Positions 1 through 64,000 of a DNA stretch of 64,000 bases are shown here, piece by piece (position 1 is the stretch's first letter; each line of letters begins with the position of its first letter). Source of the DNA: Tolypothrix sp. PCC 7910. GTDB lineage: Bacteria > Cyanobacteriota > Cyanobacteriia > Cyanobacteriales > Nostocaceae. The stretch spans positions 4,713,501-4,777,500 of the forward strand of contig NZ_CP050440.1 in the NCBI RefSeq assembly GCF_011769525.1. Direction: 5' to 3'. Below the pieces are notes generated by a model. It was not told where the DNA came from, ran no database searches, and worked only from the letters and a program-made list of their open reading frames with translations. The translations under genes were made by a program, and so were the position numbers.

Positions 1-1
1 T

Positions 2-592
2 CATGCTTTAACGATTAGTTCAGATGGTAAAACCCTTGCCAGTGGTAGTGATGATAATACTATCAAACTGTGGAGTCTGGAAACAGGCAGACACATCCGT
101 ACATTAGTAGGACATGAATTTTGGGTAAGGTCAATTGCAATGAGTCCAGATGGTCAAATTTTGGCTAGCGGTAGTTTTGATAAAACTATCAAGCTGTGGA
201 ATGTCGCTAAAGGCTACGCAATTCGTACCCTCGTAGGGGATGGAAAAACGATTACATCGCTTGCCATTAGTCCAGATGGCAAAATTTTAGCTAGTGCCAG
301 CCGCGATCGCACAATTAAACTCTGGAATTTATCTAGAGGAGAAGTAATTCGCACCTTAGTTGGTCATGTAAATACAGTTACATCCCTAGCTATGAGTCCA
401 GATGGTAAAACCTTGGCTAGTGGGAGTCGCGATCGCACAATTAAACTGTGGAATTTATTTAATGGGGAGAATATTTTAACACTAAAAGGGCATAGCAATA
501 ACGTAAACTCTATTACTTTTAGCCCCAATGGTCAAAATATAATTAGTGCTAGTGAGGACAATACTATTAAGATTTGGTATATACGTAAGTAA
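2..592 (+). CDS. WD40 repeat protein, 5' end outside window
   Basis: The reading frame is open from base 2, so the gene begins upstream of the window and 196 C-terminal residues are visible. The protein consists of successive WD40 blades of about 42 residues, each with the SPDGK.LASGS.D.TIKLWN core followed by a G.IRTL.GH hinge; about four and a half blades are present. The first in-frame ATG at 140 lies inside a blade and is not the real start. WD40 propellers are protein-interaction platforms; no enzymatic part is visible. It is followed by two more genes with near-identical blades (697-1719 and 3465-5483), which suggests local duplication. The missing N-terminus could hold a kinase or another domain, as in its neighbour at 3465. 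Confidence 0.9.
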   Translation, partial: HALTISSDGKTLASGSDDNTIKLWSLETGRHIRTLVGHEFWVRSIAMSPDGQILASGSFDKTIKLWNVAKGYAIRTLVGDGKTITSLAISPDGKILASASRDRTIKLWNLSRGEVIRTLVGHVNTVTSLAMSPDGKTLASGSRDRTIKLWNLFNGENILTLKGHSNNVNSITFSPNGQNIISASEDNTIKIWYIRK

Positions 593-696
593 AAAATCCG
601 AGCTTACAATATAATACTCTTCTATACAGTCAGTAATTCTATCGAAATGCTTGCTATATTGTGCAGCATAAGGATAATGCCACTGGGAGATCTGCG

Positions 697-1719
697 ATGT
701 CTGTAAATAAAACTAACTCCGCACTGCGAGTCTTAACAGCCACAGTCTTCCTGCTTTCGGGAGTTGGGGGAGTGTTGTACTCGGAAGTCCCCTCATCTGC
801 AACCGGCGAGACATCTTCTCCCAAGTTACCAGCATCAGATGTCTTAACTCTTAAAGGAAATTCTGGATCGGTAAAGGGCGTTGCTGTCAGCCCCGATGGT
901 AAAACCTTGGCTAGTGTAAGCACAGATAATGATATCAAACTGTGGAATTTAGCTACTGGCAAAGAAATCCGTACCCTAAAAGGTCATAGTAACTGGGTCA
1001 ATTCTGTAGTATTTAGCCCAGATGGTAAAACTCTTGCTAGTGGTAGTTTAGATAAGACGATTAAGTTATGGGATGTAGCTAGTGGCAGAGAAATTCGCAC
1101 TCTCAAAGGACATCTCTTATCTATTGAATCTGTATCCTTCAGCCGAGATGGCACTAAGTTAGCAAGTGGTAGTTGGGATCAAACCCTCAAAGTTTGGGAT
1201 GTCGCAACCGGAGAAGTTATACGTACACTCAAAGGGCAGTGCGATATATTTAATTCTGTAGCTTTTAGCCCAGATGGGAACACTATTGCTAGTAGCAATC
1301 ATTTTGATAAGAATATCAAACTGTGGAATCTTTCAAATGGAGAAGTTATACATACCCTCAACGGGCATACTGATGTAGTTAATTCAGTAGCTATTAGTCC
1401 AGATGGTAAAACTGTGGCTAGTGGTAGTTGGGATGGCACAATCAAACTGTGGAATGCCTCAACAGGCAGAGAAATTACTACCCTCAGGGGTGACAACAAA
1501 AGAGTTTGGTCTGTAGCCTTCAGTGCCGATAGTAAAAACCTTGTGAGTGGTGGCTGGGATGGTACTGTTAGAGTTTGGAATGTGCCTGAAAAGCAAGAAA
1601 TACAGACTTTAACAGGACATAAAAGCAAAATTTGGGCTGTAGCCTTTAACCCTGATGGCAAGACTGTTGTTAGTGCTAGTAAAGACAAAACTATCAAAGT
1701 TTGGCCAGTAGTACAGTAG
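697..1719 (+). CDS. Exported WD40 repeat protein
   Basis: 340 residues. The ATG at 697 is chosen over the GTG at 661 because GGGAGA lies about 8 bases upstream and the protein then starts with a charged stretch followed by a hydrophobic segment (residues about 8-27), typical of a signal peptide or membrane anchor. From about residue 45 to the end there are seven WD40 blades with the SPDGK, LASGS and IKLW motifs, enough for one closed propeller. The role is probably a periplasmic or membrane-attached interaction scaffold (inference). It lies on the same strand as the WD40 gene upstream, 104 bases away. The ligand is unknown. Confidence 0.88.
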   Translation: MSVNKTNSALRVLTATVFLLSGVGGVLYSEVPSSATGETSSPKLPASDVLTLKGNSGSVKGVAVSPDGKTLASVSTDNDIKLWNLATGKEIRTLKGHSNWVNSVVFSPDGKTLASGSLDKTIKLWDVASGREIRTLKGHLLSIESVSFSRDGTKLASGSWDQTLKVWDVATGEVIRTLKGQCDIFNSVAFSPDGNTIASSNHFDKNIKLWNLSNGEVIHTLNGHTDVVNSVAISPDGKTVASGSWDGTIKLWNASTGREITTLRGDNKRVWSVAFSADSKNLVSGGWDGTVRVWNVPEKQEIQTLTGHKSKIWAVAFNPDGKTVVSASKDKTIKVWPVVQ

Positions 1720-1786
1720 AAAGTTATTGTGGTTGGGTTTGGGTGTTAGGTATTGGTCATTGGCCGTTTAGTATTTGTACCTATCA

Positions 1787-1814
1787 CCCATTACCCATTA
1801 CCCATTACCCAATC
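1787..1814. repeat. Heptamer tandem repeat (CCCATTA)
   Basis: Three perfect consecutive CCCATTA units are followed by a CCCAATC variant, between two convergent genes. This is the short tandemly repeated repetitive (STRR) type common in filamentous cyanobacteria. Confidence 0.8.
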
Positions 1815-1817
1815 CCC

Positions 1818-3122
1818 TTAATACATCGTTAAGCGATATCTACCACGTTCTTGGGGATTAGCAGAAACTACTACAACATAGTAAGTATCATCTCCAGGTA
1901 GCCTTGCTCGGTCAATTAGTGCGCTATACTTACCATCTTTGGCATTATCCGCAGCAACAATTTTTCCTTGCGAATTTAATAAGACTAGATAAGGAGAAAA
2001 TTCTTCAAAGACACTATCTACACGAATACTAACTAGCTGATCTTTTTTCCCCTCAAACTTAGAAATATTGTAGGGGCTTTTATTTTGCTTAAGGGTAAGG
2101 CTTTGAGCAGTTAGTTCGCCAGATTCGTCTAAATTATAGCTAGCTCTGTCATTTCTAAGTGCTAAGCTATAGCGGCCTGTATCTCCTGGGTTGCTACTAG
2201 TAACAGCGATTGTATATGTACCTTGAACAGGTAGCCTGACAAATACAAATGCATCTTTAATCCCACCTGTTGCCTGAGTGCTACTGCGTTTGACAATAAC
2301 ATTATTATCAGGGTCAAGCAGAAACATATAAGGAGTAAGACTCAAGTTATTGGAACGGCGTGTATCAGTACTACCACCCAGGCGAATTTGGATCAGTTGG
2401 TTTTCTCTCCCTTCAAATTGGTAGAAGTGAAAATATCTACCTTGAGACTGAAAATCACCTTTACCTAAAATACCAAAGGCGAAATCTACAAAGTTAATTG
2501 GCTTGTAATTGAGATTTCTAGGTGGAGAAACTGGTGCTGGCTGACGATTTGGCCTGTTACCTGTAGATGGTTGAGTACTGGGTTGGTAACCGCTTGAGCT
2601 AGGACGAGTAGAACCATTATTCGAGGGTTGAGGCTTTGTCCCTGAATTCGTTGGTCTAGAAGGATTGGGAGTAGGTGCTGGTGTAATATCTACTGGTTGG
2701 GAAGTCCTAGGTTTAGAAGTAGGTGCTGGTGTAGTATCTACTGGTTGAGATGGCCTAGGTTTAGGAGTAGGTGCTGGTGTAGTATCTACTGGTTGGGAAA
2801 TCCTAGGTTTAGGAGTAGGTGCTGGTGCAGAATTTGTGGTTGCAGGCGGTACACGTGGAGGTATGGGTGAATCAATAGGTTGCTTAGGCTGTGAAGAAGA
2901 TGCAGGTGGTGGAGTAGTAGGAATTTGTTCAATTCCTTGTTCTACAGCTTCTGGTTGCCTTTCATCTGGTGTTTTAGCAATGGTAAATTTTACTGTAGAT
3001 TCGGGAATTGTTAAAGCACCAATAGGTAGAGAATAACTGCTTAGTAACAAGCTACTACTCAGTGAAAAAATTACACCTAAGTGCGATCGCAAAAGATATT
3101 TTTTATGATTTTTTTCTAGCAT
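1818..3122 (-). CDS. Exported proline-rich protein with PPC-like domains
   Basis: 434 residues. The ATG at 3122 is preferred over the ATG at 3137 because the ribosome-binding sequence GAGGAG overlaps the earlier codon and is well spaced for the later one. Order: signal peptide (residues about 10-37, SLSSSLLLSSYSLPIGA), a long Pro/Ser/Thr-rich linker with a 16-residue repeat (PAPTPKPR.SQPVDTT), then two beta-sandwich modules of about 100 residues resembling bacterial pre-peptidase C-terminal domains (motifs YFHFYQFEG, GTYTIAVTSS, DDTYYVVVVSANP.E.GRY). Such domains usually sit at the end of secreted enzymes, but no catalytic domain is visible here. The linker suggests attachment to or passage through the cell wall. 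It lies between WD40 genes on the opposite strand. Confidence 0.75.
   Translation of the reverse strand: MLEKNHKKYLLRSHLGVIFSLSSSLLLSSYSLPIGALTIPESTVKFTIAKTPDERQPEAVEQGIEQIPTTPPPASSSQPKQPIDSPIPPRVPPATTNSAPAPTPKPRISQPVDTTPAPTPKPRPSQPVDTTPAPTSKPRTSQPVDITPAPTPNPSRPTNSGTKPQPSNNGSTRPSSSGYQPSTQPSTGNRPNRQPAPVSPPRNLNYKPINFVDFAFGILGKGDFQSQGRYFHFYQFEGRENQLIQIRLGGSTDTRRSNNLSLTPYMFLLDPDNNVIVKRSSTQATGGIKDAFVFVRLPVQGTYTIAVTSSNPGDTGRYSLALRNDRASYNLDESGELTAQSLTLKQNKSPYNISKFEGKKDQLVSIRVDSVFEEFSPYLVLLNSQGKIVAADNAKDGKYSALIDRARLPGDDTYYVVVVSANPQERGRYRLTMY
2671..2826. repeat. 48-bp in-frame tandem repeat
   Basis: The block starting GTAGGTGCTG recurs at 2671, 2719, 2767 and 2815, exactly 48 bases apart. It encodes the 16-residue Pro-rich unit of the exported protein in which it lies. 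The length keeps the frame, so copy number can vary without breaking the gene. Confidence 0.9.
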
Positions 3123-3464
3123 CTTTTCACTCCTCATTTATTGTCTCAATAAGCTTAGGGTAGGCACTACACATGATCTAAAAATCATTGCTCAACCGAA
3201 AAAATTTGAACGGTATAATCCATTCAAAATGCAAAATTGGTTCACCCTGAAATATTGAGAGTATATATGCTCATCCATAACCAGCTATAATTCAGCATTG
3301 AGGATGCTGCTGGTGATACTCTAAAAAGAATTTATTTTTTAATTCTAAATTGCTAAGTTACTTATAGATTACTTTCTGATTACAAAAAAATAATTTTGGC
3401 AACTTAATAGCAAAATTAGATGTCATGAATTAATATATACACAACCTGCAAATGGGTTTCCAGT
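3123..3464. other. Divergent intergenic region
   Basis: 342 bases between the divergently transcribed exported protein and the WD40 kinase, so both promoters should lie here. The sequence is AT-rich. I see no repeat, RNA gene or clear operator. Confidence 0.6.
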
Positions 3465-5483
3465 ATGATCTGCTGTCTGAATCCCGATTGCCCCAATCCT
3501 CAAAATCAAGATCGGCAAGAAGTTTGCCTGAGTTGTAATCATCCATTGATATCGTTATTAAGGGGCCGTTATCGTGTAATTAAAGTACTATCTGATGAAG
3601 GGGGATTTGGTAGAACCTATCTAGCGGAAGATGCGGACAAACTAAACGAATGGTGTGTAGTTAAACAATTTGCACCTAAAATACAGGATACTTCTACATT
3701 AAAGAAAGCAGTTGAGCTATTTAAAGATGAAGCCAAACAACTGCAAAAATTAGGGGAACATCCGCAAATTCCTACGCTTTTAGCATACTTTGAACAAGAT
3801 AATTATCTATTTTTAGTACAGCAGTATATCAATGGACAGAATTTACTACAGGAATTACGAACAGGGGTAACTTATAACAAAAGTAAAATTGTTGAACTTT
3901 TACTAGATCTACTTCCCGTTCTCAAGTTTATTCATGAGCGCGGCGTAATTCATCGGGATATCAAACCACAAAATATTATTCGTCGTCAAAGAGATGGGCG
4001 ATTAGTCTTAATTGATTTTGGTTCCTCAAAACAATTAACAGCAACAGTACATACTCAAATTGGCACAACCATTGGTTCACATGGTTATACTCCTATTGAA
4101 CAAATGCAGGATGGTAAAGCTTATCCGTCCAGCGATTTGTTCAGTTTGGGTGTAACTTGTTTTCATTTACTCAGTGGGATTCGTCCCTCTCAACTGTGGA
4201 TGCAAAAGGGGTACAGTTGGGTTAATTCTTGGCACGAGTATTTAGCAAATCAGGATAGGGATGGAGTAGCTGCAAATGTAAATGTGGATATAGTTTTAGA
4301 TAAACTGCTAAAAACAGAAATTCACCAGCGTTATCATTCTGCTGATGAAGTGATCAAAGACTTAACACATAAGCCTTCTATAGTACCACCACCAACTATC
4401 ATTGAACCATCTTCTCCTACCCAAAGTTTCTATTTTAAACATCGGTTATTAATTAATACTGCTATTTTACTCCTGGGATTAGGAGGAATTTGGTATTTAC
4501 AATCTCGTTCCCAAGAAGTAACTAAATTAGCTAACCCTAGTCAACCAGCAAACATTACAGAAAATTCTGACCAACCTACAACTCTCAAAGGTCATTCTAG
4601 CGATGTTAATGCTGTCGCCTTCGCTAGGGATAGTATGACTTTAGCTAGTGGTAGTGATGACAATACAATTAAAGTTTGGCATCTAAAAACAAATCAGAAA
4701 GTTAGTACTCTCAAGGGACACAAAAAATGGGTTTGGGCTGTTGCTTTTAGTCCAGATGGTAAAACCTTAGCTAGTGGTAGTGCAGATAAGACTATTAAAC
4801 TTTGGAATCTTGCTAATGGAGAGGAAATTAATACCTTTAAAGGGCATACTGAAGGAATCACATCTGTAGCTTTTAGTCCAGATGGAAAAACGCTAGCCAC
4901 TAGCAGTATAGACAAGACAATTAACCTATGGAATCTCTCTAGTGGTCAGCTAATTCGCACCTTGAAAGGACATACACAAGCAGTTTCATCTGTGGCTTTT
5001 AGTCCAGATGGTAGCACCCTAGCTAGTGGCAGTTGGGACAAAAAAATTAAACTTTGGAACGTGGCCACAGGAAAAGAAATTCGGACTTTTGTAGGACATT
5101 CAGAATTAATTATTTCTGTTGCCTTTAGCCCCGATGGTATGACTTTGGCTAGTGGTAGTAAAGATAAGTCAATTAAATTATGGAATTTGGTAACAGGAGA
5201 GGCAATTCGCACTTTTAAAGGTCATAAAGATAAGGTAAATTCTGTAGTTTATGTACCTAAAGTAGAAGATAGCAAAACAGCAAATAATTTTACTCTTGTC
5301 AGCGGTAGTAGCGATAACACTATCAAATTATGGAATACAACAACAGGGAAAGAAATTCGGACTTTGAAGCGAGATTCTGGTTATATTTATTCTGTCGCAA
5401 TCAGCCCTGATGGTAAAACTATTGCTAGCGGTGGTAGCGCTGATAATATTATTAAGGTTTGGCATTTATCTCAAGATAAATAA
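3465..5483 (+). CDS. Ser/Thr protein kinase with WD40 propeller
   Basis: 672 residues, membrane-anchored eukaryotic-type kinase. Residues 3-24 hold cysteines spaced like a zinc ribbon (C4, C9, C21, C24). The kinase domain (about 33-300) has the glycine loop EGGFGRTYLAE, the lysine in VVKQF, the catalytic loop HRDIKPQNII and DFGSS, so it should be active. A transmembrane segment (about 328-346, INTAILLLGLGGIWYL) is followed by seven WD40 blades (about 375-670). The likely topology is kinase inside, propeller outside (inference). One blade carries an insertion around YVPKVEDSKTANN. The blades closely match the two WD40 proteins upstream. WD40-tailed kinases are typical of filamentous cyanobacteria; the substrate is unknown. 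Confidence 0.93.
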   Translation: MICCLNPDCPNPQNQDRQEVCLSCNHPLISLLRGRYRVIKVLSDEGGFGRTYLAEDADKLNEWCVVKQFAPKIQDTSTLKKAVELFKDEAKQLQKLGEHPQIPTLLAYFEQDNYLFLVQQYINGQNLLQELRTGVTYNKSKIVELLLDLLPVLKFIHERGVIHRDIKPQNIIRRQRDGRLVLIDFGSSKQLTATVHTQIGTTIGSHGYTPIEQMQDGKAYPSSDLFSLGVTCFHLLSGIRPSQLWMQKGYSWVNSWHEYLANQDRDGVAANVNVDIVLDKLLKTEIHQRYHSADEVIKDLTHKPSIVPPPTIIEPSSPTQSFYFKHRLLINTAILLLGLGGIWYLQSRSQEVTKLANPSQPANITENSDQPTTLKGHSSDVNAVAFARDSMTLASGSDDNTIKVWHLKTNQKVSTLKGHKKWVWAVAFSPDGKTLASGSADKTIKLWNLANGEEINTFKGHTEGITSVAFSPDGKTLATSSIDKTINLWNLSSGQLIRTLKGHTQAVSSVAFSPDGSTLASGSWDKKIKLWNVATGKEIRTFVGHSELIISVAFSPDGMTLASGSKDKSIKLWNLVTGEAIRTFKGHKDKVNSVVYVPKVEDSKTANNFTLVSGSSDNTIKLWNTTTGKEIRTLKRDSGYIYSVAISPDGKTIASGGSADNIIKVWHLSQDK

Positions 5484-5716
5484 ACAGCCAATTAAAGCTA
5501 AATAAACGAAGTTTTCAGGGGTTTTTGCTATTAAAGCAACCGCTGTGGAATGAAATAGATTGGTACTACTGCACACACTTCCTGTGCCAGACAGCCTTTG
5601 GTACCTTGCGCTGCGCGACAATACGCCCTACATCAGATAACTAAAAGACAATTCTCTTTAGTGCGCGTATAATCTGTGTGAAATGTAGACCAAAAATTAT
5701 ACTCAGTAGCACGTCA

Positions 5717-7159
5717 ATGCTGGAATTATTGCAAAGCTTTTTTGGTGATGGCTTATTTATCCCACATGGTCATTGCTATCTTTGGCAACCGAAATTAGTG
5801 TGGTTGCACATTATATCTGATTCTTTAATTGCCATAGCTTATTATTCTATCCCTATTACTCTTGTTTACTTTGTACAAAAACGAGAGGATTTCCCGTTTA
5901 AATGGATACTTTTATTATTTGGAACATTTATTGTTTCTTGTGGTACAACTCATGTGATGGAAGTGTGGACGCTATGGCATCCAACTTATTGGTTATCGGG
6001 CACTATCAAATTTTTTACAGCTGCAGTTTCGGTTTACACTGCTATTATTTTGGTACCAATTGTTCCCCAAGCATTAGCTTTACCAAGCCCAGCCCAATTA
6101 GAAGCAGCTAACTCTCAACTTAAAATGGAAATTATTGAACGAAAAACAGCAGAAGAAGCACTTTTAAAAGCTAAACAAGAGTTAGAAACTAGGGTGGAAG
6201 AACGCACCTCTGAATTAAAGGCAGCTATGACACAATCTTTAGAAAATGCTGCTAACGCTCAAGAACAAGCTGCACAGTTGCAAATTGCTCTGAAAAAGCT
6301 GGCAAATACTCAAGCTCAATTGATTCAAACTGAAAAAATGTCTTCTCTGGGTCAATTAGTTGCAGGAGTCGCCCACGAAATCAATAATCCAGTTAATTTT
6401 ATTTATGGCAATACTATTATTGCTAATGAATATGCTGATAACTTGATAAATTTAATTTTACTTTACCAAGAAAAATATTCTGAGACTACAACAGAAATTC
6501 AAGATTATACGGAAGAAATAGACTTAGATTTTATTCAAAAAGACTTGCCAAGAGTTTTGCATTCCATGAAAAATGGAGCAAATCGGATTAGCGAAATAGT
6601 GCAATCTTTACGAACATTCTCACGATTAGATGAAGCAGAAATTAAGCAAGTTAATATTCATGAGGGAATTGATAGTACACTGCTACTTTTAAAAAGCAAT
6701 TTGAAAGGTAAAGCAGGTAACCCAGATATTGAAGTAACTAAACAATATGGAAATTTACCAAAAATAGAATGTCACCCTGGTCAGCTAAATCAAGTATTTA
6801 TGTATATTTTGAGTAATGCAATTGATGCCATAAATATGGTATTAAAAAATAAAATTCATACCTTAGATGAATATCAGGGAAAAATTACTATTGCTACTGA
6901 AGATTTAAGTAGCAATGAAGTAATGATTCGCATTATTGATAATGGTTGTGGCATGACTGAAGAGGTCATACAAAAAATATTTGATCCATTCTTTACTACT
7001 AAACCTGTTGGTTCGGGAACGGGTCTGGGAATGTCAGTGAGTTACCAAATTATTCAGATGCATAATGGTCATTTGCGCTGCGTTTCAGTACTAGATGAAG
7101 GCACAGAATTCCAGATTCGGATTCCGATTCAGATGAAATCTCCGGTTAAAAATTTGTAA
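5717..7159 (+). CDS. Ethylene-receptor-type sensor histidine kinase
   Basis: 480 residues. The ATG at 5717 is chosen; the GTG at 5678 would add 13 residues of no family character. Residues about 28-118 form three membrane helices matching the plant ETR1 ethylene-binding domain: D35, Y42, I72, C75 and H79 correspond to ETR1 D25, Y32, I62, C65 and H69 with a constant offset of 10. In ETR1 the Cys and His hold the copper cofactor. A coiled coil (about 127-205) leads to the HisKA motif with phospho-acceptor H220 ([11 protein letters not shown]) and an ATPase domain with N, G1 (DNGCGM) and G2 (GSGTGLGMS) boxes. There is no GAF, PAS or receiver domain, so this is a minimal version, and no response regulator is adjacent. 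Ethylene sensing is inferred from residue conservation. Confidence 0.92.
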
Positions 7160-7166
7160 GGGGTTT

Positions 7167-7250
7167 GGTAATTGGTCATTGGTCATTGGTCATTGGTAAT
7201 TGGTCATTGGTCATTGGTCATTGGTCATTAATCATTAGTCATTGGTAATG
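7167..7250. repeat. Heptamer tandem repeat (ATTGGTC)
   Basis: About ten imperfect units of ATTGGTC / ATTGGTA follow the histidine kinase stop codon. This is one of the longest and cleanest STRR arrays in the window. It carries no gene. Confidence 0.88.
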
Positions 7251-7423
7251 GGAAGTTCTTTTGTCTCCCTCTACTCCCTTGTTCCTTGATTACTAAACTC
7301 TAGTTTTCTATACCCAATCCCCGTAATATTACGGAAGGTGAAGAGAATTTTATAAATACTATGTTAACTTTTGGAGAAATTTGGGCAATATAAAGTACCA
7401 AAAAATTTATTTGGTATAAATTG

Positions 7424-8074
7424 ATGTTAACAATTGAGTTATCAACATCTGCTACAGCCTTAAAGCGTCGTTATGCTGGAGCGATCGCAGCTTTAATATT
7501 ACTTAGCTTACTGTGTTCCTTGAGTGGATTACCGATTCATCAGTCAATTTCTAATTGCTGGGAAGGCTTGCTTTGGGGAATCGCAGATCCGGTAGTTAGT
7601 TTAAATAGTCTGGCTAGCCTTGTAGCCATTGGCTTATTCTGTGCTGGGATGAATCGTGGTGCGTTGATTGCTGCATCTTTTTTACCAGCCGCGGTTTTGG
7701 GAACAGTGATTCATCTATTCTATGTAAATTTAGTAGGTGCAGAAATCGGAATTGCAGCTTCCACCATTGCTGTTGGTACTATGTTAATGATGTCAATTCA
7801 ACCGAATTGGCTGTTACTTTCAGTGCTGGGTGCGATCGCAGGGTTATTTCACGGTTATGCTGGTGCTGAACCTATCATTAATACAGAAATACTACCCTTA
7901 ATTATTTACGTACTGGGCTTTACTGTAACTCAATGTGCAGTAATAATGAGTGCCAGAGAAATTTACCCTATGTTACTAAATAAAATTGGTTTCGTAGGAT
8001 TAGCTGTTTGTGCCATCAGCATGGCATTTTTGAGCAATACATTTCACTCTGTAATTTTTTCATTCCTAGGCTAA
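7424..8074 (+). CDS. HupE/UreJ-like membrane protein
   Basis: 216 residues with six to seven hydrophobic helices. The ATG at 7424 is chosen over the adjacent TTG at 7421. HupE/UreJ proteins are nickel or cobalt permeases with an HP..G.DH motif in the first helix and a later HG....E motif. Here the first motif appears only in altered form (WGIADPVVSLNSLASLVAIG), while GLFHGYAGAE near residue 145 fits the second. The gene therefore looks like a divergent family member whose metal ligands may be partly lost. No hydrogenase or urease gene is near. Metal transport remains a guess. Confidence 0.65.
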   Translation: MLTIELSTSATALKRRYAGAIAALILLSLLCSLSGLPIHQSISNCWEGLLWGIADPVVSLNSLASLVAIGLFCAGMNRGALIAASFLPAAVLGTVIHLFYVNLVGAEIGIAASTIAVGTMLMMSIQPNWLLLSVLGAIAGLFHGYAGAEPIINTEILPLIIYVLGFTVTQCAVIMSAREIYPMLLNKIGFVGLAVCAISMAFLSNTFHSVIFSFLG

Positions 8075-8152
8075 AGCGAGTAGCACCTAAAAAATATTTT
8101 CATCTTTTAGGTGCTACTGAAGGACTGATAAATTTGACATCCTATCTGAAAA

Positions 8153-8830
8153 TTAGCAGGCTCCGACTTTATGGAAAATTACATAAAATGTTTTTCCAAT
8201 CAAGAATAAGTCGTAGAATAGATGCCAATTTTCTTGGTAACGCAGATCTAAATCAACTATTTGTTCAAAATCTGTGACTTGAGAACGACCGTTCACTTGC
8301 CATTCGCCAGTCAAACCTGGTTTGACATTTAAGCGTTGCCAATGGCGTGGTGTGTAGTTAACTACTTCATCATCAGTTGGTGGACGTGTACCCACTAAAC
8401 TCATGTCACCAATGAGAACATTCCAAAATTGAGGCAATTCATCTAAGCTAGTACGTCTCAAAAAGCGCCCTACCTGAGTGACTCGAAAATCATTTTGATT
8501 TTTAAATATGAGTCCTTTTGCTTCATTTTTAACTAGAGATTTTAAATGTTCTGCATTAGTAACCATTGAGCGAAACTTGTGGATTATAAATGGTTTACCT
8601 CGCAGCCCATAGCGTTTCTGGGCGAAGAAAATTGGCCCAGGGCTATCGAGTTTGATAGCAATTGCTATTGGTACAAATACAATTGCTAAAATCAATAGCC
8701 CAACTAAGCTACCTAAAATGTCTAGACAACGTTTAAATTTAGATTTTAAAGATGGGTGAGGAATAAATTGTAATTCCCAAGCTTTTAAATTGCCACTATG
8801 ACCAATGCTGTGTGAGGGTGTGGGGTGCAT
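8153..8830 (-). CDS. Sugar transferase, initiating glycosylphosphotransferase
   Basis: 225 residues. It belongs to the bacterial sugar transferase family (WcaJ/RfbP catalytic part), which moves a sugar phosphate onto undecaprenyl phosphate to start exopolysaccharide or O-antigen synthesis. Visible features: a hydrophobic hairpin at about 40-62 (GSLVGLLILAIVFVPIAIAI), the DSPGPIFFAQKR motif, KFRSM, and the conserved LRRTSLDELPQFWNVLIGDMS and VGTRPP segments. The long N-terminal membrane domain of WcaJ is absent, so this is the short monotopic form. It is convergent with the HupE-like gene, and no other polysaccharide gene is close. Confidence 0.92.
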   Translation of the reverse strand: MHPTPSHSIGHSGNLKAWELQFIPHPSLKSKFKRCLDILGSLVGLLILAIVFVPIAIAIKLDSPGPIFFAQKRYGLRGKPFIIHKFRSMVTNAEHLKSLVKNEAKGLIFKNQNDFRVTQVGRFLRRTSLDELPQFWNVLIGDMSLVGTRPPTDDEVVNYTPRHWQRLNVKPGLTGEWQVNGRSQVTDFEQIVDLDLRYQENWHLFYDLFLIGKTFYVIFHKVGAC

Positions 8831-9199
8831 GATCCCGCCTAATACCTAGGTAAATAAAAGTAGAATTACCTAACCTTTATTTGAATATATACTTAAGTGT
8901 CTTTAAAATTTGTATTTTCCCGTAAATTTACTTAATCTTTAATCAGCTCGCTGATATTCTGATTTTTTATATTTTTGGGATAAAGTTGATTAAATCTCCT
9001 GAGTGTAATTTGAATAAATAATTATTACAATCTGGAATCAAGTTAATTCTCCCTGAATTAACAACCGAGTAAATACGTAAAGATTATCAATTATCTTTGA
9101 GAACGTGGCTGATAGCTGGTGTTAATGCGTATATTAAATTATTCAATATCCGTAAGTATATGACGGTATTGGTTGATCAAAATTGGGGTGGTAAAGAAA
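8831..9199. other. Intergenic region
   Basis: About 370 AT-rich bases between divergent genes; presumably holds both promoters. I see no hairpin, repeat or small gene that I can support. Confidence 0.6.
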
Positions 9200-9502
9200 A
9201 TGATTTCAACAAGTGTGGAAGTTAAAATAACTCGCTTAGAATCGATTGTTGAACAAATCGGTGAAGCAGTACTTTCTACAACAGAGACAATTGAGAGTCT
9301 CGCGCAAAGACTGGAGACTCTCAGTGTACAAGTAGAAGAACAAGGAAAGCAGCTACAGCAACAGGGCTATCAAATTTTTGCATTGTGTGATGCTGTACAA
9401 ACCTTGGCAGAATCTCAGGATGATTCCTTACAAAAACTCAGCCAACTGACACAAACCTTGGATAAACTCATGATTCTGTTACAAGGTTCAGAAGAGGAGT
9501 GA
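9200..9502 (+). CDS. Small coiled-coil protein of unknown function
   Basis: 100 residues. The ATG at 9200 is preferred over the TTG at 9173, with a GGTGGTAAAG purine-rich stretch upstream. Nearly the whole chain shows heptad spacing of Leu, Ile and Val with many Glu and Gln (for example TRLESIVEQIGEAV and QRLETLSVQVEEQ), so it should be a long helical coiled coil. It has no signal peptide or membrane segment. I do not recognise the family. Its stop codon runs straight into a heptamer repeat tract. Confidence 0.6.
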   Translation: MISTSVEVKITRLESIVEQIGEAVLSTTETIESLAQRLETLSVQVEEQGKQLQQQGYQIFALCDAVQTLAESQDDSLQKLSQLTQTLDKLMILLQGSEEE

Positions 9503-9651
9503 TTGGGGACTGAGGAGTGGAGATTGGGGATTGGGAAGATAAGGAAGATGAAACAATTTCAAATTCCAAAGAATACCCTGTTCTCTCTCACAAACACCAA
9601 TTACCAATTACCAATTACCCATTACCAAACACCAAATACCAAACCCCAAAA
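9503..9651. repeat. Heptamer repeat tracts (GGGGATT; TTACCAA)
   Basis: Two degenerate tracts flank a short spacer: GATTGGGGACTGAGG-type units at about 9501-9537 and TTACCAATTACCAA-type units at about 9597-9645. They fill the gap between the coiled-coil gene and the convergent surE. Confidence 0.75.
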
Positions 9652-10332
9652 TTAAACTCTTAATTTGGTAACAGCAATGTTCCCAGAAAAACAGACATCG
9701 ACATCGCTACCAGGGGTGCGATCGCGTTTGCCGTATTCGCCGACATAATAAAAATCATCGCCTTCAACTCTATAGTTAATTGGCAAAGCTTTGGTACAGG
9801 GTTGGCAAAAGACTACTTCTGGTTCTGGTTCTCCTGGTTGTAGATGTGGGAGATTGACGTTCCAAAAAGTCCCAGGTTCCAGGGGACGCTGGAGTAAGTC
9901 TGCCAAAACGTCAGATGTTAACTTGGCTGCAAATTCCCAGTCAAAATTTTGCTTGGCTTTGCGATAGTGAGAAACTGCAATTCCAGGAATACCATTCATC
10001 GCCGCTTCGCGCACCGCCGCCACAGTACCAGAAATATAGGCATCTACGCCTAAGTTTCCGCCAGCATTGATCCCCGACAACACAAATTTAATATCTTCAC
10101 TAATTTGTGATATTGCAATTCTCACACAATCAGCGGGAGTACCTGCGATCGCATATTCAGTTTGCGATCGCTGTTGGAGGGTAATAGGGCGAGTTGTGGT
10201 AACTTGATGTCCACAGCCAGATTGATGATCTCTTGGCGCAGCAATAATTACATTTTTGTCTTTGACAGCTTTGTGCAGCGCTTTAATTCCAGGAGCATCG
10301 ATACCGTCGTCGTTAGTGAGGATGATAGTCAT
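9652..10332 (-). CDS. surE: 5'/3'-nucleotidase SurE
   Basis: 226 residues. The ATG at 10332 gives the canonical start MTIILTNDDGIDAPG; the TTG at 10353 adds seven non-family residues. SurE is a metal-dependent phosphatase acting on nucleoside monophosphates. Visible hallmarks are the metal-binding NDDG near the N-terminus, the SGCGH loop with T.TRPI after it, the GTPADCVR segment, and SGINAGGNLG with YISGTVAAVREA. Length fits the family. It is transcribed toward the heptamer repeats. Confidence 0.94.
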   Translation of the reverse strand: MTIILTNDDGIDAPGIKALHKAVKDKNVIIAAPRDHQSGCGHQVTTTRPITLQQRSQTEYAIAGTPADCVRIAISQISEDIKFVLSGINAGGNLGVDAYISGTVAAVREAAMNGIPGIAVSHYRKAKQNFDWEFAAKLTSDVLADLLQRPLEPGTFWNVNLPHLQPGEPEPEVVFCQPCTKALPINYRVEGDDFYYVGEYGKRDRTPGSDVDVCFSGNIAVTKLRV

Positions 10333-11062
10333 AAAATTTATCTGATGAGCCAAGCATCAATTGCTATGGAATTTTATCGCCAACCGCCGCTAGAGTCTAA
10401 TCATCTCCTGCAACATATCTCATTGACTTACATCACCTATCCGTTTTTCCAGACTGTCAAGCCTCAACAAAGCTTGATGCAATCTTTCACAAATCCTCAA
10501 CGGATTGCTATATATCAGTTTCTTCATTTTAGACTTTAGACTTTAGCCTTTTTTATTAGCTAAACTTGCAACTCAAACCCAGGTAATATATCTTCTCCAG
10601 AAAGAATTGCTGGCATTTGTAAAGAAATCTACCACCGCTTCAAAGTGGCGCTCGCTTCTATGTTGCTCCTCAAGTTTTGTTTCAATGTTTTAGTGTTTTC
10701 TCAAAAACATAGCGAAAAAGCACAAATCCTCACTCTCAGCAAAACGCAGATATTACCTTGGTGAAGATTAAGCAGGCTAAGAGCCGCAATTATTAAACAA
10801 ACTTAGCTATTTTCCAATAAATGCTAATTACGTGATATTATGCCGTCATGGTTTGCAAATTCCGCCCAATTTTAGATAAATCCCTAAATTGGGCGGTGTT
10901 TCTTGTTGGCAGTCAGCTTTGAACTAAGCCACAAAAATTTCCTTAATAAAATCTATCTTTGGGGTGTAGCGGAAACTTCCCTATGTAAAAACCTATCAAC
11001 CAGGTGATTTTGACATTGGTTGTGTAGTATTTTTGGTGCAAGTCTGTCTTAAGGTTTATCCA
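10333..11062. other. Long intergenic region with a strong hairpin
   Basis: About 730 bases between divergent surE and psb32 with no convincing gene. It contains a weak inverted repeat ATGTTTT/AAAACAT at about 10686-10711 and a strong 11-bp hairpin listed separately. A frame open to 10539 on the plus strand is mostly antisense to surE and is not accepted. Confidence 0.6.
10862..10896. repeat. Perfect 11-bp inverted repeat
   Basis: CCGCCCAATTT and AAATTGGGCGG face each other across a 13-base loop. The 3' flank on the plus strand is TGTTTCTTG, only weakly T-rich, so it is a poor terminator. It could be the end of an unannotated small transcript or a processing element. Confidence 0.6.
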
Positions 11063-11806
11063 ATGAAACAGCTCCTCAACCAAGTACTTATTATCCAAAA
11101 ATACCTGATTAGGCTACTTCTGCCACTAATTGCGATCGCTCTAGTTTCTTTTTTAGTTGTACCATCAGCGTTAGCTACTGGTGCATATCAAATACCTAAC
11201 CTAGCTGCTGATAATAGCACCTGGGTTGTAGATGAAGCCGACGCAATTAGTCGGATCAATGAAGGTAAGATTAGCAGCACTTTGTCGGATTTAGCAAAAA
11301 AAACTGGATACGAAACCAGAATAGTCACCATCCGCCGACTTGACTATGGGGAAACACCAGAAAGTTTCGCCAAAGCATTGTTTGAAAAATGGTTCCCCAG
11401 CAAAGAAGCACAGGCCAATCAAACCTTATTGGTCATTGACACTGTAACAAATGGTACAGCCATTATTACAGGCGATAAAGTCAAGTCTTTGCTGACAGAC
11501 TCTATTGCTGAGAGTGTAGCTTCTGAAACCCTAATGGCACCATTGCGTGATGGTAACAAATACAACCAAGCATTTTTAGATGCGAGCGATCGCCTAGTCG
11601 CAGTTCTCTCTGGAGAAACCGATCCCGGCCCGCCAAAAATCGTTGAGAATGTGCAGGTAGAAGGCACATTTAAGACAGCAGAAGAAACTAACAAAGATAA
11701 AGGTAATGCTACTGCTTGGGTAGTAGGGCTTTTAATTGCTGCTACTGTTATCCCAATGGCAACTTACTATCTTTACCAAGTTAATCAACCATCAAATAAT
11801 GGCTAA
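11063..11806 (+). CDS. psb32: Photosystem II repair protein Psb32 (TPM domain)
   Basis: 247 residues. The ATG at 11063 is chosen over the upstream TTG at 11033. Order: signal/anchor segment at about 15-40 ending SALATG, a TPM domain (about 45-195) with the typical WVVDEADAISRINEGKI start and GYETRIVTIRRLDYGETPESFAKALFEKW in pieces, and a C-terminal transmembrane helix (about 215-235, TAWVVGLLIAATVIPMATYY). This layout is that of cyanobacterial Psb32 and plant TLP18.3, thylakoid lumen proteins that help photosystem II recover from photoinhibition. It stands alone with no linked photosystem gene. Confidence 0.88.
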   Translation: MKQLLNQVLIIQKYLIRLLLPLIAIALVSFLVVPSALATGAYQIPNLAADNSTWVVDEADAISRINEGKISSTLSDLAKKTGYETRIVTIRRLDYGETPESFAKALFEKWFPSKEAQANQTLLVIDTVTNGTAIITGDKVKSLLTDSIAESVASETLMAPLRDGNKYNQAFLDASDRLVAVLSGETDPGPPKIVENVQVEGTFKTAEETNKDKGNATAWVVGLLIAATVIPMATYYLYQVNQPSNNG

Positions 11807-11864
11807 TAGTTGAATGTTGACTGTTAACCATCAACTGTTAACGGTCAACAATTAGCATTTTAGT

Positions 11865-12254
11865 TTAATCTTGAATGTACTCTTGCCCTGTCACTAAAGC
11901 GACCTCAGCGCGCACAAATTCTCTACCTAAATAGGCTGCATGGTCTAAAAAACTTACCGGACAGGGCTGAGTTTCTTCAAATATTTTGACGGAAAGTTCT
12001 TTGGCTGTTCTCCCACTAAATACATTTGTATGAGTTCTTTGTACTTTGCCTTTAGCCGGAATTACCTTCCCGGTTTCGGGATCTACAGCTAAACCATGCT
12101 CATCAATTACATTTGTAAAGTGCTTGGCATAAATTAACTTTGCTTCCCGATCCAAGTAGATAATGAAATATCCGCTAGGGTCAAGGTCAATATGACGCTG
12201 AGAAAGCTGATCGTCAATTACAGCCAAGTCTTCTACCATCAAATCCATAGTCAT
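11865..12254 (-). CDS. DUF4346-like conserved protein
   Basis: 129 residues, soluble. Features are LDPSGYFIIYLDREAKLIYAKHF in overlapping pieces and a C-terminal HAAYLGREFVRAEVAL...EYIQD, which I associate with DUF4346, a domain also found at the end of dihydropteroate-synthase-related archaeal proteins. The family is widespread in cyanobacteria but has no assigned function. Further ATG codons at residues 3 and 6 are possible starts. Family recall, not a search, supports this call. Confidence 0.65.
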   Translation of the reverse strand: MTMDLMVEDLAVIDDQLSQRHIDLDPSGYFIIYLDREAKLIYAKHFTNVIDEHGLAVDPETGKVIPAKGKVQRTHTNVFSGRTAKELSVKIFEETQPCPVSFLDHAAYLGREFVRAEVALVTGQEYIQD

Positions 12255-12361
12255 TTTTTAAATCAGATTTCTGCAAATTTTTTTCTACTTCATTTCCAGT
12301 GTAATTCTTCCGTTCATCACTTCCTGTAGATTCTGCGTAATTTTGCCATTTCTTATGGCTA

Positions 12362-13540
12362 TTAATTTTGGTTACTAAAAGGTAACTCGGCATTCATCGC
12401 CTCAATTTCTTGCTGTTCGAGTTGATTAACTTCCCGAATATAAGGCAGTAAAATTTGCTCTAAACGAGCGTTGTAAAAGCGGTGCAAACTCTGATTGGGC
12501 TTGGCGGGAAAGCCGCGCCGTTTTTTGTGTCTTCCACCAGCACCAGGATCAAACATTTGAATATCATGAGCGATCGCCCACTCAATCGGCGAGTAATAGC
12601 AAGCATCAAAATGTAGGCAATCTATCTCTTGAAAACTGCCCCAATAGCGACCATATAATCTATCACCTTTATATAAACAAAAAGACATTCCTAGGGGGTG
12701 ACGATTATCTTGCTCGCTATAAGCAGCGAAAAACACGACTCGATGGCGATAATTGCTATGTAATTGCTCAAAAAAGCGTTTTGTCAGGTATTTACTACCC
12801 CACCAACCGAACTTATCACAAGTATCGGCATAGAACTGGTACATCAAGGGAAACAAAGAATGGGGAATTTCATCACCTGTTAGTGGTTGCAGTATTAAAC
12901 CAGCTTTTTCAACTGCTTTGCGTTCCCGCTTAATATTGCGGCGTTGATTGGCATTGAATACAGCTAAGTAATCATCAAAATTCTTAAATCCTTCATTTTC
13001 CCAAATGTAACTGTGATGCAACCAACTGCTAAAACCTTGCCGTTCTAGCACAGCACGCCATTCGGGATCGACATAGAGAAAATGACACCCAGAGATGCGA
13101 TTTTGGGAACAGAAAGAATCAATCTCATGCACCATCATGGCTGTAATTTCATCTTCATCTTCGCCAGGTGCAATTAAGAAGCGATAGCCTTCAGCTGGAG
13201 TAAATGGTGTCATGCCCAACAATTTTGGGTAATAGTCTACCCCAATACGTTCAGCTAAACTTGCCCACTGGTGATCGAAGACAAATTCCCCTGCACTATG
13301 TCCTTTCAAATAAAGTGGAGCCGCAGCAATCAGCGTTCTGTCGCGCCATAAGGTTAAGTGATTTGGTAACCAACCAGTTTTTCTGGTAGCGCTATGGGAT
13401 GTTTCTAGATTATTTAGCCACTCCCACTCTAAAAAAGGAGTTTTAAGTGGTAATGCTAAAGCATCCCAAGCTTCTTGAGGTATCTCAGCAATTTTGCTGA
13501 TCCAAGCAATAGAATAGCGAGGTTTCAGTTTTTCTACCAT
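12362..13540 (-). CDS. GNAT-like acyltransferase (peptidogalycan biosynthesis family)
   Basis: 392 residues. The ATG at 13540 (MVEKLKPRYSIAW) is the true start. The open frame continues upstream to 13675, but those 45 codons are translated heptamer repeat (Trp/Gly/Pro-rich, no family character). Conserved blocks include FLEWEWLNNLE near residue 40, RRNIKRERKAVEKAG, GWWGSKYLT and FDPGAGGRHKKRRGF, as in the DUF482 family, which has a FemAB/GNAT fold and is proposed to transfer acyl or aminoacyl groups. Substrate unknown. It lies upstream of the DUF4346-like gene on the same strand, 107 bases away. Confidence 0.85.
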   Translation of the reverse strand: MVEKLKPRYSIAWISKIAEIPQEAWDALALPLKTPFLEWEWLNNLETSHSATRKTGWLPNHLTLWRDRTLIAAAPLYLKGHSAGEFVFDHQWASLAERIGVDYYPKLLGMTPFTPAEGYRFLIAPGEDEDEITAMMVHEIDSFCSQNRISGCHFLYVDPEWRAVLERQGFSSWLHHSYIWENEGFKNFDDYLAVFNANQRRNIKRERKAVEKAGLILQPLTGDEIPHSLFPLMYQFYADTCDKFGWWGSKYLTKRFFEQLHSNYRHRVVFFAAYSEQDNRHPLGMSFCLYKGDRLYGRYWGSFQEIDCLHFDACYYSPIEWAIAHDIQMFDPGAGGRHKKRRGFPAKPNQSLHRFYNARLEQILLPYIREVNQLEQQEIEAMNAELPFSNQN

Positions 13541-13690
13541 CGTCTTAGGGAATGGGGACTGGGGATTGGGTACTGGGGATTGGGGAATGAGGAAGATGAG
13601 GGAGAGGGGAAAATTACTGTTAGCAATTACCCATGCCCAATGCCCCATGCCCCATGCCCAATTTCCAATACCCAATCTTTTTTAGGGTAA
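13541..13690. repeat. Heptamer repeat tract (GGGGATT / CCCATGC)
   Basis: Two tracts, GGGGATTGGG-type at 13549-13600 and CCCATGCCCAATG-type at 13629-13675, lie between two minus-strand genes. They generate the spurious N-terminal extension of the acyltransferase frame. Confidence 0.85.
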
Positions 13691-13691
13691 T

Positions 13692-14384
13692 CTAAGATGC
13701 TGGTCGTTGCAGGCGATAGTGTAAAAACACTTCCTGATCGACCTGGTTAACCTCTAGAAGTTCGAGGCGGGGTGCTAAATTAGCAGGAAATCCAGTACTT
13801 TCCGCAGGTGTGGGTGCGGTAGCACCAGCCAAAACCAGTGGACATACGGTTAACCATAATTCATCTATTAAATCTAATTCCAGCATTGAAGCTACTAATT
13901 CGCCGCCCCCCAGTATCACTAAGCGTGTTATATGTAGAAATGCCAGGTGTTGCAACGCGGCCAGAAGGTCTATCTTGCCTTGTGGTGTTTCAAAAACTAA
14001 AATCTGCTCAAATTCTGAGCGTCCTCGCCAAAAACTTGCCCCGGCTGTAGTCGTGAGCAACCAACGTGGAACAGGTTGTTGAAAAAAGTGAATTTCCGGA
14101 TTCAGGTTACCAGATTGTGTAATGACTATATGAACTGGCTGGGTAGATTTGCCCGCTTTTGTTCGATTTTGCAGCAATGTTGGATGTGATACGGTTAATG
14201 TAGTACCGTATGCACGGAGAGTCCCGGCACCGAAGAGAGTGGCATCAGAGGCAGCGATTTGTTTTTCCAGGTGTGCTTTATCAGCCTTTGAGCCGAAACG
14301 GGCAGGCGATCGCCTAGAATCTGCTATCTTGCCATCTGCACTCATTGCCAAAACCACTGTGGTATGAGGACGATGTTGCACCAT
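13692..14384 (-). CDS. RibD C-terminal-domain reductase
   Basis: 230 residues. This is the reductase half of RibD, a dihydrofolate-reductase-like fold that uses NADPH on pyrimidine riboflavin intermediates. Visible motifs: VVLAMSADGKIAD at the N-terminus, SPARFGSKADKAHLE, DATLFGAGTLRAYG, the nucleotide-binding ILGGGELV and DELWLTVCPLVLAGA. No deaminase domain is present, so it is a stand-alone reductase; whether it works in riboflavin synthesis or in another pteridine-like reduction cannot be told. It is the upstream neighbour of the acyltransferase. Confidence 0.87.
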   Translation of the reverse strand: MVQHRPHTTVVLAMSADGKIADSRRSPARFGSKADKAHLEKQIAASDATLFGAGTLRAYGTTLTVSHPTLLQNRTKAGKSTQPVHIVITQSGNLNPEIHFFQQPVPRWLLTTTAGASFWRGRSEFEQILVFETPQGKIDLLAALQHLAFLHITRLVILGGGELVASMLELDLIDELWLTVCPLVLAGATAPTPAESTGFPANLAPRLELLEVNQVDQEVFLHYRLQRPAS

Positions 14385-14675
14385 TTAGTTGCTTTGAAAT
14401 TTAGAATTTTTTCTTGCTGTATGTTATTTACCAAAAATTCATATATGCAAGCTGTTGTTTAGTGATTTCCCTATTGTAGAGATATGCAACACAAGTCTTG
14501 TTTACATCTGACCTCCGGGGGTTTTGGTATACCAGGTTTCATTTTGCCGATGCGAACTTTGTTATTTTTAGAATTTGTCAATAAAGTACTTATAACTTAA
14601 TGCAATGTCTCATCTAGCTGGTTTAATTGCATATCTTTGGCTGTTGTGGTTTGCAGATGCGAAGTGAGACGTTAG

Positions 14676-16802
14676 ATGGCTAAGTCCCGTCAATCATCCT
14701 TTCGGCGTATATTATTGACAAGAATATTGCTGGTGTTTGTACCAGTGTTATTGATAGGTGAGATTGTCGCTTTAAATAAGGCGCGTAATAGCCTATTAAA
14801 AACTGCTAAACAAAATTTAACAGAAAGCGCTGTGATGAAAGGGGAGAAGATTGCAGATGCGATCGCTACCTTGAAGACTAGTTTGCTGATTATTAGCAAA
14901 ACACAAGTTATACAGTCTGCTTTACCAACTGAGACGGAAGAATTTTTAACTAAAATATCACAACAACTACCAACTAAAATTGATTGTATTCAATTAAAAA
15001 ATGTGCAAACTAGCAAAATAGTTGCTAGTAGTTGTGACGGCAAACCTATAGGAGAAGAAAATTCATTTGTACCTAGCCAAGGAGTTGATATTAAGGTAGT
15101 CTTACCGCCTAAGCTAGGAACAACTGGTACAAGAGATGCTAAAAATCAACTGCAACTATTACTGACGGCCCCAGTTTACGATAAAGGGGGTAAATTACTT
15201 TATAGCTTAAGTCTTCAGTCGGCATTGTACCAACAGACTGCTAATAAGCCGGGATCGCTGACAGGCTCGATGGTAGTCATTGCTGAAGATGGCACAATTT
15301 TAGCGCACCCATCACCAGAAAGAGTGGGAAGTAATATCCAAGAGGATAGTAATGCGACCCAACTCCAAAACACAATTAAAAATGCTGCGATCGGGGAAAC
15401 AGGCTCTACAAATTTGTCATTTAAAGAAGGTAAAGAACTAGTAGGTGGTTATACAGCAATTAGCAATCCTCTCCAACAAGAATCGCCACAAAAATGGATT
15501 GTTTTAGCTGTTACTACTACAGATAGCGCTCTTTTTGGTTTAGAAGAAATCAAACTTATCCTCATTGTTTTAACAGTTGGCTTAATAGGTGCCAGTTTAT
15601 TAGCATCATTATATTTAGCACCTTATCTCGCCAATCCTGTAGAAGAATTACGCGATTACGCACTCAATATTTATAGCCACCACACCGCCCAACCAGTTCC
15701 GCATAACTTTAAAATTCGAGAGTTTAATCAATTAGCCCAAGCCCTAGACCAAATGGTTGAGAGGCTGAAAGCATGGGCAGAAGAATTAGAAAGTGCATGG
15801 AAAGAAGCAAAAACTGCTAACCAAGTTAAAAGCCAATTTTTAGCCACAACTTCCCATGAATTGCGAAATCCACTAAATATTATTATTAATTGTGTGCGCC
15901 TGGTTCACGATGGTTTGTGTGATAACCGGGAAGAAGAAATGGAATTTCTCAAGCGTGCCGATGAAACAGCGATTCATTTATTAGGAATTATTAATGATTT
16001 GCTCGATATCTCAAAAATTGAAGCAGGCAAACTTTCTGTAGTTACAGAACCGCTTGATTTGCGAAAATTACTGCTGGAAGTGATCAATATCCAATCAGTA
16101 AATGTGCAACAAAGAGGCTTGCAATTAAAAACTGATTTGGGTAGCGAACAAATTCCCGTCAAAGCAGATGCAGCAAAACTGAAGCAAGTACTAATTAATG
16201 TGATTGGTAATGCTACTAAATTCACCGAACAAGGAAGCATTACTATCGCTTGTGAAATGCAATCAACTAACGATCAATCTCAGGTGTTAATCCATGTTAC
16301 AGATACAGGCATGGGGATTGATCCCGCCCAACAGCACAAGCTATTTCGCCCTTTTGTGATGGTAGATGGTGCCAGTACGCGCAAGATAGAAGGTACAGGA
16401 TTAGGGCTGGCAATTTCACGCAACTTAATCGAACTCATGAAAGGCAGCATTACTCTCACAAGTGCGGGACTTAATCAAGGTACAACAGTCACGATCGCGT
16501 TACCTTTAATTGATATTTCTTTGTTATCTCCTTCAGAAGACAAAGGAAATTTAGAAGAGATTGAAATCCCCACCACAGATGAGGTAAAAAGCGAAGTTAA
16601 CGGCTATGATAACCTGCAAGCGGAACCGCTACTTAACCCTACAGAAATTGAAGACTCTTCCGCAACAGAGATAGACGACACCGAAGATAAACTGCCGCTT
16701 TTAGAAAATACTGGCCAATTAACTCTCTTAACTCCACAAAGTATCTTTTCCACCATATCCGCGGGAGAAGCTTGTGCTAATAGTACCGCTGGGGAAAGGT
16801 AG
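14676..16802 (+). CDS. Cache/HAMP sensor histidine kinase
   Basis: 708 residues. TM1 at about 11-31, an extracytoplasmic Cache-type sensor (about 35-285, with GSMVVIAEDGTILAHPSPE), TM2 at about 290-315, a HAMP linker starting YLANPVEELRDYA, a HisKA box (ATTSHELRNPLNI, phospho-His near residue 394), and an ATPase domain with the N box (VIGNATKFT), G1 (VTDTGMGID) and G2 (GTGLGLAIS). A Glu/Asp-rich tail of about 90 residues follows without a receiver domain. Cache domains bind small ligands such as amino acids or carboxylates; this one is unknown. No response regulator is linked. The stop codon abuts a heptamer repeat. Confidence 0.93.
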   Translation: MAKSRQSSFRRILLTRILLVFVPVLLIGEIVALNKARNSLLKTAKQNLTESAVMKGEKIADAIATLKTSLLIISKTQVIQSALPTETEEFLTKISQQLPTKIDCIQLKNVQTSKIVASSCDGKPIGEENSFVPSQGVDIKVVLPPKLGTTGTRDAKNQLQLLLTAPVYDKGGKLLYSLSLQSALYQQTANKPGSLTGSMVVIAEDGTILAHPSPERVGSNIQEDSNATQLQNTIKNAAIGETGSTNLSFKEGKELVGGYTAISNPLQQESPQKWIVLAVTTTDSALFGLEEIKLILIVLTVGLIGASLLASLYLAPYLANPVEELRDYALNIYSHHTAQPVPHNFKIREFNQLAQALDQMVERLKAWAEELESAWKEAKTANQVKSQFLATTSHELRNPLNIIINCVRLVHDGLCDNREEEMEFLKRADETAIHLLGIINDLLDISKIEAGKLSVVTEPLDLRKLLLEVINIQSVNVQQRGLQLKTDLGSEQIPVKADAAKLKQVLINVIGNATKFTEQGSITIACEMQSTNDQSQVLIHVTDTGMGIDPAQQHKLFRPFVMVDGASTRKIEGTGLGLAISRNLIELMKGSITLTSAGLNQGTTVTIALPLIDISLLSPSEDKGNLEEIEIPTTDEVKSEVNGYDNLQAEPLLNPTEIEDSSATEIDDTEDKLPLLENTGQLTLLTPQSIFSTISAGEACANSTAGER

Positions 16803-16804
16803 AA

Positions 16805-16948
16805 ATTGGGCATGGGGCATTGGGCATTGGGCATGGAATAAGAGTTGGAGAGAGGCGATTAATCTTGTCTGTACTCAAAAGCCAAACAAAAGTTAGATAA
16901 TCATTCCAAGTTTTTCCCAATTACCAATTACCAATTACCAATTACCCA
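16805..16948. repeat. Heptamer repeat tracts reaching a stop codon
   Basis: GGGCATTGGGCAT units at about 16806-16835 and TTACCAA units at about 16919-16948. The second tract supplies the stop codon and last codons (LGNW) of the convergent oxidoreductase gene, so the repeat has replaced or extended its original 3' end. Confidence 0.78.
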
Positions 16949-18002
16949 ATAACATAGGTTGTCCACCTTGCTGAAGAGAGGCTGTCAGTGCGGCAAGAAT
17001 TTGCACTAACTCTGTACCAACCCAGCCAGACGACACTATAGGGGGAGTATTTTTGGAGATACAAGTAATAAAGCGATCGCAAACTCGTTGCAAGGGTTCG
17101 CCTTTTTCTACTTGTAACGTCTCATGGCTTTGATTGAGAGGCAGAAATTGATTGTTTTGATATTCTAATTGCCCATTTAATAACGTTAAAGGCGATTGGC
17201 TCGACATTTCATCGAAAATCAAGCTGCCACGATTACCCACAACCGCTAGCCGTCTTTGTTTATCAGTATTCAGCCAGCAGAGATGAATATATGCTTGAAA
17301 ACCATCTGGGTATGTCAGCATCACCCAGACTAAGTCAGCAAGTCCTGGGTAGAGGGGTGAGGGGGGTGAGGGACAATGACAGTGGTTAGGCTTGTCGCTT
17401 TGTAACCATACAGTACCGGTTGCTTGCACTTTTACTGGTACTTGACCTAGCCAATTGTTAAAAATAGCAATATCGTGAATCGCTAAATCCCACAGTGCAT
17501 CAACATCTTGGCGGACTGGCCCTAAATGGGTGCGAGTAGCGTAGCCATAGCGTAAATCACCTAACTTACCCGCCTGAACTACAGCTTGTCCTTGTTCGAC
17601 GGCGGGGTGAAATAAATAGGTATGATCTACCATCAATATTAAATGCCGTTGCTCTGCTAACTCGCAAAGTTCCCGACATTCTACAGGATCTAGAGTTAAG
17701 GGCTTTTCTGCTAAAACATGGTATCCCTGATTCAAGGCATCTTTAATCAAGCGATAATGAGTAGTAGCTGGAGTTGCGATCGCTACTGCCATTAAATCTG
17801 GCACTTGCTTGATATCCTGCCAATCGGTTGTTAATAATACATTTTCATCTAATTTATATTGCCGTTTGACGGCTGCTAATCTTTCCGGGTTGGGGTCTAC
17901 AACCGCACCAATCCGTACTTGGGGATGTTCTAAAAAATTCCGTAGCAAATGCACTCCCCAACGCCCAACGCCGAAGATAGCAATTGTAATTTGATTAATC
18001 AT
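16935..18002 (-). CDS. Gfo/Idh/MocA family oxidoreductase
   Basis: 355 residues. The N-terminal Rossmann fold has IAIFGVGRWGVHLLRNF (G-G-G dinucleotide site), VVDPNPER as the adenosine-ribose contact, IATPATTHY and the family motif HVLAEKPLTLDP, whose lysine is catalytic in relatives. The C-terminal alpha/beta domain includes the LWDLAIHDIAIFNNWLG block. Members oxidise or reduce sugars, inositols or similar alcohols with NAD(P); the substrate here is unknown. The last few codons are derived from a heptamer repeat. Confidence 0.9.
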   Translation of the reverse strand: MINQITIAIFGVGRWGVHLLRNFLEHPQVRIGAVVDPNPERLAAVKRQYKLDENVLLTTDWQDIKQVPDLMAVAIATPATTHYRLIKDALNQGYHVLAEKPLTLDPVECRELCELAEQRHLILMVDHTYLFHPAVEQGQAVVQAGKLGDLRYGYATRTHLGPVRQDVDALWDLAIHDIAIFNNWLGQVPVKVQATGTVWLQSDKPNHCHCPSPPSPLYPGLADLVWVMLTYPDGFQAYIHLCWLNTDKQRRLAVVGNRGSLIFDEMSSQSPLTLLNGQLEYQNNQFLPLNQSHETLQVEKGEPLQRVCDRFITCISKNTPPIVSSGWVGTELVQILAALTASLQQGGQPMLLGNW

Positions 18003-18098
18003 TAGTTATTGGTCAAGAGTCAAAATTTTGACACTGGAGTTTGGACTCTTGAGTCCTAACTGAATTATCAACTCATATATTCTCTATTGAGTTCAGGG

Positions 18099-18812
18099 TT
18101 ATTCCGGATTAGTGATGGATAAAAATGCTACTTTGGCTGCTGCTTGTTCCGCAGCTTTAATAGAGCGTCCCTTACCTTGACCTAACTGTTTACCATGCAA
18201 CCACACTTCAGCAAGGAAGCGTTCTTGGTTGCGGTGGGGTTGAGTCACTTCTACAACCCGATATTCTGGTAAAACTTTAAATTGAGCCTGAGTCCATTCT
18301 TGTAGAGCAGCTTTGTAATTTAGCCTAGCTGGGTCAAGACGAATTTCTGCGGCTAGTTGTTTGAAGTGGGGGTCTAGCCAAGGACGGATCAGGTTGAGAT
18401 TGCTGGTACTGAGGTACAATGCCCCGAGAACAGCTTCAAAAGCATCTGCTAGCCGAGATTCTTGACCAACTTTATCAGCAGTCGCACTACCAGCAACTAA
18501 TAAATAAAGTTCCAAACCATATTCTCTGGCTAACTGGGCCAAAATGCGATCGCTTACCAGCACCGAACGAATTGCGGCAAAATCCCCCACCGGACAATCT
18601 GGATAATGTTCCCACAACACAATAGCTGCGACTAGCCGCACCACAGCATCACCAACAAATTCCAACTGTTCATAATTTGCTGACTCAGAGACAGTGGGAT
18701 GAGTTAGCGCTAAGTCCAACAGATGCCATTGTATAGGCGCTTCTTTTGGCAAACCCAATTTTTTAACTAAATTTTCGAGCTGACGCTGACGGCGTGGATA
18801 GGCGAGGGACAT
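18099..18812 (-). CDS. rnc: Ribonuclease III
   Basis: 237 residues. The ATG at 18812 (MSLAYPRRQRQLENL) is the start; the frame reads back to 18890 only through Pro-rich translated repeat. The catalytic domain has NYEQLEFVGDAVVRL (the ERLEFLGDA signature, with Q in place of R) and ADAFEAVLGALYL holding the second acidic pair. The C-terminal double-stranded-RNA-binding domain ends GKGRSIKAAEQAAAKVAFLSI in pieces. It processes rRNA precursors and other duplex RNAs. It lies immediately downstream of rnpB on the same strand. Cyanobacteria often carry more than one RNase III-type gene. Confidence 0.92.
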   Translation of the reverse strand: MSLAYPRRQRQLENLVKKLGLPKEAPIQWHLLDLALTHPTVSESANYEQLEFVGDAVVRLVAAIVLWEHYPDCPVGDFAAIRSVLVSDRILAQLAREYGLELYLLVAGSATADKVGQESRLADAFEAVLGALYLSTSNLNLIRPWLDPHFKQLAAEIRLDPARLNYKAALQEWTQAQFKVLPEYRVVEVTQPHRNQERFLAEVWLHGKQLGQGKGRSIKAAEQAAAKVAFLSITNPE

Positions 18813-18902
18813 TAAATCAGGGATGGGGGAGCAGAGGGGATGAGGGAGATTGAGTAAGGCAAGGGGGCAGGGTGCAGGGGAAAAAAACAAATTAAAAATT
18901 CC

Positions 18903-18959
18903 TATTACCTATTACCCATTACCCATTACCAAATGACAAACGACTAATGACAAATAACT
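18903..18959. repeat. Heptamer repeat tract (CCCATTA; AATGACA)
   Basis: CTATTACCCATTACCCATTA units run into AATGACAAACGACTAATGACA units, between rnc and rnpB. Confidence 0.78.
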
Positions 18960-18969
18960 AAAAAAGGGA

Positions 18970-19434
18970 AAGAGTTGGTAGTAAGCCGGGTTCTGTTCTC
19001 GAATGTAGAAATGTTACAAGTAACTTCTCTACATGAGGGCGGTTATCTATCTGGGACGTTTGTTACCAAACGCCTCTAGCGGCTCTGTTTTGGCGGAACT
19101 GGTAAAAGACCAACCATAGTTCCTTTCGCCTTGCTCCCAACCGGGGTTTACCGAGCCAACGCCTCTCGACGTTGCTGGTGCGCTCTTACCGCACCTTTGC
19201 ACCCTTACCAGAACTTAGGGATTGGGTATCAGGGATTAGGGATTGGGCAATTTCTTCCCCAGTCCCCAGTCCCCAGTACCTAGCTCCCAATCCTGGCGGT
19301 ATCTTTCTGTGGCACTATCCTCACGATCGCTCGCACTGGACGTTATCCAGCAAGTTTGGTCTTTCGGGAGCCCGGACTTTCCTCAAATCAGTTTTTGTGA
19401 CTGATCTGCAACCGCCTACGCCTACTCTCTCCCT
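18970..19434 (-). ncRNA. rnpB: RNase P RNA (bacterial type A)
   Basis: About 465 nt, read on the minus strand, ending at a run of T after CCCGGCTTACTACCAACTC. Diagnostic conserved blocks are present in order: GAGGAAAGTCCGGGCTCCC near the 5' side, the GCGAGCGATCGTGAGGATAGTGCCACAGAAA segment (CR-II/III region, quoted in overlapping parts), GGTAAGGGTGCAAAGGTGCGG, GAGAGGCGTTGGCTCGGTAAACC and the 3' strand of P4 ending in CAGAACCCGGCTTAC. The RNA is the catalytic component that trims tRNA 5' leaders. The P12 region (19216-19294) is expanded by heptamer repeats. Exact ends are estimated by comparison with the known cyanobacterial form. Confidence 0.95.
19216..19294. repeat. Heptamer repeat insertion in RNase P RNA helix P12
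   Basis: AGGGATTGGG / AGGGATTAGG units on one side and CCCCAGT units on the other are largely complementary, so they extend a hairpin rather than disrupt the RNA. Such STRRs in rnpB have been described for heterocyst-forming cyanobacteria. Confidence 0.88.
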
Positions 19435-19478
19435 AGATCCAGTGTAATCTTGGATGGAGCTGTGTGTCTGAATTTAAC

Positions 19479-20186
19479 TTACTTCCTTTTATTCCAAGGT
19501 AGGGCGTATGTCCAGGGCAGTTTTCTAATTGTGAAAGGACAATTAATAATGCACATCGGTGGGACGTTTTGACCGGGAGCAAGACCTACGCGCAGTTCAG
19601 ATATCCGCAGCACTAGTTGGATAGAAAATTCTAATTGTTTTGTTCTATTAACAAAGTCGTTGTATAGCTTCCTTTGTGCCTTCACAGGACTTTTTTGCAA
19701 ACCACTGATATTGACTATGGGTTTTTTGGCTGAGTAAGTTCCAGCATCTTTATCACGCTCAAAAACATCTTCTGCTGTCACTAATTCAGTCATAGTTTTT
19801 TTAGGAGCAACGAGACTGGGGCTTTGTGGTACAGCTAAGTCACGGGTTAAGTCTGGTGATTTACGAATTACTCGACGCGATTGCTTACTATGCTCTACTA
19901 CCAAAGAACTGTTATCCCAGTCAATGTAAATAGCATGATCGGCAGATTTATTTTCAATGCTAACCGATAATTCTTTCAATTCGTCAAAAGAGTGTGAAGG
20001 GCTAAGTTTAAAAGAAATTCCCACCTTATCATCTAAATTGTTTTCTTTTAGTTGATCGTCAACGACTTTTTTTTGATATTCAAATTTAATTTTGTCGTCA
20101 ATCGATTCAATCATCAGGTTAAAGATGTAAGAGACACCGATGATATAAAGCGTCAAGACAAGTAAATTTTGGTCACCGCTTCTCAT
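19479..20186 (-). CDS. Membrane-anchored protein of unknown function
   Basis: 235 residues. One N-terminal hydrophobic helix (about 8-25, LLVLTLYIIGVSYIFNLM) is followed by a charged soluble region with a KL/EL-rich beta-looking part (about 55-100, FKLSPSHSFDELKELSVSI) and a C-terminal part with RISELRVGLAPGQNVPPMC. I do not recognise the family. It lies downstream of the CorA-type gene on the same strand, 62 bases away, so co-transcription is possible. Confidence 0.7.
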   Translation of the reverse strand: MRSGDQNLLVLTLYIIGVSYIFNLMIESIDDKIKFEYQKKVVDDQLKENNLDDKVGISFKLSPSHSFDELKELSVSIENKSADHAIYIDWDNSSLVVEHSKQSRRVIRKSPDLTRDLAVPQSPSLVAPKKTMTELVTAEDVFERDKDAGTYSAKKPIVNISGLQKSPVKAQRKLYNDFVNRTKQLEFSIQLVLRISELRVGLAPGQNVPPMCIINCPFTIRKLPWTYALPWNKRK

Positions 20187-20248
20187 AATTTAGAATATAG
20201 ACTCCCTGTAATAATTTCGTATATCTGATCCATACTGATGTACCATAT

Positions 20249-21391
20249 TTAGTCTTGCTTAATCGTTAAAGACCTTTCTAGCCAGCCTCGCCGCCAGAAA
20301 AAGAAAAGTAATCCGCCTGCGATCGCAGCCATCACAGCCAAGCACAGTGGATACCCCCAATACCAATTCAGTTCAGGCATATTATATGGTGATTTTTCCG
20401 TATTGAAGTTCATGCCGTAAATTCCTGCTACAAAAGTTAAGGGAATAAAAATAGAGGAAACCACTGTCAATATTTTCATGATTTCATTCATTTTGTTACT
20501 CACTGCCGACAGGTAAACATCCATTAATCCTGAAGTCAGTTCCCGGTAGGTTTCTACCATGTCAATTACTTGTACTGCGTGGTCATAACAATCTCTCAGA
20601 TAGATTCGCACCTCATCACTGATGTTTTCTCCGCTATCACGCATCAGAGAACTAATTACATCACGCTGGGGCCAAATGGCACGACGGAGTTGCAGTAATT
20701 CTCGCTTAATTTTGTAAATCTTCTGGAGTGTTTTCTGAGTGGGTTTAGTAATTACTTCTTCTTCTAAATCTTCTATTTGCTCGCCGTAGCGCTCTAATAC
20801 AGGAAAAAAGCCATCAATAATTGCATCTAATAGGGCATAAGTTAAATAATCTGCTCCTGATTTGCGGATAATTCCTTTCGATTTTTCAATGCGCGATCGC
20901 ACAGCATCAAAGCAATCATGTTCTGGTTCTTCTTGGACTGTGAGTAAATAGGTTTTTCCTAATACTAAACTCACTTGCTCGCTGTAAAATCCAAATGCAT
21001 TTTCCCTTGGTACTACCATCCGCGCAATTATTAATAATTGGTCTTCATATTCTTCTGTTTTGGGACGCTCTGCCATATTCACGACATCTTCTAGAACTAG
21101 AGGATGTAAATCAAATACTTGACCAACTCTTTGTAAAATATCGATATTTCCTAACCCTCTAACATCGACCCAAGAAACAGAGTTTCCATCCAAAAATGGT
21201 ATACATTCTTCTGGGGTAGATATTTCTTGTTTTGTATAATTATTTAAGTTGTAATCAATTAAAATTATTTCTGGATAATAAGCATTTTCATCAATTACGA
21301 GAGTTCCAGGTACATTGCCTGGCTGGTGAAAAAAATCACGCATAAATGACTCTTTATTGGCATGATGACTGCGACGAATTTTGTTGATCAT
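20249..21391 (-). CDS. corA: CorA-type magnesium/cobalt transporter
   Basis: 380 residues. A large cytoplasmic N-terminal domain with WVDVRGLGNIDILQRVG and HPLVLEDVVN is followed by a long helical stalk and two C-terminal transmembrane helices. The signature YGMNF, the selectivity loop of the family, lies at the end of the first helix (IPLTFVAGIYGMNF, near residue 325). Members form pentameric Mg2+ channels in the inner membrane. Only the unknown anchored protein downstream is linked. Confidence 0.95.
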   Translation of the reverse strand: MINKIRRSHHANKESFMRDFFHQPGNVPGTLVIDENAYYPEIILIDYNLNNYTKQEISTPEECIPFLDGNSVSWVDVRGLGNIDILQRVGQVFDLHPLVLEDVVNMAERPKTEEYEDQLLIIARMVVPRENAFGFYSEQVSLVLGKTYLLTVQEEPEHDCFDAVRSRIEKSKGIIRKSGADYLTYALLDAIIDGFFPVLERYGEQIEDLEEEVITKPTQKTLQKIYKIKRELLQLRRAIWPQRDVISSLMRDSGENISDEVRIYLRDCYDHAVQVIDMVETYRELTSGLMDVYLSAVSNKMNEIMKILTVVSSIFIPLTFVAGIYGMNFNTEKSPYNMPELNWYWGYPLCLAVMAAIAGGLLFFFWRRGWLERSLTIKQD

Positions 21392-21455
21392 GGGCTTTTA
21401 CCTCAATATTTTTTTGTATTCATCAATGGTTACATCATGCTTATTTGTTGATTTT

Positions 21456-21600
21456 AGGACTTACGCAAGTGTCATATTTTTTTCGTTTGGGTTTGTCCAG
21501 TGTCAAATGTCAAGAGTCCAAAAAACCTAAATTTTTGACCCTTGACTCTTGACTCTTGACTCTTATCCCAGAGGATCACTGTGCCAGTTGCGTAAGTCCT
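21456..21600. mobile_element. Candidate MITE with 13-bp terminal inverted repeats
   Basis: AGGACTTACGCAA at 21456-21468 is matched by its exact complement TTGCGTAAGTCCT at 21588-21600. The interior is non-coding and carries TTGACTC heptamers. The hexamer GATTTT occurs on both sides (21450-21455 and 21602-21607, with one extra base), possibly a target duplication. No transposase is present. Confidence 0.6.
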
Positions 21601-21959
21601 GGATTTTAAATCCAAAAATTTAGTAAATATTTAGTTTTTAAAGAGAAATGAAAATGGGAAATTACCGACATTTTCTGATGGCAAATATTTACATCATATT
21701 GCAGATAAATAAGGTACGCGGGTAGAGACATGGCACTGCCGTGTCCTGACAATTATCTGTACCTCACCAACTTGCAATTTGCTATATTTGCCTATAATTA
21801 AGTAATAGGCTGGAAAGCCAGAAAAGTTTTTGATGTAATTTCTAAAACTATCACAATCCTTTTTTTGTATCCACTATGTTCTAGTGCTTTAAGCCGATAT
21901 GATATCACTACTTCTCTTCTAACTCGTAAATACCGGCAGCGCCCACCTCGCAACATCCA

Positions 21960-22032
21960 TACGGCGGTGCGTTACGGCTAAATCTCATTATCTCTAAGTC
22001 CCAAATCCTTTCATAGCCGTAACACACCCTAC
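21960..22032. mobile_element. 73-bp hairpin element, copy 1
   Basis: GGTGCGTTACGGCTA at 21966-21980 pairs with TAGCCGTAACACACC at 22014-22028. The same 73-bp element lies at 26570-26642; 66 of 73 positions agree by hand alignment. It carries no ORF and sits upstream of petL. Confidence 0.7.
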
Positions 22033-22118
22033 AAAAATACGGAATGGGCGAACGACTGTAACGGGAGTACTCCCGCTCCATTAAGATAGATTTATTAAAG
22101 TCTTGTGGAGAAGGAATA

Positions 22119-22214
22119 ATGCTTGGAGTTGTATCTTATATCGGTTTCTTGGCTGTGTTCACTGGTATTGCTGTTGGGCTGTTGTTCGGTCTGCGTTCAG
22201 CCAAGATACTATAA
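22119..22214 (+). CDS. petL: Cytochrome b6f complex subunit PetL
   Basis: A 31-residue protein that starts [14 protein letters not shown] and ends GLRSAKIL, with one transmembrane helix (about residues 4-24) rich in Gly and Ala and a short basic C-terminus. This matches the layout of cyanobacterial PetL (M.G.V.YI.F.ALF.GIAVG..F....K). PetL is a small peripheral subunit that stabilises the dimeric b6f complex of the thylakoid membrane. GGAGAAGGA lies at 22107-22115, well spaced for the ATG. A small hairpin follows the stop. Recognition rests on length, topology and motif. Confidence 0.82.
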
Positions 22215-22229
22215 GGGAAATTTTTCTTG

Positions 22230-22251
22230 AAAGCCTGGTTTGTTAGGCTTT
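22230..22251 (+). terminator. Candidate petL terminator hairpin
   Basis: AAAGCCT and AGGCTTT flank an 8-base loop, 15 bases after the petL stop codon. The T-run after it is short, so efficiency is uncertain. Confidence 0.5.
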
Positions 22252-22272
22252 GTACGCATATACAGTACAAGG

Positions 22273-22300
22273 GTAGGGGCACAAAATATTGTGCCCCTAC
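22273..22300. repeat. Dispersed palindrome GTAGGGGCACA
   Basis: GTAGGGGCACAA and TTGTGCCCCTAC form 12-bp arms around four bases. A degraded relative (GTAGAGACATGGCACTGCCG) lies near 21722-21750. It sits in the tail-to-tail gap between petL and bioB. Confidence 0.65.
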
Positions 22301-22358
22301 GATTATCTGTGCCTCATCTGTTGTCTAGTCTCAGAGAGGCTGTCATCTCAAAAATCAT

Positions 22359-23372
22359 TTATCCGACAGTCGCAGGAGTTGAGACCTTAACTTCTCTGGT
22401 GGCGGGAGGACGCATTTCTAAGCCCAGCAGGTTGAGCATTTCGCGATCGCTATCGTAATCTGGACATGGTGTTGTCACTGTCAGCATTTTGTTGTCATCG
22501 CTGGAAAAGATAGAATTAGCTCCAGCCATAAAGCAGAAAGCTTGTTCTACTTCGGAAAGTCTCGCCCTACCAGCGCTGAGACGCACATCTGAAGCTGGCA
22601 TAACAATACGTGCTGTCGCAATCATCCGCACTATATCCCAGATAGGAACATCAGGCTGATTTTCTAAGGGTGTGCCTGGGACTTGGGAGAGAATATTAAT
22701 TGGTACAGATTCGGGATGAGGGCTGAGGTTTGCCAAGGTATGTAACATGGCGATGCGATCGCTCGCAGTTTCACCTAAGCCGAGTATGCCGCCGGAACAT
22801 ACGGTAACATTAGTCTGGCGAACATTTTCAATCGTATTCAGGCGCTCGTCGTAAGTCCTGGTGGTGATGATGGTGCTGTAATGTTCCCGTGAAGTATCTA
22901 AATTATGGTTATAAGCATAGAGTCCCGCTGCTTCTAAACGCTTGGCTTGATCCGCCGTTAGCATACCTAAGGTACAACAGACTTCTAAACCCATCGAGGT
23001 GACTTCTTGCACCATTTCTAGCACTGTTTCAAATTGGGAATTATCCTTTACCTCACGCCAAGCTGCACCCATGCAAACCCGGCTAACACCCGTTTCCTTA
23101 GCTTTTTGGGCAATGCTAACTACAGTTTCTTTTTCTAAAAGTGCTTCTGCTTTTACCTCTGTTTTGTAGCGGGAAGATTGGGCGCAATAGTTGCAATCTT
23201 CTGGACAACCCCCAGTTTTTATAGAGATTAGCTTACAGACTTGAATTTGTTTGGGATTATGATATTGGCGATGTACACTAGCAGCTTGATAAATAAGCTC
23301 TAGCAATGGCATATTATATATCGCCTCAATTTCTGCTTCCTGCCAATCGTAGCGTATTCTTCCCACCGACAT
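22359..23372 (-). CDS. bioB: Biotin synthase
   Basis: 337 residues. The ATG at 23372 is chosen over the adjacent GTG at 23375. This radical-SAM enzyme inserts sulfur into dethiobiotin. The 4Fe-4S motif is [14 protein letters not shown] (C-x3-C-x2-C); further signatures are [24 protein letters not shown] and the [2Fe-2S]-ligand arginine region [11 protein letters not shown]. Length is normal. No other biotin gene is near, as is usual in cyanobacteria. Confidence 0.97.
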
Positions 23373-23940
23373 CACTTATCCTTAGTTAATAGACTGGATT
23401 TACCAAGAGCTGTCTTTTTGTTGAATATCCTAAGATACAGCATTTAGGCGAAGCGATCGCACAAATTTACGTTGCGTATTGTGCTGAAGTTGCGATCGCT
23501 TTTTCACCCTGCTGTTGTAGATATTAAAAATCAGCTTATCAATTATTCTGCTTGTCCAGTAGATTCACAGTCAAAAAAGGATAAAGTGCGTAGGGTGCCT
23601 TAGCGGCGAGAGTACAGCACCTCCGGTAACTTAATAAATCCATCGATTTGCGCTTTTTCAGCACAAAAGGGTAAGACAGCAAGGCTGACTGCTGCTAAAT
23701 TGAATTGTGAGCAATCTTTTGCAGATTTCTGTAACCTAGATTACATTTATCTGTGCAATTTTAATGAAGTAGGCATCAAGCAGCTGACAACATCAATATG
23801 TTTCAGTTAATGGAGAAAGGAAAAATGGTAAATTTAAACCTTTCCAGTTTTTCTCTTGTACTTTTTCCTTGCCACAAGGGATATTAAAACTTCTGCATCT
23901 GCAAAATTTACTGACAAGACTCACGTTAGTTATCTAGTTT
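23373..23940. other. Intergenic region
   Basis: 568 bases between divergent bioB and the GNAT gene. It contains HIP1 octamers and fragments resembling dispersed repeat (AGTGCGTAGGGTGCCTTAGC at about 23585). I see no RNA gene or protein I can support. Confidence 0.55.
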
Positions 23941-24516
23941 ATGAAATCAGAACTGCCATTGATAACGAGCGATCGCCTGTTATTAAGAATCGGTATTCAA
24001 CAGGATATACCGCAAATACTCAAATATTTTACTACGAATAAAAATTATCTTACGCCATATTACCCCAAATGGGCTGACGATTTTTTTACAATCAAATACT
24101 GGCAATATCAGGTTGAAGGTAATTTACTAGAATTTATTAATGGACACTCATTAAAACTATTTATTTATCCCAAAACCAGCCTGACGGAAATTATTGGCAC
24201 AATTAACTTTACTAATTTTGTCAGAGGTGCTGCTCATTTTTGCTATGTCGGTTATAGCCTAGCAGAAGATGAACAAGGTAAAGGCTATATGACAGAAGGA
24301 TTAAAGGCAGCTACCAACTATGTCTTTCAAGAATTAAATATGCACCGTATCATGGCAAATTATATGCCACATAACCAACGTAGCGGCAATGTTCTTAAAA
24401 AGCTGGGGTTTATTGTTGAAGGGTATGCCAGGGACTATTTATTAATTAATGGAAAATGGCAAGATCATATTATGACAAGTCTGACAAATCCTCACTGGGA
24501 AATGCCCAAATCTTAG
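23941..24516 (+). CDS. GNAT N-acetyltransferase, RimJ/RimL type
   Basis: 191 residues. The start of the fold is ITSDRLLLRIGIQQDIPQI, followed by GTINFTNF, the acetyl-CoA loop EDEQGKGYMTEGLKAATNYVF (Q/R-x-x-G-x-G/A form, shown in part) and HRIMANYMPHNQRSGNVLKKLGF, all typical of the Acetyltransf_3 family that modifies ribosomal protein N-termini or small molecules. Substrate cannot be assigned. It is a lone gene between two long gaps. Confidence 0.9.
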   Translation: MKSELPLITSDRLLLRIGIQQDIPQILKYFTTNKNYLTPYYPKWADDFFTIKYWQYQVEGNLLEFINGHSLKLFIYPKTSLTEIIGTINFTNFVRGAAHFCYVGYSLAEDEQGKGYMTEGLKAATNYVFQELNMHRIMANYMPHNQRSGNVLKKLGFIVEGYARDYLLINGKWQDHIMTSLTNPHWEMPKS

Positions 24517-24934
24517 TTAATTGGCAGAATTATGAATTATGAATTATTAATTATGAATTGGGTAAGTCAATCCTTCAGTATGATTGCGGTTAGGCAAATT
24601 TAGCCAAAAAATTTCATAGTAAATCCATATCAGATACACAGTAGCTCCATAACAGACTGCAATAGTTATTAGTGTTCATACCAAGTTGCTTCAGCAACAC
24701 CAGGTGAAGGGGGAAAAGGATAACCTGTATCTAATTCCCCACTTTTTTCTTCAGTAGTGTTTGGTTAAAGTAGATACAGGAAAATACTATTTATTCCTGA
24801 CGCTTCTATGAATTGACAGTAGCAACGAAATGCTGATGCTGTCTATTTACTTAAATTTTGAATTTTGAATTACGCGCAGCGGTACTATTGCCAGAGTTAG
24901 TATTAAGAGAAGAATTAACGAAGCTTTACTGCTA
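24517..24934. other. Intergenic region with ATGAATT repeats
   Basis: 418 bases. A short tract of ATTATGA/ATTAATTATGAATT units follows the GNAT stop (24526-24556). The rest is AT-rich and should hold the selO promoter; no other element is evident. Confidence 0.55.
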
Positions 24935-26392
24935 ATGACTCTGGCTGAAACTACCAACCAAACAAATTCTCGCAACCCTTTTGTTCACCTCAAATACGAA
25001 CCCGCCTTAGAATCTCTAGGGAACGACTACTACGACGAAGTAGCAGCAGCAGAATTTCCGCAACATATCCTGCGCTGGCGTAATGACGAAGTTTTACCCA
25101 ATTTGGGGTTAAATCCCCAAACGGTCACCGATGAAGACTTTATCAACGCCTTTGGTAAATTTCAAGAACGTCAACCATTATTGGCGTTGCGTTATCACGG
25201 CTATCAATTTGGTGAATATAATTCTGGCTTGGGTGATGGTAGAGGCTTTCTCTACGGACAAGTGCGGGGTATAGATGGCGAATTGTACGATTTTGGCACT
25301 AAAGGTTCTGGTAGAACTCCATACTCTCGTGGCGGCGATGGGATGTTGACACTCAAAGGCGGAGTGCGGGAAGTTTTGGCTGCGGAGGCTTTACATTCTT
25401 TGGGTGTACGCACCTCTCGCTGTTTAACCATGATTGAAACTGGTTTATCTTTGTGGCGGGGTGATGAACCTTCACCGACTCGTTCATCTGTAATGGTGAG
25501 AATGAGCCGTTCTCATATTCGGTTTGGCACTTTTGAGCGATCGCATTATCTGCGTCGTCCAGATTTAACTCAAAAATTATTAGACCATGTAATTGAGCAA
25601 TATTATCACCACTTAGCTGCAGAACCAGATAAATATGCTTTGTTTTATGCAGAATTAGTTAAAAGAGTTGCAGAACTTGTAGCGCAATGGATGGCGGCGG
25701 GTTTTTGCCATGCAGTCCTGAATACTGACAATATGTCAATTACCGGGGAAAGCTTCGACTATGGCCCCTATGCCTTTATACCTACTTACGATCCCTATTT
25801 TACTGCGGCTTATTTTGATTATTATCGACGTTATTGTTATGGACATCAGCCGAGTATTTGTAGATTGAATCTAGAAATGCTCCAGGAACCATTGAAAGCC
25901 ATAATCGATAAAGCTGATTTAGACGCTGGTTTAGCAAAATTTGAAGAATATTATTATGCTAAATATCGCTCCTTAATGTTGAAAAAATTAGGTTTTGAGC
26001 AGTTGCAAGTTCCAGAAGTTGATGATTTGTTGGATCTGACAATTGAATTTTTGCAAACTAGCCAAGTCGGATATCATCAATTTTTCTATGAAATTGCTCG
26101 TACTTTTTCGATAAAATGGCGTAACGATCCCGCTTTTGTTTTACATGATTCCGATATTGCTCCAGCTAGCGGAGCATCAGCGATTTTTGATAACTGGTGT
26201 CTTTTGTACCATAAAATTTTAAATAATTTTGCTCCTGAACAAATAGATGTAATCGCGGCAACTCTATCTGCTGCTAATCCAAAAACTGCCTTGTTAAGAC
26301 CAGTAATTGAATCTATTTGGGAACCAATCGCACAGGAAGATAATTGGCAACCCTTTTATGAATTAGTTCAAAAGCTGCAATCCAGAAGTTGA
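24935..26392 (+). CDS. selO: Protein adenylyltransferase SelO (YdiU)
   Basis: 485 residues, a pseudokinase-fold enzyme that transfers AMP from ATP to Ser, Thr or Tyr of target proteins. Visible family motifs: [20 protein letters not shown] near residues 90-110, [30 protein letters not shown], and the metal-binding block [20 protein letters not shown]. The usual C-terminal redox-active Cys-x-x-Ser end is absent, since the chain stops at QKLQSRS, as in shorter bacterial members. In E. coli targets lie in redox metabolism; targets here are unknown. Confidence 0.95.
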
Positions 26393-26496
26393 ATCAATAC
26401 TGCTCAGTTAAGGATTTTCAACTCTTAATTTGGTTTGGGGAAAAGGTGAAGGGGTAAGGGTTAAAGGTTTTTTCTTGCTCCTTTTGCCTTTATTGT

Positions 26497-26566
26497 AGGA
26501 TGCGTTAGGCGCTGGTTTCCAATATGATTTGTCACGAAAGAACTATCCTAGCGCCTAACGCATCAT
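26497..26566. repeat. GATGCGTTA hairpin repeat with 15-bp arms
   Basis: GATGCGTTAGGCGCT (26499-26513) and AGCGCCTAACGCATC (26550-26564) are exactly complementary across a 36-base loop. It is directly followed by the 73-bp hairpin element. Confidence 0.8.
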
Positions 26567-26569
26567 CTA

Positions 26570-26642
26570 TACGGCGGTGCGTTACGGCTAAATTCCATTG
26601 TCTCTGTTTCCCAAATCCTTTCATAGCCGTAACGCACCCTAC
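26570..26642. mobile_element. 73-bp hairpin element, copy 2
   Basis: GGTGCGTTACGGCTA (26576-26590) pairs perfectly with TAGCCGTAACGCACC (26624-26638). It is the sibling of the copy at 21960-22032. Confidence 0.72.
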
Positions 26643-26652
26643 TTCTTTATTC

Positions 26653-27549
26653 TTAGCCGGGGAAATTTTTCACTAAATCATCACCAGGAATTACAGCCGT
26701 CCAATAGACATATTTGGGATCTAATTTATAGCGACGGTCTTGCTTAATTAATTGCATGAAATCTTTATGTTCTTCGCGAGACTGACCTACTAAGCAACCA
26801 GCGCTAGCTGTACCTACTAAGGTCTTATCATAACCCCAATGTTGATTGATAAAGAAATCAGCCCCTATATCTATGGGATCACCAGTACGGAATCCATCTT
26901 TGTTGCGATCGCGGTGTACTTTAATTGTCCCACATTGCTCTAGGGCTTCGTGTGTCTCTACTCCTGTAGTGCCATAATGATAGCCAACTCGCCAAGCATT
27001 ATATTGTCCAAAGGCAATGCGTGCAACACCTTTAGGGTTGGGAGGATTTTTTGTATAATAATCGCCTGGTTCTGTTGTTGCTAACCAGTTCCCTACAATT
27101 TGTGGTGTTCCTGAAGCTATTTCAATGACAATACGTCTGTCGTTCCATTGATTAAAGGTATCACTGTTGAGTTGACCGTTAGCGTTTACTCCTTCGATAT
27201 AAACAATATTATATTGTTGCTTTCCTACGGCAATAAAGTATTTTTGCTTTTGCATATACTTAATAATGCGGCTAGCAAAATCATTGCCTAATTTTAAAGG
27301 AATAGCCTCTTTTTTCTCAATTAAAGCTTCAGCGGTTTGTTTGCCTAATCCTGTTTCGGAAATCTTCAACAGAGATTGAAAATCTGTAAGTGCTTTAGTG
27401 GAAAATCTGCCAAATTTGCCGTCTGCAGGTGGGTCAAGTAACCCTAAGCGAATTAAGTTAATTTGGATGTCTTTGCTTAGGTCAGAGTCTTGTGCAATAC
27501 TCTCGAGTGGAATTGTTTTGTCGGCAGACAGAATTTCAGGTAGTTGCAT
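26653..27549 (-). CDS. Peptidoglycan-binding-domain protein, possible murein enzyme
   Basis: 298 residues, no signal peptide. Residues about 22-80 look like a PG_binding_1 helical repeat (IQINLIRLGLLDPPADGKFGRFSTKALTDFQ in pieces). The remaining 210 residues hold IVIEIASGTPQIVGNWLATTEPG, RDRNKDGFRTGDPIDIG and TASAGCLVGQSREEH. The SAGC motif recalls the SxGC catalytic cysteine of L,D-transpeptidases, with a His upstream (VHRDRN), but the rest does not clearly match YkuD. It may be a hydrolase or an endolysin-like protein. Function is not established. Confidence 0.65.
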   Translation of the reverse strand: MQLPEILSADKTIPLESIAQDSDLSKDIQINLIRLGLLDPPADGKFGRFSTKALTDFQSLLKISETGLGKQTAEALIEKKEAIPLKLGNDFASRIIKYMQKQKYFIAVGKQQYNIVYIEGVNANGQLNSDTFNQWNDRRIVIEIASGTPQIVGNWLATTEPGDYYTKNPPNPKGVARIAFGQYNAWRVGYHYGTTGVETHEALEQCGTIKVHRDRNKDGFRTGDPIDIGADFFINQHWGYDKTLVGTASAGCLVGQSREEHKDFMQLIKQDRRYKLDPKYVYWTAVIPGDDLVKNFPG

Positions 27550-27877
27550 ATCTATAATTACAATGACAGTAGTGTTTATGTAGATAATTGAAAATTAACC
27601 GTTAATGTGTAATCCGTAATTTTAGATTTATAGAAAAACCACTATTTTAATAATTTTGTGTTTTTGAATTTAGTGAAGCTTTCAAAGCTAACCAATTCAA
27701 TTACAAATTACTTTAATTAAAATCTTTGTAATTGTCTTTGTTTATCTCCACGTCCACTAATGTACTTTTCGCAAAGCCTGAAGAATTTTTTCTGTGCTAC
27801 TTCTTGGAAGAACGGGGAAAAGATAAAGGGAAAAAGGGGGAAAGGATTGAATTACCGTTTGCAGCCTGCACGCCAAT
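27550..27877. other. Intergenic region
   Basis: 328 bases upstream of the peptidoglycan-binding protein. AT-rich, with a purine-rich GGGGAAAAGATAAAGGG tract near 27815-27845. Nothing else supportable. Confidence 0.5.
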
Positions 27878-28843
27878 TTAACTTTCTCTGTAATAGCTGT
27901 AGATATTGCCAAAACTGCGATCGCTATTGATTTCAATCACCAAATCAACCCATTGCGGAGAGTTCACCAAGGGTTTGATGAATAATTCCGGGTGCAGCGA
28001 TCGCCAAAAATAATGTACAAATTCTTCTATCTGTTGTTCGCTCATTCCTGATTTACCAGATGCAATCATCTGTTGTTCTGCTTGTTTGCGCCATACTAAG
28101 GATGAGCGATAATCAGTAGGGTATAAAACTATTAAACTATCCAATCGCTGCCAAAGTGGGAGATAATTCTCTAACTGACGATTCATATCCCTAGCAAATG
28201 TCCGATCTGCATCGGTAAAAATGGGCGCTGGTGCATGATCAAAGACTTGGGGATTAACTGGCCTTACTCCCACAAACCACCCTTCAAAGAGCAAAATATC
28301 CACATTTGCGGCGACTTCTGGAGTAGTGCGATCGCCTGCACCACCGTAAGCAGATTTATCAAACCGGGGGATCACAACTGGACTTTGTGACTGGTGAATC
28401 TGGTCGAGTAAATTTAAGCCTATATCAATATCGTGAGTTCCTGGCGGGCCGCGCCAAATTAAACGGGGGTCTTGTTGTGATAAAACTAAGCGATCGCTAT
28501 AGGTTTTGTATAAGTCATCCAAAGATAAAGTGACAGTGTGATATCCCAACTCCTGAAGAATCAAAGTCAGCGCTTGGGACATAGTAGTTTTACCAGTTCC
28601 TTGTACACCCAAAATTCCTTGAATTAAGGGATGTCCCAACTTTTGACGCTGGGATGCAATTTTGATTGCTAAAGGTAACCATAACTCCCACAGGGTATGT
28701 AACATCGCCTGGGGTTCCACTTGCAGCGTTGTTTGGCAAAACTGGTTAAAAGCTGGTTCGATAGATTTGAGTAACTGCGATCGCCTTTGAATCACCTCAT
28801 CCACATTTTCTGCCGTAATTCCAAAAGATTTGTCATTTGTCAT
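27878..28843 (-). CDS. glyK: D-glycerate 3-kinase (plant/cyanobacterial type)
   Basis: 321 residues. P-loop GVQGTGKTTMSQAL near residue 86, LSLDDLYKTYSDR, DPRLIWRGPPGTHDIDIG, RFDKSAYGGAGDR and LLFEGWFVGVRPV are the hallmarks of the GLYK family that finishes photorespiration by converting D-glycerate to 3-phosphoglycerate. The start codon lies inside an AATGACA heptamer repeat, so the first few residues (MTNDKS) are repeat-encoded and the original start may have been replaced. ycf20 lies upstream on the same strand. Confidence 0.9.
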   Translation of the reverse strand: MTNDKSFGITAENVDEVIQRRSQLLKSIEPAFNQFCQTTLQVEPQAMLHTLWELWLPLAIKIASQRQKLGHPLIQGILGVQGTGKTTMSQALTLILQELGYHTVTLSLDDLYKTYSDRLVLSQQDPRLIWRGPPGTHDIDIGLNLLDQIHQSQSPVVIPRFDKSAYGGAGDRTTPEVAANVDILLFEGWFVGVRPVNPQVFDHAPAPIFTDADRTFARDMNRQLENYLPLWQRLDSLIVLYPTDYRSSLVWRKQAEQQMIASGKSGMSEQQIEEFVHYFWRSLHPELFIKPLVNSPQWVDLVIEINSDRSFGNIYSYYRES

Positions 28844-28916
28844 TTGTCATTTGGTAATTGGTAATTTTCCTTTTCCCCTTTCCCCTTTCCCCAGTCCCCA
28901 ATCCCCAACCCCCCAA
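28838..28916. repeat. Heptamer repeat tract over the glyK start
   Basis: ATTTGTC units (28838-28858) include the glyK start codon, followed by CCCCTTTCCCC and CCCCAATC units to the ycf20 stop codon. Confidence 0.75.
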
Positions 28917-29249
28917 TCACGACCCCAGCTTGAATGCTTCCAGAAACAGGCTGTAGGTAAAACCTACTTTGAGAAAGTTTAGTGCTTCCACCCATAGCGA
29001 TCGCCTCGAGAAAAAGTTACTACTGTAGAAGATTCTGCTACTCACTTCTGTCAGTACAACTAAAACCGCTGCTACCCAAATATCCAATTCTGCCTTTTGT
29101 CCCGCACTGGTAGAAATTGCCGATCCGAGAAAGAAACCAAACAGAAAACAAATTATTAGTAGCGATAATCGCCGCCAAGGGTTAACAAACCATAGCCCTA
29201 TTTGCCTGGCAGTAGCATCAACTAAATTATTTATACGAGTATTTTGCAT
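28917..29249 (-). CDS. ycf20: Ycf20-like protein (DUF565)
   Basis: 110 residues. The ATG at 29249 (MQNTRINNLVDATA) is preferred to the TTG at 29267. The family pattern is clear: WFVNPWRRLSLLIICFLFG, GSAISTSAGQKAELD, and a C-terminal SLWVEALNFLKVGFTYSLF. Two to three membrane helices. Ycf20 homologues occur in cyanobacteria and plastids; plant relatives affect non-photochemical quenching, but the molecular role is unclear. It lies upstream of glyK on the same strand, separated by repeat. Confidence 0.88.
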   Translation of the reverse strand: MQNTRINNLVDATARQIGLWFVNPWRRLSLLIICFLFGFFLGSAISTSAGQKAELDIWVAAVLVVLTEVSSRIFYSSNFFSRRSLWVEALNFLKVGFTYSLFLEAFKLGS

Positions 29250-29863
29250 AGTTAGGACACAAGCCAAAAGTCAAGAAATCATGAAATATTCCTCTTTTAG
29301 AGGATATCGGTTTTAGCATAAGCTTGTTGGAGCAGTAATTTAAATATCTAGTGGACTTTCAGTGTTGATGAAATTTTATACAGGGTGCCATCTGCAGGTA
29401 AGTAAAGCTTTAAAAAAAATTGTTGGATATAGGGTTCCACCCTTTAACAATCAGAGTTATCTTAAAATATGTAGTGTGAAATATTAAGAAAAATGAAGTA
29501 CATTCCACAGATCAATCTGGGGGTTTGTCACCATCATCTTTGTTACTGTCACTACTTGTAAAACCAAAATTACTGTTTGCGCTTCTCCGAAGAAATCTGC
29601 TAGTGATGTATTATATTTTTTGTGCAATTTCACATTCTCAACAAAAGATAGCCTTGATTAATCAGGCTTACACCTGATTTTTCGTTAAAAAATCAAGGTG
29701 ATTATTTTTGTCAGTATGTTTCTTGAAAATGCTACTTATGATACATTGCATAACTTGCTTTCAAGAGGCTCTATAGTAGGCAATTACAGTAATTGTCCTT
29801 GCGGAGAATAGGCTAGGATTTGGACAAGCCTAAACAAATACTTATTTCTAAATAACTATCAAT
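29250..29863. other. Long intergenic region with terminator-like hairpin
   Basis: 614 bases between divergent ycf20 and the lipoprotein. AATCAGG (29660-29666) and CCTGATT (29673-29679) form a hairpin followed by TTTT, terminator-like for a plus-strand transcript, although no gene precedes it in this gap. An unannotated small RNA upstream of it is possible. Confidence 0.5.
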
Positions 29864-30493
29864 ATGAAAACGTCAGTGTATCGTAACGCTGCTGTTCTAG
29901 CTTGTTCTTTGGGACTGTTAGGGTTACTGGTGGGGTGCTTTGGCATGAGTGTTTCTTTTGAAACTACAGATCCAAACTCAACTTCATCACAACCAAATGA
30001 AACGCCTCAACTACCCAGCAATTCTTCTCCATCCTATGCTCATGAAACCGTTAGCTCAACTAATGTTTCTACTTCAGTAACTCTACCTGCTGAAGCAGTA
30101 GAAAATAGTACAGCTAAAGATACTTCTGTTTTGGCATATAGTCAACAATCTTCTGGAAGTAATAAGGGAGGAGAAGGCAAGTTGCGGATGAGTAATCAAA
30201 CCAATCAGCCTGTGCGCCTGGCTTTACTAGCACGAAAATCAGCAGCTAAAGGTGCGTCCAAAACTCAGCAAGATATTCCCGCCCATTGGGATTTTGAACC
30301 CCAAGAAGGCAGTGAAAAAGGTCTACTCCTATCTCTGCCTAACGGTAACTTAAAACTAGAAAAGGGAGATATTCTCGTAGCCTTTGCCCAAGATGGTTCA
30401 AGGCGCTACTGGGGGCCTTATGTAGTTGGGGAAACATCTTCACCAGTATGGAATTCTCAAAGCCAGGAATGGCGGCTAGTACTTAGTAAGTAG
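29864..30493 (+). CDS. Putative lipoprotein of unknown function
   Basis: 209 residues. The N-terminus has a basic stretch, a hydrophobic core and the lipobox LLVGC with the modified cysteine at residue 25, so it is likely an anchored lipoprotein. Residues about 30-100 are Ser/Thr/Pro-rich and probably disordered. The C-terminal 100 residues (RMSNQTNQPVRLALLARK, HWDFEPQEGSEKGLLLSL, SRRYWGPYVVGE) look like one beta-rich domain. I do not recognise the family. The stop is followed directly by heptamer repeats. Confidence 0.75.
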   Translation: MKTSVYRNAAVLACSLGLLGLLVGCFGMSVSFETTDPNSTSSQPNETPQLPSNSSPSYAHETVSSTNVSTSVTLPAEAVENSTAKDTSVLAYSQQSSGSNKGGEGKLRMSNQTNQPVRLALLARKSAAKGASKTQQDIPAHWDFEPQEGSEKGLLLSLPNGNLKLEKGDILVAFAQDGSRRYWGPYVVGETSSPVWNSQSQEWRLVLSK

Positions 30494-30643
30494 GGATTGG
30501 GGACTGGGGACTGGGGACTAGTGACTGGTGACTGGTGAAAGGGGGAAAGGAAAATTACCAATTACCAATTACCCATTACCAATTACCCCATGCCCAATGC
30601 CCCATGCCCAATGCCCCATGCCCCATGCCCCATACCCAATTCC
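30494..30643. repeat. Heptamer repeat tracts (GGGGACT; CCAATTA; CCCCATG)
   Basis: Three arrays in succession: GGGGACTGGGGACT (30497-30520), ATTACCAATTACC (30553-30590) and GCCCCATGCCCAAT (30588-30641). No gene. Confidence 0.85.
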
Positions 30644-30723
30644 CAAGAACAAAATCTACCAAGTCAACGACTATTAACAAAGTGCTGTTTGACTGTAGAC
30701 TTTTGAGCATTGACTGATAACAA

Positions 30724-32595
30724 ATGAACATGAAATTGAGCCTTCCCCACACTGTTGGCCAGTGGTGCAAAAATATACTTACGCGTCCAGCGCTGGCTGT
30801 GACTGTATCGGTTCTGTGGTTAATTGTGATTGGTTGGATAGCTTATGGTTGGAATTTAGGCAACATTGGCTTAGTTGATGAAACAGAACCACTGTTTGCC
30901 GAGGCTTCCCGTCAAATGTTCGTTACAGGAGATTGGATCACTCCCTTCTTTAATGCCCAGACACGCTTTGATAAACCAGCGTTAATTTATTGGTGTCAAG
31001 CGATCGCTTATGGCATTTTGGGTGTGAATGAATGGGCGGCGCGAATCCCATCAGCACTGGCGGCTATGGGGACAGTTGCTTTAGCTTTTTACACAGTACA
31101 TTGGTCACTAGCTAGAAAAGACGAGTTAGAACAAGTTTCCCGCCCTGTTCGCCGTTACTTAACCGCTGGTTTGGCTGCAACTGTAATGGCACTAACTCCA
31201 GAAATGATCGCCTGGGGACGTATCGGTGTCTCAGATATGCTGCTGACTGGGTGTATTGCATCAGCTTTGCTGTGCTTCTTTTTGGGTTACGCACAGAATT
31301 CACAATTCCCCAGTAATAAATGGTACTGGGCTTGTTATGTGCTAGTTGCTGGGGCGATTTTAACTAAAGGCCCAGTAGGAATTGTATTACCAGCAATAAT
31401 TATCGGTGCGTTTGTTATTTACCAAGGCAACTTAGTAGAAGTATGGCGGCAAATGCGTCCCCTAGTGGGGTTGCTAATTATTTTAGGGTTATCAGTTCCC
31501 TGGTATGCGCTAGTGATTTGGCGTAATGGGTGGAATTATATTAATTCTTTCTTTGGTTATCACAATATAGAACGCTTTACAGAAGTAGTTAATGGACATT
31601 CAGCACCCTGGTATTTTTACTTTTTAGTTGTGCTATTAGGCTTTGCTCCATACTCAGTCTACTTACCCGCCGCAATGATTCGACTGCAGTTTTGGCAGCG
31701 ATCGCACTGGCGTTCTCAAGCACGTTCTCAGCAATTAGGTTTATTCGCTTGCATTTGGTTTCTAGGGGTTTTTGGCTTTTTCACCATAGCCGTTACCAAA
31801 CTTCCTAGCTATGTATTACCCTTAATGCCAGCTGCAGCTATTCTGGTTGCACTATTATGGAGTGACTTGATCCCAGAACCCGAAGCCGACAATCATAAAT
31901 CTGTCATCGCTTCCAAATCTTTTGTATGGAGTAGCTGGGTAAATGTCATCTTTTTATCTGCGATCGCCGCAGCATTATTTCACGTCGCCCAGTTAGTAGG
32001 TAACGATCCCGCAGCGCCTGAGTTGTATCAGTCAATGCAACAGATGGGTTTACCAGCGATGGGCGGTATGATTTGGCTATTGGTGGCCATAATCATTGCA
32101 GCGTTTACCCTCACTCGCCGTTGGCAATGGATTATCACTGCTAACTTGTTAGGGTTTGTACTATTTTTTATAGTTGTTTTAATGCCTGCTTTGTTTGTCA
32201 TGGATCAGCAGCGTCAGCAACCTTTACGAGAATTATCTGCGATCGCCGCCCAGGTAGAACAACCAAAAGAAGAATTAATTATGCTGGGTTTCAAAAAGCC
32301 CAGTGTGGTGTTTTACAGCCATAAAACAGTCAATTACATTTCATCTGCACCAGAAGTTGTAGACTATATTCACAAACAAAATGCTCAACCAGCCAAGCTT
32401 AATTCTTTGCTACTGTTAGCTGAAAAAGACAGATTTTTAGCAATGGACTTGCAACCTGAAGAATACAAGCATATTGCTAGTAAAGGTGCTTATTATTTGG
32501 TGAGAGTTCCTGTCAAGAAAATAAAAAAACAAAAACTTGATATCTCTTATTCTGTGCCTACTAACACCATTCAAAATTCAAAGCTTAGTCAATAA
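30724..32595 (+). CDS. ArnT-like membrane glycosyltransferase
   Basis: 623 residues with about eleven transmembrane helices in the first 460 residues and a soluble periplasmic tail. The first external loop holds the family motif DETEPLFAEASRQM with the catalytic acidic pair, then ITPFFNAQTRFDKPALIYW. This is the polyprenyl-phosphate-sugar-dependent GT-C class (PMT/ArnT), which adds sugars to lipid A, proteins or other lipids at the outer face of the inner membrane. Donor and acceptor are unknown. A lipoprotein gene precedes it across the repeats. Confidence 0.9.
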   Translation: MNMKLSLPHTVGQWCKNILTRPALAVTVSVLWLIVIGWIAYGWNLGNIGLVDETEPLFAEASRQMFVTGDWITPFFNAQTRFDKPALIYWCQAIAYGILGVNEWAARIPSALAAMGTVALAFYTVHWSLARKDELEQVSRPVRRYLTAGLAATVMALTPEMIAWGRIGVSDMLLTGCIASALLCFFLGYAQNSQFPSNKWYWACYVLVAGAILTKGPVGIVLPAIIIGAFVIYQGNLVEVWRQMRPLVGLLIILGLSVPWYALVIWRNGWNYINSFFGYHNIERFTEVVNGHSAPWYFYFLVVLLGFAPYSVYLPAAMIRLQFWQRSHWRSQARSQQLGLFACIWFLGVFGFFTIAVTKLPSYVLPLMPAAAILVALLWSDLIPEPEADNHKSVIASKSFVWSSWVNVIFLSAIAAALFHVAQLVGNDPAAPELYQSMQQMGLPAMGGMIWLLVAIIIAAFTLTRRWQWIITANLLGFVLFFIVVLMPALFVMDQQRQQPLRELSAIAAQVEQPKEELIMLGFKKPSVVFYSHKTVNYISSAPEVVDYIHKQNAQPAKLNSLLLLAEKDRFLAMDLQPEEYKHIASKGAYYLVRVPVKKIKKQKLDISYSVPTNTIQNSKLSQ

Positions 32596-32945
32596 ATCTT
32601 TCACAATCCGTCTTGGAAAGTCGGTTAAGGGCCAATACAGTTCAGTTAAGAAAATAAATTGACAACAAAACAAGAATTTTGGAGGGGGTTTGGGGCACGC
32701 AACCGTCACCCAATCGGGGGTTTGGGGGAGAATCCCCCAATTGTTCTAGCTGCTTCCACAAGTGACGAATCGGGCAAAAGTGGAAGAGGAAAAGGTTTTT
32801 TCTTGCACCTTTAACCCTTACCCTTTCTCCTGCGGAGACGCTACGCGTAGCTTGCTTCCCCGCAGGGGTACACCTTTTACCCAAACCAGATTTCGAGTTG
32901 AAAATCCTTAACCGAAGAGTATTGTGTGGTATTCTACCTGCTAAT
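32596..32945. other. Intergenic region with palindromes
   Basis: 350 bases between convergent genes. It contains TTGGGGGA/TCCCCCAA (32722-32740, 8-bp arms) and a compound repeat at 32829-32866 with outer arms CCTGCGG/CCGCAGG and the internal palindrome GCTACGCGTAGC. Both look like dispersed cyanobacterial repeats. A frame reading through them is not accepted as a gene. Confidence 0.65.
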
Positions 32946-35543
32946 TTACGATCCAGTACTCTGAGATTTAGCCTCCAAATTTTCTAAGCGGCTTCTCAAT
33001 TCCTGATTTTGCTGCTTGAGTTGATCGAGTTCCTCACGCAAAGTCCGCAGCGCATTGTCTGTACCAATATTGCTTTGCACCCGTGTAATTTCTTCATCCG
33101 CATAGCGACGCACACGTCCATCTGGAGTTTGATCGGCTAGCGATCGCAAAATTCCAATGGCTTTGGGTGTTTCCATTTGTCCTAATGCGGTGACGACTGC
33201 GACTTGGGTTAAGAAGAAGCTTTCTTTGGCTAGTTCTCCTAATCTTTCTAAAATCCGTTCTAAATTGACTGGAGTTTGACCAACAGAAATTTTACCTAAA
33301 GCGCGGATTGTCGCCAAGCGTAAGGCTTGGGGTACGCCAGGTTTGGTGTATTCCAGCAACAAGTTTAAAGCTGCTTCAGAGGTTTTGAGTTCTGCTAAAC
33401 CTGCGATCGCACCACTGCGAACTACTTCATTCCAGCCTTGTCTTTCTTCTAAAACCGACTTGAGAAGTTTCAGTACCTTTTCTTCTCTGGGTTTTTCGTC
33501 TAGGTTAACAGAGGCGATCGCGCCGATTGCACGACAAGCTGCTGATTCTACATAGTAACTGCGATCGCCATCTTGAACTAAGCCTTTGATAGCTTTATAG
33601 CTTTCGGTAGTTTTGATTTTTGCTAGCGCATCGACAACAGCACGACGCACATAAGGACTTTTATCTTCCAAACCAACGACTAAACCATCAAAGGCTTGAT
33701 CCAATTTGATTTCAGCTAGTTGTTTAGCAACTTCAACACGCACACCCCAAAATGGATCGTTTTTTAAAGCTGTAGATAATGTTTTAGTTGCTTCTAAGCT
33801 ACCTTTTTTCGCCAAAGCTTCAGCTGCATAAATGCGAGAGAGGGGATCAGGGTCAAATTCTAACTGTGCTTTTAATTCGGGAATGGGATATTCCAAAGTT
33901 ACAGTTTTGAGATAATTATTCCCCACATCAAAGCTGATAAATTGTGGTTTTGTTTCTAATGGAAAGTAGAAACTTTGTTCGCGTTCATTTACCCTCACAG
34001 TAAAAGTTTTTAATTGTGGTGATTCTCCTGATTCGCTATAACCAAACCCGATAGGAATTCTTAGGTCAAATAACTCTTTACTGTTATTATCTTGTGCTTG
34101 GGTTTGAGTGACAGTAACTTTTGCTAAATTAGCATCTCCATCCCAAGAGTAAGCTACTTTAAAATCAGGATGGCCACCACGATAAACATACTGGTCGAAA
34201 AGGAAGGTGAGATTTCGCCCCGTCGCTTTTTCAATTGCCCGTAATAAATCTATTGTTTCTACAGTTTTGTGGGCATTATCCTGAACAAATGTGTGAATTG
34301 CTGGCCAAAACAATTCTTCGCCTAATTCCGCCCGAATCATGTGATAGACACAAGACCCTTTTTCGTAAATGTGGCGGTCATAAAGTTCAATTGCTTCGCG
34401 GTAAACGTGAGTTACCATCGGACGGCGGTAGCGTCCGCTATCTTCGCTAAAGTAACTCCGCGCTTCTAATAATCGATAGTATGCTGCTTCTTGGCTACTA
34501 TATTCATGTTCTGTCCACATGACTTCAGAATAAGAAGCCATCCCTTCTTTAATCCAAGCATGAGACCAATGTTTAATTACTAGTAAATCACCAAACCATT
34601 GGTGTGCTAGTTCGTGAACAACTAAACTTTCGGTATTGCGATTATCTACAGCAGCACGTTCATCTAATAAGCAGCGATCGGTTAATAGCGTGGCAGAAGT
34701 ATTTTCCATCCCGCCAAAAATGAAGTCATCAACGCAAACTTGGGCATATTTCGGAAAAGGATAGACATAACCATACTTTTCACTTAAAAATTCAATCATG
34801 CGGGGGGTTTTGCCCATGCTGCGTTTCGCATCTTCTTCCCTACCTTTTTCTACATAGTAGGTGACAGGTAACCCACGCCATTCATCACTAATTTCGGCAA
34901 AGTCACCAATAGCCAGTGTCATTAAATAGGTAGGATGAATTTGCTGCTGTGACCAATGGTAGATTTTATCCTTACCATCTTCCTTAGCCTCAATCAGTTC
35001 GCCATTAGAAATGGCTACCAGAGGTTTAGGGACACGCACCCGAATTTCCGATGTAGAAAGTTGTCCGGGATAGTCAAAACAGGGAAACCAAAAGCGAGAA
35101 TCTTCGTCTTCCCCTTGTGTCCAAACTTGGGTAGGCTTTTTGGGGTAATGTTTATCTGGCTGAATAAAGTAAATCCCGCGTTGGGGTTTTTCCACCGCAT
35201 AGGCGATCGCAATTATTATCCGTTTCCCTATCTGAGTGGGGCTAGAAAGTTTAATGACTAGCTTTTCACCATCGTAGTCAAACTCTTGCTCTATTTCGTC
35301 TACCTGTACGTATTTAATATTCAGGTTGACGGCATCTAAAGTCAAACTTTCAATGCCACTCCGGATGGGTAAAAGACGAATACTACAATTACCAGAGTAA
35401 CTTTGGTGAGAAATATCCAAACTTAGATCTAAAAAAATATGCTCTACTTGTCCAGGGCGATCGGGATTGTAATGAGGTTTAGCCCCTGGTAACTCAAAAG
35501 ATCTGTGACCGTTATTTTCTGTATCAAAATAAAAATTCGACAT
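32946..35543 (-). CDS. M1 family aminopeptidase with HEAT repeats
   Basis: 865 residues. The N-terminal beta domain is followed by the catalytic domain with the exopeptidase motif FGGMENTSAT near residue 277 and the zinc site HELAHQWFGD...E (HExxH and a Glu 18 residues later). The zinc-proximal Tyr region YEKGSCVYHMIR also fits M1. From about residue 575 the usual helical domain is formed by HEAT-like repeats (DPFWGVRVEVAKQLAEI, DKSPYVRRAVVDALAKI), and the last 35 residues form a coiled coil. It trims N-terminal residues from peptides. HEAT repeats may serve partner binding. Confidence 0.94.
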   Translation of the reverse strand: MSNFYFDTENNGHRSFELPGAKPHYNPDRPGQVEHIFLDLSLDISHQSYSGNCSIRLLPIRSGIESLTLDAVNLNIKYVQVDEIEQEFDYDGEKLVIKLSSPTQIGKRIIIAIAYAVEKPQRGIYFIQPDKHYPKKPTQVWTQGEDEDSRFWFPCFDYPGQLSTSEIRVRVPKPLVAISNGELIEAKEDGKDKIYHWSQQQIHPTYLMTLAIGDFAEISDEWRGLPVTYYVEKGREEDAKRSMGKTPRMIEFLSEKYGYVYPFPKYAQVCVDDFIFGGMENTSATLLTDRCLLDERAAVDNRNTESLVVHELAHQWFGDLLVIKHWSHAWIKEGMASYSEVMWTEHEYSSQEAAYYRLLEARSYFSEDSGRYRRPMVTHVYREAIELYDRHIYEKGSCVYHMIRAELGEELFWPAIHTFVQDNAHKTVETIDLLRAIEKATGRNLTFLFDQYVYRGGHPDFKVAYSWDGDANLAKVTVTQTQAQDNNSKELFDLRIPIGFGYSESGESPQLKTFTVRVNEREQSFYFPLETKPQFISFDVGNNYLKTVTLEYPIPELKAQLEFDPDPLSRIYAAEALAKKGSLEATKTLSTALKNDPFWGVRVEVAKQLAEIKLDQAFDGLVVGLEDKSPYVRRAVVDALAKIKTTESYKAIKGLVQDGDRSYYVESAACRAIGAIASVNLDEKPREEKVLKLLKSVLEERQGWNEVVRSGAIAGLAELKTSEAALNLLLEYTKPGVPQALRLATIRALGKISVGQTPVNLERILERLGELAKESFFLTQVAVVTALGQMETPKAIGILRSLADQTPDGRVRRYADEEITRVQSNIGTDNALRTLREELDQLKQQNQELRSRLENLEAKSQSTGS

Positions 35544-36190
35544 TGATGCTTGTTGACCTTATATCCTGATAAGTCTGGCTGGATGTAGTGAAAAAATAGT
35601 GATATCGGGTGTCTTCCCAAATCAACTCAGCAGTCTGGAAGAACGCTTTTCTGGGTTTTGAGGATGAGAATCAAGATAATTACTAATTCTTAATTCGTAA
35701 TTAAGAAACAAGCGACAAGTCACAATACTCTCTAGTCCGCCCAGTTTCAAGTGCAGTATTAATATCTACCTGAAACTTTATTACGAATTATCAATTAAGA
35801 ATTACAAATTTTTCATCTTCACCTTGTTTCTCCCTTATATGCTTTCCCTGATGTCAGTTGATCTCTTGTACTCTCTTGGTATCCAGTCAAGAGTCTCTTC
35901 TTGACAGACACCGCTTAAGTACTAATACTCCCAAGTATTCCTATAACTTAGGATAGCTTGCTGCTGTTGACCAAGCTATTTTTTTAAGTTAAACAACATA
36001 CTATTTACGGATTTGCTTGTCATTATGTTGTAGTAATTCTTGGAATAATTTTAAACCCTTAGTGTATAGTAATACTAATTTTGTCAGTAAATACCGATAA
36101 ATTAGTACAACTTATTAATAATTCCGAAAACTCTACAATGACGTTTTTACTAGCCTCCATAACAATTGGGGTAAACGAGGATCTTAAACA
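35544..36190. other. Long intergenic region
   Basis: 647 bases between divergent genes. TTCTTAATT and AATTAAGAA form a perfect hairpin at 35687-35707, and a related motif occurs at about 35795. A TATAGT near 36068 could be a -10 element for the gene at 36191. No small gene is supportable. Confidence 0.5.
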
Positions 36191-37879
36191 ATGCCTGAAA
36201 CTAAATCAAAGTATTTCATTCCTACTATTGGTGCGGCTATAGTTCTTACAGGAGGTATAGCTGCCTATATGTATTTTAAAGGAGGCCCTACAGGCGATAG
36301 TGCAGGCGCTTTAGGCAGTGCTAAGGTAGTACCCTCTACAGCCTTAATGGCAACTTACATTACCACCGAGCCAGAAGCTTGGGCGAAGTTACAGCAGTTT
36401 GGCACCCCTGAAGCACAACAGCTAGTTGCCAAAGGTTTAGAGTCATTCAATCAAGATATGTTAAGAGATACTAACATCTCTTATGAAAAAGACATAAAAC
36501 CTTGGGTGGGTGGTGTAATGGTGGCTGTCTTACCACCAAATCCGGTTCAACCCGCGCAATTTAATCCACCGTCTGGCACACCTAATAAACCTACTAAGTT
36601 ACAAGCAGAACCCAAGATGCTGCTGGTAGTCGGAATCAAAGACAAAATCGGCGCTTTAAATTTTGGTAATAAATTAAAAGCCCAAAAAGGTATTAAATTT
36701 CAAGAAATTGAATATAAAGGCGAAAAAATTACAGAAGCTACAGATAAAGGCAAACCAACCTATAGCGTAGTTTTAAATAATAGCCAATTACTTTTATCTC
36801 CTGAAAAACCAACAATTGAACAGGCAATTGACACATTTAAAGGACAACCTTCCTTTGCCACAAAAGAAGGTGCAAGCAGTATTCTTGCTAAAGGTGTGGA
36901 TGTTAAAAATACCCTCGCGCAAATTTATATACCTGACTATGCGGGGATGATCCAACAGTTAGCAGCCGCTAATCCTCAAGGTACACAATTACCGCCCCAA
37001 ACCCTCAAGCAGTTGCAGCAAGTAAAATCGATGGTGGCGGGTGTGGGTGTTGATGATGCAGGCTTGCGAGTCAAAGCGATCGCTAATTTAGATTCCCAAC
37101 TCAACAAATTCCAATATCAAAATACTGCTGCCAAAATCGTAGGAGAATTTCCCACTGAAACATTTGCTTTAATTAGTGGACAAGGCATCAGCAAGACTTG
37201 GTCAACCTTATTAGAACAGTCCAAAGATTATCCTGAATTTAACCAAGCAGTGGCACAGGTACGCCAACAACTCAAACAAATTAACTTGGATTTAGATAAA
37301 GAAGTTATAGGCTGGATGGATGGAGAATTTGCTATTGGTGCAATTCCATCTAATCAAGGTATCTTAGCCAGTGTTGGTTTTGGCGGAGCATTCTTATTTG
37401 ATACTAGCGATCGCAAAACAGCCGAAGCTACCCTCAGCAAACTAGATGACTTGATCAAAAAGCAACCAGTTACAGTTGCTCAAAGAACTATCGATGGTAA
37501 AAACGTTACTGAATGGCAAGTACCACAACAAGGAGCTTTGCTATCTCATGGCTGGTTAGATCAAGATACCGTATTTGTAGCTATTGGTGGCCCCGTTGCC
37601 GAAGCGATCGCTACGAAGAAAAATCAATCTCTAGACGGTAGCGAAACTTTTAAAGCTGTAACTGGGACTTTGCAAAAACCCAATGGCGGCTACTTTTACA
37701 TAGATATGGATAAAACCATGACTGTGGTGAATCGCTTCGCCGCAGCTCAACCTCTACCACCACAAGCCACCGCCATTCTCAGTTCTATTCGTGGTTTGGG
37801 TGTGACTGCTACCAGTCCAGATAAATCAACCAGTCAAGTAGAAATGTTGTTGGCTCTTAAACCGAAAGCTGCAAAATAG
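36191..37879 (+). CDS. DUF3352 protein, membrane-anchored
   Basis: 562 residues. One N-terminal membrane helix (about 9-27, IPTIGAAIVLTGGIAAYMYF) and a long extracytoplasmic part. Its VVPSTALMATYITTEPEAW start, the KDIKPWVGGVMVAVLP block and the repeated KPTIEQAIDTFKG-type segments match the cyanobacterial DUF3352 family. The function is unknown; members resemble surface or periplasmic beta-rich proteins. It lies alone between two long gaps. Confidence 0.82.
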   Translation: MPETKSKYFIPTIGAAIVLTGGIAAYMYFKGGPTGDSAGALGSAKVVPSTALMATYITTEPEAWAKLQQFGTPEAQQLVAKGLESFNQDMLRDTNISYEKDIKPWVGGVMVAVLPPNPVQPAQFNPPSGTPNKPTKLQAEPKMLLVVGIKDKIGALNFGNKLKAQKGIKFQEIEYKGEKITEATDKGKPTYSVVLNNSQLLLSPEKPTIEQAIDTFKGQPSFATKEGASSILAKGVDVKNTLAQIYIPDYAGMIQQLAAANPQGTQLPPQTLKQLQQVKSMVAGVGVDDAGLRVKAIANLDSQLNKFQYQNTAAKIVGEFPTETFALISGQGISKTWSTLLEQSKDYPEFNQAVAQVRQQLKQINLDLDKEVIGWMDGEFAIGAIPSNQGILASVGFGGAFLFDTSDRKTAEATLSKLDDLIKKQPVTVAQRTIDGKNVTEWQVPQQGALLSHGWLDQDTVFVAIGGPVAEAIATKKNQSLDGSETFKAVTGTLQKPNGGYFYIDMDKTMTVVNRFAAAQPLPPQATAILSSIRGLGVTATSPDKSTSQVEMLLALKPKAAK

Positions 37880-38026
37880 GGGAAGGGGAATGGGTAATTG
37901 GTAATTGGTAATTGGAATTTCTGCCCTTGTCTCCCTCATCACCCTCATCTCCCTCATCTGAGTATCTAGTCCCCAGTTCCTAGCGTTAAAATAAACCCAT
38001 AAATTGCAAATGCCATAGCCTCAGCC

Positions 38027-38135
38027 ATGTCCCTCGCCAAAGAATTAGATGCTACCCAGGAAACCCAAGAAGATGTTATTTTTCCGCCAGGTGACTTAAT
38101 ATAGCGATGAGCCTCCCTTGGAATTTATTATTTGA
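38027..38135 (+). pseudogene. Relic of a Uma2-family (DUF820) gene
   Basis: The ATG at 38027 opens MSLAKELDATQETQEDVIFPP and continues GDL, then stops. With one extra A removed near 38100 the frame continues YSDEPPLEF, which is the conserved start of cyanobacterial Uma2/DUF820 proteins (VIFPPGDLYSDEPPLE). After that no similarity remains. So this is a frameshifted, truncated N-terminal fragment of a family with a PD-(D/E)XK-like nuclease fold, abundant and unstable in these genomes. Confidence 0.72.
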
Positions 38136-38150
38136 TTTTTAAAATTGACG

Positions 38151-38180
38151 TAGGATGCGTTAGCTTCAGCGTAACGCATC
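38151..38180. repeat. GATGCGTTA hairpin repeat
   Basis: TAGGATGCGTTAGCTTCAGC followed by GTAACGCATC: arms GATGCGTTA and TAACGCATC around a short loop. Confidence 0.75.
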
Positions 38181-38334
38181 TCTTGCTCTATAGGTAACAG
38201 TTGAATCAAAGCTGAGGGTTACGAGATTTGCATTCCTGAGTCACATAATGCAGTTATACAATTGCATCTGTTGCTAGACTGGCCGTTAGCAAGTATGTCA
38301 TAAGTTAAAAAGGCAATTGAACGTAAATTGATCT

Positions 38335-39255
38335 ATGACTGCTGCTGTAGATAATGCTCCTGGTTTAGCTTCCCGCTTGGTCAATGGTGTATTGGCTATC
38401 AAGCCTTTAGCCAACTTAGCCAAGCATCAAGCCAGACAGATGATGATTAAACGTGCTGAGAAAATGGGCGTACCTTGGACGAAAGAAGTACAGCAACTTC
38501 AAGCACGTGATTGGACAAATGATTTAGCGAAAGTAGAAAATCCCCAGATTTCTTACCCTGACTATTACCTCACCTCATTCCACGCCTACGACAGTGGAAA
38601 CATGAGCTGGCAAGCGGCGTTTGAGGTAGAACCTGCGGCCTATGCTGTTCACGCTAAAATTTGGCAAGGTGCAGAAGCTAAAGGCGATTGTCAACTGCGC
38701 CAAAATTACCACGATATTCTCAAAAACCAACTTCCCAACCCACCACAAGACATCTTAGATATCGGGTGTAGTGTGGGTATGAGTACCTTTGCCTTACAAG
38801 CGCTTTATCCCCAAGCTAAGATTACAGGTTTAGATTTATCTCCCTATTTCTTAGCGGTGGCCGAATATCGTTCACAGCAACGTCAAGCAAAAATTAACTG
38901 GGTTCATGCGCCAGCAGAAGCCACCGGATTACCAGATGCTGCTTTTGATTTAGTTTCGATTTTTCTGGTTTGCCATGAATTACCCCAAGCGCCTACTCAG
39001 CAGATTTTTGCAGAGGCGCGGCGTTTACTACGTCCGGGTGGTCATTTGGCAATTATGGATATGAATCCCAAATCAGAAGCTTTTGTAAAAATGCCACCTT
39101 ACATTTTGACACTGCTGAAAAGCACTGAACCTTATCTAGATGAGTATTTCAGCTTAGATATTGAACAAGCTTTAGTGAAAGCAGGTTTCCACACTCCGAC
39201 AATTTCTAGCAATAGCCCTCGTCACCGTACTGTAATTGCTCAGATACGTGGCTGA
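38335..39255 (+). CDS. SAM-dependent methyltransferase, class I
   Basis: 306 residues. The methyltransferase fold occupies about residues 120-260: motif I ILDIGCSVGMSTFAL, the acidic ITGLDLSPYF, DLVSIFLVCHELPQ and RLLRPGGHLAIMDM. The N-terminal 110 residues (PGLASRLVNGVLAIKPLANL and HAYDSGNMSWQAAFEVEPAA) are characteristic of a cyanobacterial and plastid group of unknown substrate. Its last 20 bases overlap the PrsW-like gene if that uses its first TTG start, so the two are probably translated together. Confidence 0.9.
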   Translation: MTAAVDNAPGLASRLVNGVLAIKPLANLAKHQARQMMIKRAEKMGVPWTKEVQQLQARDWTNDLAKVENPQISYPDYYLTSFHAYDSGNMSWQAAFEVEPAAYAVHAKIWQGAEAKGDCQLRQNYHDILKNQLPNPPQDILDIGCSVGMSTFALQALYPQAKITGLDLSPYFLAVAEYRSQQRQAKINWVHAPAEATGLPDAAFDLVSIFLVCHELPQAPTQQIFAEARRLLRPGGHLAIMDMNPKSEAFVKMPPYILTLLKSTEPYLDEYFSLDIEQALVKAGFHTPTISSNSPRHRTVIAQIRG

Positions 39256-40198
39256 TTTTTTCCTTATCTTGTGGGCACTCATCCCACCATTACTGCTACT
39301 TGCTTACTACAATTACCGTATTTACACGCCCCCACCACTGTCAAAATTACTGCTGTTATTTATCTTGGGGGGAATTTCTGGTTTTGTCGCCCTCGGCTTA
39401 GAAATAGTTTTTGAAACTATAGCTAATTGGGTTATAAACTGGCGACAAATGAACTACTCGCTTCCTGGTATTGCTTTCCGGCAAATTGTGGAAATAGGGC
39501 CCATTGAAGAAGGTTGTAAGTTGGTAGCAGTGATTGCCCCAAGCCACTACCTGCAACGCAGGTATCGATTGCGACCAACTACTGTATTTATTTTTACCAT
39601 AGCTGTTGCTTTAGGATTTACTGCTCAAGAAAACTGTGTTTATCTATTCAATAACACAGCATCAATTCTGAATCGAATTATTGGTACGCCAGTTCATGCT
39701 TTGTTTTCTGCCCCTTGGGGCTATGCTTTGGCAATGCATTTCAGCCACAATCGAAATTTGCTGTTTTTAGCTTGGCTAAATTCTGTAGTTTGTCATGCCA
39801 TAGTCAATGTTTTATCTAATACGGGGCGTTATTCATGGCCATTACTTATTCTCAACTATGGCTTATTTCCATTTCTGTTGTGGATGTTTTGGCGAATGGA
39901 ACAATTACTGCGAAGAGTGGAAGGTAAACGCCCCATAAATTTGATTTCAGGTAGAACAAGCCAACTTCGTTACTGGCAAACAGGTTTAGTGATATTTGCG
40001 CTGATGTTAGGTGGTAATGCGATTTTTGCCTTATTTCTCCTAGCTCAAAAGCTCAGTCCCTTGAGTTGGGCGCAACTTTTTTACCCTGATATCTTGTGGT
40101 ATACAGTTACGAGGTTTGCAATTAATTTAATCTTCGCAACTATTGCCTGGTTAATTTTTATTTATTTGCGACGTTCAGCCCAACGACGTTATTTTTAA
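39236..40198 (+). CDS. PrsW-family intramembrane metalloprotease
   Basis: Up to 320 residues with about eight membrane helices. Motifs of the PrsW/M82 family are visible: IGPIEEGCKLVAV (paired Glu), ALGFTAQENCVYLF, TPVHALFSAPWGYALA and VVCHAIVN, with the His residues expected to bind metal. In Bacillus PrsW cuts an anti-sigma factor; no sigma/anti-sigma pair is visible here. No ATG fits the start: TTG at 39236 or GTG at 39248 are the options, both overlapping the methyltransferase gene (translational coupling likely). Confidence 0.85.
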   Translation: MLRYVADFFLILWALIPPLLLLAYYNYRIYTPPPLSKLLLLFILGGISGFVALGLEIVFETIANWVINWRQMNYSLPGIAFRQIVEIGPIEEGCKLVAVIAPSHYLQRRYRLRPTTVFIFTIAVALGFTAQENCVYLFNNTASILNRIIGTPVHALFSAPWGYALAMHFSHNRNLLFLAWLNSVVCHAIVNVLSNTGRYSWPLLILNYGLFPFLLWMFWRMEQLLRRVEGKRPINLISGRTSQLRYWQTGLVIFALMLGGNAIFALFLLAQKLSPLSWAQLFYPDILWYTVTRFAINLIFATIAWLIFIYLRRSAQRRYF

Positions 40199-40259
40199 AG
40201 ATGAGGAGTTGGTAATGGGTGAAAGAAAAAATCTCTTACCAATTACCAATTTTTAATTA

Positions 40260-41132
40260 TTAAACCCGGGCTAACATAGGCTGATTTGCATTTGCACTCA
40301 CAGAATTTGATTCCGCATCAGTACAGTAAATTTCACAAGAATTATTTGGGCTTTCAATCAGTTTCACTTTGTGCAGCTTCGCTCCTAGTTTTTGCACAGG
40401 CGATCGCAATAAATTACTAATGTAAAGTGCGATGTTCTCAGCAGTTGGTACAACTTCAGCAAAGTAGGGAATATCTTTATTTAAAAAGGTGTGATCGAAT
40501 GGTTCTACCACATAATCTTCTATAACTTGATTCAAGGCACCTAAATCGACAATCATACCCGTGCGTTGATCAATTTCCCCTTTAACGGTGACTTCTAAAT
40601 GATAGTTATGCCCATGTCCGTTGGTACGCGCACACTTACCATAAATCTCTGCATTTTCTTCGTTACTTAAATTAGGGTGAGCTAGCCGATGGGCGGCGCT
40701 AAAGTGAGTGCTAATAGTGAGGTAGGCTTCCATTGAGTTTCCCATATAATCTGCCCAAAGTTCAGGATGTTCAAATAACTGTACGCGGACTAAAGGCAAG
40801 TGGGGTGCTAACCTCTGCCAGATAACCCGTGCAATATTCTCAGTTGTGGGTAGAGTTTGTTGAAAATCTGGCCACACATCATTGAGATAAGAAAAGTCCA
40901 GTTGGCTGGTAACTTCCCGCTTGATTACTTGTTTCACATCAGACAAGTTCAACACCATGCCATATTCATCTAATTCCCCAATCAGGGAAATAAATAAGAC
41001 ATAATTATGCCCGTGTCCTGGAAATCTAGAGCAAGCACCAAATTGCTGAGTGTTCTCAGCTTCACTCAGTTCGGGCAACCAATAGCGATGACTTGCCGAA
41101 AACTGAGCGCGGCGATTTACGATACATTGCAT
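40260..41132 (-). CDS. Tandem 6-pyruvoyltetrahydropterin synthase/QueD protein
   Basis: 290 residues made of two copies of the 6-PTPS/QueD fold. Copy 1 (about 1-135) has FSASHRYW and CSRFPGHGHNY; copy 2 (about 138-270) has FSAAHRLA and CARTNGHGHNY. In each, three His bind zinc, the Cys is catalytic, and a later Glu (FEHPE; LIESPNN) anchors the pterin. Both copies keep all key residues. The reaction is conversion of dihydroneopterin triphosphate to a pyruvoyl- or carboxy-tetrahydropterin. A pterin dehydratase gene lies 5 kb away on the same strand. Covalent duplication is unusual because most members are single-domain. Confidence 0.9.
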   Translation of the reverse strand: MQCIVNRRAQFSASHRYWLPELSEAENTQQFGACSRFPGHGHNYVLFISLIGELDEYGMVLNLSDVKQVIKREVTSQLDFSYLNDVWPDFQQTLPTTENIARVIWQRLAPHLPLVRVQLFEHPELWADYMGNSMEAYLTISTHFSAAHRLAHPNLSNEENAEIYGKCARTNGHGHNYHLEVTVKGEIDQRTGMIVDLGALNQVIEDYVVEPFDHTFLNKDIPYFAEVVPTAENIALYISNLLRSPVQKLGAKLHKVKLIESPNNSCEIYCTDAESNSVSANANQPMLARV

Positions 41133-41338
41133 GAGTACACTGGGAGCAAAATTTAAAATTTCTTAATCTTTCTCTATATCCAGCATAAACTAAATTCTTT
41201 ACCTGTAACGACGGGAATAATATCTATATCTATTAAATTCCTGAATGCCAGACTGGGAATTTTTGATATGGATGCTTTGCTATTGCGATCGCCACACAAG
41301 GTTTAGGTGATGCAGCGATCGCATTCCCCGAAGATATT

Positions 41339-42034
41339 CTAGGTGTATTGCTTCACCGAAGCTTGCACTTCGTAGAATAATTTCCTAGCTATGCGAAACA
41401 TTTCTTGCCCTGTGTGCAAGTAGCGATCGTCATAGTTCATAGGAAAATAAGCCAACTCTTCTAAACCATCACCAACTTGATTGAGACTGTAATAGAGATG
41501 GGCAGCAGTTCTAGCTAAACTGGGAGGATTGGGTAGAGAACGAAAGGTAGTTTGTGCTTGTTTGAAATCCTGGCGACAACTGTCTAAATACTCTTGAAAT
41601 TCTTCTAATAATTCGTCATCAAAGGGATCTGCGGCTAATTCATCAATTTGCTCTTCTAAAGAATTGAGGATGTAAGCAAGTATACGTTTGACTGGTTGAT
41701 AAACTAGGCGCAACCATTCTTCAACTTGCTCATCAGCGTCTTTTCCTGTTTTCCTTGTAGCTTGATAATGCTTCTGTGCTGATGCTGTCCGCTGTTGGCG
41801 ACTATTTAATTTCTGGGCACTATTTTTGAGTTGTTCGTCGTAGTTTAAGCGGGTTTGGCTATCGCCTAAAACTTCATAAGCCGCATTAATGCGGATAATC
41901 TGCTCTTTATCTGCTGTTTCCTGATTGCTGTCAGGATGAAATAGTTTTACCAGGCGGCGATAAGCTTGCTTAATCTCCGCCTGGCTAGCATTGGGACTAA
42001 CTTTGAGAATTTCGTAGTGGTTAGAATCGGCCAT
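41339..42034 (-). CDS. DnaJ-domain protein
   Basis: 231 residues. The ATG at 42034 is chosen (the codon at 42037 is TTG). Residues 5-66 form a J domain with HYEILKVSPNASQAEIKQAYRRL and the HPD motif in KLFHPDSNQ, so it should stimulate an Hsp70. The zinc-finger and G/F regions of full DnaJ are missing; the remaining 160 helical residues are unrecognised. It follows cysK with 15 bases between stop and start, suggesting one transcript. Confidence 0.9.
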   Translation of the reverse strand: MADSNHYEILKVSPNASQAEIKQAYRRLVKLFHPDSNQETADKEQIIRINAAYEVLGDSQTRLNYDEQLKNSAQKLNSRQQRTASAQKHYQATRKTGKDADEQVEEWLRLVYQPVKRILAYILNSLEEQIDELAADPFDDELLEEFQEYLDSCRQDFKQAQTTFRSLPNPPSLARTAAHLYYSLNQVGDGLEELAYFPMNYDDRYLHTGQEMFRIARKLFYEVQASVKQYT

Positions 42035-42049
42035 CAATCCAATTTATAG

Positions 42050-43012
42050 CTAGCTGATGCTAGCTGCTACTCTGTCCTCCAAATCTTGAAACAATGGTGT
42101 CGTTAAGTACCTTTCTCCAAAACTTGGCTGAATGACTACAATTAAACGCCCCTCATTTTCTGGTCGTTGGGCAACGCGAACTGCAGCACATAAGGCTGCA
42201 CCAGTGGAAATGCCAGAGAGTAAGCCTTCTTCTCTAGCTAAACGCCGACCATAAGCGATCGCTTCTTCATCGGTGACTGTAATCACTTCATCAATCAATT
42301 CTAGCTTCAGTACTTGGGGAATAAAACCAGCACCAATTCCCTGAATTTTATGTGCTCCTGGTTTGCCACCGGATAATACTGGGCTATTACTGGGTTCAAC
42401 TGCGATCGCTTGAAAACTGGGTTTGCGAGCTTTGATAATTTCTGCTACACCTGTGATCGTACCACCTGTCCCTACTCCAGCGACAATCATATCTACCTGT
42501 CCGTCAGTATCTTCCCAGATTTCTGCTGCGGTAGTTTCTTGGTGGATTTTCGCATTTGCAGGATTGCGGAACTGCTGCAACATATAAGCATGGGGTGTTT
42601 TATTCACTATTTCCTGTGCCCGGCGAATTGCCCCACTCATGCCTTCAATTCCTGGTGTCAATTCCAGTTCTGCCCCATAAGCCCGCAACATTGCCCGTCT
42701 TTCGCCACTCATAGTATCGGGCATTGTCAAAATTAATCGATAGCCCTTAGCTGCTGCTGCCATTGCTAAAGCGATACCTGTATTCCCAGAAGTTGGTTCT
42801 ACCAATACTGTTTTTTGAGGATTAATCAGCCCTTCCTTTTCAGCAGCACTAATCATACTCACCCCAATCCGGTCTTTCACTGATGCCGATGGGTTCATAC
42901 TTTCTAATTTCACTACAATTCTTGCCACGCAACCTTCTGCTTGGGGAATGCGATTCAACTGCACTAAAGGTGTACGGCCGACGAGTTCTGTTATGTTAGT
43001 AGCAATTCGCAT
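42050..43012 (-). CDS. cysK: Cysteine synthase A (O-acetylserine sulfhydrylase)
   Basis: 320 residues, PLP-dependent. The internal aldimine lysine is K46 in [11 protein letters not shown]; the substrate loop is [11 protein letters not shown], the phosphate-binding loop [10 protein letters not shown] and the C-terminal serine region [11 protein letters not shown]. It makes cysteine from O-acetylserine and sulfide. It lies between an Rrf2 regulator upstream and a J-domain protein downstream, all on the minus strand, so regulation by the Rrf2 protein is plausible. Cyanobacteria usually have several paralogues. Confidence 0.95.
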
Positions 43013-43110
43013 AATTAGTTTTTAATCCTTTATTTATTAGTCCGGGGTAAGGGTCAAGGGTCAACAGTCAAGAGCGATGTATCTTTTAACTTCTGACTTT
43101 GGATTCTTGA

Positions 43111-43548
43111 CTAAATGTAGTACATGATATCCAACTGCCGCCGCGAATCCCTTTTTTCGCAAAGATCCTGAAGCGTGTAGTTTTGAAACACTGAGTTTGC
43201 CGCCTGACAAGCTTCTTGCCAGATTTCTTCTACAACAAAACTGTCTACTGTTCTGGGGTTGATGTCTTCTTGATCGGTTCGCACATCTAAGCCTTCTAAG
43301 CACTCCAAAACCTCAAAGATGCTAATTCTCCTTGGTTCTCGTGCTAAGAGATAGCCACCTTTAGACCCTCGCTGACTTTTGATGATACCTCCACGTCTTA
43401 AGGTTGCTAACAGCTGTTCCAGATAGCGATCGGGTATATTTTGTTGTGCTGCAATCTGTCGAATTTGCATCGGTTCACCGCTTTGATAATGAGTTGCCAT
43501 TTCTATTAAGGCAAGAATTGCGTATTCAGACTTACAAGATATTTCCAC
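43111..43548 (-). CDS. Rrf2-family transcriptional regulator
   Basis: 145 residues. GTG at 43548 is chosen because the protein then begins like the family (VEISCKSEYAILALIEMA); TTG at 43557 adds three residues. The winged helix (IRQIAAQQNIPDRYLEQLL, RRGGIIKSQRGSKGGYLLA) is followed by a dimer helix. The three-cysteine iron-sulfur cluster of IscR is not present (only one Cys in DLCEK), so it resembles CymR, the cysteine regulator that partners with CysK in Bacillus. Its position just upstream of cysK supports that analogy (inference). Confidence 0.9.
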   Translation of the reverse strand: MEISCKSEYAILALIEMATHYQSGEPMQIRQIAAQQNIPDRYLEQLLATLRRGGIIKSQRGSKGGYLLAREPRRISIFEVLECLEGLDVRTDQEDINPRTVDSFVVEEIWQEACQAANSVFQNYTLQDLCEKRDSRRQLDIMYYI

Positions 43549-43660
43549 AAGCAGCAATTAAGAATGAAGAATAAAGTATGAAGGATCAAGATTTTTCATA
43601 CTTCATACTTTTCTTAGTATACTCCGGTTACTCACTGGTGTTTGTGTGCCACTACTACCG

Positions 43661-43690
43661 AAAATAAAAAACCCCACCAAAAGGCGGGGG
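43661..43690 (-). terminator. Terminator of the porin gene
   Basis: On the minus strand, CCCCGCC, a TTTT loop and GGTGGGG are followed by a T-rich run (TTTTTTATTTT). It lies about 60 bases after the porin stop codon. Confidence 0.88.
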
Positions 43691-43748
43691 ATAATCGAGT
43701 TTCGATTTTATAGGTTTAATTATTTACCCTGTACCCTGAAGCCAGCTT

Positions 43749-45506
43749 CTAGAAGGTAAAGGTGGTTCTGAGTGTACCGATGAATGCGTTTTCTTCGGCA
43801 TTGTTTTGGCCAGGAGCTCTCAACCAGATAATACCAGGTGTAACAGAGATATTATCAGACACGCGATATTTGTAGAAACCTTCAACGTGGATTGGTGCAT
43901 TAGCGCCAGTAGCTACACCAGGTGTGACACGGTTACGTGCATAAGGTTCAGCACCTGCGAAAATACCCAACACGTTACCTCTCTTACCAAAGTCAGGTAG
44001 GGCGATACCACCACCATAGCTCCAGGCTTCATAATCATTACCAGCACCAACTTGGTTGACATCGTGGTAAGTAACGAAGCCACTCAATGATAATTTGTCA
44101 CTAGGTCTGAATGCTGCTGAAATCCCGTAGGAGTTACTGTTAGCTGCTGCTGTTAGCAGGTTGGCTTGACGAGTACCCACTACACCACCAACGGGCAGAC
44201 CATTATTATTGGTTAGACCAGCACCGGAATCAAATAGAGCTGTGCCAGCAGCATGATAACCGTGGACATAGGTTGCAGCCAATGCCAAGCGATCGCCAAC
44301 TGCAAAGTTCAACTGTCCTAAAGCAGCATAGTTACCATTGAACAAACCTGTATTTGCACCAGGAGCATTAGCATCGGAAGCCAAGTAACCTAATGTAATA
44401 GAACTTGGTTTAAAGATACTACCACCGCTGCTGAAAGGTAGGTTAACAGCTATACCTGCACCACCGCCAATACGATAGATGGGGCTTTCAGATGCAAAGG
44501 TAGTTAAAGCACCGTTACCACCATCAGTTTTATCGAAGAAGTAGGGGTTGTTAACAGCAGCGTAATGACTGTGACGACCACCACTAGCAGCAATGTAAAC
44601 TTGAGCTGGCCCAATAGGAGCTTCGTAGGTCAACCGATCAATTCTGACACCGTTATTACCAGTGCTACCTACTTCATAGGTTTGTTTGCCTTCTGCTGTA
44701 GCGATAGGCAGATTATTTTGGTCTCTGAAGTCGAAAGCTGAGGCGTTACCAGCAGCTAGACGAGTTGTTAACTTGTCTCTACCAGTAAAGCTGGTTTCTA
44801 GTCCTAAACGTACTCTGTCTTGGAATACTGTATTATTGGCAGAGCCAGTGTTGTTACCAAAAGCATCGCTAACCGCAAAAATAGCTTCACCGACTAGCTT
44901 GGTGGTAGTAGAGAACTGATTGGCTTCCAATTCAGCAGTACGTGCTTCCAAAGAATCAACGCGACCACGTAAGGTTGCTAGTTCTGCAGAAAATTCTTCT
45001 TGTAACCGCTGTAAGGTTGCTAAATCTTGCTTGGTTACCAAGTCAGCTGTTGCTGTGGCAATCAATTCGTTAACTCGGTCTAAACAAGCATTCAAACCAG
45101 CAGCAAATTCATAACGGGTTAAAGCACGGTTACCACGATAAGTACCATTCGGATAACCTGCTATACAACCATAGCGCTCAACCAATGATTGCAATGCTTG
45201 GAAAGCCCAATCAGTTGGTTGCACATCGGAAAATTGTGAAACCGATGTCACTTGAGCCTGAGAGTTACTGCTACCTTCTTTGCTGTAGCGGTTAACTTGA
45301 TCTAAAACTTTGGCATCGTCGCTGGTGGGGGCTGCTTGCGCGATAATTTCTGCTGCTTTGGGAGCAACTTCAACCGCAGCTTGTTTATCAGCTGACGAGA
45401 CTTCAGTTGTGGTATTGGGAGCTGCCATTGCTGTTGCAGAAACTAGCAGTGTTGCTCCTAAAACTGCTGGGCTTACGACCAGGGATTTCCATAAAATATT
45501 AGACAT
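43749..45506 (-). CDS. SLH-domain OprB-family outer-membrane porin
   Basis: 585 residues. The ATG at 45506 has AGGAGAAAAG upstream; the frame open to 45554 adds 16 unlikely residues. A signal peptide ends near TAMAAPN, an SLH domain (about 90-150, FSDVQPTDWAFQALQSLVER and GYPNGTYRGNRALTRYEFA) binds peptidoglycan, a coiled coil follows (LQEEFSAELATLRGRVDSLE), and a beta-barrel of about 370 residues ends in aromatic TFTF. This is the standard major porin of cyanobacteria, permitting passage of inorganic ions. It has its own terminator and a long leader. Confidence 0.94.
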   Translation of the reverse strand: MSNILWKSLVVSPAVLGATLLVSATAMAAPNTTTEVSSADKQAAVEVAPKAAEIIAQAAPTSDDAKVLDQVNRYSKEGSSNSQAQVTSVSQFSDVQPTDWAFQALQSLVERYGCIAGYPNGTYRGNRALTRYEFAAGLNACLDRVNELIATATADLVTKQDLATLQRLQEEFSAELATLRGRVDSLEARTAELEANQFSTTTKLVGEAIFAVSDAFGNNTGSANNTVFQDRVRLGLETSFTGRDKLTTRLAAGNASAFDFRDQNNLPIATAEGKQTYEVGSTGNNGVRIDRLTYEAPIGPAQVYIAASGGRHSHYAAVNNPYFFDKTDGGNGALTTFASESPIYRIGGGAGIAVNLPFSSGGSIFKPSSITLGYLASDANAPGANTGLFNGNYAALGQLNFAVGDRLALAATYVHGYHAAGTALFDSGAGLTNNNGLPVGGVVGTRQANLLTAAANSNSYGISAAFRPSDKLSLSGFVTYHDVNQVGAGNDYEAWSYGGGIALPDFGKRGNVLGIFAGAEPYARNRVTPGVATGANAPIHVEGFYKYRVSDNISVTPGIIWLRAPGQNNAEENAFIGTLRTTFTF

Positions 45507-45911
45507 TTTGTCTTTTCTCCTCACACCTTGTATAGATAATTGTTTTCGTTGCACCTAATTCTCAAATATGCGACATCTTTCTTAGGGCCTTTCGATGAGG
45601 CATAGTTGCCACTACTACAATTCTAGTTTTTGCGAAGCTAATAACCGATTAACTTGATGTTAAATATTGATGGAATTAACTTATGCAAAAACACACCTTC
45701 ATAGCATATCATTATAAAACATCTTAGGCAGATGACAACATCACAGCGATCGCCTAAACAACTGTCACACCAATAACCTAATCTATTTCTTCTGGGAGTA
45801 GCTTTAGAGAATTTACTAAATTTCTATTTACCTAAGTAGTAAGTATGAACTACGTACGCCAGAATGCATAAAAATTAGTTTTTTTCTTCTACCTCCTGTA
45901 TTTTTTCAGGT
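45507..45911. other. Promoter region of the porin gene
   Basis: 405 bases upstream of the porin on the minus strand. It contains a HIP1 site and a GTAGTAAGTATGAACTAC stretch (45837-45855) whose GTA/TAC half-sites do not have NtcA spacing. No gene seen. Confidence 0.5.
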
Positions 45912-46193
45912 TCAGTTAATTTGGGAAATTACCTCTGCTAGATGAAAATCTTTTGACGTTAAACCACCAGCATCATGCGTGGTTAATTGGAGTTTCACTT
46001 TGTTATAGGAAATCTCTATATCAGGATGATGTCCTGCGGACTCAGAAGGTTCCACTAATTTATTCACAAACTCAATTGCTTGAATAAAATCTTTAAATGT
46101 GCGGGTAGTCTTTAATTTCGCTCCCTCAATAGTCCAGCCTGAAATCACACTTACTTTTTCTTGAATTTCTGACTCCGTAAGTAGCTGTGCCAT
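45912..46193 (-). CDS. 4a-hydroxytetrahydrobiopterin dehydratase (PCD/DCoH)
   Basis: 93 residues. The ATG at 46193 is preferred to the TTG at 46202, with AAAGGA upstream. The catalytic core is present: FVNKLVEPSESAGHHPDIEISYNKVKLQLTTHDAGG in pieces, including GHHPDI with the two catalytic His and the later His in TTHDAGG. It dehydrates 4a-hydroxypterins and so recycles pterin cofactors; in photosynthetic organisms a role in molybdopterin or RuBisCO assembly has also been proposed for relatives. It lies downstream of the structured RNA unit, past that unit's terminator. Confidence 0.93.
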   Translation of the reverse strand: MAQLLTESEIQEKVSVISGWTIEGAKLKTTRTFKDFIQAIEFVNKLVEPSESAGHHPDIEISYNKVKLQLTTHDAGGLTSKDFHLAEVISQIN

Positions 46194-46340
46194 ATTCAAC
46201 AATTCCTTTGTTGTAATATTTGGGTACTTTTTATCTTTTAGAGTGCTACTAGTATTTTTACTGCATCTATTATGAAGATTGCATAGATGCTGATTTTACC
46301 CTTTTAAGAGTTTTTGAATGCTTTTGATATTACCCACTGC

Positions 46341-46388
46341 AAAAAACTATCCGCTCTGATTTAGATCGGATAATCTAAGTCAGAGCGG
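46341..46388 (-). terminator. Strong rho-independent terminator of the RNA unit
   Basis: CCGCTCTGACTTAGAT and ATCTAAATCAGAGCGG (minus strand) pair over 16 positions with one G-T, loop of six, then ATAG and six T. It ends the RNA unit before the pterin dehydratase gene. Confidence 0.85.
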
Positions 46389-46494
46389 TCTAGTCGGGTC
46401 TTCAGGTTGCAACCAGACTGCCGGAAGGAACTCCGAGCATCAGCCTAGCTACTTGAGCTACACTTAGTATCTCTAAGAGAACTAAGGCTAACTT

Positions 46495-46566
46495 TTAGAG
46501 AACAGCCCCGGCGCACAGCCGGCTAACTGCAACCTGATGACCCATGCGTTTACTACTTTCTATCAT
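46495..46566 (-). CDS. Small ORF (23 codons) with near-perfect ribosome-binding site
   Basis: The peptide begins MIESSKRMGHQV and ends RLCAGAVL. AGGAGG lies 8 bases before the ATG, within an 11-base perfect match to the 16S 3' end, which is far stronger than at most genes in this window. A second in-frame ATG at 46572 overlaps the SD. The start codon lies in a CCCATG/CATGGG hairpin, and codons near the middle form one arm of a long helix. The peptide is unrecognised. It may be a real product or a leader that senses translation. Confidence 0.5.
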   Translation of the reverse strand: MIESSKRMGHQVAVSRLCAGAVL

Positions 46567-46688
46567 GGGCATCACCTCCTTGTTGCCTAAGCGGTCTTAG
46601 TCTCAATAAGGCAGAGTATCTTTACTCTGGGTTTATAACCTTCATTAAATATAGCACATAAAATTTCCATAATTCACCAACAACCATA

Positions 46689-46723
46689 TAAAAAAATCCT
46701 TCGCCCAAAAAAGGCGAAGGATT
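46689..46723 (-). terminator. psbD terminator
   Basis: On the minus strand AATCCTTCGCC and GGCGAAGGATT (11-bp arms) surround TTTTTTG, followed by TTTTTATA. It starts 60 bases after the psbD stop codon. Confidence 0.92.
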
Positions 46724-46782
46724 TTGAAACATTAAGTAATGATGAATTCTAAAGGTCAATTAACTCATCATTATTTAGAGAA

Positions 46783-47838
46783 TTAGAGAGCGTTACCGCG
46801 AGGTAGAACTTCTTCAGGGAATACAAATTGTTCGTGGGGCTGATCTTGAGGAGCCATCCAAGCGCGGATACCCTCGTTCAGCAAAATGTTCTTAGTATAG
46901 AAAGTTTCAAATTCCGGGTCTTCAGCAGCACGCAATTCTTGTGACACAAAGTCATAAGCCCGCAGGTTCAGAGCTAACCCAACGATACCAATTGCGGCCA
47001 TCCATAGACCTGTGACTGGCACAAACAACATGAAGAAGTGTAACCAGCGTTTGTTGGAGAAGGCAATCCCGAAAATCTGTGACCAGAATCGGTTTGCGGT
47101 CACCATTGAGTAGGTTTCTTCTGATTGGGTAGGATTGAAGGCGCGGAAGGTATTGGCTGCTTCACCGTCTTCAAACAGGGTATTTTCGACTGTGGCACCG
47201 TGAATCGCACACAGCAATGCACCACCCAACACACCTGCAACTCCCATCATGTGGAAGGGGTTGAGGGTGAAGTTATGGAATCCTTGAACAAACAAGATGA
47301 AGCGGAAAATACCTGCTACACCAAAGCTAGGTGCAAAGAACCAGCTTGATTGTCCCAAGGGGTACATCAAGAACACGCTCACAAATACCGCAATTGGTGC
47401 GGAAAATGCCAAGGCGTTATATGGGCGGATTCCTACTAGACGAGCAATTTCAAACTGCCGCAACATGAAGCCTATTAATCCAAAGGCTCCGTGTAGCGCC
47501 ACGAATGGCCATAACCCCCCTAGCTGACACCAACGGGTGAAGTCTCCTTGTGCTTCTGGCCCCCACAGCAGCAGTAGGGAATGTCCCAAACTATCGGCTG
47601 GGGTGGATACCGCTACTGTGATAAAGTTACAGCCTTCTAAATAAGAAGATGCTAAACCGTGGGTGTACCATGACGTGACGAAGGTTGTGCCTGTGAGCCA
47701 ACCGCCTAGTGCCAGGAAAGCGCAGGGGAATAATAATATCCCTGACCAACCTACGAATACGAAGCGATCGCGCTTCAACCAGTCGTCTAGAACGTCAAAC
47801 CACCCTCTACTGGGGGCGCGCCCAACTGCGATGGTCAT
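46783..47838 (-). CDS. psbD: Photosystem II reaction-centre protein D2
   Basis: 351 residues, the family length, starting [20 protein letters not shown]. Five transmembrane helices are visible; [15 protein letters not shown] (with chlorophyll-linked His), [20 protein letters not shown] and the iron/quinone-binding region [21 protein letters not shown] in pieces are present. D2 pairs with D1 to carry the P680 chlorophylls, pheophytin and QA in the thylakoid membrane. GGAGA lies 9 bases upstream of the start. psbC does not follow, so this is a monocistronic copy, like the second psbD of many cyanobacteria. Confidence 0.98.
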
Positions 47839-48210
47839 GAGAATAAATCTCCAAAAAGTTTATAAGTACGGGTTTTTACTTCTGTATTATAGATCGCTAT
47901 GATTTAGCTCTCTATGAACAGAAAGCGAACTGGCTTTTGTATCCAGTTTACAATTTTTTACTGTCTCTAATCATATTAGGTGCAAATCTCTAATATTTCC
48001 AGGTAAATTTTAATTTTTTTTAAGATTTGTATATATTTATGGAGAAAGGGCATGGGGCATTGGGTAATAGGTAATTAGAATTTATCTTTATATTCTTTCC
48101 CCTTGTCTCCCTTACCCCCTGCTCCCTGCCCCTTTTACTTCCCCGCCCTACACCAGTAATTAAGCAGCTAGCGCTAGAATGAGTGCTACAGTTAAATTCA
48201 TTAAAGCTAA
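47839..48210. other. Divergent region between psbD and the UPF0367 gene
   Basis: 372 bases. Contains the psbD promoter, GGGCATGGGGCATTGGG heptamers (48048-48065), and a pyrimidine-rich CCCCTTGTCTCCC tract (48100-48135). No gene found. Confidence 0.6.
47886..47891 (-). promoter_or_regulatory. psbD -10 element
   Basis: TATAAT on the minus strand, 48 bases upstream of the psbD start codon. A matching -35 is not clear, as is common for light-regulated psb promoters. Confidence 0.6.
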
Positions 48211-48483
48211 ATGTTTACGATCGACCTAACCGTCAGAAATACGGCTTACCCAGTATCGGTACAACGTAAGTCAGCAGAGGATGCTGAAGCTGTCTACCAA
48301 CTAATTTTGGCAGCGATGCGGTCTGGTAACCCTGACATTGTGGAACTAAAGTGTGAAGGCAAGACAGAGAAAAAAATTGCTGTTCGTGCTAGTGAAATTT
48401 CTGGGGTACAGATTATGCAAAAAGATGGTGTCACTACTAGTAGTGGTAGACCACCTGGATTTGTCTCCCTTACTGCTGAGTAA
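48211..48483 (+). CDS. UPF0367 family protein
   Basis: 90 residues, soluble. MFTIDLTVRNTAYPVSVQRKSAEDAEAVYQ (in pieces), ILAAMRSGNPDIVELKCEG and the C-terminal SGRPPGF are the conserved blocks of the cyanobacterial UPF0367 family, which has no known function. It precedes the ABC ATPase by 13 bases, so they are probably one operon. Confidence 0.85.
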   Translation: MFTIDLTVRNTAYPVSVQRKSAEDAEAVYQLILAAMRSGNPDIVELKCEGKTEKKIAVRASEISGVQIMQKDGVTTSSGRPPGFVSLTAE

Positions 48484-48496
48484 GCAGGTTATCTAA

Positions 48497-49174
48497 ATGG
48501 CGGAAGCGGGAATTAAAGTTAAGGATTTACACTTTAGTTGGCAAAGTGGACAGACAGCCATTAAATCTTGCTCTCTAGAAGTACCTAGAGGTGAGTTTTG
48601 GATGCTTTTGGGTACAAATGGCAGTGGTAAATCAACGCTACTGAGATTGTTAGCAGGATTATTAGCTCCTACATCAGGAGAGATTGGGGTTTTGCATCCC
48701 GTTGGCTTTGTGTTTCAAAATCCCGATCATCAACTGGTAATGCCTACAGTTGGTGCAGATGTGGCTTTTGGATTAGTCGAAGAAAAATTGCCCCCTGCAG
48801 CAGTTAGAGCCAGAGTAGAGGAGGCTTTAGGGGCTGTGAATTTACACACCCTACAACGTCGCCCTATATATGCTTTGAGTGGCGGACAGAAACAGCGAGT
48901 AGCAATTGCTGGTGCGATCGCACGTCGTTGTGAAATCTTACTATTAGATGAACCCACTGCCCTCTTAGATCCAGATAGCCAACTAGATTTAGTAGCTGGT
49001 GTCCGTAACCTTGTCAAAAGTCGTGGTATTACAGCGCTGTGGGTAACCCATCGCTTAGATGAGTTGAATTATTGTGACGGTGCTTTCTTATTAGAAAATG
49101 GCTCCCTTGTAGATCAAGGTGAACCCCTGCGCCTCAAACAGCGTTTGATGGAAGTACACAAAGAAGTGTCATAA
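48497..49174 (+). CDS. ABC transporter ATPase, EcfA/CbiO type
   Basis: 225 residues. Walker A GTNGSGKST, Q-loop FVFQNPDHQLVMPTV (the FQNPD form typical of energy-coupling-factor and cobalt ATPases), signature LSGGQKQRVAIA, Walker B ILLLDEPTALLD and the H-switch VTHR. No EcfT, S component or CbiM/Q gene is near, so the membrane partner lies elsewhere. The stop is followed by a terminator 68 bases on. Confidence 0.93.
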   Translation: MAEAGIKVKDLHFSWQSGQTAIKSCSLEVPRGEFWMLLGTNGSGKSTLLRLLAGLLAPTSGEIGVLHPVGFVFQNPDHQLVMPTVGADVAFGLVEEKLPPAAVRARVEEALGAVNLHTLQRRPIYALSGGQKQRVAIAGAIARRCEILLLDEPTALLDPDSQLDLVAGVRNLVKSRGITALWVTHRLDELNYCDGAFLLENGSLVDQGEPLRLKQRLMEVHKEVS

Positions 49175-49241
49175 AATCACAATTTCTTTGCTAGTTCTTT
49201 GTCCGCAGATCACAATTCAACAAAATAACTTCAACAACTGC

Positions 49242-49268
49242 AACGCGCCTTTCACAGGCGCGTTTTCA
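49242..49268 (+). terminator. Terminator after the ABC ATPase
   Basis: AACGCGCCT and AGGCGCGTT (9-bp arms) around TTCAC, followed by TTTC and a later TTTTT. Confidence 0.85.
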
Positions 49269-49391
49269 ATTTTTAGCTGTAGTTTTAAACAACTTTTGTG
49301 TTCTGTAACATAGTGTGACAAGCGGTGCTTCAATTACTATATAAAGTTATGAACGAATCTTGTCAACTCTAGATAATTGTGATTAAAAACC

Positions 49392-49943
49392 ATGCCCCGT
49401 TCCTTATCCCAAGCCGTTTTGTTAGTAGACGGCTACAACATAATTGGCGCTTGGCCTTGTTTGAAAAAAACTCGTGATAACTCAGGACTTGAGGCTGCAC
49501 GAGTTGAATTAGTGGAAACGATGACTAGTTATAGTTCGTTTCAAGGTTACGATACTCAAATCGTTTTTGATGCCCAATATCAAAATACCTGTAGTAATAA
49601 AGAAGTTGTTACAGAGCTATTATCAGTTCACTATACTGATTTTGGGCAAACAGCAGATACCTATATTGAAAAACTCTGTGCGTCTTTACGCTACCAAATA
49701 ATTCAGTCGCGAATTTCTCGCGTGATAGTCGCCACGTCAGATCGAGCGCAGCAACTGATGGTACAGGGGTATGGTGCTGAATGGTTGTCTGCACAACAAC
49801 TATGTGGCGAAGTCGAAACTACTGTTTGTCGGATGCGACAGAAGTATCAGTCACGCAAACAATCTAAAAGCAGATTTTTAGCCAATGCTATCGATGCTAA
49901 GTCTCGGGAGCGTTTGGTAGAACTGCGAATGGGATTGAAGTAG
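49392..49943 (+). CDS. NYN-domain (YacP/Rae1-like) ribonuclease
   Basis: 183 residues. LLVDGYNIIGAWP at the N-terminus with the first catalytic Asp, VFDAQYQNT, the ADTYIEKL segment and VATSDRAQQLMVQGYGA with the later acidic residue match the YacP group of NYN-fold proteins. Bacillus Rae1 of this group cuts mRNA in the ribosome; the activity of this cyanobacterial member is inferred. The last 30 residues are basic and may bind RNA. Confidence 0.88.
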   Translation: MPRSLSQAVLLVDGYNIIGAWPCLKKTRDNSGLEAARVELVETMTSYSSFQGYDTQIVFDAQYQNTCSNKEVVTELLSVHYTDFGQTADTYIEKLCASLRYQIIQSRISRVIVATSDRAQQLMVQGYGAEWLSAQQLCGEVETTVCRMRQKYQSRKQSKSRFLANAIDAKSRERLVELRMGLK

Positions 49944-50091
49944 ATCGATATTTGAGTCTGTGAAATCTCTGCTTTAAATCCAGAGCCTATTTGGACTGCA
50001 AAAATTACCCAGTTTTAGGCATTTAAAAAAAAATTGGCCCAGGTACTTGCCAAATCTTATTTTTACCCTTAAGATTATAAATCGTGAGCAA

Positions 50092-50163
<72 letters not shown>

Positions 50164-50187
50164 TTAAAAAAGGATAAAGGGTGAAGG

Positions 50188-51390
50188 ATGAAGGATGAAA
50201 AGGTAAATTTCAAACTTCAATCTTCAGCATATGCAAACTTATGGACTCTTGATCCAGGAATAACATTTCTGAATCATGGGTCTTATGGTGCTTGTCCGAA
50301 AGCGGTATTAAGTGTTCAGCAAAAATTGCGATCGCAACTGGAACAAGAGCCAATAAACTTTTTTGGCAGAGCGTGGGAACCCCTGATAGATAATGCTAGA
50401 AGCAAACTAGCCGACTTTGTAGGCGCGGATAGCGAAGATCTGGTATTTGTCAACAATGCAACGACTGGTGTAAATGCAGTATTGCGATCGCTTACCTTCA
50501 CTCCTGAAGATGAAATTTTGACAACCAACCACGAATATAATGCTTGCCGCAACGCCTTAGATTTTATTGCTAGTCGCACTGGGGCGCGGATAGTCATTGC
50601 TAAAATTCCGTTTCCGATTGAATCGCCACAGCAGGTAATAGCGGCGGTAATGGAGCGAGTTTCCCCAAAAACAAAGTTAGCGCTGGTAGATCATGTAACC
50701 AGCCAGACAGGGTTGATTTTCCCGATTCAGCAATTAATTAAGGAATTGCAACAGCGAGGCGTAGATATACTAATAGATGGTGCCCATGCCCCGGGAATGA
50801 TAGCGCTGAATCTGCGAGAGATGGGGGCAACTTATTACACAGGCAATTGCCATAAATGGCTGTGTGCGCCTAAGGGAGCCGCATTTTTGTACGTTCAACG
50901 GGATAAACAGCCAGAAATTCGTCCTCTGACAATTAGTCACGGTGCTAATTCACCCAGAACTGATAAATCGAGATTTCAACTAGAATTCGATTGGACTGGT
51001 ACAGACGATCCTACAGCTTATATGTGCGTTCCAGAAGCGATCGCCTTTATGGGTTCCTTGCTTCCTGGCAGTTGGGATGAGTTAAGACAAAGAAATCATC
51101 AGCTAGTGTTAGAAGCCAGACAGCTACTTTGCCAATCCCTAGGAGTTTTACCACCTTGTCCTGAGTCAATGATTGGGTCGATGGCAGTTGTACCCATGCG
51201 AACTACCTGGGAGAATCGGCATTTTATGTCTGTACATGATGAATTATTTGATAAATTTGGCATTCAAGTACAGGTAGTACCCTGGCAGGAATCCCCACGC
51301 CTGCTGCTGCGGATATCCGCACAAATTTACAATACGCTAGAGCAGTATGCATATTTGGCAAAAGCGTTGAATCAGCTCGAGCCTGGTTAA
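50188..51390 (+). CDS. Class V aminotransferase, isopenicillin-N-epimerase-like
   Basis: 400 residues, PLP-dependent. FLNHGSYGACPKAVL at the start, VFVNNATTGVNAVL as the phosphate-binding part, DGAHAPGM (Asp-x-x-His) and the PLP lysine in TGNCHKWLCAPKGAAFLYV place it in the group annotated as isopenicillin N epimerase or cysteine-desulfurase-like. No beta-lactam genes are near, so the name is only a family label. The start lies within AGGATGA heptamers just after the tRNA gene. Confidence 0.9.
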   Translation: MKDEKVNFKLQSSAYANLWTLDPGITFLNHGSYGACPKAVLSVQQKLRSQLEQEPINFFGRAWEPLIDNARSKLADFVGADSEDLVFVNNATTGVNAVLRSLTFTPEDEILTTNHEYNACRNALDFIASRTGARIVIAKIPFPIESPQQVIAAVMERVSPKTKLALVDHVTSQTGLIFPIQQLIKELQQRGVDILIDGAHAPGMIALNLREMGATYYTGNCHKWLCAPKGAAFLYVQRDKQPEIRPLTISHGANSPRTDKSRFQLEFDWTGTDDPTAYMCVPEAIAFMGSLLPGSWDELRQRNHQLVLEARQLLCQSLGVLPPCPESMIGSMAVVPMRTTWENRHFMSVHDELFDKFGIQVQVVPWQESPRLLLRISAQIYNTLEQYAYLAKALNQLEPG

Positions 51391-51490
51391 GGATTAAGGG
51401 GGATTGGGGACTGGGGACTGGGGATGAGGGAGATGAGGGGGATAAGGAAAAATTCCCATTACCAATTGCCCAATGCCCCATGCCCAATGC
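51391..51490. repeat. Heptamer repeat tracts (GGGGACT; CCAATGC)
   Basis: GGGGACTGGGGACTGGGGAT (51406-51425) and ATTGCCCAATGCCCCATGCC (51463-51490) fill the gap between two convergent genes. Confidence 0.82.
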
Positions 51491-51491
51491 C

Positions 51492-53684
51492 CTACATATT
51501 TTCCAAAGTATTCAATACTTCGCCAGCTGACTGATATCTTTGGGTAAAGTCCAGATGTACCATTTTATCTAAGACTCTGGCAAAGGTTTCGGTAGTTTCT
51601 GCTATTTCCCACCAATATTTCCAAGCCTGATCGTCTGTTTGTGATTCTACTGGGAGAATAACTGCGCCTGTATTGATATCTCTGCGGAAGACTTTGGGGT
51701 ATACCCCTGTTAAAGCTTGGATAGCAATTATTCCTAAGGCAAAAATATCGCTATTGAGGGTGGGTTGACCACTTAATTGCTCAGTTGCTGCATAGCCTGG
51801 TGTACCGATGGCAATTGTTTGGTTGTCTTCGTCATGCGGTTGTACTTGCTTGACTGCACCAAAGTCGATTACAACAATGCGTCCATCTGATTCTCGCCTA
51901 ATTAAATTACTAGGTTTGAGATCTCGATGAATTACACCATAGCTGTGAATAAAAATTAAGACTTGCAAAACATCCTTGAGAATATCTATAACTTCACCTT
52001 GTGGGAGGCGTTTATCTGAATTGATTTCTTCAGAAAGAGGATGCCCAGATATAAATTCTTGTACTAAATAAAATTGCTGATTTTCTTCAAAAAATGCCAG
52101 TAAAGATGGTATTTGTGGGTGGTTACCCACAATTTCTAAAATTTTTGCCTCTGTTTTAAATAAGCGTCTGAGAATATCTAAATATTCAGTATCTTGGCTA
52201 GCAGGACGCAACTGTTTAACTACACATTGAGGATGTCCAGGGCGTTGGCTATCTTCCGCTAAGTAAGTATAGCTAAAACCACCAGAACCTAAATTACTAG
52301 TAATTCTATAGCGCTTGTTGAGTATGGTGTCTGCTTGTAGTTCTTGAGTGATGGGAGAGAACGTATGCGTGATGGCAGCTACCGTGGTGGCATCGCTACT
52401 TCTGCTGACAAAGTTTTGCAGTTGAGCAATCAATTCTTTTTGCTCTTGGACTTTTTGCATCATTACTGCTTGTTCTTGCTTGCTTTGGTAGGCTGTATAA
52501 GCTAGTACGCCTCCGCTTGCAAGTAATAACCCCAAGACTGGAGACACTACAGGAAACCATCCAGCTTGGGTAAAAATCACAAAGTTGCTACCAAATAACA
52601 CTACAATGCTTGTGGCTTCTGCGATTCCTAAGCCGAGTGGATGCTGAACGCGCCAAGCAATTAATCCCCCTACTAAAGTCCATCCCCAAATCCACAATAC
52701 TTCTGCCCATTCTGGTAAAAACCAAAATAGCGGCTGCTTGTTGAGGACTACACTAAGAATTTGGCTGATGCTGTGGGCGTGAATCTCAATTCCAGGAATT
52801 TTGCCAGAACGATCTGATTTCCCTGTACTATAAGGCGTATTAAAAAAATCATTGAGACTAGATGCCGTAGAACCAATTAAAACGATGCGGTCTTTGACTA
52901 ATTCTGGTTTTACTTGGTCGGAAAGTAGTTGAGTAATTGTCACCTGCTGAGCAATTTGGCGGGGAGAACGATAATTGAGCAGGATTTGGTAGCCTGTGGT
53001 ATCGGCGTGCTGATAAGCGCCATCATAAGGTTGGAGAGGTTTTAAGATAATATTACGCAGTTGCAGTTGTTTGTTAGAGGTCAATTGTGGTTGAATGCCT
53101 CCTACTGCTAAGTATTTGAGTGCTAACTGCCAGCTAAAGGAAAAAGCAGCTTGGCATGGATCATTGGCATTTGTACCTACTGATAAAAGATTGCGGCGAA
53201 TTATGCCATCAGTGTCTTCGACAACATCGCTAAATCCCACTCTATCTGCTTCTATACCCTGAGGGGGTGCTGTTCCCGAATTTCCTGGGTTGGCTTTTTC
53301 TGAATGTTTACATACAGGAGTGATAATATCGCTATCTTGGAGGCGCTTTAGCAGTTTTTCATGTCCTGGTTGTACTGGTAGGTCACGAAAAATATCTAGA
53401 CCGATGGCGCGAGGTTCAGATGCTTCTAGTTTGCCTAAAGCCTGGTCTAGGACTTCACCAGAAAGGGGCCAATTCCATTTTTTCAAGTCTTGTTCTGTGA
53501 CTGCAACAATTAACAACCTGGGATCTACCCCTGGATCGGCGCGCATTTGCATCATGCGATCATATACTTTCAGTTCTAGCGGTTCTATAACTCCCAGTTT
53601 TTGAATACCTAGCATCAAAACAGTAATACAAGCACTGGTAATAATAGCTGGCTGTATGAATAAAGTTTTAAAATCTGCAAACAT
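51492..53684 (-). CDS. CHASE2-domain Ser/Thr protein kinase
   Basis: 730 residues. TM1 (about 10-28), an extracytoplasmic CHASE2 sensor (about 30-330, with VYDRMMQMRADPGVDPRLLIV and AIGLDIFRDLP), three closely spaced TM helices (about 330-400) and a cytoplasmic kinase (about 455-728). The kinase has GSGGFSYTYLAE, VVKQL, HRDLKPSNLIRR and DFGAVK, so it should be active. It resembles the WD40-linked kinase at 3465 in its catalytic domain but has an external sensor instead of a propeller. The CHASE2 ligand is unknown. Confidence 0.94.
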   Translation of the reverse strand: MFADFKTLFIQPAIITSACITVLMLGIQKLGVIEPLELKVYDRMMQMRADPGVDPRLLIVAVTEQDLKKWNWPLSGEVLDQALGKLEASEPRAIGLDIFRDLPVQPGHEKLLKRLQDSDIITPVCKHSEKANPGNSGTAPPQGIEADRVGFSDVVEDTDGIIRRNLLSVGTNANDPCQAAFSFSWQLALKYLAVGGIQPQLTSNKQLQLRNIILKPLQPYDGAYQHADTTGYQILLNYRSPRQIAQQVTITQLLSDQVKPELVKDRIVLIGSTASSLNDFFNTPYSTGKSDRSGKIPGIEIHAHSISQILSVVLNKQPLFWFLPEWAEVLWIWGWTLVGGLIAWRVQHPLGLGIAEATSIVVLFGSNFVIFTQAGWFPVVSPVLGLLLASGGVLAYTAYQSKQEQAVMMQKVQEQKELIAQLQNFVSRSSDATTVAAITHTFSPITQELQADTILNKRYRITSNLGSGGFSYTYLAEDSQRPGHPQCVVKQLRPASQDTEYLDILRRLFKTEAKILEIVGNHPQIPSLLAFFEENQQFYLVQEFISGHPLSEEINSDKRLPQGEVIDILKDVLQVLIFIHSYGVIHRDLKPSNLIRRESDGRIVVIDFGAVKQVQPHDEDNQTIAIGTPGYAATEQLSGQPTLNSDIFALGIIAIQALTGVYPKVFRRDINTGAVILPVESQTDDQAWKYWWEIAETTETFARVLDKMVHLDFTQRYQSAGEVLNTLENM

Positions 53685-54046
53685 AATTACTAAATGAAAG
53701 TATTTTCAAAAATAAGTATGTTTTATAGTAAATTTTTCATGTCTAAGTTATTCAAGACAATTTACAAGTTGTAAGAAAGTAAAAATACTATGTGCTGCAT
53801 TCTGCAGCGCTGGAGTCTTAGTATAGTAACCCATGAAAAGGTTTGGCAGTTATGCGTTACGCTATCGCTAACGCATCCTACGTGAACGAATTTATTCAGA
53901 TGTTTCACATTTAAATTGCATATTTTGGACAGGCTAGATACCAATTCCGCAATATTTATAGACATTTGAAATATGCAAAATAGATGTAGTTTAGCTTGAC
54001 CACTAATTCCTAAATACAATCTATAATTTTCTCTTTACCTTTAACT
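53685..54046. other. Divergent intergenic region
   Basis: 362 AT-rich bases between the CHASE2 kinase and the DMT transporter. It holds one GATGCGTTA-type hairpin (listed separately). A minus-strand frame across it has no protein character. Confidence 0.55.
53851..53885. repeat. GATGCGTTA hairpin repeat
   Basis: TATGCGTTACGCTATCGCTA followed by ACGCATCCTACGTGA, nearly identical to the second copy in the double element at 62879-62938. Confidence 0.8.
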
Positions 54047-54964
54047 ATGCATCAAAGTTCTGGTCGCTGGCGTTTAGGGCTGGCTTTATCGCTCATAACG
54101 GTGATATTGTGGGGTGTTCTACCTATCGTCCTGATGGTGACTCTTAAAGCGCTTGATGTCTATACAGTTATATGGTTTAGATTTTCGGTAGCCTTTGGTC
54201 TACTGGCTGTATATTTAGGGGTACAGGGTAAATTACCGACATTCGCACAATTGCGTTCTGCATCTTGGAAGTTATTAGCGATCGCAACCGTTTTTTTGGC
54301 GTTGAATTACTTTTTATTTTTGCAAGGTTTGTCACTGACTTCACCTGCAACTGCGGAAGTAATTATTCAGTTGTCTGTAGTTTTCTTAGGTTTGGGAGGG
54401 TTAATTGTTTTTCGAGAACGTTACAAACCACATCAATGGATGGGAGTATGTGTAATGACTCTCGGTTATATTTTATTTTTTCACGAACAGTTGACTAATT
54501 TAATTACAGCCCACCATAATTATCTTTTTGGCAGTACCTTAATTGTCTTAGGTGCAGCAGCATGGGCTATTTATGCTTTAGCACAAAAACAATTATTACA
54601 ATCTTGGTCTTCTGCACAAATTATGCTTGTTGTTTACGGTGGATGCGCTATTTTATTTGCTCCCTTAGCGACAAGTCAAACAATTTTTACACTTAGTAAT
54701 TTCTATTTGGGCGCATTGGTTTTTTGTGCATTAAATACAGTAATTGCCTATGGTGCTTTTGCGGAATCATTGGCACATTGGGAAGCCTCACGAGTGAGTG
54801 CAGTATTAGCTTTGGCACCTGTTGTAACTTTAATTGCAGTTTGGATTGTATCAGTAATTGCACCTTCATTACTTCTACCAGAAAAATTTACATTTTTAGG
54901 TCTCATAGGAGCGGCTTTAGTTGTTACTGGTGCTGCTGCAATTGCTATAGCAAAAGCTGAATAA
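54047..54964 (+). CDS. EamA-type DMT transporter
   Basis: 305 residues with ten hydrophobic helices in two repeated five-helix EamA units. The first unit ends VVFLGLGGLIVFRERYKPHQ and the second has ALAPVVTLIAVWI and LLLPEKFTFLGLIGAALV, the paired RE/PE-x(4)-G pattern of the family. Members export amino acids or metabolites, or import nucleotide sugars; the substrate is unknown. Stands alone. Confidence 0.9.
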   Translation: MHQSSGRWRLGLALSLITVILWGVLPIVLMVTLKALDVYTVIWFRFSVAFGLLAVYLGVQGKLPTFAQLRSASWKLLAIATVFLALNYFLFLQGLSLTSPATAEVIIQLSVVFLGLGGLIVFRERYKPHQWMGVCVMTLGYILFFHEQLTNLITAHHNYLFGSTLIVLGAAAWAIYALAQKQLLQSWSSAQIMLVVYGGCAILFAPLATSQTIFTLSNFYLGALVFCALNTVIAYGAFAESLAHWEASRVSAVLALAPVVTLIAVWIVSVIAPSLLLPEKFTFLGLIGAALVVTGAAAIAIAKAE

Positions 54965-55296
54965 ATGGTAGCTTTTTCAGAGTTTTTACTGTGTATTAAT
55001 TGTAGTAAATTAATCATCAATGGAAAGCTACATTAGAAATACTGAGGCAGGGTATTTTTTTCTTTGTTATGATTTCACAGTAAGCATCAACCAGTTGAGT
55101 AAATCTCTTGCCAATTAGATATTTGTAGTATCAGAATGGCTTTGTTACATTTAATTTTTGGCATTGTAACAACGAGATAAATACTCAAAAATCTGCGAAT
55201 TAATGAGGCGATTAATATTAAATAACCTTACCAGGGTGTCCGAATAACTACCAGAGCCAACGCCTCGTGACACCACATCACCGAAACAGTTGAGCG
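54965..55296. other. Intergenic region
   Basis: 332 AT-rich bases upstream of the DUF1400 hydrolase. No repeat or small gene that I can support. Confidence 0.5.
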
Positions 55297-57081
55297 ATGA
55301 TTAGTTTGTATGGTAAGTGGGCCAGCAGCCTGAGAAGAATTTCAATAGTGCTGGTTCTTTCAGTGTTGCTGCCAACATTTGGAATGAGTAATTCTGTGTT
55401 AGCAGCAGAACAAGTTTATGGTTCTTATTCAGCTCTCAGACTTTCTATACCGATAACTTCTTTAGAAATATATGCCCAGAATGGTGTAATTGATAACAAG
55501 CTGAATGTTTACCAACAGTACCTACCACCACAAAAACTCCAAGATTTACGGAGAATTTTACTTACTCCTGTAAAAGTAAGTCCGGTCGTGGTTGCACAAT
55601 TTCTCTACACACCACAAGGGGAATTTATTCTCCGAAGGTTAGCAGAAGCAATTAAAACAACATCTCCACAAACACAACCGGAATATCAAACTTTACGATT
55701 GGCGTTTATTTCTGCAGCTGCGGAACAGGGAGGGCTAACATTATTAAATCTGTTACGCAAGTATCCCAACAGCAGTATTAATATTGATTTAGCGCACAGT
55801 ATGGGGATAGCTGGGGAACTAGAACAGCTCATCAATGAAACTAGCCTAGCGATCGCAGAAGTTAACCGTAAGTCCAATATAGAAGCTACTAACCAAGAAC
55901 CAATAAATTTCTCCCAATTGCCAGATTTACGACAATTAGGAAAATTCACAGCGCAAAAATACGCACTAGAATTTCTCGACTTGTCACGGCGTAGGCATTT
56001 ATCAACGGATGTTTATATACCTAATGTCCAAAGTCCAGCACCAGTAATTGTCATTTCTCACGGTTTGGGTACAGATAGCAGCAATTTCCGTTATTTAGCT
56101 ACTCATTTAGCTTCCTATGGATTTGCCGTTGTTGTGCCTAATCATAGCGATGCGGAACAATTGCGATCGCCAATTAATAACAAGACTATTGAAGTTACAC
56201 AAGCAGATGAATTTACTAACCGACCTTTAGATGTGAAATACATCCTGAATCAACTGGAAGCGGCGAACCAGTCTGATTCTCGGTTTAAAGGGAAGTTAAA
56301 TCTGCAACAAGTAGGAGTGTTTGGACAATCTTTAGGTGGTTATACAGCCTTAGCTTTGGCGGGCGCTAAGATTAACTTTGAGCAACTGCAACGAGATTGT
56401 CAGCCAAAGTTACTCGAAGATACTTGGAATATGTCTTTACTTCTCCAATGTCGCGCCTTAGCGTTAAAAAATGGGCAGTCTGGGGAAGAAATGAACTTGC
56501 GGGATGAGAGAGTTAAAGCTGCGATCGCAGTTAACCCCATTACTAGCTCCATTTTTGGCAAAGCTGGCTTGAGCCAAGTTAAAATTCCTGTGATGGTGGT
56601 TGGTAGTAGTGATGATACGGTTGCACCAGCCTTATTCGAGCAAATTGTCCCCTTCTCTTGGTTTGCGAATCCCCAAAAGTATCTCGTAATGTTGAATGGT
56701 GCAAGTCACTTTTCTACCATTGGTAATGGTAATAGCGATCGCGAGGCTGTAGGGTCACTGGCTCAAGTTATTGGCGATAATCCAGATCAAGCACATCGTT
56801 ACATGAATGCTTTGAGTTTACCCTTCTTCCAAACTCACGTTGCGGGAACCTCAACATACTTCCCCTACCTCAACGCCGCCTACGCTAAAGCTATTTCTAG
56901 TCAGCCTTTAAGTGTGAGTTTTGTGCAGTCTCTACAACCCACAGAATTAGCTCAAATAGTTGACACCGAAGGTACAGCAACCAAAGGATTGAGCAAAAAG
57001 TCACCTAACTCCATCGTTAGTTTTGGATTTTGGATGTTGGATGTGGGTATGGCGCTGCTGCATGTGATTATGTTTCTGTGA
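55297..57081 (+). CDS. Exported alpha/beta hydrolase with DUF1400 domain
   Basis: 594 residues. Signal peptide (about 13-37, ending NSVLAAEQ), a DUF1400 helical module (about 40-165, YGSYSALRLSIPITSLEIYA), then an alpha/beta hydrolase with oxyanion region VISHGLGTDSSNF, the nucleophile in VFGQSLGGYTAL (G-x-S-x-G), Asp in VVGSSDDTVAP and His in NGASHFS. It is probably a periplasmic lipase or esterase, dienelactone-hydrolase-like. The last 20 residues (SFGFWMLDVGMALLH) look like translated repeat or an added tail. Confidence 0.9.
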   Translation: MISLYGKWASSLRRISIVLVLSVLLPTFGMSNSVLAAEQVYGSYSALRLSIPITSLEIYAQNGVIDNKLNVYQQYLPPQKLQDLRRILLTPVKVSPVVVAQFLYTPQGEFILRRLAEAIKTTSPQTQPEYQTLRLAFISAAAEQGGLTLLNLLRKYPNSSINIDLAHSMGIAGELEQLINETSLAIAEVNRKSNIEATNQEPINFSQLPDLRQLGKFTAQKYALEFLDLSRRRHLSTDVYIPNVQSPAPVIVISHGLGTDSSNFRYLATHLASYGFAVVVPNHSDAEQLRSPINNKTIEVTQADEFTNRPLDVKYILNQLEAANQSDSRFKGKLNLQQVGVFGQSLGGYTALALAGAKINFEQLQRDCQPKLLEDTWNMSLLLQCRALALKNGQSGEEMNLRDERVKAAIAVNPITSSIFGKAGLSQVKIPVMVVGSSDDTVAPALFEQIVPFSWFANPQKYLVMLNGASHFSTIGNGNSDREAVGSLAQVIGDNPDQAHRYMNALSLPFFQTHVAGTSTYFPYLNAAYAKAISSQPLSVSFVQSLQPTELAQIVDTEGTATKGLSKKSPNSIVSFGFWMLDVGMALLHVIMFL

Positions 57082-57256
57082 GGTGGGGATTGGGGAACTC
57101 GGGGCCCCCTCTGGGGATAAGGGGTAATGGGGATTGGGAAAATTCTTGTGAGTGAATGAGGTGGAGTTTCATACAAAAATTATGTTGAGTGCGATCGCTC
57201 GTGTCTCTACATAATTTTTGTGGGAGAATATCATCTTCGGTTTCTAAAATTAAACT

Positions 57257-58129
57257 GTGCAAGGTTTTCTTAACTTAAACAAACCATTTGACTGGACTTC
57301 TCATGATTGTGTGGCGCGGGTGCGGAAACTCCTGCGCCTCAAACGTGTGGGACACGCGGGAACTTTAGATCCAGCAGCTACGGGGGTTTTACCCATCGCT
57401 TTTGGTAGAGCCACCAGATTATTACAATATTTGCCAGGTAATAAAGCTTACAATGCCACCATTAGGTTTGGCGTGCAGACGACAACCGATGATTTACAAG
57501 GGGAAGTCATTACTTCTGCACCCTGTCCTCAGTTGAGTTTAGCTGAGGTAAAAACAGCCTTACCGCAATTTTTGGGAAAAATTGAGCAGATTCCGCCTAG
57601 TTATAGCGCCATTCAAGTAGATGGACAACGTTTATATGATTTAGCACGGCGGGGGGAAAAGGTGGAAGTCCCGATACGCACAGTAGAAGTGTTGCAAATG
57701 GAGATTTTAGCTTGGCGAGAAGGAGATTTTCCGGAATTAGATATTGCGATCGCTTGTGGTGCTGGGACATATATTAGAGCGATCGCGCGGGATTTAGGTG
57801 CAGTTTTACAAACTGGGGGAACCCTCGCCGCTTTGACGCGTACTGTAAGTAGTGGTTTTGATTTAGCAGAGAGTTTAACGTTGAATGATTTAGAAACTCA
57901 ACTGCAAGCCGGGACATTTCAATCAATTCCCCTTGATGCACCTTTGCAGCATTTACCATCAGTGGTTTTACCAGCAACATCTGCTCAAAAATGGTGCCAG
58001 GGACAGCGAATTTTTGTAACTACAGACATATCTGGAAATGCGCGAGTTTACGAGGAACCAACTCGTTTTTTGGGGATTGGGCAAGTTAATTATGAAGTAT
58101 TGATACCAACAACAGTTATAGCGATATAA
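57257..58129 (+). CDS. truB: tRNA pseudouridine-55 synthase
   Basis: 290 residues, GTG start at 57257. [16 protein letters not shown], the catalytic [14 protein letters not shown] with nucleophile D38, [14 protein letters not shown] and the [16 protein letters not shown] block are diagnostic of TruB, which makes the universal pseudouridine of the tRNA T-loop. The C-terminal part is short, without a full PUA domain. Heptamer-like repeats separate it from the hydrolase gene. Confidence 0.96.
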
Positions 58130-58414
58130 AGAGTAATCTCCTGAAAATTGAGCCTAAAATTCCAAAATACCGTATTTTCAACCTTTAGGTTATTGATGTT
58201 TTTTGACTAACCTGGAATAAAGACAAAGCTAAAATCAATCTAATTTACATATAAAAATTTGCTCATCAGTTAATTGTGGGGTTAGTTCCCCATAAGAGTA
58301 CTTTTCTAATGTTCACATCAGTAGCATCAGAAATCTTACTATGATGATGTAATTCACATTTAAATTAGCTAGTTGATATATTTTTGCAGTTTTCTGCATG
58401 AATTTTACACAAAA

Positions 58415-60085
58415 ATGAAGAGGAAATATAACATTTCTGCATCTAGACTTAAAGTTTGCTGGAAATATTTAGCGCATCAACTTGCACTACATCCATCGCC
58501 AGTTATTAGTGTGACAGTAGTTTTAACTCTACTTTTATTTATTCCCCAAACTTGGGTTGCTTGGCAAGCTTATCAAGACTTCAATAGCATTATTAAAAAT
58601 GAATTACGATTGCAAAAATTAAGCGATACAATTACACATCTAGATGAAGTATTAACTATGTCGGCTAGAATGAATGCTGCTACAGGTAATCCTATGTGGG
58701 AGCAACGTTATCGTTCATTTGAGCCTAAATTAGATGCAGCTATTAAAGAATCGATTAAACTTGCACCTCAAGCCTATACAGGAGAAGATGCGAAAAAAAC
58801 AGATATTGCTAATCAGCGTTTGGTTGAGATGGAATATAAATCATTTGAGATAGTAAAAACCTCCCAAAAAGCTGCAGCACAAGCACTTTTATCTAGCAAA
58901 GAATATGAATTACAAAAACAACAATATGCAGATGGAGTTGCTAGTAGAAACCACTTTATTTCAATTCAGCTTGACAATAAAATAGCTGGTTATCGCCAAC
59001 ATCTATTTTGGGCGACATTCTCCTCTTTTTTTAGTTTAGCAATGCTAATTCCGGCATGGATATTTGTATTGAGTCTCCTAAGAGAATACTTGAGAATTAA
59101 GCAAATTACTCAAATTGCTATAGAACACGCTAATCAAGAGTTGGAAATTAGAGTAGGCCAAAGGACAGAGGAATTAACAGTTAAAAATATTCAAATTCAA
59201 CGAACTCTGCAAGAACTGCAACAAACACAAATGCAATTGATTCAAACTGAAAAAATGTCTTCCTTGGGACAAATGTTAGCAGGGATTGCTCATGAAATTA
59301 AGAACCCTGTTAATTTTGTATCTGGGAATATTGTTTATGCTCAAGAATATCTCTATGACTTACTAAAATTAGTCCAATTATATCAAGATAACTATCCCAA
59401 TCCTCCCCAAGAAATCAAAGCAAAAATAAAAGCAATAGATTTGAATTTTCTGGTGAAAGATTTTACCAAACTCCTCGAATCTATGAAAGTAGGAACTAAT
59501 AGAATTGAGGAAATAATCTATTCGCTGCGTAACTTTTCTCGTACAGATGAGACAGCAGTTCAGCAAGTAGATATCCATGAAGGTATTGATAGTACATTAA
59601 TGATTTTAAGCCACCGTTTAAAAGCTCACGATGTACAACCAGAAATTGCTATAGTTAAAGAGTATGGCATACTACCAGCGATTGAATGTTATCCAAGTCA
59701 ACTTAATCAAGTATTTATGAATATTCTTGCCAATGCAATTGATGCTTTAGAGGAACAAAATAACAAGCGCAAATCAGCACAAATTCAAGCTCAAAGTTAT
59801 ATTCATATCTCTACTCAAGTATTAAACCCAGATAAGATATTAATATGTATTAGAGATAATGGTGCAGGTATTCCAGAGAATATTATTCCCAGACTATTTG
59901 ACCCATTTTTTACTACCAAAACTGTGGGTCATGGTACAGGAATAGGACTATCTATTAGTCATCAAATTATCGTAGAAAAGCATGGTGGTAAGCTATCTTG
60001 TCAATCAACAGTTGGAGAGGGTACAGAATTTATGATTGAGTTGAAAACAAGCCTATCATCTAATTTAAAATTATCAAATAAGTAA
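58415..60085 (+). CDS. Membrane sensor histidine kinase
   Basis: 556 residues. The ATG at 58415 is chosen over the TTG at 58373. TM1 (about 27-48), an external helical sensor of about 150 residues with the four-helix-bundle look of chemoreceptor sensors, TM2 (about 205-230), coiled coil, HisKA ([24 protein letters not shown] in pieces) and an ATPase domain with DNGAGIPE and GHGTGIGLSIS. The kinase core is close to that of the ethylene-type kinase at 5717, down to the [12 protein letters not shown] lead-in and the [14 protein letters not shown]-like block. The ligand is unknown; no regulator is linked. Confidence 0.92.
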   Translation: MKRKYNISASRLKVCWKYLAHQLALHPSPVISVTVVLTLLLFIPQTWVAWQAYQDFNSIIKNELRLQKLSDTITHLDEVLTMSARMNAATGNPMWEQRYRSFEPKLDAAIKESIKLAPQAYTGEDAKKTDIANQRLVEMEYKSFEIVKTSQKAAAQALLSSKEYELQKQQYADGVASRNHFISIQLDNKIAGYRQHLFWATFSSFFSLAMLIPAWIFVLSLLREYLRIKQITQIAIEHANQELEIRVGQRTEELTVKNIQIQRTLQELQQTQMQLIQTEKMSSLGQMLAGIAHEIKNPVNFVSGNIVYAQEYLYDLLKLVQLYQDNYPNPPQEIKAKIKAIDLNFLVKDFTKLLESMKVGTNRIEEIIYSLRNFSRTDETAVQQVDIHEGIDSTLMILSHRLKAHDVQPEIAIVKEYGILPAIECYPSQLNQVFMNILANAIDALEEQNNKRKSAQIQAQSYIHISTQVLNPDKILICIRDNGAGIPENIIPRLFDPFFTTKTVGHGTGIGLSISHQIIVEKHGGKLSCQSTVGEGTEFMIELKTSLSSNLKLSNK

Positions 60086-60126
60086 GGGATTTTATGAATA
60101 TCGAAAATCCAAAATCTAAAATTGAT

Positions 60127-60423
60127 TTACTCCCAAGTTGAGACATCGCGTAGTAAATCGGGAATTTGCTCTTGCGATTGGGGAAATTCTAGCAAGGTTT
60201 CTCGATAACCTAAATACCCAGACTCTGCAAAAGATAATAACATTCTTGTCAGCGCTATCCACACTTCCGGCTCATATTCCCAATCACGGTAACGTCCAGA
60301 TTTACCAGCAATTGAACGTAGCGCCCAAAAATAAGAATTTCTCACCACAGAACCGCCTTTTTTAAACTCTGGTAAGTCCTCGTGATTGATGATTAGCACT
60401 TGATTCTCAATTCTGGCTCTCAT
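60127..60423 (-). CDS. Small conserved-looking protein, unknown
   Basis: 98 residues; ATG at 60423 preferred to TTG at 60432. Soluble, with FKKGGSVVRNSYFWALRSIAG and WEYEPEVWIALTRMLLSFAE. Well-mixed composition and a normal codon pattern support a real gene. I do not recognise the family. It lies between the histidine kinase and the hairpin repeats. Confidence 0.65.
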   Translation of the reverse strand: MRARIENQVLIINHEDLPEFKKGGSVVRNSYFWALRSIAGKSGRYRDWEYEPEVWIALTRMLLSFAESGYLGYRETLLEFPQSQEQIPDLLRDVSTWE

Positions 60424-60463
60424 GTATATCAAAAAATATCAAAATATCAATTCCTCCATATAT

Positions 60464-60589
60464 TGTAGGATGCGTTAACGTAGTGTAACGCATCCTATTT
60501 AATATTCAGCAATTATTAAAAAAATATATTCGATCAACACATCATATTTGATGATGTTGGTGATGCGTTAGGCTTTAGCTTAACACATC
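60464..60589. repeat. Two GATGCGTTA hairpin repeats
   Basis: Copy one at 60464-60497 (GGATGCGTTA with TAACGCATCC) and copy two at 60562-60589 (GATGCGTTA with TAACACATC) lie 64 bases apart, between convergent-free minus-strand genes. Confidence 0.8.
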
Positions 60590-60597
60590 ATACAATT

Positions 60598-62715
60598 CTA
60601 CAATTCTGAAGATAAACCTAGGCGGAAGGTAAAGCCAGGACTATAGATGCGATTAACTCGTTCGTATTGTTCACCTAATAAGTTTTCTAGGTAAACCATC
60701 AGACCTAAAGTTCTCGTTAAAGGAATCCGTCCACTTAAGTCTAAATTGAGGAAAGAGGGAGCAAAATCTGTAGGTCTGTCGCCAGTTCTATTAAAGAGGG
60801 AGCGACGCGCGCCACTGTTGTATGTAACATACAAATTAGCCTGCCAACCTGAATTTTGATAACCTATACCTGTTTGCAGTACAGAATAGGGAATTAAACC
60901 TAACTGTAAACCTCTTTCATCTCCGGTTTTAATTTGGGCATCTGTATAGGTATAGTTGACAAAAGTTGACCAACCACGAGCAAATTTTAATTGCAACGCC
61001 GCCTCTAAACCATTGGTATCTACTAACCCAATGTTTTGCCATTTTCCAGCTAGTACGCCTAGGCGGTTGTCTAAACTACTACCGAAGTAAGTAAATTGTC
61101 CAGTCAAATTTTCTGAAAAGTTGATATCTACTCCCGCTGTCCAAGAGGAACCTGTTTCTGGTTTTAAATCTGGATTGGGTTCCCAACCATGAACTGTATC
61201 GTAAACATATAGCTGATCTAAACCTGGGTTACGTTGTCCTCCTGTCCAGCTACTACGTATGGCTATGCTGGGTGCGATCGCATAACGTAAACCAACGCTA
61301 GGATTTAGATAATCTCCAAACTGGCTATCAAAGTTTTGTCTTAGCCCTAAATCTATCAGGAAACTATCGCTGATATTTAATGTATTTACGGCAAATAAAG
61401 CTGTAGTAAATACACTTCTATTTTCAGTTTCATTAGTTGCAATTCTATTAGGACTGCTACTTAAAACATCACCAGTTAAGTCAGTATTTTTTAAATCTAA
61501 TCCCCAACGCAATTGATTATTAGGGTTAAATTTCCATTGATGATCCAATCTAGCTGTCAATTGTTGTGTGTCTAAAACACCTGTACGATAAAATTCTCGC
61601 CCCTGAAAAACTGTAGGCCCGTATGTGCTGAAGTAATCTTGGTTATAACCCAATGTGGTTGTTAAAATAGAACTTTCGCCATTTCCTAGACGAGTTTTCC
61701 AAGATAAGCCAGCGTTAAATCCGTCATGATCTAGTCGGTCTCTTTGGAGAGGGAAACCAAAATAAATTAAGCCGCGACGACTGCTTAATTTAGTAATATC
61801 AAGATTGAGAGAATTTTTTTTATCCAAATCTACACCAATACTGCCAAAGTAAGTACTTGTGGCTGTATCTGCATTGAAGAAAAATCCTTGTGGATCGCGA
61901 TTGGCTGCGCCTATAGGAACGCGATAACGGTTATCTGTAAAGTATCTCTCAAAACTAAAGTTATATTTTACAGAACCAGTAGAGCCAGCATAACTAAATT
62001 GTTGATTATTTTGGCTTAAGGAACCAAATTCTACACTACTAGTTAATTTGGGTTGTGTATAACCTTCTTTGGTTATGATATTAACTACTCCGCCAAAGGC
62101 TGATGAACCATACAAAGCCGATGCAGCGCCACTATACAGTTCTACTCGTTCAATCGCCTCTACAGGAATACTATTTAAATCTGTGCCACCATGATATGTA
62201 TTAATATTGGTGTTAATTGATCTGCCGTTAATCAGAAATACAGATTGATTAATAGAAGCGCCGCGGTAATATGTCCCTGTGTGAATATCTGCACCATGAC
62301 CAGCATCATTAATAGCAAATCCTGGCATTCTTTTTAACACATCAGCGACGCTATTAGCACCTTGTTTTTTAATTTCTTCTTGCTCAATTACATAGGTTGG
62401 AGTTGACTGAGGAAGAGTATCTTCTTCTCCAATTACTTCTATAGTAATATCTGCTTGATCACTGGAATTGGAGTCTGTTGTTGGCTCATCTGCTGGTTGA
62501 GTTTCTTGATTTTCTGCGTCTGTTTCTGGTGCTTGTGTTAAGAATTCAGCATTTGTAGAGGGTAATTCAATTTCACTGATATCAAGAATTTGGGTAATTA
62601 CTGCAGGCGATTTCTCAACATTTCCCTGCTTGATTTCCGCCTCAGATGCGAAGCAAGCAGCATCTACCAGTAAAGTTTGCACAACCACTGGTAGCAACAA
62701 AAAACATTTATTCAC
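60598..62715 (-). CDS. TonB-dependent outer-membrane receptor
   Basis: 705 residues, GTG start at 62715 with GAGAG upstream. A signal peptide precedes an acidic linker of about 70 residues; a TonB-box-like ITIEVIGEE near residue 90; a plug domain (SVADVLKRMPGFAI, RGASINQSVFLINGR, ERVELYSGAASALYGSSAFGG in pieces) and a 22-strand-type barrel ending in GFTFRLGLSSEL. It imports siderophores, cobalamin or similar; no transport or siderophore genes adjoin it and no Fur box was certain. The AMIN domain common in cyanobacterial receptors is absent. Confidence 0.93.
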   Translation of the reverse strand: MNKCFLLLPVVVQTLLVDAACFASEAEIKQGNVEKSPAVITQILDISEIELPSTNAEFLTQAPETDAENQETQPADEPTTDSNSSDQADITIEVIGEEDTLPQSTPTYVIEQEEIKKQGANSVADVLKRMPGFAINDAGHGADIHTGTYYRGASINQSVFLINGRSINTNINTYHGGTDLNSIPVEAIERVELYSGAASALYGSSAFGGVVNIITKEGYTQPKLTSSVEFGSLSQNNQQFSYAGSTGSVKYNFSFERYFTDNRYRVPIGAANRDPQGFFFNADTATSTYFGSIGVDLDKKNSLNLDITKLSSRRGLIYFGFPLQRDRLDHDGFNAGLSWKTRLGNGESSILTTTLGYNQDYFSTYGPTVFQGREFYRTGVLDTQQLTARLDHQWKFNPNNQLRWGLDLKNTDLTGDVLSSSPNRIATNETENRSVFTTALFAVNTLNISDSFLIDLGLRQNFDSQFGDYLNPSVGLRYAIAPSIAIRSSWTGGQRNPGLDQLYVYDTVHGWEPNPDLKPETGSSWTAGVDINFSENLTGQFTYFGSSLDNRLGVLAGKWQNIGLVDTNGLEAALQLKFARGWSTFVNYTYTDAQIKTGDERGLQLGLIPYSVLQTGIGYQNSGWQANLYVTYNSGARRSLFNRTGDRPTDFAPSFLNLDLSGRIPLTRTLGLMVYLENLLGEQYERVNRIYSPGFTFRLGLSSEL

Positions 62716-63200
62716 GTTATTCTCTCACACCCGTCAACATACTCACTAAGTATATTTTTTGGGTGATGGGTAAGAAATGTCAAAAGACAAGCTGTCATAG
62801 TTAGTTATTCAAGTAATTAGCAATAGTGATGTATGACTGATGTTTGATTTAAAAAAATCTACGAGAAGCGTTAAAAATGATGCGTTACGCTATCGCTAAC
62901 TGATGATGCGTTACGCTATCGCTAACGCATCCTACGTGAAATTCCAAAATCAAATATGAGTTCTATAGAAAAATTTTTATGTTCTATTTAGTTGAGATAT
63001 CGAGAATTTATTTTTTTTGGTTTCATAATCTAAAATTTTCAGACAAAATGTTATTTTAATGAAAGAAATATACAGTATTTTATATATATTTTGACGTATT
63101 AATTTAATTTATATCTGAAGGTAGATGTTAAATAAAAGAAATTTTTTCAAAAAATTAATCTTTTAATTGTTGCTGTTAATTTATAATTGGCAATTTTATC
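62716..63200. other. Divergent intergenic region
   Basis: 485 very AT-rich bases between the receptor and the phytochrome. It carries a doubled hairpin repeat (next entry); otherwise nothing identifiable. Confidence 0.6.
62879..62938. repeat. Doubled GATGCGTTA hairpin repeat
   Basis: GATGCGTTACGCTATCGCTA occurs at 62879 and again at 62905; the first copy lacks its right half and the second is complete (ACGCATCCTACGTGA). This indicates one unit inserted into, or slipped over, another. Confidence 0.8.
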
Positions 63201-64000
63201 GTGAGCTTAACTCCTGAGAATTCACCAGAAAATACAGCGATCGCACCTTTTGAGGTGGACTTGACGAATTGCGATCGCGAACCAATTCATATTCCTGGCT
63301 CAATTCAGCCGCATGGGATGCTATTGGCGTTGACTGAACCAGAACTCACCATTGTGCAGGTGAGCCAGAATACTGATGAAATATTAGGCATTGCTGCGAC
63401 TGAGTTAATCAATCAACCTATTAGTCGCTTGCTAGATGCACAGCAAATAGATTTTTTACGCAATTGTTTAGGTCAAGAAGATTTGACACTCGTTAACCCC
63501 ATCGAACTGACAATTGCTGTGGGGGAAAATGCGAGGGCTTTTGATGGGATTATCCATCGCTCAGATAGCCTGCTGATATTGGAATTGGAACCCGTACTAC
63601 ATGAAAAGAACTATACATTCTTTAATTTCTACCATTTAGTTAAAGTCGCATTATCCAAAGTCCAAAATGCCAGTACTTTAGATGAATTGTGCCAGATCAT
63701 CGTCAAGCACGTGCGCCAGATGAACAGTTTTGATCGCGTCATGATCTACCGCTTTGATGAAAACTGGCATGGTACAGTTATTGCCGAGGACAAGCCAGAA
63801 CATCTCAGCCCTTACCTGAGTTTGCGCTATCCAGCTTCCGATATTCCCAAACAAGCAAGACAACTCTACAGAGACAACTGGTTACGGCTAATTCCGGATG
63901 TGGACTATCAACCAGTACCTTTGCTACCCAACCACAACCCCATAACTAACCAATCCACAGATTTAAGGCACTCGATACTCCGCAGCGTTTCGCCGTTACA
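63201..64000 (+). CDS. Bacteriophytochrome-type photoreceptor, 3' end outside window
   Basis: At least 266 residues are visible from a GTG at 63201. Residues about 20-130 form the PAS domain (NCDREPIHIPGSIQPHGMLL) and about 145 onward the GAF domain (FDRVMIYRFDENWHGTVIAE, YPASDIPKQARQLY, RLIPDVDYQP). C24 matches the biliverdin-attaching Cys24 of Deinococcus bacteriophytochrome, while the Cph1-type GAF cysteine position is Leu in LRSVSPL. So it should bind biliverdin and sense red/far-red light. PHY and histidine kinase domains are expected beyond the window. The GTG start is likely but not proven. Confidence 0.92.
   Translation, partial: MSLTPENSPENTAIAPFEVDLTNCDREPIHIPGSIQPHGMLLALTEPELTIVQVSQNTDEILGIAATELINQPISRLLDAQQIDFLRNCLGQEDLTLVNPIELTIAVGENARAFDGIIHRSDSLLILELEPVLHEKNYTFFNFYHLVKVALSKVQNASTLDELCQIIVKHVRQMNSFDRVMIYRFDENWHGTVIAEDKPEHLSPYLSLRYPASDIPKQARQLYRDNWLRLIPDVDYQPVPLLPNHNPITNQSTDLRHSILRSVSPL

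Follow-up and report, generated by a model that had tools for sequence, protein, structure and literature searches.

A widely conserved cyanobacterial RNA found behind psbD, whose short reading frame contributes a strand to a covarying long-range helix

Between psbD (46783-47838) and an open reading frame (ORF) for a pterin dehydratase (PCD; 45912-46202) of Tolypothrix sp. PCC 7910 lies a gap in which an earlier note, made from the sequence, had recognized a self-contained, minus-strand structured RNA with a short ORF, raising the question of whether such an RNA gene exists and whether its ORF, its fold or both account for its retention. All coordinates refer to the window, i.e. the whole stretch of 64,000 nucleotides that was analyzed, which also contains ordinary genes for RNase P RNA (18967-19428, minus strand) and a tRNA (50092-50163). 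Direct reading of the sequence delineates a minus-strand unit of about 300 nt (approximately 46641-46341), comprising an extended -10 box, an 11-nt Shine-Dalgarno (SD) sequence, a 23-codon ORF, a long-range helix and a terminator, all on that strand. Its upstream border is the intrinsic terminator of psbD, found as claimed at 46725-46693 (one terminator-like site versus 0.4 expected from shuffles). The extended -10 box, TGCTATATT (46648-46656), is conserved in the aligned family sequences, with its TG, TA and last T identical across 106 of them, and points to a transcription start near 46641; a consensus scan listed no promoter at this box. Further downstream, the minimum-energy fold contains a 5' hairpin ahead of the SD (CTAAG-ACCG-CTTAG, 46600-46587), for which a crude conservation scan mixes different stems, and its result was left unused. 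The SD, AAGGAGGTGAT (46581-46571), is indeed a perfect 11-nt complement of the 16S rRNA 3' end of the same genome, which reads GGATCACCTCCTTT at both loci inspected. The ORF (46566-46495) encodes MIESSKRMGHQVAVSRLCAGAVL followed by TAA.

The predicted fold of the unit has an energy of -116.8 kcal/mol, compared with -85.9 (sd 5.2) for shuffled sequences (z = -5.9; none of 200 shuffles as low), and a version longer by one base gave z = -5.3 (none of 100 shuffles). ARAGORN found no tRNA or tmRNA gene in 45800-47000, and Rfam 15 gave no family at gathering score for the unit in the window, while among five divergent loci it gave a tRNA in one (L389) and nothing else.

A DNA search recovered the feature in 136 of the 145 genomes of the host's family, so that it is not a product of chance, and in 280 of the 388 genomes of the class; the host genome itself holds a single strong match. 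Nine family genomes gave no DNA match (G003, G013, G062, G068, G079, G110, G129, G135 and G143); of these, G079, G110 and two members of genus g13 (G013 and G062) were unmatched by the covariance model as well, and the missing matches in the others may be assembly gaps. A pattern scan of named genomes yielded at least 115 stretches, and the 80 among the matches listed all carry cyanobacterial titles, including Thermosynechococcus, Acaryochloris, Microcoleus and Okeania. The covariance model R1 matched 122 of 386 genomes sampled from the phylum, three genomes of family f34 among them, with E-values of 5e-20 to 5e-15; hits in locus L354 (E = 0.003) and genome G538 (E = 0.009) were taken as chance. 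In L354 the same extended SD and start motif (approximately 1085-1173) precedes a longer ORF, which we take to be psaL, and it looks as if this extended context also serves ordinary genes. A weak hit in the small-genome family f16 revealed a diverged version, carried by 39 of its 61 genomes (query genome included). The homology of this version is backed by a shared layout and by the presence of psbD at 10 of the 20 loci fetched; at L398 and L384 the psbD gene, which has the same orientation, ends some 140 nt upstream. One f16 genome (G199) carries two copies of this version about 5 kb apart (C1:2018484-2018642 and 2023816-2023941). Neither R1 nor the f16 query found a match in genomes of 1.6-1.8 Mb, e.g. 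G145, G170 and G242. The RNA looks very old.

The genomic contexts bear on whether the unit stands on its own. Within set distances, both psbD and PCD flank the RNA in 67 of 176 loci, psbD without PCD in 42, PCD without psbD in 28 and neither in 34, with one side too short in the remaining 5. Since the flanking genes thus vary, we regard the unit as an autonomous RNA gene, and its existence, fold and autonomy as near certain, in agreement with the self-contained character proposed for it. The order psbD, RNA, PCD is seen in an f34 locus (L353) and in the loci L357 and L369, and on this ground it looks to be ancestral.

To examine base pairing across relatives we used a set of 64 diverse sequences (A1) out of 68 selected, leaving out L148, L166, L181 and L192 with their long interiors; a mixed alignment held 82 of the 176 sequences, and repeats (L114 and L115, plus 20 from the range L116-L138) were dropped. 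The principal element is a long-range helix with its 5' strand inside the ORF (46543-46506, comprising a GGGTC closure at 46543-46539 and a covarying part at 46535-46506) and its 3' strand at 46426-46396 (closure GACCC, 46400-46396), so that codons 11-21 are joined with a 3' arm. The 16-bp helix described earlier (46543-46528 with 46411-46396) is correctly placed, though its pairing is imperfect, with 15 of 16 pairs formed and one A.A mismatch, and the conserved pairing extends beyond it to 46506/46426. On A1, double changes affect 15 pairs of the long helix, and double-changed cells number 99 versus 21.0 (sd 5.4) in shuffles (none of 500 as high), where the totals include the start-codon hairpin, which contributes no double change, and the shuffles do not keep the relatedness of the sequences. 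Sliding the helix by one to three columns leaves 7-18 double-changed cells, and RNAalifold on A1 returned 27 pairs, 15 of them with compensatory changes. What the relatives present is therefore a covarying helix and, as detailed below, a retained frame, the opposite of the absence of both that had been named as speaking against this RNA.

All five pairs of the closure GGGTC/GACCC form in 140 first-set sequences out of 141 with a script-found terminator, in all 11 such f16 sequences and in 8 of 10 further divergent ones (the script found no GGG in 3 of 176), with exchanges to GGGTT/AACCC (L351 and L352) and GGGTT/AATCC. On A1 it has moderate support, with 8 double-changed cells versus 2.6 and pair types not above shuffles. 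Part of the same sequence can pair elsewhere: a start-codon hairpin, GCCCATG/CATGGGT (46570-46540), with near-invariant outer five pairs, brings together CCCATG (46569-46564) and CATGGG (46546-46541), and bases 46543-46541 are common to it and the long helix, just as had been pointed out. The near-invariant GGGU(C) can thus pair either with the GCCC ahead of the start codon or with the GACCC at the 3' end. A model with two alternative states is attractive but not proven, because the hairpin has no double change in the 64 sequences of A1 and its 5' side is lost in L358 and L359 (one lineage). Its inner two pairs fail in 14 and 6 of these 64 sequences, and in L353 CCAAT/ATTGG replaces it, by eye one possible compensatory case.

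The unit ends in a terminator (46394-46341), which a consensus scan did not list but which is nonetheless conserved in relatives. Its hairpin and T-run had been noticed before; the stem is interrupted, reading ACTA-GA-CCGCTCTGA...TCAGAGCGG-A-TAGTTTTTT, i.e. a triplet pair, an internal loop of GA (CA in 34 sequences, GG in 3) opposite A, and then the stem proper. Of the 162 sequences scored, 150 have CTA/TAG as the triplet, 11 have CGA/TCG and one has CCA/TGG, and f16 sequences outside the terminator rule show further pairs by eye, e.g. CAA/TTG in L389. This rule picked up no terminator in 32 of 176 sequences, in 8 of the 18 divergent ones and in 9 of the 20 from f16; by eye, many of these retain the motif but differ in the T-run. 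Apparently, another terminator takes the place of CTAGACCG in loci L361-L367, L174, L184, L186 and L191, which still have the SD and the ORF as well as the 3'-arm core.

The ORF is no less persistent. The motif GGAGGTG[AG]TG[CT]NCATG occurs in all 176 loci, which were picked by similarity, and the constancy of the start codon is partly by construction, the ATG being part of the search motif. The ORF has 23 codons in 167 of these loci, 24 in seven and 25 in two (one of them, L064, via a frameshift), and ends in TAA in 118, TAG in 56 and TGA in 2; the 23-codon frame described earlier is thus upheld in relatives. Between distant lineages, extra codons, which were listed by eye, arrive in multiples of three in several of the lineages. 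Shorter forms of 17 aa are found in L356, L357 and L360, in the f16 version and in two of three loci titled Thermosynechococcus (L210 and L257; L265 has 23 aa), and in L357 and L360 the helix bases run on past the early stop. Type I toxin mRNAs, which encode a hydrophobic toxic peptide and have an antisense RNA, were considered as well; the peptide here is polar by eye and, as a short query of 23-26 aa, matched no Pfam or NCBIfam family up to E = 10.

What, then, is the ORF for? The earlier note suggested a translation-sensitive switch or a dual-function small RNA, each a candidate reading here. As had been remarked, translation of the ORF and the long helix make use of the same bases. A translating ribosome thus has to melt the conserved helix. 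On this basis we tentatively put forward, as a reading with something short of an even chance, a riboregulator or small mRNA gated by translation, where translating the ORF would itself set the state of the RNA: a ribosome within the ORF would melt the long helix and free the 3' arm, the RNA would close when ribosomes are lacking, and the peptide of 17-25 aa could be a second product. Ribosomes would melt whatever pairing lies within the ORF of an mRNA, so the shared bases alone are no proof of a gate. A narrower form of this proposal, to which we give less credence, is a sensor of ribosome availability about as old as the cyanobacteria, where the near-perfect initiation site would load ribosomes onto an ORF that mainly serves to open the helix, so that a partner can reach the 3' arm, and whose peptide would not be needed. 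In this reading, the seemingly ancestral position behind psbD is a hint that translation may be connected with photosystem II.

The evidence on coding constraint bears directly on the alternative of a plain small mRNA, whose function would be the 23-aa peptide, with the helix merely tuning translation or stability. Its strong SD, retained frame and codon-sized indels are what such an mRNA would show, and over 67 pairs of 23-codon ORFs, with a transition weight of 3 assumed, the nonsynonymous/synonymous ratio is 0.71 (bootstrap 0.49-1.0) in frame versus 1.83 in one alternative frame and 1.85 in the other, although part of this signal may come from third positions pairing by wobble. The signal is concentrated at the C-terminal end, where a ratio of 0.37 in codons 16-23 fits a functional peptide as well; it is 0.70 in codons 13-15 but 1.14 in codons 8-12 and 1.34 in codons 2-7. 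Distinct single-step variants (20 of 46 synonymous, 59 of 152 nonsynonymous; the indels counted within the ORF come largely from the frameshifted L064) would by themselves suggest no coding constraint, and glycine codon 9 is GGT in all 143 unique ORFs (from the 167 of 176 ORFs in the codon table), as base pairing would demand. Moreover, the very end that carries the coding signal is cut off in the 17-aa forms. Since codons 2-12 lack amino-acid constraint and the C-terminal end can be lost, we favor gating by a small margin, and consider a purely peptide-centered role possible but rather doubtful.

Conversely, the strong covariation of the helix, the conserved terminator base with its GA/A loop and the nucleotide-level constraint in codons 2-12 could reflect a regulatory or protein-binding RNA with an incidental or marginally translated ORF; the SD and start motif in every one of the 176 loci, a frame kept over long distances and the frame-specific signal make this improbable. 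The leader ORF, the alternative helices and the terminator also call to mind a leader-peptide attenuator of PCD, and 96 of 176 loci indeed have a PCD gene downstream in the same orientation. PCD is not found there in 79 (one was too short to judge), and among 73 PCD-less loci whose downstream sequence exceeds 1300 nt, the first ORF of at least 80 aa is on the same strand in 59, on the opposite strand in 13 and absent in one. The products encoded in place of PCD, for which 10 of 14 extracted proteins were tested, belong to unrelated families (OprB porin, GAF/HD, YpsA-like, WD40, RTX, glucose dehydrogenase and alcohol dehydrogenase) or, in two cases, to none. With such differing neighbors and no constant same-strand downstream gene, we rejected attenuation of PCD as highly implausible.

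Turning to the literature, the claim that no known family matches holds for Rfam but probably not for published RNAs. In the accessible text of Brenes-Alvarez et al. 2016 (PMC4734099), ncl0160 of Synechocystis PCC 6803 is a conserved sRNA with 83 homologues in 89 genomes, which encodes a peptide of 23-25 aa after a ribosome-binding site (RBS), with 47 TAA, 34 TAG and 2 TGA stops, and which the authors consider likely to be translated, a view that also suits a plain small mRNA. The two groups of ORFs available here (108 and 68) predict stop counts of 49.0, 32.9 and 1.1. Given the agreement in ORF length, RBS, cyanobacterial spread and use of all three stops, the unit very probably belongs to the ncl0160 family, an identity drawn from the published description and not from comparison with the ncl0160 sequence; nine of our 176 loci differ from 23 aa, and the divergent lineages with 17-aa forms fall outside the published range. 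The covarying ORF/3'-arm helix, the GA/A terminator and the link to psbD are not described in the text available from PMC4734099. The word ncl0160 occurred in no further paper of the literature searched, listings and abstract openings yielded no functional study of the RNA, and in the parts available of PMC6202907 and PMC3219970 the sought terms stand in the reference lists only. Within this literature, four points appear to be new: the covarying helix between ORF and 3' arm, the GA/A loop at the base of the terminator, the reach of the family into f16 and f34, and its seemingly ancestral place behind psbD.

It is uncommon for a structured RNA retained across most of a phylum to have neither an Rfam family nor an assigned function, and the alignment and covariance model define this one well enough for searching. 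As ORF and fold share bases, the roles of peptide and RNA should be separable by recoding. If translation does gate the fold, the RNA would give photosynthetic bacteria a simple, built-in means of sensing ribosome activity.

RNAIII and SgrS are structured RNAs that also carry a short ORF, a combination shared by the unit. Dual-function RNAs of this type are mentioned in the accessible parts of PMC2518516 and PMC5126843. A further cyanobacterial parallel, Yfr6 of Prochlorococcus, is described in the available text of PMC1242208 and PMC2518516 as a structured RNA, 239-244 nt long, that contains a short ORF and that its authors compare to RNAIII; compared by description rather than by sequence, it resembles the unit in joining structure and short ORF but differs in its 33-aa frame starting at nt 97 and in its neighbors. 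The unit, known here from sequence alone, is set apart from RNAIII and SgrS in that the ORF itself constitutes one strand of the main helix.
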